Shown here: piece after piece, positions 1 through 40,236 of the stretch | How positions within the stretch are numbered: the stretch's first letter is position 1 | Layout of the letters: each line of letters begins with the position of its first letter | Assembly (NCBI GenBank): GCA_025350815.1 | Contig: JANXXE010000026.1 | Span: 1 to 40,236, forward strand | DNA length: 40,236 nucleotides | Direction of reading: 5' to 3' | Source: Myxococcales bacterium | GTDB lineage: Bacteria; Myxococcota_A; Polyangia; Fen-1088 | Made by a program: the position numbers and the translations under genes | The notes under the pieces: model-generated | Databases searched by the model: none | Told to the model about the DNA's origin: nothing | Seen by the model: only the letters and a program-made list of their open reading frames with translations

Positions 1-1
1 G

Positions 2-1546
2 GCGCGGGCGGCGTTGCCGCAGGGGTATTTTGTTTGGACCCGGGGTACCCCTGACGATCCCGCCAGCCGCAAGATTCACCGTCTGACCCTGCCCGGACGC
101 GATGAAGAGATCGTGCTGACTTCCGGCGAGGACGTCGAGCCCCAGATCAGCCCCGACGGCAAATGGGTCGCGTATGCGAAGGCCAAGTACGGCGGCGGCT
201 CGGACTATCACGACTTCAAACTGTGGAGGGTCTATGTCGTCTCGATCCACGGCGCAGGCGGTGGCCGACGCGAGATCAAGATCGATGACGACGGCGCCTG
301 GCCCAGCTGGAGCCAGAGCGGCGCGCTGTTTTACAACCAGGCCGACGGCACGCACAGCAAGATCATCCGCGTCGAAATCGACGATCGCGGCCGTGTCACC
401 GGCAAGAAGACCTTCGCCGTGACCCGGGATCTGTTCGGCGGCTTCGCCGAGGTCAACGAGGCCGCCGTCGCGCCCGACGAAAGCTGGTTTGCGGGTCGCA
501 CGCGCGGCAATGGCACACAGAACGGGGTCAGCGCCTTCACGCTGAATCCACCCGCGCGACTGCTGCTGGCCCGCGCAGGCGACGTGGGCTGCATGCCGCG
601 CGTGGCCCCGAACGGTGCCTTCGGCCTGATAGCGGGTGCCACAGAAGGGATTCGCTGGGGTCACGCCCCGCAGGTTCCCAATCGCAAGGAAGACCAGCTT
701 CTGATTGCGGCGCGCTCGCCCAACCACAAGGCCTATCATCCGGGAATTTCGACCGACGGCAACTGGGTCCTGGCCGCACAAGGGACCGATCCCGACCACA
801 ACTCCGGCCGCTACGACATCTCGCTCTATGCGCTCGACCCCGTCGCGATGACGGTCGGCGACGAGCAAGCGCTGACCACGTCGGACTTCAATGGCTGGCC
901 CCACCTGTGGGTCGGGCCGCCCGGACCGCCGCCCCCACCGCATCCCGAGGTGGGCGACTTCTATGCGTCCAGCTACACGGTCGCCCCAGGGGAATCCATC
1001 GTCCTGACGTGGAACACATTCGGTGCCGATCAGGTGCTACTGAACGGCGCGCAGGTGGCGGCCGAGGGCACGCAAGAGATCAAACCAGCGTCGACCATGA
1101 CCCTTAGCCTGACGGCCAGCAGTTCCATCGCCGCCACCGGCGACACGCGGACATTGGAAGTCACCGTCAACCCAACGCCCGTGCCAGTCATGGTGGAACA
1201 TTTTGCGGCCCAGCCCGACCACATCGAAAGGGGCCACAGCACGACACTTGACTGGCGCGTTCGCAACGCCACGACGCTGGACCTCGACGGCGTGCGCATC
1301 GGCCCCGTCGACGGGCACGAGGTCAGCCCGCTTGAAACCACGACCTACACGCTGACCGCCCAGGGCAGCGGCGGGCCGATACAGGCACGCGTCACCGTCG
1401 TGGTCGAGGCCCAGCGCAGCGGCCTTTTGCCCGACCGCGGAGGCTTTCGCTGCAACTTTGGCGGCGGCAACGGCGGCGCGGGGTTTGCGACGCTGGTGCT
1501 GCTGGTCGCCGCCGCACTGGGACGCCCCCGACGGCGCGCGGTCTGA
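2..1546 (+). CDS. PD40 beta-propeller / Ig-like surface protein, 5' end outside window
   Basis: The reading frame is already open at the left edge (the first possible start, TTG at 14, follows sense codons), so the N-terminus with any signal peptide is missing. The first ~290 residues carry WD40-like PD40 blades of the TolB type: 'QISPDGKWVAYA', 'WPSWSQSGALFYN', 'VAPDESWFAG', 'VAPNGAFGLIAG', 'ISTDGNWVLAAQG'. After a Pro-rich hinge come two Ig-like domains (about residues 310-465), each ending in the pattern 'P..T.T.tLta'. The C-terminus has one Cys ('FRCNFGG'), a Gly-rich stretch, a hydrophobic segment ('FATLVLLVAAALG') and a final 'RPRRRAV'. This tripartite tail resembles the MYXO-CTERM sorting signal of Myxococcota, although the usual Gly-Cys pair is not exact. 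Inference: an exported protein that is processed or anchored at the outer surface. Ligand and function are unknown. Confidence 0.7.
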   Translation, partial: ARAALPQGYFVWTRGTPDDPASRKIHRLTLPGRDEEIVLTSGEDVEPQISPDGKWVAYAKAKYGGGSDYHDFKLWRVYVVSIHGAGGGRREIKIDDDGAWPSWSQSGALFYNQADGTHSKIIRVEIDDRGRVTGKKTFAVTRDLFGGFAEVNEAAVAPDESWFAGRTRGNGTQNGVSAFTLNPPARLLLARAGDVGCMPRVAPNGAFGLIAGATEGIRWGHAPQVPNRKEDQLLIAARSPNHKAYHPGISTDGNWVLAAQGTDPDHNSGRYDISLYALDPVAMTVGDEQALTTSDFNGWPHLWVGPPGPPPPPHPEVGDFYASSYTVAPGESIVLTWNTFGADQVLLNGAQVAAEGTQEIKPASTMTLSLTASSSIAATGDTRTLEVTVNPTPVPVMVEHFAAQPDHIERGHSTTLDWRVRNATTLDLDGVRIGPVDGHEVSPLETTTYTLTAQGSGGPIQARVTVVVEAQRSGLLPDRGGFRCNFGGGNGGAGFATLVLLVAAALGRPRRRAV

Positions 1547-1743
1547 AGACCGCCATCGGCGTCATAGACGCCGTCAAGGCCTCCTTCGTCGGCAACGTTC
1601 GGTCGCCGTCGGGCGTGTACTGGATGGGCTGGGCCCGGTACTCCAGCGAGCGAAACGCCGAGCCCGGACCCAACACGGCCGTCACCAGTCGCTCCGACGT
1701 CGGCCCCATCATGCGCGAGCGCCCCATCGAGACGCCCCCGTAA
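1543..1743 (+). other. Possible short coding region of about 66 codons, start unclear
   Basis: Between the propeller gene and the helicase lie 291 bases without an assigned gene. Frame 1 stays open from the CTG overlapping the upstream stop to TAA at 1741-1743. Nearly every codon ends in C or G, with the C-rich bias of the real genes here. The product would include 'SPSGVYWMGWARYSSE' and end 'RERPIETPP'. No ATG start is present except an internal one; GTG at 1615 or CTG at 1543 would be needed. The minus-strand frame over 1392-1727 shares the same third positions, so GC3 alone does not decide the strand. I do not recognise the sequence. It may be a small gene, a gene remnant or non-coding. 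Confidence 0.25.
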
Positions 1744-1837
1744 ACCGGGACAAAAACTTGTCACGGGGCATGCCTGCCAAACCCAGCGCGGGCGATCGGA
1801 CATTCCACGGCCGCGGCGTTGGGGTAGAACGGCCGCG

Positions 1838-3188
<1,351 letters not shown>

Positions 3189-3202
<14 letters not shown>

Positions 3203-4415
3203 TCTCGTCTGTGTGCGCCGCCGGGGCGACGTGTTGACGGTCGTACCACTGGACCAGGCGGCGGCCGGCCGGGCGTGCGAGCTTGGCCGTATCTACCTGG
3301 ACCTGGCCCGCGCGCACGTCGGCCTATCGCGGGGCGCCTTGCTTGATTCGGCCCGGCAGATCCCAGTCGCCGCGCACGATCGCCGTCTGGCAAAAGGATT
3401 GCTGAAGCTAGTGGTCGATCGTTGCACCTTCGAAGAGGCCACTGGCTTCGATCCACCGACGATCCGGCGGACACTATTCGCCGCCGCGACCACCGCCCGC
3501 AAGACACTGGGGCCGCGGCAACTTTTTGACCGCGCGGCGGTGCTGGAGGCGGCCGGCAGGCAAGTCGGAACCACGCCGGCGGCCTTCGAAACGGGCCTTT
3601 ATAGCGACCTGCCCGACGCCCACATCTTGCGCGCTTTCGATCCCGTTTCATCCGAGTCGCTGGTGCGTCTGCACCAGGAGGCCCAGACGCAGGCGGTCTT
3701 GCTGCGCGCCGTCCGCGTCCACGCCACGGTTGTGGACGCCGCGCCGGCCACGTATCGGGCGCTGTTTCGCAAGCTGAAGTTCCTGCGCCTCTTGCCGCAG
3801 ATCCACCCGCGACCCGAGGGCGGCTACACGATCGAAATCGACGGTCCGTTCAGCCTTTTTGAATCGGTCACGAAATATGGCCTGCAACTGGCCCTGGCCT
3901 TGCCCGCACTGCGCGCCTGCGATCACTGGTCGCTTGAGGCAGACTTGCGCTGGGGCAAGGATCGCGCGCCCCTGCGTTTTGCCCTGCGCGGCCGGCGCGC
4001 CGAGGACGACACATCCAGCGCTGCGCTGCCCGACGAGATCGCCCACTTGCTCGACCGCCTGCAGGCCGCAAAGACGTCTTGGCGCGCGCGGGTCTCGACC
4101 GCTTTGCTGCACCTGCCCGGCGTGGGCACCTGCGTACCCGACCTGGAACTTGTCCACCGCGACGACGGCCGCGTCGTCTTCGTCGAGATCTTGGGCTTTT
4201 GGAGTCGCGACGCCGTCTGGAAACGCGTCGAACTGGTCGAGGCCGGCCTTGGAGCACCCGTCTTGTTCGCCGTGGCCAAGCACCTGCGCGTCTCCGAGGC
4301 TGTTCTGGGTGATGACCTGCCCGCGGCCCTGTACGTCTACCCGCGCCAGCCCAGCGCCACGGCCATTCTGGACCATGTCGAGCGGCTGGGTGCGCGCCTG
4401 CCCCGTCAGGAGTAG
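3189..4415 (+). CDS. Bax1-like nuclease, DUF790 family (XPB partner)
   Basis: The product (408 residues) matches my recollection of the DUF790/Bax1 family, an endonuclease that binds XPB and incises damaged DNA in archaea. The start chosen is TTG at 3189, giving 'MLTADLVCVRRRGD', the typical family opening. It is preceded by GAAGG at 3177-3181 with a seven-base spacer and overlaps the helicase stop by 14 bases, implying translational coupling. The C-terminal part holds a PD-(D/E)XK-like core: 'CVPDLELVH' then 'VVFVEILGFWSRD' (Asp, then Glu after a beta strand), as in restriction-type nucleases. An upstream open frame reaching back to 2769 lies inside the helicase and is not used. The gene ends convergently with prkA, overlapping it by 10 bases. 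Family assignment is from recognition, not a search. Confidence 0.8.
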
Positions 4416-6697
4416 CGCTTGCGAATCAGCGCCAGGATCGTGTCCTTGGCGCAGTGATCGCAGTAGCCAAACCGCGTCTTCAGCGTGTCGATGGTTTTGC
4501 GCGCTGCCTGCGCGGCATCGGACAACATCTGCGACGGCCCATCGACCAGATAGACCAGCAAATCTTCGTTGATCTTGCGCACCTGCTTTTTGCGTTCACC
4601 GAAGAACGACTCACGCAAAAGTGCGATCGGCTGCGGGAAAATTTGTTCGTAGTCCGGCTTGTGGCCAAGGTTGTCCAGCGACCAGGCACCGACCTTGGCA
4701 ATGACCTCGCGACGAAATTCTTCCCGCCGGCCACCGCCGCTGCCGACGTCCAGCATGCGTTCAATTTCGTTCATGAACTCCTCGTCGGGCTCTTCGTCGC
4801 GCCCGGTGATGGGGTTCCGAACCTTCTCGCGCTTGATCCACGACGACACCTGGCCCAGATACCGCTCGAACTGCTCGATGTAGCGGCGTTCGTCGACCAG
4901 ACCCATGGCCGTGCGCACCTCGTCGTCGATGCGATCGATCAGGCGATCGCGCACCTGGAAGATGAACTTGCGGTTTTCGTGATATCCGCCCGACAGCGGC
5001 TCTTGCTTGAGAAAATCGTAGATGGTGACGCCGCGGACCAGTTCTTCCAGTTCTTCGAACACCGCGAACGGCGACAGGCACTTGAACTTGGGGCTTTGCG
5101 CCGCGTTCATCAGCAACAGCTTCATCTCGCGCGGCGAGGCACCGGTGCGCCCCTCGTAGTTCGGGTAGCTGTCCGATTCGCGCGCGATGCGTTCCAGGCC
5201 CGACTGCAAATCGCGCACCTGTTCGGGCGAGAAACCCTCGACGGAGGTTTCGGCGGCATACAACAACGCCTTGTCCAGCGGACCCACACGGGCGACCAAT
5301 TCGGCCAGGCCCTTGGGGTATTTCTCCGGCATGGGCTTCTTCATGCGCGTGAGAACCGCCCACAACGCCGTCGCCCAGGCCACGTGCGGGGCCACGTGCC
5401 TGTCGGATTCCGGCGCGCTCACCGAACGGATGTGCGCATCATAGATCTGCTGTTCGATCCGGTGGTCCAACAGATACGGCGCACGGACCAATTCGATGCG
5501 GCCCTTGAACGACTGAAATTCCGGCAGTTCCTTGAAGGCCGCCAGGTAACCCTCGTTCGATGAGGCCACGAAGACGGTGTCGATTTCAAGACTGGCGACG
5601 TCCAGGGAAATCCGCCCCTGCTCGACCGTGCCCAGCAGGTACTTGAAGGCCTCAAGCGGACGCTTCAACAGATCGGCGAAATCCAGCACGCCACGGTTTC
5701 CATCCACCAGTTCGCCCTGAAATTCATACAGCGTCAGCGATTGCAGTGCAGGCGGCAGCGACGACAAAGACCGATCCATCGTCAACTGGCGGGACCGGGC
5801 GTCCACCGCCAGCTGCGGCTCGACCGTCGCGGCCGCCTGCCGGTAACGGCGCGACACGAAGAAACGCTCGACCTGGACATGCCGCAACACCTTCGCGAGA
5901 TCGCCGTGGTACGAAGATAACAGCGCCTCGAAGATCTGACGATTGCGGTGCGACAGGTCGCCGTCGATCAGATAATGCGACGGCCGGAACCCGCCGCGAA
6001 TCTCGTCGGCCAGATTCTGCTCGATGAACTCGACACGCTTGGGGCGCGGCAGCAGCAGGATCGGGTGGTCGCGCAATTCGTCGACGATCTTGGCCTCGAT
6101 GAATTCGTCTTCCAGGTAGGCGTAGCTGTCCACGGCGCCGGGCAATTCCAGACCGCCGCCGGGACCGCCGCCGCCGAATCCAATCCCGCCCCTCGCCACC
6201 TTCTGAGACGGGAAGATCCAGTTGAACCGGTACAGCGCGCCCTCATCCAGCGTCGAATAGTGTTCAAGCGAGCGCTGCAGGCAGGCGACAAAGGTCGACT
6301 TGGCGCTGCCGTTCGGGCCGTGCAACAGAATCAGGCGGTTCGTACGGCCCTCGCGCGCAAAATTCGACACCAGACGGTAGACGGCGGCCTGGACTTCCTC
6401 CTGCCCCATCAAACCGTCCTTGCCGCCATCCCACGGGCAGTCGAACAATTTCCACCGGGTGACGGGCCCCCGGGGCGTCTTGACCGTCGTCGTGCCGAAA
6501 TGGTCGAAGGCGTCGCGAACGTACTGCGCTGCAGACCGCACCTGCCGGGCGGTGTCGCCGGAAAACAAAGCGAAGTATTCGCCAAAAGACATCACGCGGC
6601 GCTTGCGGGCAAAGGCGTCGCGAACGTCGGTGGTGGTCTGGCCAAGCCAGCTCTTTGCATCAAAGGCGGCCGACATGGGCTGCATCAACCGTAACAT
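4406..6697 (-). CDS. prkA: PrkA-type serine protein kinase with AAA domain
   Basis: The product has up to 763 residues and a P-loop ATPase domain with Walker A 'GPNGSAKST' (127-135, K133), followed by the long C-terminal region of the PrkA/YeaG family. These proteins have an AAA-like N-terminal half and a kinase-like C-terminal half, act in stress and stationary-phase or developmental signalling, and phosphorylate protein substrates. Sensor-like 'VASSNEGYLAAFK' and 'GRIELVRAPYLLD' lie in the AAA part. It is longer than E. coli YeaG (about 640), partly through a Gly-rich insert ('GIGFGGGGPGGGLELPG', about 170-186). Start codons at 6697, 6685 and 6676 are all possible; GGAGG lies two bases before the first. 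The usual companions YeaH/YhbH (DUF444) and SpoVR are not adjacent. The leader contains three direct repeats. Confidence 0.82.
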   Translation of the reverse strand: MLRLMQPMSAAFDAKSWLGQTTTDVRDAFARKRRVMSFGEYFALFSGDTARQVRSAAQYVRDAFDHFGTTTVKTPRGPVTRWKLFDCPWDGGKDGLMGQEEVQAAVYRLVSNFAREGRTNRLILLHGPNGSAKSTFVACLQRSLEHYSTLDEGALYRFNWIFPSQKVARGGIGFGGGGPGGGLELPGAVDSYAYLEDEFIEAKIVDELRDHPILLLPRPKRVEFIEQNLADEIRGGFRPSHYLIDGDLSHRNRQIFEALLSSYHGDLAKVLRHVQVERFFVSRRYRQAAATVEPQLAVDARSRQLTMDRSLSSLPPALQSLTLYEFQGELVDGNRGVLDFADLLKRPLEAFKYLLGTVEQGRISLDVASLEIDTVFVASSNEGYLAAFKELPEFQSFKGRIELVRAPYLLDHRIEQQIYDAHIRSVSAPESDRHVAPHVAWATALWAVLTRMKKPMPEKYPKGLAELVARVGPLDKALLYAAETSVEGFSPEQVRDLQSGLERIARESDSYPNYEGRTGASPREMKLLLMNAAQSPKFKCLSPFAVFEELEELVRGVTIYDFLKQEPLSGGYHENRKFIFQVRDRLIDRIDDEVRTAMGLVDERRYIEQFERYLGQVSSWIKREKVRNPITGRDEEPDEEFMNEIERMLDVGSGGGRREEFRREVIAKVGAWSLDNLGHKPDYEQIFPQPIALLRESFFGERKKQVRKINEDLLVYLVDGPSQMLSDAAQAARKTIDTLKTRFGYCDHCAKDTILALIRKRYS

Positions 6698-6712
6698 GGC
6701 CTCCGTCGGGCG

Positions 6713-6764
6713 TCACGGACGCCGTTGCATGGCTTTCCGTTGCATGGCTTCCGTTGCCCGGCTT
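6713..6764. repeat. Three direct 14-bp repeats between prkA and the MlaC-like gene
   Basis: CCGTTGCATGGCTT occurs at 6722-6735 and 6737-6750, followed by the variant CCGTTGCCCGGCTT at 6751-6764. They lie in the leader of prkA, upstream of the divergent gene. On the minus strand the first two copies form a tiny open frame (6745 down to 6713, ATG to TGA, peptide MQRKAMQRRP) just before the prkA start. They may be activator binding sites, a leader peptide or chance duplication. Confidence 0.6.
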
Positions 6765-6783
6765 CCTTCGCAGCAGCGTCCAC

Positions 6784-6791
6784 AGTATAGA
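6784..6791. promoter_or_regulatory. Back-to-back -10 boxes of the divergent prkA / MlaC-like promoters
   Basis: AGTATAGA contains TATAGA on the plus strand (6786-6791), eight bases before the ATG at 6800, and TATACT on the minus strand (6789 to 6784), about 90 bases before prkA. No good -35 box is visible for either, so these are candidates only. Confidence 0.35.
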
Positions 6792-6799
6792 GAATGCGC

Positions 6800-7525
6800 A
6801 TGATGAAACGATTGAGCCGCTTCGGAGCCATGATGGTGTCGGTGTCCCTTGTCTTCTCGACGACGACGCTGGCCGCCTCCGCCCGTACAAAGAAGCCAGG
6901 ACAGAAGACGGCGCCGCAGCAGATCCCGGCGGCGACACCCGCCGCCCCCACCCTTGCCCCGGCTGATTCCAGTCCGGCGGCGGATCTGAAGAAGGCCAAC
7001 GCCTCGCTCAAGAAGGTCCTCCAGAAGCAGCGGCCGTCCTGGTCACCCGAGGCCGAGGCGAAGAACGTCGAACTAAAGAAGATTGTCGATTCCTTTCTCG
7101 ACTTCGAGGAACTGTCGCGGCGCGCGCTGGCCCGGCACTGGGACCCGCTGGCGCCGAAACAGCGCACGGACTTCGTGTCGACCCTGCGCGAACTCATCAC
7201 GCGCAGCTACGTCAAGCAGGTCTACGGACAGCCCGAGTACGACTTGAAGTTCGACAAAGAGGTGAAGGCGGATCAGGAAGCCACGGTGACCGCCACGCTG
7301 ACCACAGTGTCGAACGGCAAGAAGGTCACTCTGGGTATCGACTACAGGATGATCTACCGGTCCGGGCACTGGGTAGTCTACGACGTCATCACCGACGAGC
7401 AGAGCCTGCTGGAGAACTACCGTGCCGAGTTCAACAAGATCATCACCCGCGAGTCGTTCGATGCCCTGCTCAAGCGCATGAAGAAGAAGGTCGAGGAAAA
7501 GGCAGAAAAGGCAGACGACAAGTAA
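6800..7525 (+). CDS. MlaC/Ttg2D-family periplasmic protein
   Basis: A 241-residue exported protein with a Lys/Arg-rich n-region, a hydrophobic core ('GAMMVSVSLVF') and a signal-peptidase-like site after 'LAASA'. The mature part matches the MlaC/Ttg2 (toluene tolerance) family: 'KKIVDSFLDFEELSRRALARHW', '...RTDFVSTLRELITRSY' and 'GHWVVYDVITDEQSLLENYR'. MlaC proteins carry phospholipids between the outer-membrane lipoprotein and the inner-membrane MlaFEDB transporter. ATGs at 6794, 6800 and 6803 are all in frame. I prefer 6800, eight bases after the -10-like TATAGA. No mla transporter genes are adjacent. A low-complexity Ala/Pro/Lys linker (about 30-65) precedes the domain, and a charged coiled-coil-like tail ends the protein. 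Confidence 0.8.
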   Translation: MMKRLSRFGAMMVSVSLVFSTTTLAASARTKKPGQKTAPQQIPAATPAAPTLAPADSSPAADLKKANASLKKVLQKQRPSWSPEAEAKNVELKKIVDSFLDFEELSRRALARHWDPLAPKQRTDFVSTLRELITRSYVKQVYGQPEYDLKFDKEVKADQEATVTATLTTVSNGKKVTLGIDYRMIYRSGHWVVYDVITDEQSLLENYRAEFNKIITRESFDALLKRMKKKVEEKAEKADDK

Positions 7526-7564
7526 CTTGCGCGCAGCCGGGATGTGCGACAATCAGGATCCGCC

Positions 7565-8326
7565 GTGCCACTTCCCCGGTGTCTATTCGCGACGCTGTTC
7601 TTCGCCGAGGCCCTGGCGCCACGGCTGGTCGGTGCCGCCCCGGTCAATCTGACGACGGCGCACCCGCAGGTGGCGCTGACGGAATTCGATCTTGAGGGCG
7701 AGGGCGCCTCCCCGGCTTTGGCCCTGCAGCTTCAAGATGGTTTCGTCGTCGGGCTATTTCGCGCGGGGATCCCGGTCCTCGATCCGGTGGACGTGGCGCG
7801 ACGCCTACCCAAGAACCCTGAGCTTCAGCGCTGCGACACCTCGCCTTGCCTCAAAAACCTCGGCCAGCTTCTGGATATCCGTTTCGTGATGCGGGTCAAG
7901 GTCTCCCTGACCGGCAACAGCTACAAGATGGCCGTGCGTCTGTTCACCACCGAGGGCGCCGTGCCGGCCGCACTGCCGGTGGAGGCCCAGTCGCGATTCT
8001 GCGACGTCTGTACCGTGACCGAGGCACGCGAGGTGATGATCCGCCTGGCCGACGGCATCAAGAAGCCGCTTGATGAAGCGCCGACCCCGCCACCGCCGGC
8101 GCGTCGGCCCCGCACCCACACCTGGTCGGGGCCATCGATCGTCAGCGTCGCGCTTGGGGTGGCTTCGGTCTTTGCCGGCGCCGCTGTGCTGGCCGCCAGC
8201 GGCGACGATGCGGGTAAAGGTCCGCCGGCACTGGCGGGCGGCCTGATGGGGGCAGGTCTGGTGGTCGCGACCTACGGCCTGTATATGGGTTTCGACCCGC
8301 CCGCGGGTCCGGGCGTCCGCTGGTGA
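7565..8326 (+). CDS. Exported protein of unknown function with two C-terminal membrane segments
   Basis: GTG at 7565 is chosen because AGGA (7555-7558) lies six bases upstream and the product then opens with a signal peptide ('MPLPRCLFATLFFAEALAPRLVGAA'-type). GTG at 7544 is also in frame. The N-terminal domain (about 30-170) looks like a small alpha/beta fold for assembling a name or parameter: it includes 'VALTEFDLEGEG', 'CDTSPCLKNLGQLLDIRFV' and a Cys pair in 'FCDVCTV'. A Pro-rich linker with 'PPPPARRPR' is followed by two hydrophobic helices ('SIVSVALGVASVFAGAAVL' and 'LAGGLMGAGLVVATYGLYM'). This layout is common in uncharacterised myxobacterial envelope proteins. It follows the MlaC-like gene by 39 bases on the same strand and may be co-transcribed. 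Function not recognised. Confidence 0.65.
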   Translation: MPLPRCLFATLFFAEALAPRLVGAAPVNLTTAHPQVALTEFDLEGEGASPALALQLQDGFVVGLFRAGIPVLDPVDVARRLPKNPELQRCDTSPCLKNLGQLLDIRFVMRVKVSLTGNSYKMAVRLFTTEGAVPAALPVEAQSRFCDVCTVTEAREVMIRLADGIKKPLDEAPTPPPPARRPRTHTWSGPSIVSVALGVASVFAGAAVLAASGDDAGKGPPALAGGLMGAGLVVATYGLYMGFDPPAGPGVRW

Positions 8327-8340
8327 TACACCTGATATTT

Positions 8341-8373
8341 ATACGTAACGTATAACACGTAGTATAAACGTAT
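8341..8373. promoter_or_regulatory. AT-rich palindromic element upstream of the PilY1-like gene
   Basis: ATACGTAACGTAT (8341-8353) is a perfect 6-base inverted repeat around a central A. It is followed by further ACGT(A)-type words ('acacgtag', 'aaacgtat') up to 8373. It sits in the most AT-rich stretch of the window, 28-60 bases before the ATG. TATAAA at 8363-8368 could be a -10 box. It may be an operator or a promoter; no family-specific consensus is recognised. Confidence 0.4.
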
Positions 8374-8400
8374 CTAAATCTGCCTGCGAAAAGGCCCGAT

Positions 8401-11400
8401 ATGGTCTGGCAAGGCAGAATGCATCGTTTCCCCCGACCGCCCCCGTGCATCCGCGTCGCCCTGCCGCTGCTGTGCGGCGCGCTTGCCCTGGTGGCGGCGC
8501 GTGCGTCCGAGGCCCGGGTCAACCCGCTGACCATCATCAAGCGGCAGATCCACAAGCCCAACATGCTGGTGGTCCTCGACACTTCCGGCTCGATGACGGG
8601 TGTACCGGGCAACGAATTCGAGTACGAGGCTGCGACGAACAGCTATCCGCTGGAGGTTGGTGTCGACTGCGACAACGGCGTGGACTGTCGCGCGGCGATC
8701 ATCCGATCGCGCTGCAACGGCACGGGACGGCCTTGCACCAACGCGGGCGACTGCCCGGGACAGATCTGCACCGTCCTCGGTGCCGCCGAGCCGCTCGGTA
8801 TGTGTCGGGCCGCCCAGACGCTGTGCGGGCGCGACGCTGATTGCACACAGGACGGCGACAGCTGCGGCGCGCCGGTGTCGCGGACGGTGATCGCCAAGCG
8901 ATCCCTATCGCGCATCATCACCGAGAACTACAAGATCATAAATCTGGGTTTGATGACCTTCTACCAGTCCGGGTATTTCCCCTACTACCGGGTTAACGCC
9001 GGCACGACGGCAACCACCGAAGCGCGCTTTTTCGGGCGCGGCGACAACGAGGACCGTGGCTGCTTTGACTCGCACCACGGCCCGACGCCGACCTGCGACT
9101 ACCAGGGGCTGACATACACCCTCGCACCGACGCCAAACAGCCAGTACGAGGTGAATCAGCGGGGCCGCAAGAGCTACCACGACATGAACTTCTGCGGTCA
9201 GTGGTGTGCAGTGCCGGGTATCGGCCTCGGCAAGTGGCGCGGCAGCTACTACGTGCGCACCACGACGGCCGGCAGCGCGACGACGACGCTGGTGCCACAG
9301 GCAACGTACACCGGCAAGAACATCACGGTGGGCGGCGTTCCGTATCGCTACTTCACGCCGCGCAATGACTACTACACCTACAACGCCCAGCGGGACCCGA
9401 ACATCAACCCACCGATACAGGTGCCGAACTGCGGGGCGTCCTGTAGCGCCACCTGTGGCGGCCGCTGGGACGATCAGCTGGCGCCCTTCCTCAATCCGAC
9501 GGCCACCGACGACACCGCCCGGACCAACGCCGACCGAATGTTGGACTGGATGGAAAAGGCGGCCAATGGCGGACTCGTCACCTACGGCGGAACGCCGTCG
9601 GGGTGCACGCTTGAAAACGATGTCACGCGCAGCCCGAACAGCAGCGCCTACGACTACATGTTCAAGGTCCGGACGGACGACACACTCAAGTGCCGCAAGA
9701 ATTTCGTGCTGTTTATCACCGACGGCGAAGCCAACGGGCCCGGGGACGACGGCTGCGATCTGCCCGCCTGCGCCGCCGCCGATCCCATCGCCGCGCACTG
9801 CACCTGCCGCGCCGTCAAGGCGGCCTGGCACCTGCGCAACAACGATCGCGTCCCCGGCGAAAAGCTGGATGTCCGCACCTTCGTCGTCGGCTTCTCGAAA
9901 GACGCCGCGTCCGGGGTGGGCAGGACCATCAACGACAACATCGCCCGCGCCGGTGGAACGGATCATTCATTCGCCGCCAGCAACGAAAGCGAGCTGGCCC
10001 TGGCCATCCAGTCCGCCATTTACGAGGCGGTCAAAGGCAGCTATGCGACGTCGCCCGCGACCTCGTCCTCCGGCACGCAGTTGCCCTTGACGATCCAGGC
10101 GGGCAAGTACGTCCTTGATTCGCGTGTCGATTTCCCCTCGTGGCAAGGGCACCTACTGGCCTACGACATTTCGTCGACGCCACCGACGCTGGCGTGGGAC
10201 GCGGCGACGCAGCTTCAGGCAATGAACTGGTGGGAACGCCGGGTTTATATCGGCATGCGCGACGGGACGGTCATCAAGGTAGACGTCGATTCCGGGACCA
10301 AGGCCGTCACGAACAAGGCGACGCTGTCCGCGCTGGGTCTGGGCACCAATCCCGACGAGGCCGAGCGCATCGTGCGCTTCATGCTCGGGGATCCGGCGTC
10401 GAAGAACCCCGCGATCCTGGGTGCGATCGTCAACTCGACACCCATCGACGTCGGACAGCCGGGCGACAGCCCCCTGCCCGGCGGGCACGAATTCTTCCTG
10501 GCGTACCGGATGCGCCCTGGTCTTACCTACGTTGGTTCAGACGACGGCATGTTGCACGCCCTGTTTACAAACCCGACCGCCGTTGCCGGCAAGACCTACG
10601 CCCCGGGCAGCGAAGCCTTCGCTTACATCCCCCACGACATGCTGCCGGTGATCACCAAGATCCACAGCCAGGGCGGCCAAATCGCGGACCCGGCCCAGCA
10701 CATCTTCGGGCTGGCGAATTCGGCCAAGGTAAAAAGCCTGTGCGTCAGCAACTGCACGGACGCCGCCAGCGCCGTGTGGAAGACCCTGCTTGTGATGCCC
10801 GAGGGATACGGCGGGTCGGACACCTTCGTTCTCGACGTCACGAATCCGGTCAGCGACGCCGGCTTTGCCGACCCACCCGTCGCGCCCGTGTGGCACACCG
10901 AGGACGCGTTCGTAAAGCCGACCTACGATGCGGCGATGGGACTCAGCGTGTCTTTACCGGGCTTCTTCTTCAACAAGACAGATACCCTGGACGACCATCG
11001 CCTTGTCTTCGCATCCGGCTACAGGACCGACGGTCCGGCCGACCAGGGTCGCCAGATCATCATCGCTTCGGCGGCCACCGGCGCGATCCTGGATCGCAAG
11101 ACGGCTGTGCCGCCCGGTAGTTGCGCGCAGGAATACACGCTGCTCGCCGACGTCGCCACCGCCAAGGACTTCGCCCGCGGCGAACGGGCCAAGTTACTGG
11201 GCGCCTACGTCGGCGACACCTGGGGCGGGCTGTGGCGCTATTCGTCGACGGGGCTCAGCTCGATAGCCAATCTCGGCTGCCAGGACCCGCTGCACTTCGC
11301 GCCGACCGTGGTCCAGCTTGATCGCGACGACCCGACCAATTTTTCGCGCGAGACGTATCTGGTCCAGGTCACGAATTCCGCCATGGATGAGGTGACGGCG

Positions 11401-11934
11401 GACTTTGCAGAGCCATCCAAGATGGTCATCATGAAGGAAAAGGCGGACATCAATGGACTGCCCGTCCCGGATCCGACCTTCGGCGCCGCCGGAAAGATCG
11501 TCCTCACGGTGGGGACCCCGGGCCTGTGCGGGCGCACCGGCCCCACCGGCGCCTGCGAGCAGGTCTTGCCCGCGAACGCCCGGCCGATGGGCACCCCCAT
11601 GGGGCTGCTCAAGCGCGACGGATCGGGCTTTCAACTGATGTCGCTGTGGTACACGCCCGACACCGCCGGCTGCACCAAGGGCAAGACCTATCTTGCGCTG
11701 CACGAGGTCGTCGGTGGTGCCGCGGTCCAAAAACAAGGGATGGAACTTGCCTTCGCCCAGGAACCCATCGCCAGCGCCGTCGTGGTGGCAGGACACATCT
11801 ACGTCGTAAGCTCCGCTGGCCTCGTCAATATCGGGGGCGAAATCAATGCCACCTACGTCACGGGCTCAAGCCAGTCGCCCACTTCCGGCGCCGGGAGCGG
11901 TCGCTTCAACATGCTCGGCTGGACCGAGATGTAG
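8401..11934 (+). CDS. PilY1/PilC-like protein with von Willebrand A domain
   Basis: An 1177-residue exported protein with a signal sequence (hydrophobic 'VALPLLCGALALVAARASEA', about 19-38) and an N-terminal VWA domain with MIDAS 'DTSGS' (D60, S62, S64) and a later 'FITDGEANGPGDDG'. A Cys-rich insertion of ten cysteines interrupts the VWA domain after the first strand (about 93-160). The C-terminal half is the PilY1/PilC beta-propeller: 'GLTYVGSDDGMLHAL', 'EAFAYIPHDMLP', 'VMPEGYGGSDTFVLDVTNP', 'LLGAYVGDTWGGLWRY'. PilY1 proteins act at the tip of type IV pili in adhesion and surface sensing. AAAAGG (8389-8394) lies six bases before the ATG. No other pilus genes are nearby, so the partner system must be elsewhere. 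The gene ends 14 bases from the end of convergent aroA. Confidence 0.85.
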   Translation: MVWQGRMHRFPRPPPCIRVALPLLCGALALVAARASEARVNPLTIIKRQIHKPNMLVVLDTSGSMTGVPGNEFEYEAATNSYPLEVGVDCDNGVDCRAAIIRSRCNGTGRPCTNAGDCPGQICTVLGAAEPLGMCRAAQTLCGRDADCTQDGDSCGAPVSRTVIAKRSLSRIITENYKIINLGLMTFYQSGYFPYYRVNAGTTATTEARFFGRGDNEDRGCFDSHHGPTPTCDYQGLTYTLAPTPNSQYEVNQRGRKSYHDMNFCGQWCAVPGIGLGKWRGSYYVRTTTAGSATTTLVPQATYTGKNITVGGVPYRYFTPRNDYYTYNAQRDPNINPPIQVPNCGASCSATCGGRWDDQLAPFLNPTATDDTARTNADRMLDWMEKAANGGLVTYGGTPSGCTLENDVTRSPNSSAYDYMFKVRTDDTLKCRKNFVLFITDGEANGPGDDGCDLPACAAADPIAAHCTCRAVKAAWHLRNNDRVPGEKLDVRTFVVGFSKDAASGVGRTINDNIARAGGTDHSFAASNESELALAIQSAIYEAVKGSYATSPATSSSGTQLPLTIQAGKYVLDSRVDFPSWQGHLLAYDISSTPPTLAWDAATQLQAMNWWERRVYIGMRDGTVIKVDVDSGTKAVTNKATLSALGLGTNPDEAERIVRFMLGDPASKNPAILGAIVNSTPIDVGQPGDSPLPGGHEFFLAYRMRPGLTYVGSDDGMLHALFTNPTAVAGKTYAPGSEAFAYIPHDMLPVITKIHSQGGQIADPAQHIFGLANSAKVKSLCVSNCTDAASAVWKTLLVMPEGYGGSDTFVLDVTNPVSDAGFADPPVAPVWHTEDAFVKPTYDAAMGLSVSLPGFFFNKTDTLDDHRLVFASGYRTDGPADQGRQIIIASAATGAILDRKTAVPPGSCAQEYTLLADVATAKDFARGERAKLLGAYVGDTWGGLWRYSSTGLSSIANLGCQDPLHFAPTVVQLDRDDPTNFSRETYLVQVTNSAMDEVTADFAEPSKMVIMKEKADINGLPVPDPTFGAAGKIVLTVGTPGLCGRTGPTGACEQVLPANARPMGTPMGLLKRDGSGFQLMSLWYTPDTAGCTKGKTYLALHEVVGGAAVQKQGMELAFAQEPIASAVVVAGHIYVVSSAGLVNIGGEINATYVTGSSQSPTSGAGSGRFNMLGWTEM

Positions 11935-11948
11935 CGGCCGGCCGTCGC

Positions 11949-13304
11949 CTACAGCGAAGCGCCCAGCGCGCGCAGAGTCCGCGCGAAAGTCGGGAAGGAC
12001 GTGCCGATGTCCTCGGTCGGCACTTCGGTCTCTTCCTCGCCGCACAGACCCAGAATGGCGGCGGCCATGGCGATGCGGTGATCGTGATCGGCCTGGGCGC
12101 GGCCGCCCTTGACCCGCCGATTCGCGCCAGCGCCCTCGACAGTGAAGCCATCCGGCGCGTCGGCCACCGCCACCCCCGCCCGCGACAGCTCGCGCCCGAT
12201 CGACGCTATGCGATCGGATTCCTTGATGCGCAATTCGTGCAAATCCGAGAACTGCGAAGGCCCTTCGGCCATTGCCGCAGCGACGGCCAGGATCGGAATC
12301 TCGTCGATCGACCTCAATGCCAGATCACCCGCGATGCGTGCGCCCTTCAGCGCCGAGGCCCGCGCGCGCACCGTCCCCACCGGCTCGCCCATGGCGTCCC
12401 CGGTGATCTGCACCTCAAGCTCGGCCCCCATCGCCCGCAGGGCGTCGATGACACCCGTGCGCGTGGGATTCAGCCCCAGGTTTTCAATGGTCACGTCGCT
12501 GCCCGGGACCAGCAAGGCCGCGACCATCATGAACGCCCCCGACGAGATGTCCCCCGGCACCTGCAAGGGGCCCGCGCGGAGGCGTCCGTTCCAGCCGTCG
12601 GGCTCCACCCGCACGGATCGCCGGGCCGGGTCGGCGTGCAAGGGCGCCCCCAGGTGGCGCAACATCCTTTCTGTGTGGTCGCGCGACAGCCCCGGCTCGG
12701 TGATCTCGGTTGTGCCCTTGGCGAAAAGGCCCGCCAGCACCAGGGCGCTTTTCAGCTGGGCGCTGGCCACCGGCAGGTTGTAGCGAATGCCGTGCAGGTT
12801 GCCCCCGCGCACCTGAAGGGGCGGGAAAATATCGTTCGGACGCGACGGATCGCCGCGCCCCTCGATGGTGGCACCCATCTCGCGCAGCGGCCGCGCCAGC
12901 CGACCCATCGGCCGCCGCGTCAGCGACGCATCCCCATACAGCGTGCTGACGAAGGGCTGGCCCGCCAGCAGGCCCGACATCAGCCGAATCGTCGTGCCCG
13001 AATTGCCGCAGTCAAGCGACTCGGCCGCCTGCCGCAAGCCCGAAATGCCGACACCCATCACCCGTGCGTTCGCCCCGTCCAGCGACACCGGCACGCCCAG
13101 CGCCGCCAGCGCGCGCGCGGTCGATACATTGTCCCCGCCCACACCAAGGCCGGTGATCTCGACAACCCCGTCGGTCAACGCCCCGAACAGCAAGGCGCGG
13201 TGGGATATAGATTTGTCACCCGGGACGCAGCAGATCCCACGTAACGGTCCCGAACGGCGGGGGCGCAACGGTCCGTCGGTGTTGTCGGCAGCTTCTCGGC
13301 TCAT
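11949..13304 (-). CDS. aroA: 3-phosphoshikimate 1-carboxyvinyltransferase (EPSP synthase)
   Basis: This enzyme of the shikimate pathway joins shikimate-3-phosphate and PEP to give EPSP on the way to chorismate. The product (451 residues, normal length) shows the family motifs in order: 'PGDKSISHRALL' (PEP-binding Lys), 'DCGNSGTTIRLMSG', 'ASAQLKSALVLAG', 'VPGDISSGAF', 'SIDEIPILAVAAA' (catalytic Asp), 'ELRIKESDR' and 'DHDHRIAMA'. In the GNSGTTIRL loop, the position equivalent to E. coli Pro101 is Leu, while the Gly that is Ala in glyphosate-tolerant class II enzymes is retained. ATG at 13304 lies one base after the stop of the upstream gene. It is the last gene of a minus-strand group that also contains tyrA. 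Confidence 0.97.
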   Translation of the reverse strand: MSREAADNTDGPLRPRRSGPLRGICCVPGDKSISHRALLFGALTDGVVEITGLGVGGDNVSTARALAALGVPVSLDGANARVMGVGISGLRQAAESLDCGNSGTTIRLMSGLLAGQPFVSTLYGDASLTRRPMGRLARPLREMGATIEGRGDPSRPNDIFPPLQVRGGNLHGIRYNLPVASAQLKSALVLAGLFAKGTTEITEPGLSRDHTERMLRHLGAPLHADPARRSVRVEPDGWNGRLRAGPLQVPGDISSGAFMMVAALLVPGSDVTIENLGLNPTRTGVIDALRAMGAELEVQITGDAMGEPVGTVRARASALKGARIAGDLALRSIDEIPILAVAAAMAEGPSQFSDLHELRIKESDRIASIGRELSRAGVAVADAPDGFTVEGAGANRRVKGGRAQADHDHRIAMAAAILGLCGEEETEVPTEDIGTSFPTFARTLRALGASL

Positions 13305-13305
13305 T

Positions 13306-14352
13306 TCACTTCGGCTCCCTGGTTCCCTCGGACACCGACGGCGCCTGGGCAGGTACCGCGGCCATCACTTCGTCGGCAAACGCCTTCACTTTTTCACTGA
13401 CCACATCGCGCTGGCTCTCGGACACGGACAGGGATCCTTCCAGCCGGGCCCCGTGCGTCGAGACATGCAGCTGTTCCATTATCAGGTCCAGGCCCAGCGC
13501 CGCCAGCGATCGCCGCGTCCGCAACTGGTGGACCTGTTCTTCCAACCGGGCCGCCAGGTCCACGGCGCCGCCCCGCGTCCCCGTCGCGCCGACAAACGCC
13601 ACATCCAGCGACGACTGCAAATCCAGGCGCGCCCCGAAGGTGCGCAGGTCAGCCGCGTCGCCCAGTTCCTGGGTCATCCGTTGGCGAATCTCGGGGCTGA
13701 TAGCCACCGCCAGTTCCAGGGCCGGTCGCCCGCTGCGCCGACCGTGGCCGTCGATCATCTCGCGCCGCAGGTCAGCCAGCCAGTCGGCACGACGCATGTC
13801 CGCGCCTTTCCCCGCCGCGCAGTCAATGGCCGCACGCACCGCCGACAGCGGCCCCGACACGAAGATCCGGTCGGTCGCAAATGCCACCGCTTGCTCGCCG
13901 CTACTGACGAGGGGGCGACCACGAAAGGTAGACGTCTGCGCGCCCGGCCAACGCCTGGTCGCAGCTTCGATGGCGTGTCCGACGTCAAGTCGGCCTTGCA
14001 TAACCAGCAATCCCGTCGTCATGTTGCCGTCGGCCGTGCCCGACCCGGGGGCTGCCACCATCACCATCTGATCGACATCGACCAGTTCATCGAAACCGCG
14101 GGCCGCAACGCGCGCCGCCGCCTGCCCCGCCACCGCCGGCGATCGCAGGACATCGCGCGTCCAGGGCGAGGCGCGCAGCTGGGCCAGATCGATCAGCAAC
14201 AGCACCTCGGCCGCTGTGGGCACCACGGCCAGCAGTTCATCACCCGCAACCGCAGCCACCTGCGCAACCGTCGGCGCGGGTGTCGCGGGCAGCGGGGTCG
14301 CGCACCCCGGTCCCAGCAACGCCAGCAGCGCCACGGGCCGCAGCGTTCTCAT
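13306..14352 (-). CDS. Exported protein of unknown function between tyrA and aroA
   Basis: ATG at 14352 overlaps the tyrA stop in an ATGA, so this gene (348 residues) is probably translationally coupled; the open frame extends to 14379, but that would lie further inside tyrA. It opens 'MRTLRPVALLALLGPGCATP', a short signal with a poor lipobox (G-P-G-C), so a lipoprotein is possible. The rest is predicted soluble: 'LIDLAQLRASPWTRDVL', then 'FDELVDVDQMVMVAAPGSG', later 'GRPLVSSGEQAVAFATDRIFVSGPLSAVR'. This pattern is common in myxobacterial proteins that compare an internal per-residue quantity, but no domain is recognised with certainty. Its position between two aromatic amino-acid biosynthesis genes does not by itself assign it to that pathway. 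Confidence 0.7.
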   Translation of the reverse strand: MRTLRPVALLALLGPGCATPLPATPAPTVAQVAAVAGDELLAVVPTAAEVLLLIDLAQLRASPWTRDVLRSPAVAGQAAARVAARGFDELVDVDQMVMVAAPGSGTADGNMTTGLLVMQGRLDVGHAIEAATRRWPGAQTSTFRGRPLVSSGEQAVAFATDRIFVSGPLSAVRAAIDCAAGKGADMRRADWLADLRREMIDGHGRRSGRPALELAVAISPEIRQRMTQELGDAADLRTFGARLDLQSSLDVAFVGATGTRGGAVDLAARLEEQVHQLRTRRSLAALGLDLIMEQLHVSTHGARLEGSLSVSESQRDVVSEKVKAFADEVMAAVPAQAPSVSEGTREPK

Positions 14353-15230
14353 CCGACCTTGACCACCCGCTTGCGGCAATCGCGGGCCGCCGACAGCAAC
14401 TGTTCCGCCGTGCGCGCGTCGCCGTCCTCTATCGCCTGACGCAACTGGGCCACCCGACGCTCAAGCCCGCGCACAAGGGGCAAGAGGTGTGTGCGATTTT
14501 CCAGGAAGATGTCACGCCACACGGCCGGGTTCGAAGCGGCGACGCGCGTCGTATCCCGCAGGCTGGTCGGGGGCGACGACGGCGGCGTCATCGATTCGAT
14601 CATGTCCGCCACATCTATCAGACTGCCCGCCAGGGAAAACGCCGCGACGTGGGGCAGGTGGCTGGCGGCCGCCATGAAGGCGTCGTGGCGGTCCGGATCC
14701 ATCCGGATCACCGATGACCCTATGGCCTGCCAGAAGCGCGAAGCGGCTTGGACCGCCTCCGCGGTCGCCCGCGGCCCCGGACAGATCAAGCACGGCTTGC
14801 CGACGAAAAGGTCGGCCTCCGCGGCCTCGGGCCCCGACTGTTCGGTACCGGCCAGGGGGTGGCAGCCCACGAAACGCCCCGCCAGCCCCGTGGCCTCGAT
14901 CGCCCGGACGACAGGGGCCTTGACGCTGCCAATATCGAAGACCAGCGCGGTGGCATCGACGGCGTCCGCGATGGCAGTCGCGGTCTGGGCCAGGCTGCGC
15001 ACGGGCCCGCCCAGGACGACAATCTGCGCCCCGCGAACGGCCTCGACCGGATCGGCGGCCAACTCGTCGACGATGCCCCGCCGCCGCGCCACGGCCGCGG
15101 CCGCGGGATCCAGGTCGAACCCGATGACCGGCCCCGCCAGACCCGCCTTGCGCGCCGCCAGGGCCAGCGAGCCCCCCATATACCCAACGCCCAGGATCGC
15201 CAGGCGGACGGACAGGTTGGCAGGGGCCAT
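14349..15230 (-). CDS. tyrA: Prephenate dehydrogenase
   Basis: This enzyme oxidatively decarboxylates prephenate to 4-hydroxyphenylpyruvate with NAD(P)+ in tyrosine synthesis. The 293-residue product has an N-terminal Rossmann fold with 'GVGYMGGSLA' (14-23) and acidic 'GFDLD' after beta-2, suggesting NAD+ preference. It carries the family signature 'GCHPLAGTEQSG' (H124 region) and 'HDAFMAAASHLPHVAAFSLA' of the helical dimerisation domain, then 'RDTTRVAASNPAVWRDIFLENR'. There is no chorismate mutase or ACT domain, so it is the monofunctional form. ATG at 15230 lies nine bases after the stop of the upstream outer-membrane protein gene. The stop overlaps the next gene's start (ATGA). Confidence 0.95.
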   Translation of the reverse strand: MAPANLSVRLAILGVGYMGGSLALAARKAGLAGPVIGFDLDPAAAAVARRRGIVDELAADPVEAVRGAQIVVLGGPVRSLAQTATAIADAVDATALVFDIGSVKAPVVRAIEATGLAGRFVGCHPLAGTEQSGPEAAEADLFVGKPCLICPGPRATAEAVQAASRFWQAIGSSVIRMDPDRHDAFMAAASHLPHVAAFSLAGSLIDVADMIESMTPPSSPPTSLRDTTRVAASNPAVWRDIFLENRTHLLPLVRGLERRVAQLRQAIEDGDARTAEQLLSAARDCRKRVVKVG

Positions 15231-15239
15231 GGCGGGCTT

Positions 15240-15890
15240 CTACTTGAACGGCTCGAAGTGCGCGCGCAGGGACAGCAAAGCCATGACATGCATCCCGTGC
15301 GACTGGTTCGCACCCACGTTCGCAGGCGCGTCCCCGCCGGCAAAAAAGAAATGATAGCCGGGAATGACTTCCAGCCCGATGCTGAACACGTCCCCGAGGT
15401 GCTGGTCCAGCGCGACGGTCGCCTGACCCACGAACCCCTTGTCCGATACTTGTCGGTTGTCGAGCGGCGGGTCCACAGGCCGGTGCGTTCCCAGGGCCGC
15501 CCCACCCGCCAGGCCCAGGCGCAGGTAGGTCTGCGGCTTTTTCCGACCATCGACGGCGATCTCACCGTCGAAACCAAGCAGAAACTGCGTCAACGTTCCG
15601 GCCGGCCCAGCCGTATCGAAAAGCTGCGTGAAGTTTATCGACGCGTTCAGTAGCAGCAGCTCGATGCCGATTTCGGCGCCCATCCCGGGTCCATGCACCG
15701 TCTTGAAAAAGTCGGACGCCTCCGGGTTGATATCGTTGAGACCCCAGCCCAACACGCCCCCGCCGCGCGCGGCGGCATAGACGTCCAGAAGCTTGGCCTC
15801 GGCCGGCCGGGGCGATGCCGTCGCCACAAGCCCGACCAGCAGGCAGGTGATCCCAGTGCGATTGGCCAGCAGGGCCGTGATCTTCTTCAT
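15240..15890 (-). CDS. Outer-membrane beta-barrel protein of unknown function
   Basis: The product has 216 residues: a signal peptide ('MKKITALLANRTGITCLLVG' then cleavage near 'RPAEA'), then alternating hydrophobic/polar strands rich in Gly and aromatic residues ('FLLGFDGEIAVDGRKKPQTY', 'LRLGLAGGAALG', 'FSIGLEVIPGYHFFFAGG') ending 'LLSLRAHFEPFK'. A terminal aromatic close to the end, strand periodicity and size fit an eight-stranded OmpA/OmpW-like barrel. Its ATG overlaps the stop of the glutaredoxin lipoprotein gene by four bases (ATGA), so the two are coupled. No conserved family is recognised. Confidence 0.7.
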   Translation of the reverse strand: MKKITALLANRTGITCLLVGLVATASPRPAEAKLLDVYAAARGGGVLGWGLNDINPEASDFFKTVHGPGMGAEIGIELLLLNASINFTQLFDTAGPAGTLTQFLLGFDGEIAVDGRKKPQTYLRLGLAGGAALGTHRPVDPPLDNRQVSDKGFVGQATVALDQHLGDVFSIGLEVIPGYHFFFAGGDAPANVGANQSHGMHVMALLSLRAHFEPFK

Positions 15891-16660
15891 GTGGATTCTC
15901 CCAGCAAGGTCTCCAAGCGCGCCTTATCGAAACCCACCAACAGCCGGCCCCGCACCTCGAGAACCGGCACACGATCCGCGGGCACACCCAGCTTCGCCGC
16001 CTTGCCGGCCAGTTCCCGCGCGGCCGCCGGATCGCGTTCGATGTCCTTGTCGGCGAACGGAATCTTTCGCGCGCTCAGGTACTGCCGCGCTTGCCGGCAG
16101 GCCCCACACCACGACGTGCCATAGATCGTCACGACCGGGGCACCCGTGGGCGCGCCCCCTTGCCCGCCGGCTCCGGTGGGGGCCTCGTCCTGTGCATCGG
16201 ACGGACGGCCTGCGGCCAGCGAGGACGATTCCCCCGGCGGAAGTTGCGCCAGTGCGCCGGTCTCGAACGCCCCCCGCGACATGACCCGCGCGGCGACCTT
16301 TCCAGACTTCAACAGTTCCTTCAGATCTACTACGTAAACGTCTGCTCCGTCTTGTCTTTCATCCGCAGACTGCGTGGGGTTCGTCACCCGCACCAGCGCC
16401 CGCATATCCTCGGGAACCGCCACCGGTTTGTCCGTCGTCGCAAAGGTTCCGCTTGGCTCGACGTAGGTGAACAGCCAGCGCCCGTCCTTCAGGATCTCGA
16501 TCGGCGGCAGCGCGGCTTCCCGGGCCGACGGCGCCGCCGGGGTGGCCTTCTTGCACCCGGCCCCTGCTGAGACAAACAGGCCCGCGACGAACAGGCATGC
16601 GGCTGTCGCCACGGCGGCAGGGCGCGCCCGACCAAGCCGCCGTTTCAGTTCATCGACCAT
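15887..16660 (-). CDS. Predicted lipoprotein with C-terminal glutaredoxin domain
   Basis: The 257-residue product has an N-terminal signal with Lys/Arg, a hydrophobic core and a lipobox-like 'SAGAGC' (Cys36). The middle part (50-125) has an unidentified beta-rich domain ending 'DVYVVDLKELLKSGKVAARV', and a Gly/Ala/Pro linker follows. The C-terminal domain (about 174-257) is glutaredoxin-like: 'VVTIYGTSWCGACRQARQYL' with redox pair C185/C188, 'DIERDPAAA', cis-Pro in 'RVPVLEVRG' and 'LVGFDK'. Cys36 predicts a lipid-anchored envelope protein, so it likely acts on periplasmic disulfides rather than with cytosolic glutathione. GAAGG sits four bases before the ATG. It opens the operon-like series that continues into tyrA and aroA. 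Confidence 0.8.
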   Translation of the reverse strand: MVDELKRRLGRARPAAVATAACLFVAGLFVSAGAGCKKATPAAPSAREAALPPIEILKDGRWLFTYVEPSGTFATTDKPVAVPEDMRALVRVTNPTQSADERQDGADVYVVDLKELLKSGKVAARVMSRGAFETGALAQLPPGESSSLAAGRPSDAQDEAPTGAGGQGGAPTGAPVVTIYGTSWCGACRQARQYLSARKIPFADKDIERDPAAARELAGKAAKLGVPADRVPVLEVRGRLLVGFDKARLETLLGEST

Positions 16661-16718
16661 GACACCTTCATACTACGACCAGGACTCGAACGGCGGCAGC
16701 CCCTTCACTTCTTCTGGT

Positions 16719-17297
16719 TCACTTTTTCTTGGGCTTGCGCCGCGTCTCATTGAAGGGCACGGACTTGGGCGTCGACAGCTTCAGGACCGCCTGGTCAACC
16801 GCCTGCTTGATGGCCTGGGTCAGCACCTCGGTTAGCATCGTCGCGCCCTCTTGATCCAGGCGGCGCTCGGCCACCTCCGCCTCTATGCCGGCTTCACCTT
16901 CACCGGAAAATGCCAGCTTTTCCGTGGGCAACGTCGTGCCGAAAACCGAAACCTTTACGTTGAGCGCCAGTTGCTTGAGCCGGCCGCCCGGCTTGGGCGG
17001 CAGCAGCTCGCGCCGTATCTCATCGATGCGCAGAGAAAGACTGAACCCGTCGAGCCTGCGGCGCTTGAGCTCGGCCAGCAATTGACCCGGCTCGGTGGCG
17101 CCACCGACATCGGAGGTGAACTCTGACCGGGCCGCCAGATCTTTGGCCAGCAGGTCGCGGGCCGAATCCTTGACCGCCGCCTCCGTCGCGGGTGGGGCTT
17201 TGACCTCGACAACTCTGAAATAGTACCGGGGCGCTTTGGCGACCCCGTCGGCGGCCGCCAGCAGACCGACAAGGGCCACGACACTAATCGGGGGCAT
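16719..17297 (-). CDS. Secreted protein of unknown function
   Basis: A 192-residue product with a short signal ('MPPISVVALVGLLAAADGVAKA'), then a region starting 'YYFRVVEVKAPPATEAAVKD', helical 'ARDLLAKDLAAR', beta-strand-rich middle 'SLSLRIDEIRRELLPPKPGG' / 'LALNVKVSVFGTTLP', and a very basic tail ('RRKPKKK'). GAGGT lies five bases before the ATG, a normal ribosome-binding site. The shape resembles small periplasmic proteins that parse a numeric exponent or compute from two arguments, but I recognise no family. It lies 58 bases upstream of the glutaredoxin gene on the same strand; the gap shows no terminator. Confidence 0.6.
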   Translation of the reverse strand: MPPISVVALVGLLAAADGVAKAPRYYFRVVEVKAPPATEAAVKDSARDLLAKDLAARSEFTSDVGGATEPGQLLAELKRRRLDGFSLSLRIDEIRRELLPPKPGGRLKQLALNVKVSVFGTTLPTEKLAFSGEGEAGIEAEVAERRLDQEGATMLTEVLTQAIKQAVDQAVLKLSTPKSVPFNETRRKPKKK

Positions 17298-17332
17298 CGA
17301 TTACCTCACCCGAGATTGTATACTTGTTGGCC

Positions 17333-17521
17333 TTGAAGCGAGACCCGCAATCACAGGCCGGGCCCCCGCCCCCGACGGGGTCGCCACGCGTCCCGCCGGT
17401 CCCATTGGTCGCCCTGGGCATGATTTTTCTGGCCGTCGTCGGCGTGGTGGCGGTGTTCGGCGAATCCCTCATGGGCCTTTCGACCCCAAACCCGTCGGTC
17501 TCACCGCGCCAAGACCCTTGA
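17333..17521 (+). CDS. Possible small single-pass membrane protein
   Basis: Up to 65 codons in frame from TTG at 17324; TTG at 17333 is about nine bases after a TATACT box (17319-17324) and gives 62 residues. The product has a basic Pro-rich N-terminus, one hydrophobic helix ('PLVALGMIFLAVVGVVAVF') and a short polar tail. The helix is convincing, but no ATG or GTG start or ribosome-binding site exists. Its end overlaps the -35 box of the next gene's promoter. Confidence 0.4.
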   Translation: MKRDPQSQAGPPPPTGSPRVPPVPLVALGMIFLAVVGVVAVFGESLMGLSTPNPSVSPRQDP

Positions 17522-17546
17522 CCGACTCGATCACCCGGCTTAGCGT
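17518..17546 (+). promoter_or_regulatory. Sigma-70-type promoter predicting a leaderless mRNA for the FHA gene
   Basis: TTGACC (17518-17523), a 17-base spacer and TAGCGT (17541-17546), then only six bases (GGCGAC) before the ATG at 17553. Transcription would start at or next to the A of ATG. No Shine-Dalgarno sequence is present. Confidence 0.6.
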
Positions 17547-17552
17547 GGCGAC

Positions 17553-19310
17553 ATGGTGACCCTGACCCTGACCGAAAAAGGTGGAGACGCCAAGCAGCTG
17601 TCCTTCGAGAAGGACGAGGTGACAATCGGCCGGGTGCAAGGGAACGACGTCGTGCTGGCCAAAGGCAACGTGTCCAAGCGCCACTGTCGCATCTTCACGC
17701 AGGACGGTCGCTATTCCGTCGAAGACCTCAAGAGCACGAACGGTACGTACATCAACGGCCGCAAGATTGGCGAGACCACGGTGGTCTCCGCCACCGACAA
17801 GGTCTACGTGGGCGACTTCATCATCAAGGTGGAAAGTGCCGCCCTCGCCGGCAGCGTCTCGTCACCGCCGATCGGTCCCGAGGCCGGATCGCTGAGCGCG
17901 GCCATCCCCAGACGACCGCCGCCGCCGCCGCCCGCCCGTTCCACGAGGGATCAGCGTGTCGTCGAGCCGACCGCGGACGAATCTGCCGAAACGCCCGCCG
18001 TGTCCTTGCCCAAACGCCCGACCGCGCCACCGCCGCCGCCGCCGCCCCGGCGCGAGGCAAAAAAGCCGACGCCCATCAGTGCGCGTGACGAAGACGATGA
18101 TGAGGCCCTGCCCCCGTCGCCCTCGGAAGTGGATATCGATGAAGAGGCACTGGGCGTCAAGCCGCCGCGCATGACGGTGCCCGCGCTCAACAAGGCGACG
18201 ATGTCCCTGTCCGATGATGACAAGGAAGACATCATCACCGCCTCGCGCGATCGCGGTCCCCTGACGGGGCCCACGCTGGTTCCGCGGGACAACAGCAGCG
18301 CCTGGCTGCGCCAACTGCTGGAATCGGATGGCATCTCCGCCGTGTTCATCAGCGGCCCGCAGACCGTCGAGGTCGAGCGCGACGGCCAGCGCGAAACCGC
18401 CGCTACGGCTCCCGATCCGGCGGCCCTCGTGGAGGCCGTCCGCACGCTTGCAAGCCGCGCAGTGCCGCCGCCCGCACCGGACGCCGGCCTGGTGAACGTC
18501 ACATTGCCCGACGGCGCCCGTCTGACCGCCCTGTTTCCGCCGCTCAGCGACCAGCTAACAGTCGCGCTGCAGAAGGTAACGCCCGTGCAGAAGAGCTTCG
18601 CCGAGCTCGTCGCTGACGGCATCGCGTCGCGCGAGATGCAGCAGGTCTTGGAGGCCTGCATTCTGCAGCACCGCAGCGTCCTGGTGGCGGGCGATCACCA
18701 CGCGGCACGCGCCGTGATGCACGCCCTGGCCTCGTCGCTGCCGGCCCGCTCGCGCGTGATCTGCCTGGCCGAAAGCCTGGGTCCCCCCAGCGGCGCAACC
18801 GCCTGGATCCGTCTGACGCCGGACGCCCGGGTACCCGAACTGCTGACGACCGCCGCGGCCTTGCGCCCGGATTACCTCATCACCGAAGTCCGCGACGCCA
18901 CCGCAGCGGCCGATGTCGTGCATGAGGGGACCCTCGGCCACCAGGGCGGCATCATCGCCTCGCTGTCGGCCCGATCCGCGGGCGACGCCCTGACCCGTGT
19001 GCACGCGCTTGCCGGCTCGTCGCTGGGCGCACGCGCGGGTCTGGCGGACCTGGTTGCCGCCGCCTTCGATGTCGTGGTCTTCGCGACCAGTCTCGGGGAC
19101 GGCAACATGAGGGTACTCGAAGTCAGCGAGCCCAAGGTGGATGCCGACGGCCGCCTGACGACGGAGACCTTGCTGATGTGGAAGGCCGACGGCCCCACAG
19201 GTGACGGCGGGGTGTCCGGCCGCTTCGTCGCCACCGGCGCCTCGTCGCGACTGGCAGCGACGCTGGGTGCGCGCGGGGTTCAGCTTCCCGCGTCCGTCTT
19301 GCGCAAATAG
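17553..19310 (+). CDS. FHA domain fused to degenerate CpaF/TadA-like secretion ATPase
   Basis: The product has 585 residues. An N-terminal FHA domain (about 22-92: 'TIGRVQGNDVVL', 'VSKRHCRIF', 'LKSTNGTYING') would bind phosphothreonine peptides. A Pro-rich, acidic linker follows (110-245). The C-terminal half (about 235-585) aligns by eye along its length with CpaF/TadA ATPases: N-domain-like 'AVFISGPQTVEVERDG', arginine-finger region, Walker-B-like 'LRPDYLITEVRD' (E445) and the C-terminal 'GRFVATGASSRLAATL' motif. The Walker A site has become 'AGDHHAARA' (380-387), without GKT, and the His-box 'TTIHANSP' is now 'ASLSARSAGD'. Nucleotide hydrolysis is therefore unlikely. Inference: a phospho-dependent scaffold, perhaps for a Tad-like secretion or gliding apparatus. 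SMI1-TPR starts one base after its stop. Confidence 0.85.
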   Translation: MVTLTLTEKGGDAKQLSFEKDEVTIGRVQGNDVVLAKGNVSKRHCRIFTQDGRYSVEDLKSTNGTYINGRKIGETTVVSATDKVYVGDFIIKVESAALAGSVSSPPIGPEAGSLSAAIPRRPPPPPPARSTRDQRVVEPTADESAETPAVSLPKRPTAPPPPPPPRREAKKPTPISARDEDDDEALPPSPSEVDIDEEALGVKPPRMTVPALNKATMSLSDDDKEDIITASRDRGPLTGPTLVPRDNSSAWLRQLLESDGISAVFISGPQTVEVERDGQRETAATAPDPAALVEAVRTLASRAVPPPAPDAGLVNVTLPDGARLTALFPPLSDQLTVALQKVTPVQKSFAELVADGIASREMQQVLEACILQHRSVLVAGDHHAARAVMHALASSLPARSRVICLAESLGPPSGATAWIRLTPDARVPELLTTAAALRPDYLITEVRDATAAADVVHEGTLGHQGGIIASLSARSAGDALTRVHALAGSSLGARAGLADLVAAAFDVVVFATSLGDGNMRVLEVSEPKVDADGRLTTETLLMWKADGPTGDGGVSGRFVATGASSRLAATLGARGVQLPASVLRK

Positions 19311-19311
19311 C

Positions 19312-20397
19312 GTGGGTCTCGCCGCGCCCACGTTCTTCGAGGGCTTCCGGCGCGCTCTCGCAGAATTTCCTGCGGGCCTGGTGCGCGCCGGCGCGCCCGC
19401 GCCCGATGACGCCGTCCTCGCGGCGGAAGCCAGCCTCGGCGCGCGCTTGCCCGACGACTACGCTGCCTTCTTGCGCTCGTTCGACGGCGCCGACCTGTTC
19501 CACGAATCCACAATCATCTACGGGGTGGCCCCCGGATGTTTCCGGTCGGTCATCGACGCGAACCGGGAACCGCGGCCCGCGGGCGTGCGGGACACGGATC
19601 TGATCGTGGCCGAGGCGATCGGCGGTGATCGATTCGTTCTGGCCTCCGATGGCGCCGGCCTCGCACGGGTCTTTCGCGTGCGTCCCGACTCGGATGAGCG
19701 CTGGCTGTCGAGCCCCTCGTTCGCCATCTGGCTGGACGCCGTGCTTGCGCGCGAGCGCGTGGTCTACGGCGACGACGGTGAATTCCTTCTGGACGCCTTC
19801 GACCCCGACGGCGAGGAGATAACGCCGCGCTTTGCTCTCAAGCAGGCCGAGCGCGCGGTCCGCCGCGATCCAGGGTCGGCCGACAGTCACCAGGATCTCG
19901 GCATAGCGTTCCGCCGTCTCGATCGGATGGACAAGGCCGCCGCCGCTTTTGCAAAGGCCGCCGCGCTGGATCCCGGCAACCCATGGCCCTGGTTCGATCT
20001 GGGGCGCGCCGAGCTAGACCTCGGGCAACCGGCCGAGGCGGCGATCTCGTTTCGACGGGCCGCCGACGTCCTGCCCGCGCGCGAAGGCGCCCGGCTGTGG
20101 ATCTGGTCGGCACGCGCCGCGACCCTGGCTGGAAATTCCGCCGAAGCCGCCGTGGCGAAACAAAAAGGCCTGGCCCTGCACCCCGAACTCGTCGCCGAAT
20201 TGCGCCGCGCGGCCGAGACCGCCGACGCCGAGGACGACCCGACCGCGAAGGACGAGGCACTGGCCCTGGTCGCGCTTTTCGAACCCGCCCCGCGGCTGCG
20301 ACTGCCGATCCTGGGCGCGACTACGGCAGCGCCAGTTCGCCGACCCCAAGACACGGCCCCGCCGCGTCCTCGCCGCGCAGGGCGGCCGCGATCCTGA
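19312..20397 (+). CDS. SMI1/KNR4 (SUKH)-TPR protein
   Basis: GTG at 19312 starts one base after the stop of the FHA gene, giving 361 residues; the open frame reaching back to 19201 lies inside that gene. The N-terminal half matches the SMI1/KNR4 (SUKH) fold: 'LGARLPDDYAAFLRSFDGADLF', then 'DTDLIVAEAIGGDRFVLASD' and 'SPSFAIWLDAVLARE'. SUKH proteins often act as immunity or protein-interaction modules. The C-terminal half has at least two TPR repeats ('ADSHQDLGIAFRRLDRMDKA', 'NPWPWFDLGRAELDLGQPAEA'). The tight coupling to the FHA protein suggests a shared complex. Its last 77 bases overlap the 3' end of the convergent gene, where the product becomes Pro/Arg-rich, so the precise C-terminus is less certain. 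Confidence 0.75.
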   Translation: MGLAAPTFFEGFRRALAEFPAGLVRAGAPAPDDAVLAAEASLGARLPDDYAAFLRSFDGADLFHESTIIYGVAPGCFRSVIDANREPRPAGVRDTDLIVAEAIGGDRFVLASDGAGLARVFRVRPDSDERWLSSPSFAIWLDAVLARERVVYGDDGEFLLDAFDPDGEEITPRFALKQAERAVRRDPGSADSHQDLGIAFRRLDRMDKAAAAFAKAAALDPGNPWPWFDLGRAELDLGQPAEAAISFRRAADVLPAREGARLWIWSARAATLAGNSAEAAVAKQKGLALHPELVAELRRAAETADAEDDPTAKDEALALVALFEPAPRLRLPILGATTAAPVRRPQDTAPPRPRRAGRPRS

Positions 20398-21802
20398 CGA
20401 TTCCCGCCGGCGCCTCGACGGTGACCGTGCGATTCCCGTTGAAGGTCTCGCTGTCCACCGTCAGTGACTGCAGTTCGCGCCGGATGCCTGCGCCGTCTTC
20501 CGCGTAGATGCGCAAGGTCCCGCGCCTGACGTCCGGGGCGCCGGGCTCGACGGCGACGGACACCTGCCGCCCCGACGCTGAAAGAACCAGCCCCTGCCGG
20601 AACAGATGGTCGACCAGGCCCGCAGCGTACGCGCCGATCTGGGGCAACAGCGCCCGCGCGCTGTCGGCCATCACGGCGGAATCGAGGAAGAAACGGACCC
20701 GATCCCTGGTCCGTTCGTACGCCAGGGTCCGCCGGCCCTCCAGCATCACGTAACCGCGCTTGTCCGGCTGCCGCAGCTCCAAACGGGCCACTGTCGGCAG
20801 CGGCAACCGCAGGGATTCGCGTGCCTCGCGCGTGACGTCGCGGGTGGTGGTGCCGGCATCGATATAGACCGTCTGCGGCACTGTCCCCTCCGAGAAGAAT
20901 CCCCGGTTCGCGCGATCTGCCAGGCCCTGGCCGTCTGCCGCCGTGAAGAATGCCTCCAGCGATGGGCGCCGCACGGACCCGGAGGCGGGCCTGGGCACGC
21001 CGCTGCGCCCGTAGTGGGCGGCGACGTAGCGCTCAAATCCGGACGACTGATCCCAGGGACTGGCACTCTGCTGGGCCAAAAACGTCGCGCGAAAGTCGTT
21101 ACGCACGTGGGCCGGATCGCCCGCGTCTTCCAGCACGGCCAAGATTCCGCCCACGGACAAAAGTGCCTGCACCAACGCCGCCTCGCGCGTCGCCGGCTCG
21201 GATGCGGCCACGGCTTGCTCGAGATTCGCCGTGAAGACGGCCAGCCCCTGGTCATTGCGGGGTGAGTCCAGCCACGCCAACGATGGCTCGCCGGTCAGAT
21301 CGAAGGCGGTACCCGTGGCAAGTTGCCGCAGGCCGGCGCCGCCATCGACCGCCAGCCGCAACACGTGCACCGCCCCAGAAAGGCCGGCGTCATCGTGCAA
21401 GCCCGTGCGTTTGATCGGGTCGAAGAAGTGGTTTCGCCCCCGCTCCGGAGGTGTCTTGGCCAGCACCGCGCCCGTGACCACCCACGACATCGCGGTCGAT
21501 TGGCCGTCGGTCCCCGGGCGGTAGCCACCCGCCGGATCAAGGGCGCCGAATCGGGCCCACAACACCCGCCGCGCCTGCGGATTCATCAGACGAGAATTGA
21601 TCTGCAAAGGTTCGAGCAACCCGAGCGGCCTGCCCAGCCGCCGCGACAGAACGCGGTGTAGTGACGACGCGAACACCGCCTGCTCGGTTAGTCCGGCGTG
21701 CGTCGTGGCGGGGTCGAAGGCACGCGCCGCCGGCGCCGAGGCACACGCGACAAGGACGGCGACTGTGACGGACACCAGTCGACGAGGCCGGCGATCGTTC
21801 AT
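20321..21802 (-). CDS. Exported zinc-dependent phospholipase C-like protein
   Basis: A 493-residue protein with a signal peptide (cleavage near 'APAARAF'). The first ~240 residues show the S1/P1 nuclease-zinc phospholipase C pattern: His in 'TTHAGLTEQAV' (H35), 'RNHFFDP' (H125), 'GLHDDAG' (H136), and the metal-binding helix 'LAVLEDAGDPAHVRNDF' (E225, D229, H232, D236). The C-terminal ~200 residues form a beta-rich domain without a recognised family. Inference: a secreted or periplasmic hydrolase of phosphodiester substrates; substrate unknown. ATG at 21802 overlaps the stop of the upstream lipoprotein gene (ATGA), so the two are a coupled pair. Its 3' end overlaps the convergent SMI1-TPR gene by 77 bases. 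Confidence 0.75.
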   Translation of the reverse strand: MNDRRPRRLVSVTVAVLVACASAPAARAFDPATTHAGLTEQAVFASSLHRVLSRRLGRPLGLLEPLQINSRLMNPQARRVLWARFGALDPAGGYRPGTDGQSTAMSWVVTGAVLAKTPPERGRNHFFDPIKRTGLHDDAGLSGAVHVLRLAVDGGAGLRQLATGTAFDLTGEPSLAWLDSPRNDQGLAVFTANLEQAVAASEPATREAALVQALLSVGGILAVLEDAGDPAHVRNDFRATFLAQQSASPWDQSSGFERYVAAHYGRSGVPRPASGSVRRPSLEAFFTAADGQGLADRANRGFFSEGTVPQTVYIDAGTTTRDVTREARESLRLPLPTVARLELRQPDKRGYVMLEGRRTLAYERTRDRVRFFLDSAVMADSARALLPQIGAYAAGLVDHLFRQGLVLSASGRQVSVAVEPGAPDVRRGTLRIYAEDGAGIRRELQSLTVDSETFNGNRTVTVEAPAGIVRIAAALRGEDAAGPCLGVGELALP

Positions 21803-22971
21803 TTTGTTGGTCCCGTTGTGGGTCCCGGCGCTGGCGTCGCGGGCGCCTCGGCAGGCGGGGTCGCCGGTGCGGCCGGCAGCTCACTTAGACGGCTTTCAAT
21901 TAGCTTGGCCAGTTTCAACAGCGAGCCTGCGTCCGTGCACTGCGAGACGCCGCAGGTAACGGACACGACCACGCCCCGCTCGCGCGACAGGAACGCCAGC
22001 CCGATCACGTCGCTGTTCTTGGCCCGCAATGACGAATCGGCGATCTCGTCGCTGCGCTTGGCACCGGGAAGCTCGGCCAGAAGCTTGGCGTACTGGGTCT
22101 CGGCGCCCACCTGCCCCAGCCGCCACACGCGCACGCCCACGTCGTAGGACTCGGGCTTTCCCTGCGCCTTGAAATGGCGGCTGTCATAGAACTCTGTGGT
22201 CGGCAGATCGCTGAGCTTGAGAACATCAAACGCGCCCGCGTAGCCGGTCACGGCACGCAGCTCATCTTCGGAAAGGACAGTCGAAACATCCAGCGAGGCC
22301 GGACCGGCGGCGACGGGCGCAACAGGCGCAACAGTGCCGGCCAGGCTCGTCCCCGGTGCCGCACCCTCAAGCTCCAGGCTGGCTGGCTGTAGCTCCCACG
22401 CGGAAGCCGCCTTGACCGCCGCCCCGCCGCCCAGGAACACCAGATGGCGGTGTCGCAACAGCGAAGGCCGCCATTTTTCCAGCCGCACCCGGTTGCCCCG
22501 CTGGCTGAAATCGCGACGAACCTCACCCCCCGGGAAGCGGCGATCGCTGCGCCAGCCCACATGGCCCCGGTGGTAGACGATCAACGTAAACCGCCGCACG
22601 CGGCTCGATCCGCCCGACGGCAACTCCTGCAAAATGGGGACGCGATAACGACCATCAGCGGTCGTTTCCATGACGACTTCCTGGGCGCCATCCGGGCCCG
22701 CAAGGCCGATGCCGCGCTCGAACGCCCACGATGCCGCGACGACGGCGCCCCCGACCGGACGATCGGTCTCCTCGTCCACGACGATTCCGTCAAAAGGTCC
22801 CAGCAAATCACCGGGGGTGAGGGAATCGAAGCGCGTCGGAAAAGGCGCCTTGTCCACGAGTGGACCGCAGGCCGGGGCCAGGGCGACCAGGACGGGCCAC
22901 AGCCAGACCCCCCGCGACCGGGCGGCGGCTTGTTTGACGCGTCTGGGGAGACTTGCTATTTGTTGAAGCAC
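21799..22971 (-). CDS. Predicted lipoprotein of unknown function
   Basis: GTG at 22971 gives 390 residues with 'MLQQIASLPRRVKQAAARSR', a hydrophobic stretch and a lipobox-like 'VALAPAC'. The open frame extends much further upstream, but that part runs over the divergent zinc-ribbon gene and looks like shadow coding. A carboxypeptidase-like beta-sandwich may follow: 'GIVVDEETDRPVGGAVVAAS' and 'TTADGRYRVPILQ' are typical of CarboxypepD_reg-like domains. The C-terminal third ('VGVRVWRLGQVGAETQYAKLL', then 'VVVSVTCGVSQCTDAGSL') and a Pro-rich tail are not recognised. No good ribosome-binding site is visible. It is coupled to the zinc phospholipase-like gene by an ATGA overlap, and the two may act on the same outer-envelope substrate. 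Confidence 0.65.
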   Translation of the reverse strand: MLQQIASLPRRVKQAAARSRGVWLWPVLVALAPACGPLVDKAPFPTRFDSLTPGDLLGPFDGIVVDEETDRPVGGAVVAASWAFERGIGLAGPDGAQEVVMETTADGRYRVPILQELPSGGSSRVRRFTLIVYHRGHVGWRSDRRFPGGEVRRDFSQRGNRVRLEKWRPSLLRHRHLVFLGGGAAVKAASAWELQPASLELEGAAPGTSLAGTVAPVAPVAAGPASLDVSTVLSEDELRAVTGYAGAFDVLKLSDLPTTEFYDSRHFKAQGKPESYDVGVRVWRLGQVGAETQYAKLLAELPGAKRSDEIADSSLRAKNSDVIGLAFLSRERGVVVSVTCGVSQCTDAGSLLKLAKLIESRLSELPAAPATPPAEAPATPAPGPTTGPTK

Positions 22972-23130
22972 GAAGGGTGAGCGGCGCGCCAGATGTTGAA
23001 AAGCACCGTGTTGCTCGCCTGTTAGCAGAGGATCGGCTCGCTTGCAATCGCGACCGCACCTGAAGAGCCGACCAATCATGAAAGGTTTCTGCCAAGCCCA
23101 CAGGGCGCCCCCCCTTCGCGCGGTACGGCG

Positions 23131-23973
23131 ATGGTGAAATGCGCCCAGTGCGGGCAGCCCGCGGCCGCGTCCGGGGCCTTCTGCCAGTTTTGCGGCGCCA
23201 GTCTCAAGGCCCAGGCCGCCCCAGCGCAGATCCTGTCCTGCCCTGCATGCCAGGCGACCAACCCTGCGGGCACGAATTTTTGCCACGCTTGCGGCCGCGG
23301 TCTGCTGGCGCCGCAACCCGTGACGGTGGCACCGCCGGCCCGCCTGGTGGTGGTTCGCCGTGACGGCACGGACGGCCCTTCCTACCCGATCACGCAGGCG
23401 CAGTTCGACATAGGCCGCACCGAAGGGGATCTGCTGTTCGACGATCCCCACATGGCGCCCCGACACGCGCGGATCATCGAGCGCGGCGGTGCACGCATCA
23501 TCACACCGCTCGAAAACCGAAACGGCGTCTACCTGCGCACGCGCGAGGCTGTCGACCTCCACGATGGCGACCACGTGCTCATCGGAAAGGAAGTCCTGCG
23601 TTACGACCTGCTACCGGACGTGGAGCGGACGCTGCGCGCGGCGGTCGAGCACGGCGTGGTGCTGTTCGGCACCCCGGTCAAGGCCCCCTGGGGACGCCTG
23701 CGGCAAATGACCGCCGCCGGTACGTGTCGGGATGTCTACCACTTGATCCGCAGCGACATCGTCCTTGGCCGTGAACAAGGCGACTTGGTTTTCTCCGACG
23801 ACGAATTCCTTTCCCGGCGACACGCGCAGCTGCAATTTCGCGCCGGCCGTGTCACCCTGCAGGACTTGAACAGCTCCAACGGGACCTTCGTGCGCCTGCG
23901 CGCCCAGCACGCCCTGTCCCCAGGAGAAATGATCCGGATGGGAGACGAGTTGCTGCGGTTCGATATAGGATAG
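23131..23973 (+). CDS. Zinc-ribbon protein with two FHA domains
   Basis: The 280-residue product opens with two zinc ribbons: C4/C7 with C18/C21, and C37/C40 with C51/C54. Two FHA domains follow. FHA1 (about 70-160) has 'FDIGRTEGDLLFDDP', 'APRHARIIE' and 'NRNGVYLR'. FHA2 (about 185-280) has 'DIVLGREQGDLVFSDD', 'LSRRHAQLQ' and 'LNSSNGTFV'. The FHA2 residues for phosphothreonine binding (Gly-Arg, Ser-Arg-Arg-His, Ser-Ser-Asn-Gly) are intact; FHA1 has Ala-Pro-Arg-His in place of Ser-x-x-His and is probably weaker. The ATG is 10 bases before the PP2C gene's TTG (by stop), and the next gene again encodes a zinc ribbon plus kinase. Likely role: phospho-dependent adaptor of this kinase-phosphatase set. 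Confidence 0.88.
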   Translation: MVKCAQCGQPAAASGAFCQFCGASLKAQAAPAQILSCPACQATNPAGTNFCHACGRGLLAPQPVTVAPPARLVVVRRDGTDGPSYPITQAQFDIGRTEGDLLFDDPHMAPRHARIIERGGARIITPLENRNGVYLRTREAVDLHDGDHVLIGKEVLRYDLLPDVERTLRAAVEHGVVLFGTPVKAPWGRLRQMTAAGTCRDVYHLIRSDIVLGREQGDLVFSDDEFLSRRHAQLQFRAGRVTLQDLNSSNGTFVRLRAQHALSPGEMIRMGDELLRFDIG

Positions 23974-23983
23974 GGCGAGCCTC

Positions 23984-25240
23984 TTGAGCGACCAGCCAGC
24001 CCCACCCACGGACAGTGCCCCGGACATCGCGATATCGGTCTACGGAAAGACCGACGTCGGCCTGATCCGGGAACACAACGAGGATAACTTTCTGATAGCC
24101 GACGTCTCGGCGGGGACGAGGACGAACGATCCGAAAGAGACAGTGGCCGTCCAGCTGGGGAACAAGGGCGTCCTGTTCCTGGTCTGTGATGGCATGGGCG
24201 GCGCCGCCGCTGGCGAGGTGGCCTCGCAGATGGCCGTCGACTCGATAGCGGGCTCGCTCGCCGCTGCAGAGCCGCTCGGCCGGGATCCGTTCGCGCGCCG
24301 CCTGCGCCGCGCCATCGAGGACGCAAACGACAAGATCTACGCCCAGTCGCGCGACAACCAGAGCGAACGCGGCATGGGCACCACCTGCACTGCCGCCGCC
24401 CTGGTCGATGGAACGCTGGTGATCGGGCAAATCGGCGATTCGCGCTGCTACGTGATGCGGGCTGGCCGGCTGAGCCAGGTGACAAAGGATCAGTCGCTTG
24501 CGTGGCAGCTAATCGAGGCGGGGGCAATGACCGCCGAGGAGGCCAAGGCCTTCGAGCACGCCAACATCATTCTGCAAGCGCTGGGCGTGCAAGAGCGGGT
24601 CGAGGTCGTCCTATCCCAGGTCGACCTGCGCCGCGGCGACATCGTCGTCCTGTCGTCCGACGGCCTTCACGGGCCAGTCAGCGACGAGGAAATTTCTCAG
24701 ATTCTGACCGACGAGCCCGACATCAAGCGCGCCTGCGATCGGCTGATCTCGCGCGCGCTCGAACGTGACGGCCCCGACAACGTTACGGTGGTGCTGGCCC
24801 GCGTCGACGGACCCAGCCTGGCCGAGCCCAGCGAAACCGACACCGTTGGTTTCACGCCCTACGATCCGGGCGTAGACCCGTCCGACACCCGCCGCAGCCA
24901 GCGGCACGAAGCCGTCGAGAAGGTCACCGTCGAAGTCACCATTCCCAAGGACGTCATCCGCATGACGTCGGGCCAAGGGCAAGGTGGCGACGGCGCCGGC
25001 GGTACCCTGGGCAGTCCCGCATCAGCGACGTCTCAGACAGGGACCGAGCCGCGATCGGTGTTGACGTTCGTCTTCCTCGCGATGCTGGCCGCCGCGGCGG
25101 GCATCATCTTCATCAAGTGGGACCGTGACCGCACAGTCGAGGGCCAGACCGGCCAGACCACGGCGACACCGATGGCCCCGGCCGCCGCCGAGCCGGCCGC
25201 GCCGGCCGCCCCCCCCGCGGGCCCCACCCCAGCGCCGTGA
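23984..25240 (+). CDS. PP2C-family Ser/Thr protein phosphatase, membrane-anchored
   Basis: The catalytic domain (about 14-275) of this 418-residue PPM/PP2C phosphatase has all metal-binding motifs: 'GLIREHNEDNFLIAD' (E33/D34), 'FLVCDGMGGAAAGEVAS' (D69), 'GTTCTAAALVDG', 'QIGDSRCYV', 'LSSDGLHGPVSDEEI' and 'DGPDNVTVVLARV'. It removes phosphate from Ser/Thr and usually antagonises the Hanks-type kinase encoded with it. A variable region, one transmembrane helix ('FVFLAMLAAAAGIIFIKW', about 362-379) and an Ala/Pro tail follow, so the catalytic domain is cytoplasmic and the tail outside. TTG at 23984 lies 10 bases after the upstream stop. The stop overlaps the kinase start in a GTGA. Confidence 0.93.
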   Translation: MSDQPAPPTDSAPDIAISVYGKTDVGLIREHNEDNFLIADVSAGTRTNDPKETVAVQLGNKGVLFLVCDGMGGAAAGEVASQMAVDSIAGSLAAAEPLGRDPFARRLRRAIEDANDKIYAQSRDNQSERGMGTTCTAAALVDGTLVIGQIGDSRCYVMRAGRLSQVTKDQSLAWQLIEAGAMTAEEAKAFEHANIILQALGVQERVEVVLSQVDLRRGDIVVLSSDGLHGPVSDEEISQILTDEPDIKRACDRLISRALERDGPDNVTVVLARVDGPSLAEPSETDTVGFTPYDPGVDPSDTRRSQRHEAVEKVTVEVTIPKDVIRMTSGQGQGGDGAGGTLGSPASATSQTGTEPRSVLTFVFLAMLAAAAGIIFIKWDRDRTVEGQTGQTTATPMAPAAAEPAAPAAPPAGPTPAP

Positions 25241-26475
25241 ACCCCGTCGGTATCGGGATGTCCTCCTTCTCCTGCCCCGCCTGCCAAGCCGCCTGCGAGC
25301 CTGATGCCCGCTTCTGCGGCGCCTGCGGCAAGCCCATCCTGCGGAGGGCCTCCCCGGCGGCCGCGACCGCCGAGGCCCCCGCGAAAACCATCGTCAGCCC
25401 CCCGCGACACACACCCCTGCCAGCGCCCGTCGCAGCACCGGCGCGCCCCGCCCCCGCCCGCGCGGCGCCGGCCCCCGCGGCGCCCGCCCCTGCACCACGA
25501 GCGGTGGCGCCCGATCGCTTGATTGGCCGCACGCTCAACAACCGCTACCTGCTGGAACGGAAGATCGGTGAAGGCGGCTTCGGTGCCGTCTTCGAAGGCA
25601 AGCAAATCGCCACGGGCCGCCAGGTCGCGCTGAAGATCCTTCACCCCCACAACGTCTCCGACGCCACGGTTGTCGCGCGCTTCCGCCGCGAGGCCGAGGC
25701 GTGTTCCAAGCTGCGCAGCACGCACACCGTCACGATCTACGATTTCGACGAGACCGAGGACGGCGTGCTGTACCTGGCGATGGAACTGCTCACGGGCCAT
25801 AGCTTGCAGCACATACAGCGAACCGAAGGGCCGCTGGATCCGCGACGCGTGCTGCACATTCTCGATCAGGTGGCCGAGGCCCTGGGCGAAGCGCACGCAC
25901 AGGGCATCGTTCACCGCGACATGAAGCCCGAGAACGTGATGGTCGATAGGCGCGGCGACGAGGACTTCGTGAAGGTCCTCGACTTCGGCATCGCGAAGAT
26001 CGTCTCGGGCAACGCGGCCGGCAAGGCCCCCGCGCTGACGGCCATCGGACAGACGGTCGGCACGCTCGAATTCATGTCGCCCGAACAGCTGCGGGGACGG
26101 CCGCTCGACGGACGGTCCGACATCTACGCGCTGGGGATGATGGCGTATGAGATGCTGACGGGACTTCTGCCCTTCCACGGCGCCAAGAATTCGACCGAGA
26201 TCATTCAGTTCCACCTGCAAAAGCCCGCGCCGCCGCCCTCGCGCATGACCACCGAGAAGAAGATCCCCGGACCGGTCGACGCCGTCGTCCTGAAGATGGT
26301 GCGCAAGCTGGCCGAAGAACGGCACGCCAACGCCGCCGAATTGCGCCAGCACATCGCCCAGGCCCTGACGGCCACCGATTCGCACGCCGTACGCTGGGAG
26401 ATGGTGCGCGTGGTGGCAGTCGTGGGCGGTCTGGTCTTGCTGGTGGCGACGATTCTGCTGCTGGCCAGTCGCTAG
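25237..26475 (+). CDS. Hanks-type Ser/Thr protein kinase with N-terminal zinc ribbon
   Basis: The 412-residue product begins with a zinc ribbon (C13/C16 and C27/C30). A long Ala/Pro linker (about 38-92) leads to the kinase domain (about 96-370): '[10 protein letters not shown]' loop, 'VALKIL' (K133), '[10 protein letters not shown]' (D228), 'LDFGIAK' (D249), '[13 protein letters not shown]', '[14 protein letters not shown]'. All catalytic residues are present, with the RD signature of activation-loop-regulated kinases. A C-terminal transmembrane helix ('[18 protein letters not shown]') anchors it without an external domain. GTG at 25237 overlaps the phosphatase stop; ATG at 25258 is an alternative. 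With the PP2C and zinc-ribbon FHA genes upstream it forms a three-gene phospho-signalling operon. It ends three bases from convergent lepB. Confidence 0.95.
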
Positions 26476-26478
26476 TGT

Positions 26479-27468
26479 CTAGTCGACCGGGTGAAATAGC
26501 CGGCCCCAGCGAATGGCGCCCAGCCATTCCTTGAAGCCATCGAAGGACCATTCGCCGCTGGTCGGCCCGCGTGACCACCACACGACCAGGGCGCGCCCCT
26601 TGATCAGATCGCGCTGCACTGTTCCCCAGAAGCGCGAATCGTTCGAGTTGTCGCGGTTGTCACCCATCACGAACACGCTGTCGTTGGGCACGACAATTGG
26701 CTCGAAATCCGTCGGCACACGACCGAGATCGTGGATGGTCCTGTGCACGTGACCATCGAGGGATTCGCTCCACAAATCGCATTCGCGTTCCATGGCCATG
26801 CCTTCCAGGCGGGGCCCCTCGGCGTGGTGGCAGGGCTCGGTCAGATGTTCGCGCGGCATGGAGCGGCCGTTGATGAAGATCTCGTTGCGACGAATCTCGA
26901 CCTTGTCCCCCGGCAGGCCGACCACGCGTTTGATGTAGTCGATGTCTGTGCCAAGCGGGTACTTGAAGACGATGACGTCACCCCGGGCCGGGTCGCGAAA
27001 TTGCAGGATCTTCTTGTTGGTGAACGGAATTCCCAGCCCATACGAGAATTTCGAGACGAAAATGTGGTCGCCAATCTCCAGCGTCGGAATCATCGACCCC
27101 GACGGAATCTGAAACGCCTCTATGACGAAGGCCCGCAGCAGCAGGGCAATCGCGACCGCCACGCCGATTGACTCTGTGTACTCGCGAACGGTCGACTTGC
27201 GTGCGAAACCAAGCTGGCTTTCGACTTTTTCATCCAGGGCTACCAGCGCCACACGCGCCTGTTCCTGGTCGGATCCCGAAAGGGCCTCATTGAGCGCCGC
27301 GATCGACAACTCGACGTCTGCCGCGACCGTCTCGGGAATGCCGTGGCTTTTCTTGTCGAGGATCCGACGCGCCTCGGCGGTCAACTGGCGCGCCTCGGCC
27401 TCGATGCGCTTCTTGTTACGACGCTGTCGCCACGACAGCGGTGCCGGCACGGACGGTGAGGGGTTCAT
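26479..27468 (-). CDS. lepB: Signal peptidase I
   Basis: This membrane serine protease cuts signal peptides from exported preproteins. In the 329-residue product the catalytic Ser is S125 in 'IPSGSMIPTL' and the general-base Lys is K180 in 'DYIKRVVGLPGDKVE'. 'GDVIVFKYP' and 'VMGDNRDNSNDSR' are the other conserved boxes. A single membrane helix (about 100-117) precedes the catalytic domain. The ~95-residue N-terminal region is charged and helical, possibly a coiled coil, and is longer than in most homologues. ATG at 27468 is 13 bases after the lepA stop, a usual lepA-lepB pairing. An insert of about 45 residues with 'ECDLWSESLDGHVHRTIHD' lies before the GDNRD box, as in the larger Gram-negative enzymes. 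Confidence 0.97.
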   Translation of the reverse strand: MNPSPSVPAPLSWRQRRNKKRIEAEARQLTAEARRILDKKSHGIPETVAADVELSIAALNEALSGSDQEQARVALVALDEKVESQLGFARKSTVREYTESIGVAVAIALLLRAFVIEAFQIPSGSMIPTLEIGDHIFVSKFSYGLGIPFTNKKILQFRDPARGDVIVFKYPLGTDIDYIKRVVGLPGDKVEIRRNEIFINGRSMPREHLTEPCHHAEGPRLEGMAMERECDLWSESLDGHVHRTIHDLGRVPTDFEPIVVPNDSVFVMGDNRDNSNDSRFWGTVQRDLIKGRALVVWWSRGPTSGEWSFDGFKEWLGAIRWGRLFHPVD

Positions 27469-27481
27469 CGCGTGGTTCTCG

Positions 27482-29287
27482 TCAGTCGACTTTCAGAATT
27501 GCGAGGAAAGCCTCTTGCGGAATCTCGACATTCCCCACCTGCTTCATTCGCTTCTTACCTTCCTTCTGACGCTCCAACAACTTCCGCTTCCGGCTGATGT
27601 CACCGCCATAGCATTTCGCCGTGACGTTCTTGCGCAACGCCTTGACGGTAACGCGCGCGATGACCTTCGAACCGATCGCCGCCTGCACCGCGACCTCGAA
27701 CTGCTGCATCGGAATCAGTTCCTTCATCTTCGTGCACAGGTCGCGGCCCTTGGCGAAGGCCGTTTCGCGGTGGACGATGGCGGACAACGAGTCCACCCGA
27801 TCGCCGTTCACCAGCAAATCCATCCTGACCAGGTTGGCGGCCCGGTACCCGTTCGGCTCGTAGTCCAGTGACGCATACCCGCGCGAGACCGACTTCATTC
27901 GGTCGTAGAAACCGAATACCACCTCGGTCAGCGGCAGGTCATAGCGAATCATTACGCGCCTCTCGCCGGCATAGGACAGGCCCGTCTGGGTTCCACGTTT
28001 CTCTTCACACAACTTGAGCAGAGCGCCGACATATTCCGGTGGCGTGTGGATTGTTGCGGCGATCATGGGCTCCTCGATGCGCTCGATGTCGCCCTCCGCC
28101 GGAAACTTCGCTGGATTGTCCAGCTCGATCATCTCGCCCTCGCCTCGGGTCGCGACTCGAAAGCGCACCGTCGGCGCGGTGGTGATGAGGTCCAGGTTGT
28201 ACTCGCGCTCCAGGCGCTCCTGAACGATCTCCATGTGCAAAAGACCCAAAAATCCGCACCGAAATCCAAATCCCAGCGCCGCCGAGGCCTCGGGCTCGCG
28301 CGAGAAAGACGCGTCGTTGAGGCGCAGCTTTTCGAGGGCATCCCGCAGGTCTTCGTAGCGCGCCGAATCCGTGGGAAAGATGCCCGCGAATACCATCGGC
28401 TTGGCCGGCTGAAACCCCGTCAGCGGCGCGTCGCAACGGCGCGACGTCTCGGTGATCGTGTCGCCCACGCGCGCGTCCGCGACTTCCTTGATGGCGGCGG
28501 TCAGAAAGCCGACCTCGCCGGGGCCAAGATCAGCCATCTCGCGCGGAAAGGGCGCGAACGCACCCAGTGTCTGGATCTCGTAGTCACGCCCCGCCGCCCA
28601 GAAACGAATCTTCTGTTTGGCGCGCAACACGCCGTCGACCACCCGCACCAGACAAACGACGCCACGGTAGCTGTCGTACCAGCTGTCCAGCAACAGGACC
28701 TTCAGCGGCTTGTCCGGATCGCCCTGCGGCGGCGGCACCAGACGCACGACCGCTTCCAGAATTTCGGTGATGCCCCGCCCGTCCTTGGCCGACGCCAAGA
28801 TGGCCTCCGACGCGTCGATGCCGATGATCTCCTCGATTTGCTTTCGGACGCCTTCGGGATCTGCGGCTGGCAGGTCGATCTTGTTGATGACCGGCACGAT
28901 GGCCAGGTTGTTCTTCGACGCCAGATACACGTTCGCCAGCGTCTGCGCCTCGACCCCCTGCGAGGCGTCCACCACCAACAACGCGCCCTCGCACGCGGCC
29001 AGCGACCGGGACACCTCGTAATGGAAGTCCACGTGCCCCGGCGTGTCGATCAGGTTCAGCTCGTAGGTCTGCCCGTCAGCCGCGAGATAGGACAGGCGGA
29101 CCGTGGCGGCCTTGATGGTGATGCCGCGCTCGCGTTCAAGATCCATGCTGTCGAGAAACTGCGCCTTCTGCTCACGCTGCGTGAGCGCCCCCGTCGCGTC
29201 GAGCAGACGATCAGCCAGGGTCGATTTGCCGTGGTCGATGTGGGCGATGATGGAGAAATTACGGATGAGATGCGGCGTCGTCGACAC
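27482..29287 (-). CDS. lepA: Elongation factor 4 (back-translocating GTPase)
   Basis: LepA/EF4 is a translational GTPase related to EF-G that remodels ribosomes in stalled states and in assembly. The 601-residue product has the normal length. G-box motifs are complete: '[10 protein letters not shown]' (G1), 'RERGITI' (G2), 'DTPGHVDF' (G3), 'NKIDLPAAD' (G4) and 'SAKDGRG' (G5). The C-terminal LepA signature is also present ('[19 protein letters not shown]'). The start is GTG at 29287. It lies downstream of the ribbon-helix-helix gene (39-base gap) and upstream of lepB, all on the same strand, so the three probably share the promoter at 29519-29547. Confidence 0.98.
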
Positions 29288-29326
29288 GAAGTTGTTGCTC
29301 GCAGTTCAGCTAGGGCTAGACGGTGG

Positions 29327-29512
29327 CTATTTTCGGGCGACGCTCAGTGCCAGCTGTCCCGGCAGATTGTCCCGCTGCTTCTCTAGCACAAGGTCGATGC
29401 CCTGACGGATGTACTCGGCCACGGGAACCTTGGTCTTGTCGTGAAGCTGCTTGAGCAGTTCATTCTGTTCCGGCGTGATGTACACCGTCGTCGAGATCTT
29501 CTTCCGGGCCAT
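29327..29512 (-). CDS. Ribbon-helix-helix DNA-binding protein
   Basis: ATG at 29512 gives a 61-residue protein; the frame extends to 29533, but the promoter below places transcription start at 29512. The sequence 'ARKKISTTVYITPEQNELLK' is the beta strand and helix 1 of a CopG/Arc-type RHH fold, followed by 'TKVPVAEYIRQGIDLVL'. RHH dimers bind palindromic DNA and often repress their own promoter. No toxin gene lies next to it, so a toxin-antitoxin role is not supported. It is the first gene ahead of lepA-lepB, and could regulate this transcript. Short similar proteins occur in many genomes next to housekeeping genes. Confidence 0.8.
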   Translation of the reverse strand: MARKKISTTVYITPEQNELLKQLHDKTKVPVAEYIRQGIDLVLEKQRDNLPGQLALSVARK

Positions 29513-29518
29513 GGCGAG

Positions 29519-29547
29519 ACCATGCATGACCATACTTTCATAGTCAA
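29519..29547 (-). promoter_or_regulatory. Promoter of the ribbon-helix-helix/lepA/lepB transcript, leaderless layout
   Basis: Reading on the minus strand, TTGACT (29547-29542), 17 bases, CATGGT (29524-29519) and six bases to the ATG at 29512. The -10 box is weak (CATGGT), but the -35 box and the spacing are good. No ribosome-binding site is visible before the ATG. Confidence 0.5.
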
Positions 29548-29562
29548 CGCGCCTTCAGGATC

Positions 29563-29591
29563 TTGATGTCAGGCGGTTTTGCGCCTAGCGT
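29563..29591 (+). promoter_or_regulatory. Promoter of the repeat lipoprotein gene, leaderless layout
   Basis: TTGATG (29563-29568), a 17-base spacer, TAGCGT (29586-29591), then six bases to the ATG at 29598. The -10 box and the distance to the start codon are identical to those before the FHA gene at 17553. Confidence 0.6.
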
Positions 29592-29597
29592 AGCGGC

Positions 29598-30395
29598 ATG
29601 AATCGTGGTTTCGCACTGTGGGGCATGGCAGCACTGACGACCGTGGCCTGCGGCACCAGCCGAACCAAGGACGCCCAGATGAGCGGCCTCAGTGGTGCCG
29701 ACGGCGCCCCGATCCCGATCGACCGCAGCAAATGCGACGACAAGGGCAAGCAAGTCGTCGTCGCTGACACCAACCGGGACCAGAAGCCCGACGTTTGGAA
29801 GCTGTTCTCCAGTGTCCAGCAGGGCGGGCAAACCGTCCAAATTCCCACCTGCAAGCAGGTCGACCTCAACTACGACTCGAAAGTCGACATCGTCTACCAC
29901 TACGACGACAAGGGGCAGATCAGCTTCGAGGAATTCGACCTCGACTTCGACGGCAAGTTCGATCTCATGACCTACTACCAGGCCGGCAAGAAGGTCCGCG
30001 AGGAGATGGACACGAACTACGACAGTCGGCCCGACTTCGTGAAGTATTTCGAGGCGGACAAGCTCGTGCGCATCGAACGTGACACCAACAACGACGGCAA
30101 GGTCGACGAGTGGCAATACTACGAGGCGGGCCGTCTGGATCGCATCGGCTACGACACCACCGGCTCGGGCAAGGTGGACAAATGGGATCACGCCCCCGAG
30201 GGCGATGACAAGCAGGAAGCGGCACCCGCGCCGGCCGGTGCCCCGGTGGCCGCCGCTGCGACCGTGCCTGCCCCGGCGGGCGCGCCCACCCCTCCGCCGG
30301 CCGCAACAGCTCCGCCGGCCGCCAAGCCCGCCGCCACAGCCCCGCCTGCGAAGCCCGCCGCGCTGACGCCACCGCCTGCTGCGCCGAAGAAATAG
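29598..30395 (+). CDS. Lipoprotein with D-x-N-x-D-type calcium-loop-like repeats
   Basis: The product (265 residues) has a short signal with lipobox-like 'LTTVAC' and Cys18. The central part (about 50-205) contains at least five tandem units of about 25-28 residues beginning with an acidic loop: 'DTNRDQKPDVW', 'DLNYDSKVDIV', 'DLDFDGKFDLM', 'DTNYDSRPDFV', 'DTNNDGKVDEW', then a degenerate 'DTTGSGKVDKW'. The D-x-N/D-x-D-G/x-x-x-D spacing is that of EF-hand-like/dockerin-type calcium loops, each followed by an aromatic strand. The C-terminal 60 residues are Pro/Ala-rich. Inference: a calcium-dependent outer-surface lipoprotein; repeats of this kind also occur in calcium-free toxin-repeat folds. 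A second gene starts two bases after its stop. Confidence 0.8.
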   Translation: MNRGFALWGMAALTTVACGTSRTKDAQMSGLSGADGAPIPIDRSKCDDKGKQVVVADTNRDQKPDVWKLFSSVQQGGQTVQIPTCKQVDLNYDSKVDIVYHYDDKGQISFEEFDLDFDGKFDLMTYYQAGKKVREEMDTNYDSRPDFVKYFEADKLVRIERDTNNDGKVDEWQYYEAGRLDRIGYDTTGSGKVDKWDHAPEGDDKQEAAPAPAGAPVAAAATVPAPAGAPTPPPAATAPPAAKPAATAPPAKPAALTPPPAAPKK

Positions 30396-30397
30396 TT

Positions 30398-30751
30398 TTG
30401 AGCACGGGAATGGAACGGCGACGCGGCCCCCGCGTGGCCCTGGACGCAGCGGCGGTGATCCGGATCGGATCGCTCGATTCACCCCTGAATTCGCGCATCG
30501 TCAACGCCAGCCTCAATGGCCTCTTGCTGGCGATGCCGGCACCCCGCCCCGTCGGCACACGCATGCACGTCACCGTGCGCATCGGCGATCCCGCGTACGA
30601 GATCACGGTCTCCGGGATCATCGTGCACGTTTCGCACAGTGCCTCCGCCGCGCCTGGGTTCAACGCTCAAGTGGGAATCTTCTTGCAGGAAACAGGTCCC
30701 GACTGGGCCGAGTTGTACAAGAAGTTGGCCCTGACGCTGCCCCACGTCTGA
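30398..30751 (+). CDS. PilZ-domain protein
   Basis: A 117-residue single-domain PilZ protein starting with TTG two bases after the upstream stop; ATG at 30410 is an alternative. The c-di-GMP signature is complete: 'RRGPR' gives R8xxxR12 and 'NASLNG' (36-41) matches the (D/N)xSxxG box. It therefore likely binds c-di-GMP and regulates surface behaviour such as motility or polysaccharide secretion. It shares the lipoprotein's transcript, which is unusual and suggests the two are functionally linked at the envelope. A strong terminator follows 39 bases after its stop. Confidence 0.85.
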   Translation: MSTGMERRRGPRVALDAAAVIRIGSLDSPLNSRIVNASLNGLLLAMPAPRPVGTRMHVTVRIGDPAYEITVSGIIVHVSHSASAAPGFNAQVGIFLQETGPDWAELYKKLALTLPHV

Positions 30752-30789
30752 CTTTGGCGTCTGGGCGCCGAACCTGACTGCGGCCGCCC

Positions 30790-30814
30790 GGGAGGGCACT
30801 CCCTCCCATTTTTT
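30790..30814 (+). terminator. Rho-independent terminator after the PilZ gene
   Basis: GGGAGGG (30790-30796), loop CACT, CCCTCCC (30801-30807), then A and six Ts. The stem is perfect over seven base pairs, and the T-run is on the plus strand only. It ends the lipoprotein-PilZ transcript. Confidence 0.9.
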
Positions 30815-30827
30815 GTCGTCGTCTTTG

Positions 30828-30901
30828 TGGCGGATCAGGGACTCGAACCCCGGACCCGGCGCGTATGAAACGCCTGCTCTAACCAGCTGAGCTAATCCGC
30901 C
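30828..30901 (-). tRNA. tRNA-Met (CAU), elongator type
   Basis: A 74-nucleotide cloverleaf. The acceptor stem is GGCGGAT/ATCCGCC, the D-arm GCTC-AGCTGGTTA-GAGC, the anticodon arm GGCGT-TTCATAC-GCGCC with anticodon CAT, and the T-arm CGGGG-TTCGAGT-CCCTG. The 3' CCA is not encoded (the discriminator A is followed by CAA). A G1:C72 pair and the lack of three G:C pairs in the anticodon stem argue against initiator tRNA. An isoleucine tRNA with a lysidine-modified CAU cannot be excluded by eye. It stands alone between the PilZ and rhomboid genes. Confidence 0.95.
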
Positions 30902-30923
30902 GAATGGTCTTTGACGGCCCGCG

Positions 30924-30951
30924 ATTTTGCTCGTATGCCGTCGCCTGTCAA
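30924..30951 (-). promoter_or_regulatory. tRNA promoter with GC-rich discriminator
   Basis: Minus strand: a perfect TTGACA -35 box (30951-30946), a 16-base spacer and CAAAAT (30929-30924), then CGCGGGCC before the presumed start. A GC-rich discriminator is typical of stringently controlled stable-RNA promoters. The -35 box lies directly behind the rhomboid stop. Confidence 0.65.
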
Positions 30952-30953
30952 GG

Positions 30954-31619
30954 TCACAAACGCCGGTTTGGCATGTATTCGAGCAATCGGACCATGCCGA
31001 GGCCCGTGAGAAAGCCCCCGACGTGGGCCATCCACGCCACGCCCGAGCCGGCGCCGAGCAGAAATTGCCCGACGAACCAAAGCCCCAGAAAAATCCAGGC
31101 GGGCAGAGGTAACAAGGGCCACAAGAAGGGAATCGGAACGAAGGTGACGATCCGCGCGCGCGGGAACAGCATCACGTAGCCGCCCAAAATGCCCGCGATC
31201 GCGCCCGACGCCCCGATCATGGGGACAGGCGACTCGGGCATCATGAAACACTGGGCCAGCGCACCGACGATGCCTGTCAGCAGGTAGAACGCCAGGAAGC
31301 GCACCCGGCCCAGGCGATCCTCGACGTTGTCGCCGAACAGCCACAGAAACCACATATTCCCCACGATGTGCATGAAACTGCCGTGCAGGAACATCGAGGT
31401 GATGATGGTCAGGGGCGGCGGCACCAGATCGACAGCGCCGAGATCGCGCAAGGTGCTGATCTCAAGCGGGATGGCACCGGCCCGGTTCGCCAGTGCCTGC
31501 TGGACCTCCGGCGCGGCGCCAAGCTGGTACAGGAAGGCCAGCGCGTTGGCCACGACCAGCAGCAGCGTGACCAGCGGAAAGCGCTGGCGGGGATTGATGT
31601 CTCGTATCGGAATCAGCAC
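30954..31619 (-). CDS. Rhomboid-family intramembrane serine protease
   Basis: Rhomboids cleave transmembrane segments within the membrane. The 221-residue product from GTG 31619 opens 'MLIPIRDINPRQRFP', the usual rhomboid start; TTG at 31646 is a longer alternative. Six predicted membrane helices are present. Active-site residues are the Ser in 'GASGAIAGILGGYV' and the His in 'AHVGGFLTGLG'; also conserved are 'HGSFMHIVGNMWFLWLFG' and 'GRVRFLAFYLLTG'. The compact form without extra domains resembles GlpG-like rhomboids of other bacteria. Substrate unknown. It diverges from the DUF507 gene. Confidence 0.93.
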   Translation of the reverse strand: MLIPIRDINPRQRFPLVTLLLVVANALAFLYQLGAAPEVQQALANRAGAIPLEISTLRDLGAVDLVPPPLTIITSMFLHGSFMHIVGNMWFLWLFGDNVEDRLGRVRFLAFYLLTGIVGALAQCFMMPESPVPMIGASGAIAGILGGYVMLFPRARIVTFVPIPFLWPLLPLPAWIFLGLWFVGQFLLGAGSGVAWMAHVGGFLTGLGMVRLLEYMPNRRL

Positions 31620-31668
31620 GGCGGGCCGTGCACCGCAGCGTAGCAAAAAAGGGATCGTCGCGTCTTCC

Positions 31669-31698
31669 TTGACTGACCTTGTGCTGCGACCTTATAAA
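31669..31698 (+). promoter_or_regulatory. Promoter of the DUF507 gene
   Basis: TTGACT (31669-31674), an 18-base spacer and TATAAA (31693-31698), fourteen bases before the ATG at 31713. It is the strongest sigma-70-like match in the window and would give a leader of about seven bases, with no ribosome-binding site. Confidence 0.7.
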
Positions 31699-31712
31699 AC
31701 CCCAAGCTCAGC

Positions 31713-32225
31713 ATGCGTCTTTACAGCGGTAAGATCCCCGTCATCGCCTCCGAGATCGTCCGATCGCTCGCAGACAGCGAGGAAATCGCGGTCACGAATC
31801 GCCCGGAAGCCGAGTTGGATGTGCAGGCCGTATTGAAAGAATACGTTCGGCTGGATCGCGAAATCACCGACAAAGCCAAGGATCTGCTACAGAAGCGCAA
31901 CCTGCCCTACGAGCACTTCGGCAAGATCAAGCGAACCATGGCGGCCGAAAAGGGCTTCGCGTTCGGCGAAGACGGCCTCGAATGGATGACCAATCAGATG
32001 ATCGAGTCGTTCATGCAGTCGCCCCACGTCGAGGACGTGTTCGTCGAAGATGCGGTGTTGCGCCGCCGGATGAGCGACATCCTCAAGAAGCACATGGCCG
32101 TCGAGGAAGAGCTCGACGAAGAGGTCCGCCGCCGCATCAAGAATCTCCAGGAGGGCACGTCGACCTGGGAGATCGAGTACGGCAAGGCCCTCGATCAGAT
32201 CAAGCGGAACCGCGGTCTGGAGTGA
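31713..32225 (+). CDS. DUF507 family protein
   Basis: A 170-residue soluble, strongly charged helical protein of the DUF507 family, recognisable by 'MRLYSGKIPVIASEIVRSL', 'EAELDVQAVLKEYVR', 'IKRTMAAEKGFAFGEDGLEW' and 'SDILKKHMAVEEELDEEVRR'. Two similar halves can be seen, each starting with a short strand and the pattern 'A...I...L', as in the family. The function is unknown. The family occurs in deltaproteobacteria and several deep-branching phyla. Its last 26 bases overlap the 3' end of the convergent ElbB gene. Confidence 0.9.
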   Translation: MRLYSGKIPVIASEIVRSLADSEEIAVTNRPEAELDVQAVLKEYVRLDREITDKAKDLLQKRNLPYEHFGKIKRTMAAEKGFAFGEDGLEWMTNQMIESFMQSPHVEDVFVEDAVLRRRMSDILKKHMAVEEELDEEVRRRIKNLQEGTSTWEIEYGKALDQIKRNRGLE

Positions 32226-33018
32226 TCACCCGCCTCTTGGGGCGGACCTCGACCGCGCCCGCGGGGCTGGCGGCACGGAGGATGGGTTTCGGGGCAGCCG
32301 CCGACTGCGCGACGCGGGCGGGTGTCGAGACAGCACCCGCCCTGCGATCCCGCGCCATCGACAGCACCGTGCGGGCCAGCTTGTCGATCGCAGCTGCCAC
32401 CTGCGGCAGGGTGGCGTCGTCGTACATATAGGCCGGCGTCGAGACTACACGCGCCTTTTGATCGATCACCAGTTCCTGCACCGGGCAGGGACGGACATCA
32501 GCGCCCATCACCGCCGCGTGCTTGGCCGGCGCCGTGCCCCGCGCCCCCAGCGTCAGTCGCACGCCCGCCACTGGCCCCAGCACGCGCGCCGCCAGGATCG
32601 GCGCCAAACAAATTAGCCCGATAGGACAATGCGACGACAGCGCCCCCTTCAAGAGGCGAACGACGTCAGGGTGCACCTCGCAGAGCTCACCCCTTAGGGC
32701 GTAGGTCGACAGCACTGTGGCAACGCCCTGGCCCCCGGGAAAGATCAGGGCATCGACGTCGTCAATGTCGAGTGCCGACAAAGGGCGAATCTTCCCCCGC
32801 GCGATGCGCGCAGCCTCGGCCAGAACGCGACGCGGGTGTCCCGGGACCGGCGTACCTGCCAAATGATCGACCACGTGGCTTTGTTCAGCGTCGGGCGCGG
32901 CACAGACAATCTCGGCACCGGCGCGTTCCACGGACAGCAACGTGAGAACAGCCTCTCGAACTTCGCTGCCATCCAGCGCGCCGCAGCCGCTCAGAATGAC
33001 TCCCACGCGCTTCGCCAT
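32200..33018 (-). CDS. elbB: ElbB-like class I glutamine amidotransferase-fold protein
   Basis: ATG at 33018 gives 272 residues; the frame extends upstream to 33054 without signal. The sequence belongs to the ElbB branch of the DJ-1/PfpI superfamily ('isoprenoid biosynthesis glyoxalase'): 'VGVILSGCGALDGSEVREAV', 'DALIFPGGQGVATVLS', nucleophile-elbow Cys in 'PIGLICLAPILAARV' (C137) and 'VVSTPAYMYDDATLPQV'. ElbB homologues show glyoxalase activity and are linked to isoprenoid or enhancer-binding functions in E. coli, though the physiological role is not settled. A Pro/Ala-rich C-terminal extension of about 50 residues, absent from E. coli ElbB, covers the overlap with DUF507. Promoter TTGGCG-17-TAGAGC lies seven bases upstream. 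Confidence 0.9.
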   Translation of the reverse strand: MAKRVGVILSGCGALDGSEVREAVLTLLSVERAGAEIVCAAPDAEQSHVVDHLAGTPVPGHPRRVLAEAARIARGKIRPLSALDIDDVDALIFPGGQGVATVLSTYALRGELCEVHPDVVRLLKGALSSHCPIGLICLAPILAARVLGPVAGVRLTLGARGTAPAKHAAVMGADVRPCPVQELVIDQKARVVSTPAYMYDDATLPQVAAAIDKLARTVLSMARDRRAGAVSTPARVAQSAAAPKPILRAASPAGAVEVRPKRRVITPDRGSA

Positions 33019-33025
33019 ACCTGTG

Positions 33026-33054
33026 GCTCTACCAGAATCCCGGCCCACCGCCAA
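33026..33054 (-). promoter_or_regulatory. Promoter of elbB, near-leaderless layout
   Basis: Minus strand: TTGGCG (33054-33049), 17 bases, TAGAGC (33031-33026), then seven bases (CACAGGT) to the ATG at 33018. Confidence 0.5.
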
Positions 33055-33062
33055 TCAACGGC

Positions 33063-34163
33063 TCAGGCGCCAAGCGCGGCGAGTCGTTCGGACACAAAGG
33101 CCGCCAGGCGATCTTCGAGGATGGCGACTCGCGCGGCGCGCACGAGATCCAAGTAGTGCCGAAGGTTGTGCACCGTCGCCAGCCGGTAGTACAGCAGCTC
33201 CTTGGCGTGGAACAGGTGCGATACATAGGCCCGGCTGTAGGAACGGCAGCATTCGCAGGGGCAGCCCTCCTGGACGGGGGCCCCGTCGGTGCGGAAACGG
33301 GCGTTCGCGATGTTCAGGCGTCCGGCCGAGACGAAAAGCTGCCCGTTGCGCGCGTTGCGCGTCGGCATCACACAGTCGAACATGTCGACGCCCGACGCGA
33401 TCGCAGACAGAAGGTCGACGGGCGTCCCGACACCCATCAAATAGCGCGGTCGGTCCGCCGGCATTCGCGGGGCGATGGCCTCGACCACACGGTGCATGAC
33501 GTCGGGCGGCTCGCCGACACCCAGGCCACCCAGAGCCAGACCGTCGAACGGCAACACCTGCATCGCCTCCAGGTGTCCGAGCCGCAGGTCGATGTCCGTC
33601 CCGCCCTGCACGATGCCGAAGCGCAACTGCCCGACCGCGGCTGGGGCCGCCACACACCGGTGCGCCCAGCGTGTGGTGCGCTCCATCGCGGCCCGGATCG
33701 TCGCGACGGGCGCGTCCGCCGGCGGGCATTCGTCGAAAGCCATGGCGATGTCGCTGCCCAGCGCCGCCTGGATTTGCATGGCGCTTTCTGGTGTCAGCCG
33801 CTGTGCGCTGCCGTCGATATGCGACTGAAATGTAACCCCGTCCTCGTCGATTGTGCGACGGCCAGCCAGGCTGAAGATCTGGAAGCCCCCTGAATCCGTC
33901 AAGACTGCGCGCGGCCAGGCCATGAAGCGGTGCAGACCGCCGGCTTGCCGAATCAACTCGGCGCCCGGGCGCAACGCCAGGTGGTAGGTGTTGCCCAGGA
34001 TCACCTGGGCATCAAGCGCCATCAAGTCGGCGGACGACAGGGCCTTCACCGTCGCGGCCGTGCCAACGGGCATGAAAACCGGCGTCTGGATCGGACCGTG
34101 CGAGGTTTGCAGAACACCGGCGCGCGCGCGGCCCGACCGCGCCACCACCGAAAAGGCGGTCAT
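33063..34163 (-). CDS. tgt: Queuine tRNA-ribosyltransferase
   Basis: This enzyme swaps guanine-34 of GUN-anticodon tRNAs for preQ1 in queuosine synthesis. ATG at 34163 overlaps the queA stop (ATGA) and gives 366 residues; the open frame above it belongs to queA on another frame. Conserved features: 'LTDSGGFQIFSL' (catalytic Asp, D90), 'FGIVQGG', 'LALGGLGVGEP', 'MGVGTPVDLLSAIASGVDMFDCVMPTRNARNG' (nucleophile Asp in MFDC), and zinc ligands 'CPCECCRSYSRAYVSHLFHAKE'. All catalytic residues are intact. The gene downstream in function (queA) lies immediately upstream and is interrupted, so the pathway may stop at preQ1-tRNA unless that lesion is bypassed. Confidence 0.96.
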   Translation of the reverse strand: MTAFSVVARSGRARAGVLQTSHGPIQTPVFMPVGTAATVKALSSADLMALDAQVILGNTYHLALRPGAELIRQAGGLHRFMAWPRAVLTDSGGFQIFSLAGRRTIDEDGVTFQSHIDGSAQRLTPESAMQIQAALGSDIAMAFDECPPADAPVATIRAAMERTTRWAHRCVAAPAAVGQLRFGIVQGGTDIDLRLGHLEAMQVLPFDGLALGGLGVGEPPDVMHRVVEAIAPRMPADRPRYLMGVGTPVDLLSAIASGVDMFDCVMPTRNARNGQLFVSAGRLNIANARFRTDGAPVQEGCPCECCRSYSRAYVSHLFHAKELLYYRLATVHNLRHYLDLVRAARVAILEDRLAAFVSERLAALGA

Positions 34164-35284
34164 GGCTGCTGGCCCCTGATGAACATCGCGTCTCCGTAGC
34201 TGTAAAATCGATAGCCCGCGCGAACCGCCTCGGCGTAGGCCGACAACACCTGTTCGCGCCCGGCGAACGCGGCCACCAGCATCAGCAGGGTCGATCGCGG
34301 CAAGTGAAAGTTGGTCACCAGATCCGTCACGACGGAAAAGCGCGAGCCTGGACGCACGAACAAGGTCGTGTCGCCCGAACCCGCGCGAACCTCGCCGTCG
34401 ACCGCGGCACTTTCGAGGGCCCGCACCACCGTTGTACCAACGGCCACAATCGGTCGTCCTTCGCGGCGCGCGCGCGCCACGGCCGCCGCGGTGTCCTCGG
34501 GAACGCTGTAGGACTCGGCGTCCATCTTGTGCGCGGTCAGATCCTGCACCTCGATGGGACGGAAGGTGCCCGGCCCCACGTGCAGAGTCAGCCGTGCGAC
34601 TTCGTGACCCGCGGCGACAACCGCACGCAGCAAATCGTCGGTGAAGTGCAGGCCGGCGGTCGGGGCCGCCACGGCCCCCGGATGACGCGCATAGACCGTC
34701 TGGTAGCGGACTCGATCCTCCACCTGCGCGGCGCGTTTTTCGGCGTCCGCGACGGTTGGTTCTCGACGGCGCGCGGATTCGATGTATGGTGGTAATGGAA
34801 TGACGCCTACGTTTTCTAACAGCCCTAAAAGCCCAGAGCTGCCTGATCCCGCGAAGCGAAGCTGGCACAGGCCGCGCTCGCCGCGGGCAAGAATCACGGC
34901 CGTGGCGGGCGCGCCGAAGGTCAGGCGGGCGCCCGCAGGCGTGCCTGCCATCCCACGCGCCAGGGCTTCCCAGTCCTCCGACCAGGTCATCCCCGCTTCT
35001 GTCACCGGACCCGCCGGTGCAGGCGGCAGCCTCCGGAGCAGCAGCAATTCGATCGCGCCGCCGGTGGGCTAGGTCCCGAACAGCCGCGCGGGAATCACGC
35101 GGGTGTCGTTGAGCACGACAAGAGAATGCGGCCGCAGCAGGCCCGGCAGGTCGCGAAAGATCTCGTGCCGAATGGGTGCGCCATCACGGGGCAGCAGCAG
35201 CAAGCGGGACGCATCGCGGACATCGGCCGGGTGGGTCGCAATCAACGCCGGGGGCAATTCGTAGTGAAAATCGTCGGTTCGCAG
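34160..35284 (-). pseudogene. queA: S-adenosylmethionine:tRNA ribosyltransferase-isomerase, interrupted by in-frame TAG
   Basis: QueA converts preQ1-tRNA to epoxyqueuosine. The whole family sequence is present in one frame, from 'DDFHYELPPALIATHP' through 'PHSLVVLNDTRVIPARLFG' and 'TGGAIELLLLRR' to 'LVTNFHLPRSTLLML' and 'FYSYGDAMFIRG'. One in-frame TAG (35071 to 35069) breaks it: 'RLFGT', stop, 'PTGGAIE', where homologues have Lys (E. coli 'RLFGRKASGGKIE'). The start is also abnormal. The family opening 'MRTDDFHYELP' would need CTG at 35284 (AAAGGA ten bases upstream); the first usual start is TTG at 35257, nine codons later. An upstream TAA rules out ATG or GTG. No other damage is visible. 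It may be a recent pseudogene, a sequencing error (AAG to TAG), or amber readthrough. Confidence 0.85.
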
Positions 35285-35310
35285 GTAAAAATCGTCCTTT
35301 GAGTCGCAGA

Positions 35311-36036
35311 ATGCCTGCCATTACTTCTAAATCAAGCGAAGATGTGCGACGGTCTGCATCCGTGGTGCGTACATCAGAAAATTTCCTGGAGCTGGTCCTG
35401 GCGGGCGCGAAGGATTTCCTCGCGGGCTACGATGCCACCTTCGAATTCGGCGGGGTGTTTTGCCCGACGCGCAGGAAGGTCGCTGTCGGCTCGCCTCTAA
35501 CGGTGCGCGTGCGCCTTGGGCGCCGACAACCACCCGTGGTGCTGCTGGGGCGCGTGGCCTGGCGACGCCCGGGTCGGCACCTCGAAAAGATTCGCGCAGG
35601 CATCGCGGTTGAGTTCCTGGCGTCTGAACAGTCCAAGGCCGAGTACCTGCTGAATCTCGGCCGCGCGGGCAGCGCCCTCAAGAGCCGCCGCCGCCACGAG
35701 CGCCTGCCCGTGGACCTGCCCGTCAACATCCACGTCCCGGGCTCGGCCACCGGGCTGCTGGCGCGCCTGCGCGACGTCGGACGCGGGGGCGCCGCCCTGA
35801 CCAGCCTGGAGCCGATTCCGGGCGACATCGATCTGGTTCTCGAGGTTTCGCCTCCGGGCGCCCAGGTGGCGATGGAATTTTCGGCCCGCGTGGCCTGGAG
35901 CCGCGCTGGCGAGCATGACATCGGCACGGGCGTCGAATGGCGCGCCCGCGACGCCGGTGGCGCCCGACGTATCAAGGAAATGGTGCGCCGCCTGGCCGCG
36001 CTGTCCCCGCACGAGCCGCCCGTCCCGACGGTCTAG
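35311..36036 (+). CDS. Two-domain PilZ protein
   Basis: ATG at 35311 gives 241 residues with two PilZ-like domains. The N-terminal one (about 25-120: 'NFLELVLAGAKDFLAGYDAT', 'VGSPLTVRVRL', 'RAGIAVEFLASEQS') resembles the TIGR02266-type PilZ domain described in Myxococcus and lacks the RxxxR motif. The C-terminal one (about 128-225) has 'RRRHERLPVDLPV' as RxxxR, but the second box is 'DVGRGGAAL', where the usual Ser is Gly. c-di-GMP binding is therefore likely weakened. The protein probably acts as an adaptor or sensor in surface behaviour. It diverges from queA: its ATG is 26 bases from the CTG that could start queA. It ends 18 bases before convergent bamB. Confidence 0.8.
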   Translation: MPAITSKSSEDVRRSASVVRTSENFLELVLAGAKDFLAGYDATFEFGGVFCPTRRKVAVGSPLTVRVRLGRRQPPVVLLGRVAWRRPGRHLEKIRAGIAVEFLASEQSKAEYLLNLGRAGSALKSRRRHERLPVDLPVNIHVPGSATGLLARLRDVGRGGAALTSLEPIPGDIDLVLEVSPPGAQVAMEFSARVAWSRAGEHDIGTGVEWRARDAGGARRIKEMVRRLAALSPHEPPVPTV

Positions 36037-36053
36037 GCCGGCGGACATTCGCC

Positions 36054-37217
36054 CTACTGCAACAGGTCGAGGCCGTACAGTGTTCCGCTGTTGGCCAGCA
36101 CGTACAGGCCCTTGCCGTCGGGATCAAGCACGGGACCTGCACACATGCCTCGGCCGGGATTGAAGGTCTGAAGCAGCCTTCCCGTCGCACGGTCGACGAT
36201 GTACAGGCCCGAACGGCTACCCGAAAAGATCAGAAAGGGTCCCGAAGCCACGGGGGTGGTCAAATCGCCCGCGGCGGCGAGCCCCTGTCGCCACAAGATC
36301 TGCCCCTCCGCCGAAACCGACGCCAGCCCGTCGCGCGGGGCGGCCACGTACAAGCGATCACCGAGGACGGCCACCGCGCCTGCGCCTTCGATGCCGATGC
36401 GCCACTTGGGATCGCCGTTGCGAGGGGCCAGTCCGTACAACCCACCCGAGTACGACGATGCGACGAGGACATCCTTCAAGAACGTGGGCGTGGAATCGAC
36501 GTCAACGAATTGCTCGGACGCCGAAGCGAGCGATCGGGCCCACAACACCTCGCCATTGGCCGCCTGCAACGCCACCAGAAATCCGTCGGAGAAGCCGCTG
36601 TACAGAATGCCGTCACGCAGGCGCGGGCCGGCGTGGCCGTGGATTGTGAAGCCCTCGGGCGCCTCGCGGTCGTACTGCCAGCGGTGGCGACCGGTGTGCG
36701 CTTCGAGCGAAAAGATCCGGTCGGTCGCGGTCGCCACGTAGACCGCGTTCGCGCCCACCTCGGGCTGCCGCTCGATCGCGCCCTTGGCCTTGTAGGACCA
36801 GCGGATGGCGCCGTTCGGATCCACCGCGTAAAAGGACCCATCGTCGGTGCCAACGTAGACGTGGCCCTGCAGATCATCGAAACGGGCCTCGCTGTCGATG
36901 GACCCAGACACCGGGGTGGACCACAGCACGCGACCGTCGGTGACGTTCACGCCCAGGACGTTGCCGCCGCGCGACCCGATGATGAGGCGCCGGCCGACAA
37001 CCACGCCGCGCGCACACTCTTCGGGCTGGGGCTCGAACAGACCGTGCTCGTGCACGGGGGTTCGCCAGCGCATCTGGACAATGCCCGCCGGGAATTCGCG
37101 GCGCTCAGTGACCGGCCGGCGCGCGGTGGCGTTGGTGCACGCCGCAAGCAATCCCAGAGCCGCGATCCCGGCCAGCGCCCAGGGACGGCAGGTGGCGCCG
37201 GTTGGCAGGACCGTCAC
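36054..37217 (-). CDS. bamB: BamB-like PQQ beta-propeller lipoprotein
   Basis: BamB is the outer-membrane assembly complex lipoprotein that helps BamA insert beta-barrel proteins. The 387-residue product has a signal with lipobox 'GLLAACTN' and eight or so PQQ-type blades: 'GVNVTDGRVLWSTPV', 'YAVDPNGAIRWSYKAKG', 'FSLEAHTGRHRWQYDRE', 'VALQAANGEVLWARSL', 'YGLAPRNGDPKWRIGIEG', 'ASVSAEGQILWRQGL'. The start is GTG at 37217, overlapping the yfgM stop as GTGA. Genes for YfgM, BamB and Der cluster in E. coli as well; here Der is upstream and separated by an inverted gene. Other PQQ-propeller proteins share these repeats, but the neighbourhood supports BamB. Confidence 0.85.
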   Translation of the reverse strand: MTVLPTGATCRPWALAGIAALGLLAACTNATARRPVTERREFPAGIVQMRWRTPVHEHGLFEPQPEECARGVVVGRRLIIGSRGGNVLGVNVTDGRVLWSTPVSGSIDSEARFDDLQGHVYVGTDDGSFYAVDPNGAIRWSYKAKGAIERQPEVGANAVYVATATDRIFSLEAHTGRHRWQYDREAPEGFTIHGHAGPRLRDGILYSGFSDGFLVALQAANGEVLWARSLASASEQFVDVDSTPTFLKDVLVASSYSGGLYGLAPRNGDPKWRIGIEGAGAVAVLGDRLYVAAPRDGLASVSAEGQILWRQGLAAAGDLTTPVASGPFLIFSGSRSGLYIVDRATGRLLQTFNPGRGMCAGPVLDPDGKGLYVLANSGTLYGLDLLQ

Positions 37218-37957
37218 TTCCCTTCGAGCACAGCCAGGCGGTCGTTGATCTCGTCGCGCAGGGTGCTGGTGGGAGACTTGTCGAGGATCTCGTGCAGGAT
37301 CTTCTCGGCGTCCTTGCTGTTGCCCTTCGCGACCAAGATGCGTGCCTTGTCGAACAGCGCACGATCGCCGTAGAAGCTACCGGCGCCCTGCGCCTCGTCA
37401 GCCAGCGCACTAAAAATCCCGAGCGCCTTGTCCTTGTCGCCCGCCGCCTCGTGCGCCATGCCCAGGCCCTCCTGGGCGACGAAGCGCAGACGCTTGTCCA
37501 TCGCGCCAGCCAGTACTTGCTGGTACGTGGCGACTGCGTCGGCGGCCTTGCCCGCCAGCAACTGGAAGCGCGCGCGCAGCAGCAGTCCGTGATTCTTCAG
37601 CGGCGATGACGCGTGCGTGGCGAGAAAAGCGTCCAGCTCCTTGGCGGCCGCGTCTTGACGCTCGGTCTCGGTCTTGAAATGCGGCAAGTCGTCGTCGAAC
37701 TTCGGCGCATCCTTGCCTTCGGTGATGAGACCCGCCATGGCGATCTTTTCGACGCGCGCGAAGGCACGAGACTCGGACGCCTGCCGGCCCTCGACGTAGC
37801 TGCCCGCCACCCAAATCACGCCAATCACCGCGGCCAGCGCGACCGCGCCGATACCTATGCCCTTTTTGCGCGCGGCCAGGGTCGTCCCGGCCTTTGTCCA
37901 GAAGCTGACAAACTGGTCGGGCTGCTTGAGCTGCTTTCTCTCGATCTTCGACGCCAC
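37214..37957 (-). CDS. YfgM-like membrane-anchored TPR protein
   Basis: GTG at 37957 gives 247 residues and fits the promoter TTGACC-17-TATCTC, which ends six bases before it; the longer frame from 38005 is less likely. The protein begins 'MASKIERKQLKQPDQFVSFW', then a single membrane helix ('GIGIGAVALAAVIGVIWVAG') and a periplasmic domain with TPR-like helices ('LLLRARFQLLAGKAADAVATY', 'RFVAQEGLGMAHEAAGDKDKA'). This architecture matches YfgM, an inner-membrane partner of the SecYEG translocon and periplasmic chaperones. It is translationally coupled to bamB, as in E. coli. Assignment is from shape and position; sequence identity to YfgM is likely low. Confidence 0.75.
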   Translation of the reverse strand: MASKIERKQLKQPDQFVSFWTKAGTTLAARKKGIGIGAVALAAVIGVIWVAGSYVEGRQASESRAFARVEKIAMAGLITEGKDAPKFDDDLPHFKTETERQDAAAKELDAFLATHASSPLKNHGLLLRARFQLLAGKAADAVATYQQVLAGAMDKRLRFVAQEGLGMAHEAAGDKDKALGIFSALADEAQGAGSFYGDRALFDKARILVAKGNSKDAEKILHEILDKSPTSTLRDEINDRLAVLEGK

Positions 37958-37963
37958 CGGCAG

Positions 37964-37992
37964 GAGATAACAGAGTGACCCGCCGCGGTCAA
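37964..37992 (-). promoter_or_regulatory. Promoter of the yfgM-bamB pair, leaderless layout
   Basis: Minus strand: TTGACC (37992-37987), 17 bases, TATCTC (37969-37964), six bases to GTG at 37957. No ribosome-binding site precedes the GTG. It lies just upstream of, and divergent from, the outer-membrane protein gene at 38037. Confidence 0.55.
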
Positions 37993-38036
37993 TGTTGCCC
38001 ACCACGAAGACACGACCCGGCAGGCCCCGGCAGCAT

Positions 38037-38630
38037 ATGATGCGCGCACGAATGACCGGACGATGCGCGCGAGCGGCCCGGGCGGGTCTGCCGATACTGT
38101 TGACACTGGTCCTTGGCGGCGTGCCGCGGGTGGCGCCTGCGGCGGACGCCGAGCAGTGGCAAGTCTCGGCGCAGGTGGCCTACGCCTCGGTCCTGGCGGA
38201 CGGGCGGCGCCCACCTGGGGGTCTGGTCGGTGTGGACCTGCAGTATGGGCTGACGGACGCCTGGGCCGCACGGCTGTCGCTGGCCTCGTCGGCCCACCCG
38301 GTGACAGCGGATGCGGGGCGGCCCGGGGGCGCGGTGGGCGCCACCAGCGTGTCGCTGGGGTTGACCTATGCCGTCGATGTCCTGCGCTTCGTTCCGGTCA
38401 TCGAACTGGGCATCGGCCTGCTGGACCTGCGGGGCGCCATCAACAGCCCCCGGCGCGACGTCGGTCTTCAGCTGGGCATTGGCGGTGACTATCTGCTGAC
38501 GCGGGCCTGGGCGGTCGGGCTGATGCTGCGGTACCAGCACTTCCCTTTGCAGGTGGCAGGCCTGACGCCGGGCTTCGAGGGGATCCCCGTGGTGTTCTCT
38601 GTAGGACCCAGGATCAGTTATATTTTCTAA
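38037..38630 (+). CDS. Small outer-membrane beta-barrel protein
   Basis: ATG at 38037 (or 38040/38052) gives 192-197 residues: a positively charged n-region, a hydrophobic core ('GLPILLTLVLGGV'), cleavage near 'VAPAADA', then amphipathic strands with alternating residues ('WQVSAQVAYASVLAD', 'GLVGVDLQYGLTDAW', 'FVPVIELGIGLLDLRG', 'VGLQLGIGGDYLLTR', 'WAVGLMLRYQHFPL') ending in 'GPRISYIF', the terminal Phe of outer-membrane proteins. Eight strands are likely. It points opposite to its neighbours and splits the yfgM-bamB and der-era blocks, as if inserted. No function recognised. Confidence 0.75.
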   Translation: MMRARMTGRCARAARAGLPILLTLVLGGVPRVAPAADAEQWQVSAQVAYASVLADGRRPPGGLVGVDLQYGLTDAWAARLSLASSAHPVTADAGRPGGAVGATSVSLGLTYAVDVLRFVPVIELGIGLLDLRGAINSPRRDVGLQLGIGGDYLLTRAWAVGLMLRYQHFPLQVAGLTPGFEGIPVVFSVGPRISYIF

Positions 38631-38636
38631 ATAGTA

Positions 38637-40106
38637 TCAACGCTTTTCGTCGTCATTCTTGAGGTGAAACTTTCCCTTTTTTCGGTGCGGCCGCAGGGCC
38701 AGCTTGATGGGCGAGCCGGAAAATCCGTAGACCTTGCGCAACTGGTTCGCCAGGTAGCGCCGGTACGGAAGACCGACCGCCTCGGGCACGTTGGTGCTGA
38801 CAAAGAAGGTCGGTGGGCAGATGGCGGCCTGGGTCGCGTAGTACATGCGCACGTGGCGGCCGGCGGACCCCGAGGGCGGCGGACGGTGGGCGATCATTTC
38901 CTCGAAGTGCCGGTTGAGATCCGAGGTTGGAACCCGGCGTGACCATTGCTCGTATACGGTGATGGCCTGCTTGGCGATGTCGGTGACGCCGCGGCCGGTC
39001 GCCGCCGAGGTCAGCAGGAACGGCGCGTAGCCGATGAAGGCCAGTTCCTCGCGGCTGGCCTTCATGCGCTTGTCGATCTCGGCGCGGGGGACCAGGTCGC
39101 TTTTGTTGAAGACGATGACAGCGGCCCGGCCCGATTCCTCGATGAGGCTGGCCAGGCGGGCGTCCTCGGCCGTTGCCCCCTGCTGCGCATCGATGACCAG
39201 GGCGGCCACGTCGGCGCGGGCCAACTGGTCGCGGGCCATCTTGGCGGATACGGCCTCGGTCAGGCTGCTGACAGTCCGGCGGCGGCGCAGGCCGGCTGTG
39301 TCGACCAGGACGAATTCCTGGGCGCCCAGGCGAAAGGCCGTGTCTATGGGATCGCGGGTCGTGCCCGGCTGGTCGTGAACCAGCACGCGATCTTCGCCCA
39401 GCAGGCGGTTGACCAGGGACGACTTGCCAACGTTGGGCTTACCGACGAAGGCCACGCGGATGGGGTGCGACGGCTCGGCGGGGGCAACAGCGTCGGCGTC
39501 GCCGTTTGGCGCCCAGTCCGCCGTCACGCGGGCGTCGCTGCCCAGTTCCGCGATGACCGCGTCCAGCAGGTCGCCCACGCCGCGGCCGTGCGAGGCCGAC
39601 AGGGGGAAGACGGCCTTGAAGCCGAGACCGTACGCGTCCGAGGTTGCCCCTTCCCTTTTGGCCGAGTCGACCTTGTTGACGGCCACCAGCACGGGCTTGC
39701 CGGTCCGGCGCAGCAGATTCGCGACGTCCTCGTCGACCGCGGTGACGCCCTCGGCGGCGTCCAGCACGAAGACCAGTACCGCGCCTTCCTCGACGGCGCG
39801 CAAGGTTTGGGCGCGCATGGCCCCGAGGATGCCCTCGGCAGAGGGATCCAGGCCGCCCGTGTCGACGACGCGAAAATGCGCCCGGTCCCAGTTGCACAGG
39901 CCATAGCGGCGATCGCGGGTCACCCCGGGGACGTCCTCGACCAGGGCCGGCCGCCCGCCGACCAGGCGGTTGAACAGCGACGACTTGCCGACGTTGGGGC
40001 GGCCAATCAGCGCGACGATGGGCAGGGTTGAATCGGCCTGCGTACGGTGTCGGGGGCGGCCACGCGGGGGCCGGGGTCCAGGCGCGGATTTATTGCGTCG
40101 GGGCAC
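38637..40106 (-). CDS. der: Ribosome-assembly GTPase Der (EngA)
   Basis: Der has two tandem G domains and a KH-like domain and acts in 50S subunit assembly. The 489-residue product has the expected length. G domain 1 (about 27-190): 'GRPNVGKSSLFN', 'DTGGLD', 'NKVD'. G domain 2 (about 217-390): 'GKPNVGKSSLVN', 'DTAGLRRR', 'NKSD'. The C-terminal KH-like domain ends 'YGFSGSPIKLALRPHRKKGK'. The N-terminal 25 residues are a basic, Pro-rich extension. The start is GTG at 40106, three bases after the era stop, so the two GTPase genes are probably one transcript. Its stop lies a few bases from the convergent outer-membrane protein gene. Confidence 0.97.
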   Translation of the reverse strand: MPRRNKSAPGPRPPRGRPRHRTQADSTLPIVALIGRPNVGKSSLFNRLVGGRPALVEDVPGVTRDRRYGLCNWDRAHFRVVDTGGLDPSAEGILGAMRAQTLRAVEEGAVLVFVLDAAEGVTAVDEDVANLLRRTGKPVLVAVNKVDSAKREGATSDAYGLGFKAVFPLSASHGRGVGDLLDAVIAELGSDARVTADWAPNGDADAVAPAEPSHPIRVAFVGKPNVGKSSLVNRLLGEDRVLVHDQPGTTRDPIDTAFRLGAQEFVLVDTAGLRRRRTVSSLTEAVSAKMARDQLARADVAALVIDAQQGATAEDARLASLIEESGRAAVIVFNKSDLVPRAEIDKRMKASREELAFIGYAPFLLTSAATGRGVTDIAKQAITVYEQWSRRVPTSDLNRHFEEMIAHRPPPSGSAGRHVRMYYATQAAICPPTFFVSTNVPEAVGLPYRRYLANQLRKVYGFSGSPIKLALRPHRKKGKFHLKNDDEKR

Positions 40107-40109
40107 AGG

Positions 40110-40236
40110 TCAGCGCCTTTCGTAGCCGAGGCGCGCCAGATCGTAGGGCGATTCGGTCCAATCGGAGGCGACCTTGACCTGCAGGCGCAGGTGCACCGGC
40201 CGGCCGACCAGAGTCGTGATCTCGGCGCGCGCCGAG
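40110..40236 (-). CDS. era: GTPase Era, C-terminal KH domain (3' part)
   Basis: Era binds 16S rRNA and 30S subunits and is essential for ribosome assembly. Reading on the minus strand from the right edge, an open frame gives 'ARAEITTLVGRPVHLRLQVK' and 'VASDWTESPYDLARLGYERR', then TGA (40112-40110). This is the last part of the Era KH domain, where homologues read roughly 'LWVKV..DW..d...L..lGY'. The G domain and the start lie beyond the window. It is immediately upstream of der. Confidence 0.9.
   Translation of the reverse strand, partial: SARAEITTLVGRPVHLRLQVKVASDWTESPYDLARLGYERR

Follow-up and report, generated by a model that had tools for sequence, protein, structure and literature searches.

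An FHA domain fused to a degenerate CpaF ATPase in Myxococcales: a secretion-motor fold probably turned into a phosphothreonine-signalling scaffold

In the contig JANXXE010000026.1 of a Myxococcales bacterium (the window is the whole stretch of DNA analyzed, 40,236 nucleotides), one gene joins an FHA domain to a complete CpaF fold from which the residues of the ATPase have been lost. The dead fusion is widespread, is under selection, and occurs in a natural series that runs from 8/9 to 0/9 motor residues; the order in which motor chemistry is lost, and what stays, is therefore directly testable. Since the dead fusion is kept class-wide under selection, often without a working relative in the cell, it has probably been turned into a signalling scaffold. 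Our preferred reading, to which we give a probability of roughly 0.6, is that of a pseudo-motor, a former secretion motor that would now act as an ATP-independent scaffold reading phosphothreonine and that would descend from a live Kil-like FHA-CpaF. For the class as a whole, we put at even odds that a secretion-motor ATPase left a Tad/Kil-like machine, lost its chemistry stepwise in several lineages, and became an ATP-independent platform for phosphothreonine signalling that now stands alone, sometimes as the sole CpaF descendant, with intermediates surviving. A further suggestion is that, in these bacteria, a re-used secretion-motor fold serves phosphothreonine signalling.

The open frame of 585 residues (with an ATG start) has GC contents of 0.70, 0.53, and 0.83 at the three codon positions, a coding composition, and is a genuine gene (Table 1). 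The motifs quoted in the preliminary description (GDHHAAR, LRPDYLITEV, SAR, and GRFVATG) are all present in its translation, the last at residues 556–562. In the FHA domain, the residues of the phosphothreonine site (G26, R27, S41, H44, N63, and G64) are all in place.

Table 1. Features of the fusion gene and of its neighborhood, in positions of the window.
Feature	Position	Strand	Basis and remarks
FHA-pseudoCpaF gene, 585 aa	17553..19310	+	Coding frame; relatives with the same architecture
FHA domain, residues 1–95	17553..17837	+	PF00498 6.3e-17 (match at residues 23–87); 68/68 conservation
Proline-rich linker, residues 96–246	17838..18290	+	Sequence; dN/dS 0.29–0.42, faster evolving
Pseudo-CpaF region (N-terminal domain and ATPase-like domain), residues 247–585	18291..19307	+	TIGR03819 2.3e-18; PDB CpaF 3e-42; model and Foldseek
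Ex-arginine-finger segment LVNVTLPDGARLTALFPP	18489..18542	+	D215 to N, R217 to T, R223 kept
Ex-Walker A loop, GDHHAAR, residues 380–386	18690..18710	+	Shorter by one residue, Lys lost
Ex-Walker B strand LRPDYLITEV, residues 437–446	18861..18890	+	R347 to A, E357 to V
Ex-His box, HAN to SAR, within residues 470–477	18960..18983	+	Alignment to CpaF
Divergent 192-aa protein, conserved upstream neighbor	16719..17297	-	Signal-peptide-like start by eye
SUKH and TPR protein, next downstream	19201..20397	+	PF09346 1.6e-8 and TPR; start as listed lies within the fusion gene, the actual one probably further downstream
Conserved neighbor, no family assigned, 493 aa	20321..21802	-	No Pfam, NCBIfam, or PDB match
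Conserved neighbor, lipoprotein-like by eye	21799..23574	-	Frame as listed runs into the FHA gene and is probably shorter in reality
Zinc-ribbon protein with two FHA domains	23131..23973	+	PF00498 4.5e-23, PF12773
PP2C-type protein phosphatase	23984..25240	+	PF13672 1.2e-15
Ser/Thr protein kinase	25237..26475	+	PF00069 2.5e-50; PknB-like 5.9e-89, under that model's cut-off

The C-terminal half had been assigned by eye to the CpaF/TadA family, and profile searches and the structural model agree on that assignment. TIGR03819 (TadA) matches residues 249–524 below its curated cut-off (66.5 bits against 373), TrbB and VirB11 match the region more weakly, and Pfam T2SSE gives no match to it. Against the PDB, a profile built from the window protein and its same-family relatives finds CpaF (8rkd and 9e24) at 3–5e-42, and the single sequence finds 8rkd at 8.8e-13. 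The CpaF-like region is predicted with a pLDDT of 91.9 and a pTM of 0.88, and Foldseek ranks TadA/CpaF first for this model in the PDB (E 1.1e-25; TM 0.80 to 9e24). The full-length CpaF fold, N-terminal domain and ATPase domain together, is thus kept. On the other hand, identity to Caulobacter CpaF is only ∼21% in the structural alignment, and a stretch of ∼9 residues following the Asp-box region is absent from the window protein.

Functional residues are numbered here as in Caulobacter CpaF, checked against PDB 9e24; the roles of the nine positions come from PMC12019362 and from the alignment. Only R223 is kept in the window protein; D215, R217, K287, E308, E312, R347, E357, and H382 are replaced, so that the set of intact Walker A, Asp box, catalytic Glu, His box, and arginine fingers is not retained. 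In the predicted structure, strand 130–134 is followed by a single residue and then by helix 136–148, with the P-loop absorbed into the helix. The control model of an intact, live Kil-like relative has a five-residue loop (247–251) between strand 242–246 and the following helix. As judged from these replacements and from the model, the fusion protein should be unable to bind or hydrolyze ATP in the normal way, in line with the initial suggestion, drawn from the altered Walker A loop and His box, that ATPase chemistry should be lost.

Fusions of this architecture are known. In Myxococcus xanthus, KilF is the FHA-CpaF ATPase of the Tad-like Kil prey-killing apparatus; it is described as the machine's working ATPase, and its deletion abolishes predation (PMC8460266). 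The window protein shares with KilF the N-terminal FHA domain, the CpaF hexameric-ATPase domain, the presence of neighboring FHA proteins, and the phylum; it differs from KilF in that the catalytic set is missing, the genome has no other CpaF, and no secretin gene adjoins. PMC12019362 defines class III CpaF by architecture (FHA, disordered region, CpaF) among CpaF orthologues that are mostly betaproteobacterial. The domain order is that of the window protein (FHA, linker, CpaF), but catalytic loss is not part of the definition in the text consulted, and K287, E312, R347, E357, and H382 are gone here. The claim that no FHA-pseudoATPase fusion had been described thus holds for one part only: FHA-CpaF fusions are published (KilF, class III), whereas the open-access literature searched appears to contain no description of the dead version, although subscription papers on it may exist. 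The same literature gave nothing relevant on a type IV pilus pseudo-ATPase, a secretion ATPase with degenerate Walker A, or an FHA-VirB11 fusion, and no report of a type IV filament motor with a catalytically dead descendant.

Searches of the genome collection and of the class show FHA-CpaF fusions to be common throughout it. All 17 live rows of the alignment (four Kil-like and 13 CpaF-type, most of the latter without FHA) keep 9/9 residues. None of the remaining 55 orphan FHA-fusion rows, window included, does so, and they range from 8/9 to 0/9. H382 is gone in nearly all of these 55, and most lack K287. On a quick tree, whose deep branches are long, parsimony requires at least three changes for each of the two positions. 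Sorted by motif state and neighborhood, the copies fall into four groups, with a few others besides. Group A comprises the Kil-like loci with 9/9 residues (secretin adjoining in L038, L039, and L102; L085 has a short upstream contig). Group B is the window's locus type, common to Kofleriaceae and others, with 8/9 down to 0/9. Group C is a Polyangiales-type lineage that includes Sorangium cellulosum, where the gene lies beside peptide deformylase, RibD, and fatty-acid genes and 0/9 to 4/9 residues are kept. In group D (4/9 to 5/9), a small membrane protein gene adjoins, and in some of the loci the fusion lies directly upstream of pilMNOPQ.

The ancestor would have been a live Kil-like FHA-CpaF motor that became separated from its secretin gene. 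Kil-like loci (L039 and L102 among them) have a secretin and FHA-CpaF, the latter followed by a protein of double-FHA/TM/TPR type. In five eroded group B loci (L068, L070, L074, L077, and L081), the pair of FHA-CpaF and double-FHA protein occurs with no secretin adjoining, and the double-FHA proteins align with that of L039 over about 365–465 residues (3e-33 to 4e-23). The persistence of the pair without secretin is consistent with descent from one half of a Kil-like cluster. No double-FHA/TM/TPR-type protein adjoins the fusion gene in the window lineage. The C-terminal half of these proteins (L102:8803-10899, L039:11848-13806, L068:12324-13751) has few or no Pfam matches. Erosion would then have been stepwise, with the His box affected in nearly all copies, followed by E357, the change of K287 to R, the P-loop, and the arginine fingers.

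No Tad genes were found among the window genes scanned and no secretin gene beside the fusion gene. Pseudoenzymes are well known among kinases. Because neither the catalytic set nor the locus of a motor is present, because catalytic residues are lost while the fold is retained under purifying selection, and because the descent is from FHA-CpaF, we class the protein as an FHA-CpaF variant that is a pseudoenzyme.

An FHA-CpaF with the P-loop Lys changed to Arg occurs directly upstream of the small membrane protein gene and pilMNOPQ in L057, L058, L062, L066, and L067 (∼10001–18400 in L067). Through such pilMNOPQ-adjoining copies, phosphorylation may feed into the type IVa pilus machine. The broader proposal, in which the fusion regulates the type IVa machine and not Tad by docking on PilM/PilN-type platform proteins or on pilus motors and relaying a phosphorylation signal, draws on this arrangement in group D and on the window genome, where PilM and several T2SSE-family ATPases occur with no other CpaF. 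We hold it to be rather unlikely. The pair of fusion and membrane protein has no detected adjoining pil genes in 4/6 genera of that family (one contig is possibly cut there), no strong PilM match was obtained in G015, which carries the fusion, and in the window lineage the fusion gene does not adjoin pil genes. A general link to pilMNOPQ was accordingly set aside as supported in part only: what constantly accompanies the fusion in group D is the small membrane-protein gene rather than pil genes. The window itself contains a PilY1-like β-propeller protein of 1177 residues (8401–11934; Pfam 8e-6, just under cut-off); it was rejected as a pilus link, given the sub-cut-off score and because it was not seen in the related loci.

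Still less probable is a protein driven by nucleotide, in which the altered pocket would bind ATP or another nucleotide without a canonical P-loop. Orthologues at related loci keep K287 and three of them (L055, L092, and L093) keep 8/9 residues, so that ATP binding may persist in part of the family. In the window clade, however, only a Gly–Asp dyad is invariant at the former loop and the residues after it vary; no alternative conserved P-loop was found there, and such a consensus is rejected on that ground. The single residue left between strand and helix in the model also speaks against it.

Returning to the pseudo-motor, its maintenance was followed in 18 same-family genomes, of which 15 carry the gene (the window and 14 others). 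The 14 relatives show 33–45% identity over the ATPase-like region, have no internal stops, and have the same losses in their ORFs, which makes the dead fusion more than a chance event. The complete same-family copies likewise agree in architecture and in these losses. The full gene, FHA plus ATPase, is seen in 12/14; for the other two, the contigs are truncated or have gaps (L013/L033, L023). dN/dS was computed with four close relatives at unsaturated dS (0.3–0.6). The dead domain gives 0.15–0.20 and the FHA domain 0.08–0.17, compared with 0.14–0.19 for the neighboring PP2C gene and 0.12–0.19 for PP2C and the 20321–21802 gene together. These values are akin to those of ordinary neighbors and place the dead domain under purifying selection. 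A decaying relic heading for loss, for which one could cite the strong divergence of the ATPase domain and the three same-family genomes without the fusion (two with no match at all, the third with a live CpaF only), is hardly credible in face of these dN/dS values and of the absence of internal stops, and a pseudogene is rejected on the same two grounds.

The FHA domain would have stayed nearly fixed during the erosion of the ATPase. Among relatives outside the window's clade, its identity to the window protein is 46–65%, versus ∼20–31% for the ATPase domain, and the residues of the phosphothreonine site are conserved in 68/68 FHA rows. The conservation of G26, R27, N31, S41, and H44 is biased, since the collection scan was seeded with FHA peptides containing them; that of D58 to N68 is unaffected.

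No other CpaF was found in the window genome (G000, 97.7% complete), where the remaining T2SSE-family proteins are not CpaF-type, in profile and in single-sequence searches alike. In three single-contig genomes (G298, G299, and G300), the P-loop-less FHA fusion is the only CpaF-level match; their placement in the Sorangium group is deduced from position and frame length, which match the named Sorangium loci L088, L091, and L109. In Sorangium cellulosum So ce26, a cultured carrier, the gene lies in L088 at ∼6.243–6.245 Mb. The preliminary description had proposed that the protein, as a decoy or scaffold, could join a CpaF hexamer or block it, and this cannot be the general function where the dead fusion occurs with no other CpaF in the cell. 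A decoy or regulatory subunit that would insert into or block a live hexamer when phosphorylated partners are present could appeal to the shared fold and to the live CpaF found also in 4/15 same-family carriers, but the dead state is identical with or without a live CpaF, and the lack of any other CpaF in G000, G017 (96% complete), and the Sorangium-group genomes leaves this reading with very little credence. Two different P-loop-less FHA-CpaF copies occur in some genomes (L227 and L235 in G106; L229 and L234 in G093).

The scaffold reading also draws on the neighborhood (Table 1). In the window's family, a module is held together that consists of the fusion gene, the SUKH-TPR gene (absent in part of the family), the two conserved genes on the opposite strand, and the genes for the zinc-ribbon FHA protein, PP2C, and the Ser/Thr kinase. 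The same module is found in L064, L071, and L093, and in L074 and L095 as far as the contigs extend. LepA-LepB flanks it on opposite sides in the window's family and in the L064/L071/L093 set, so the module is retained while its flank changes; some of the conservation of neighbors simply reflects the usual slow pace at which chromosomes rearrange. Adjacent genes thus encode a writer and an eraser of phosphothreonine together with two kinds of reader, and it is from this arrangement that phosphorylation-dependent scaffolding is proposed. Phosphothreonine sensing by the FHA domain is plausible from its conserved site residues and from the adjoining kinase and phosphatase. Carried on a flexible, proline-rich arm, the FHA domain would bind phosphothreonine that a Ser/Thr kinase writes and a PP2C phosphatase removes, with the adjoining genes as the obvious candidates; partners would assemble on the CpaF-like body, a platform that would need no ATP and is possibly oligomeric. 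In group C, with its housekeeping neighbors, and in group D, the kinase module does not adjoin the fusion gene, and the kinase link may hold for the window lineage only.

Two of the neighbors and a more distant gene deserve a remark. SUKH domains are better known from toxin-immunity proteins. In the 20321–21802 protein, the pattern of His and Asp residues recalls by eye the folds of zinc-dependent phospholipase C or S1/P1 nuclease. Farther upstream in the window (1838–3202), an XPB/Rad25-type helicase with a damage-recognition domain is encoded.
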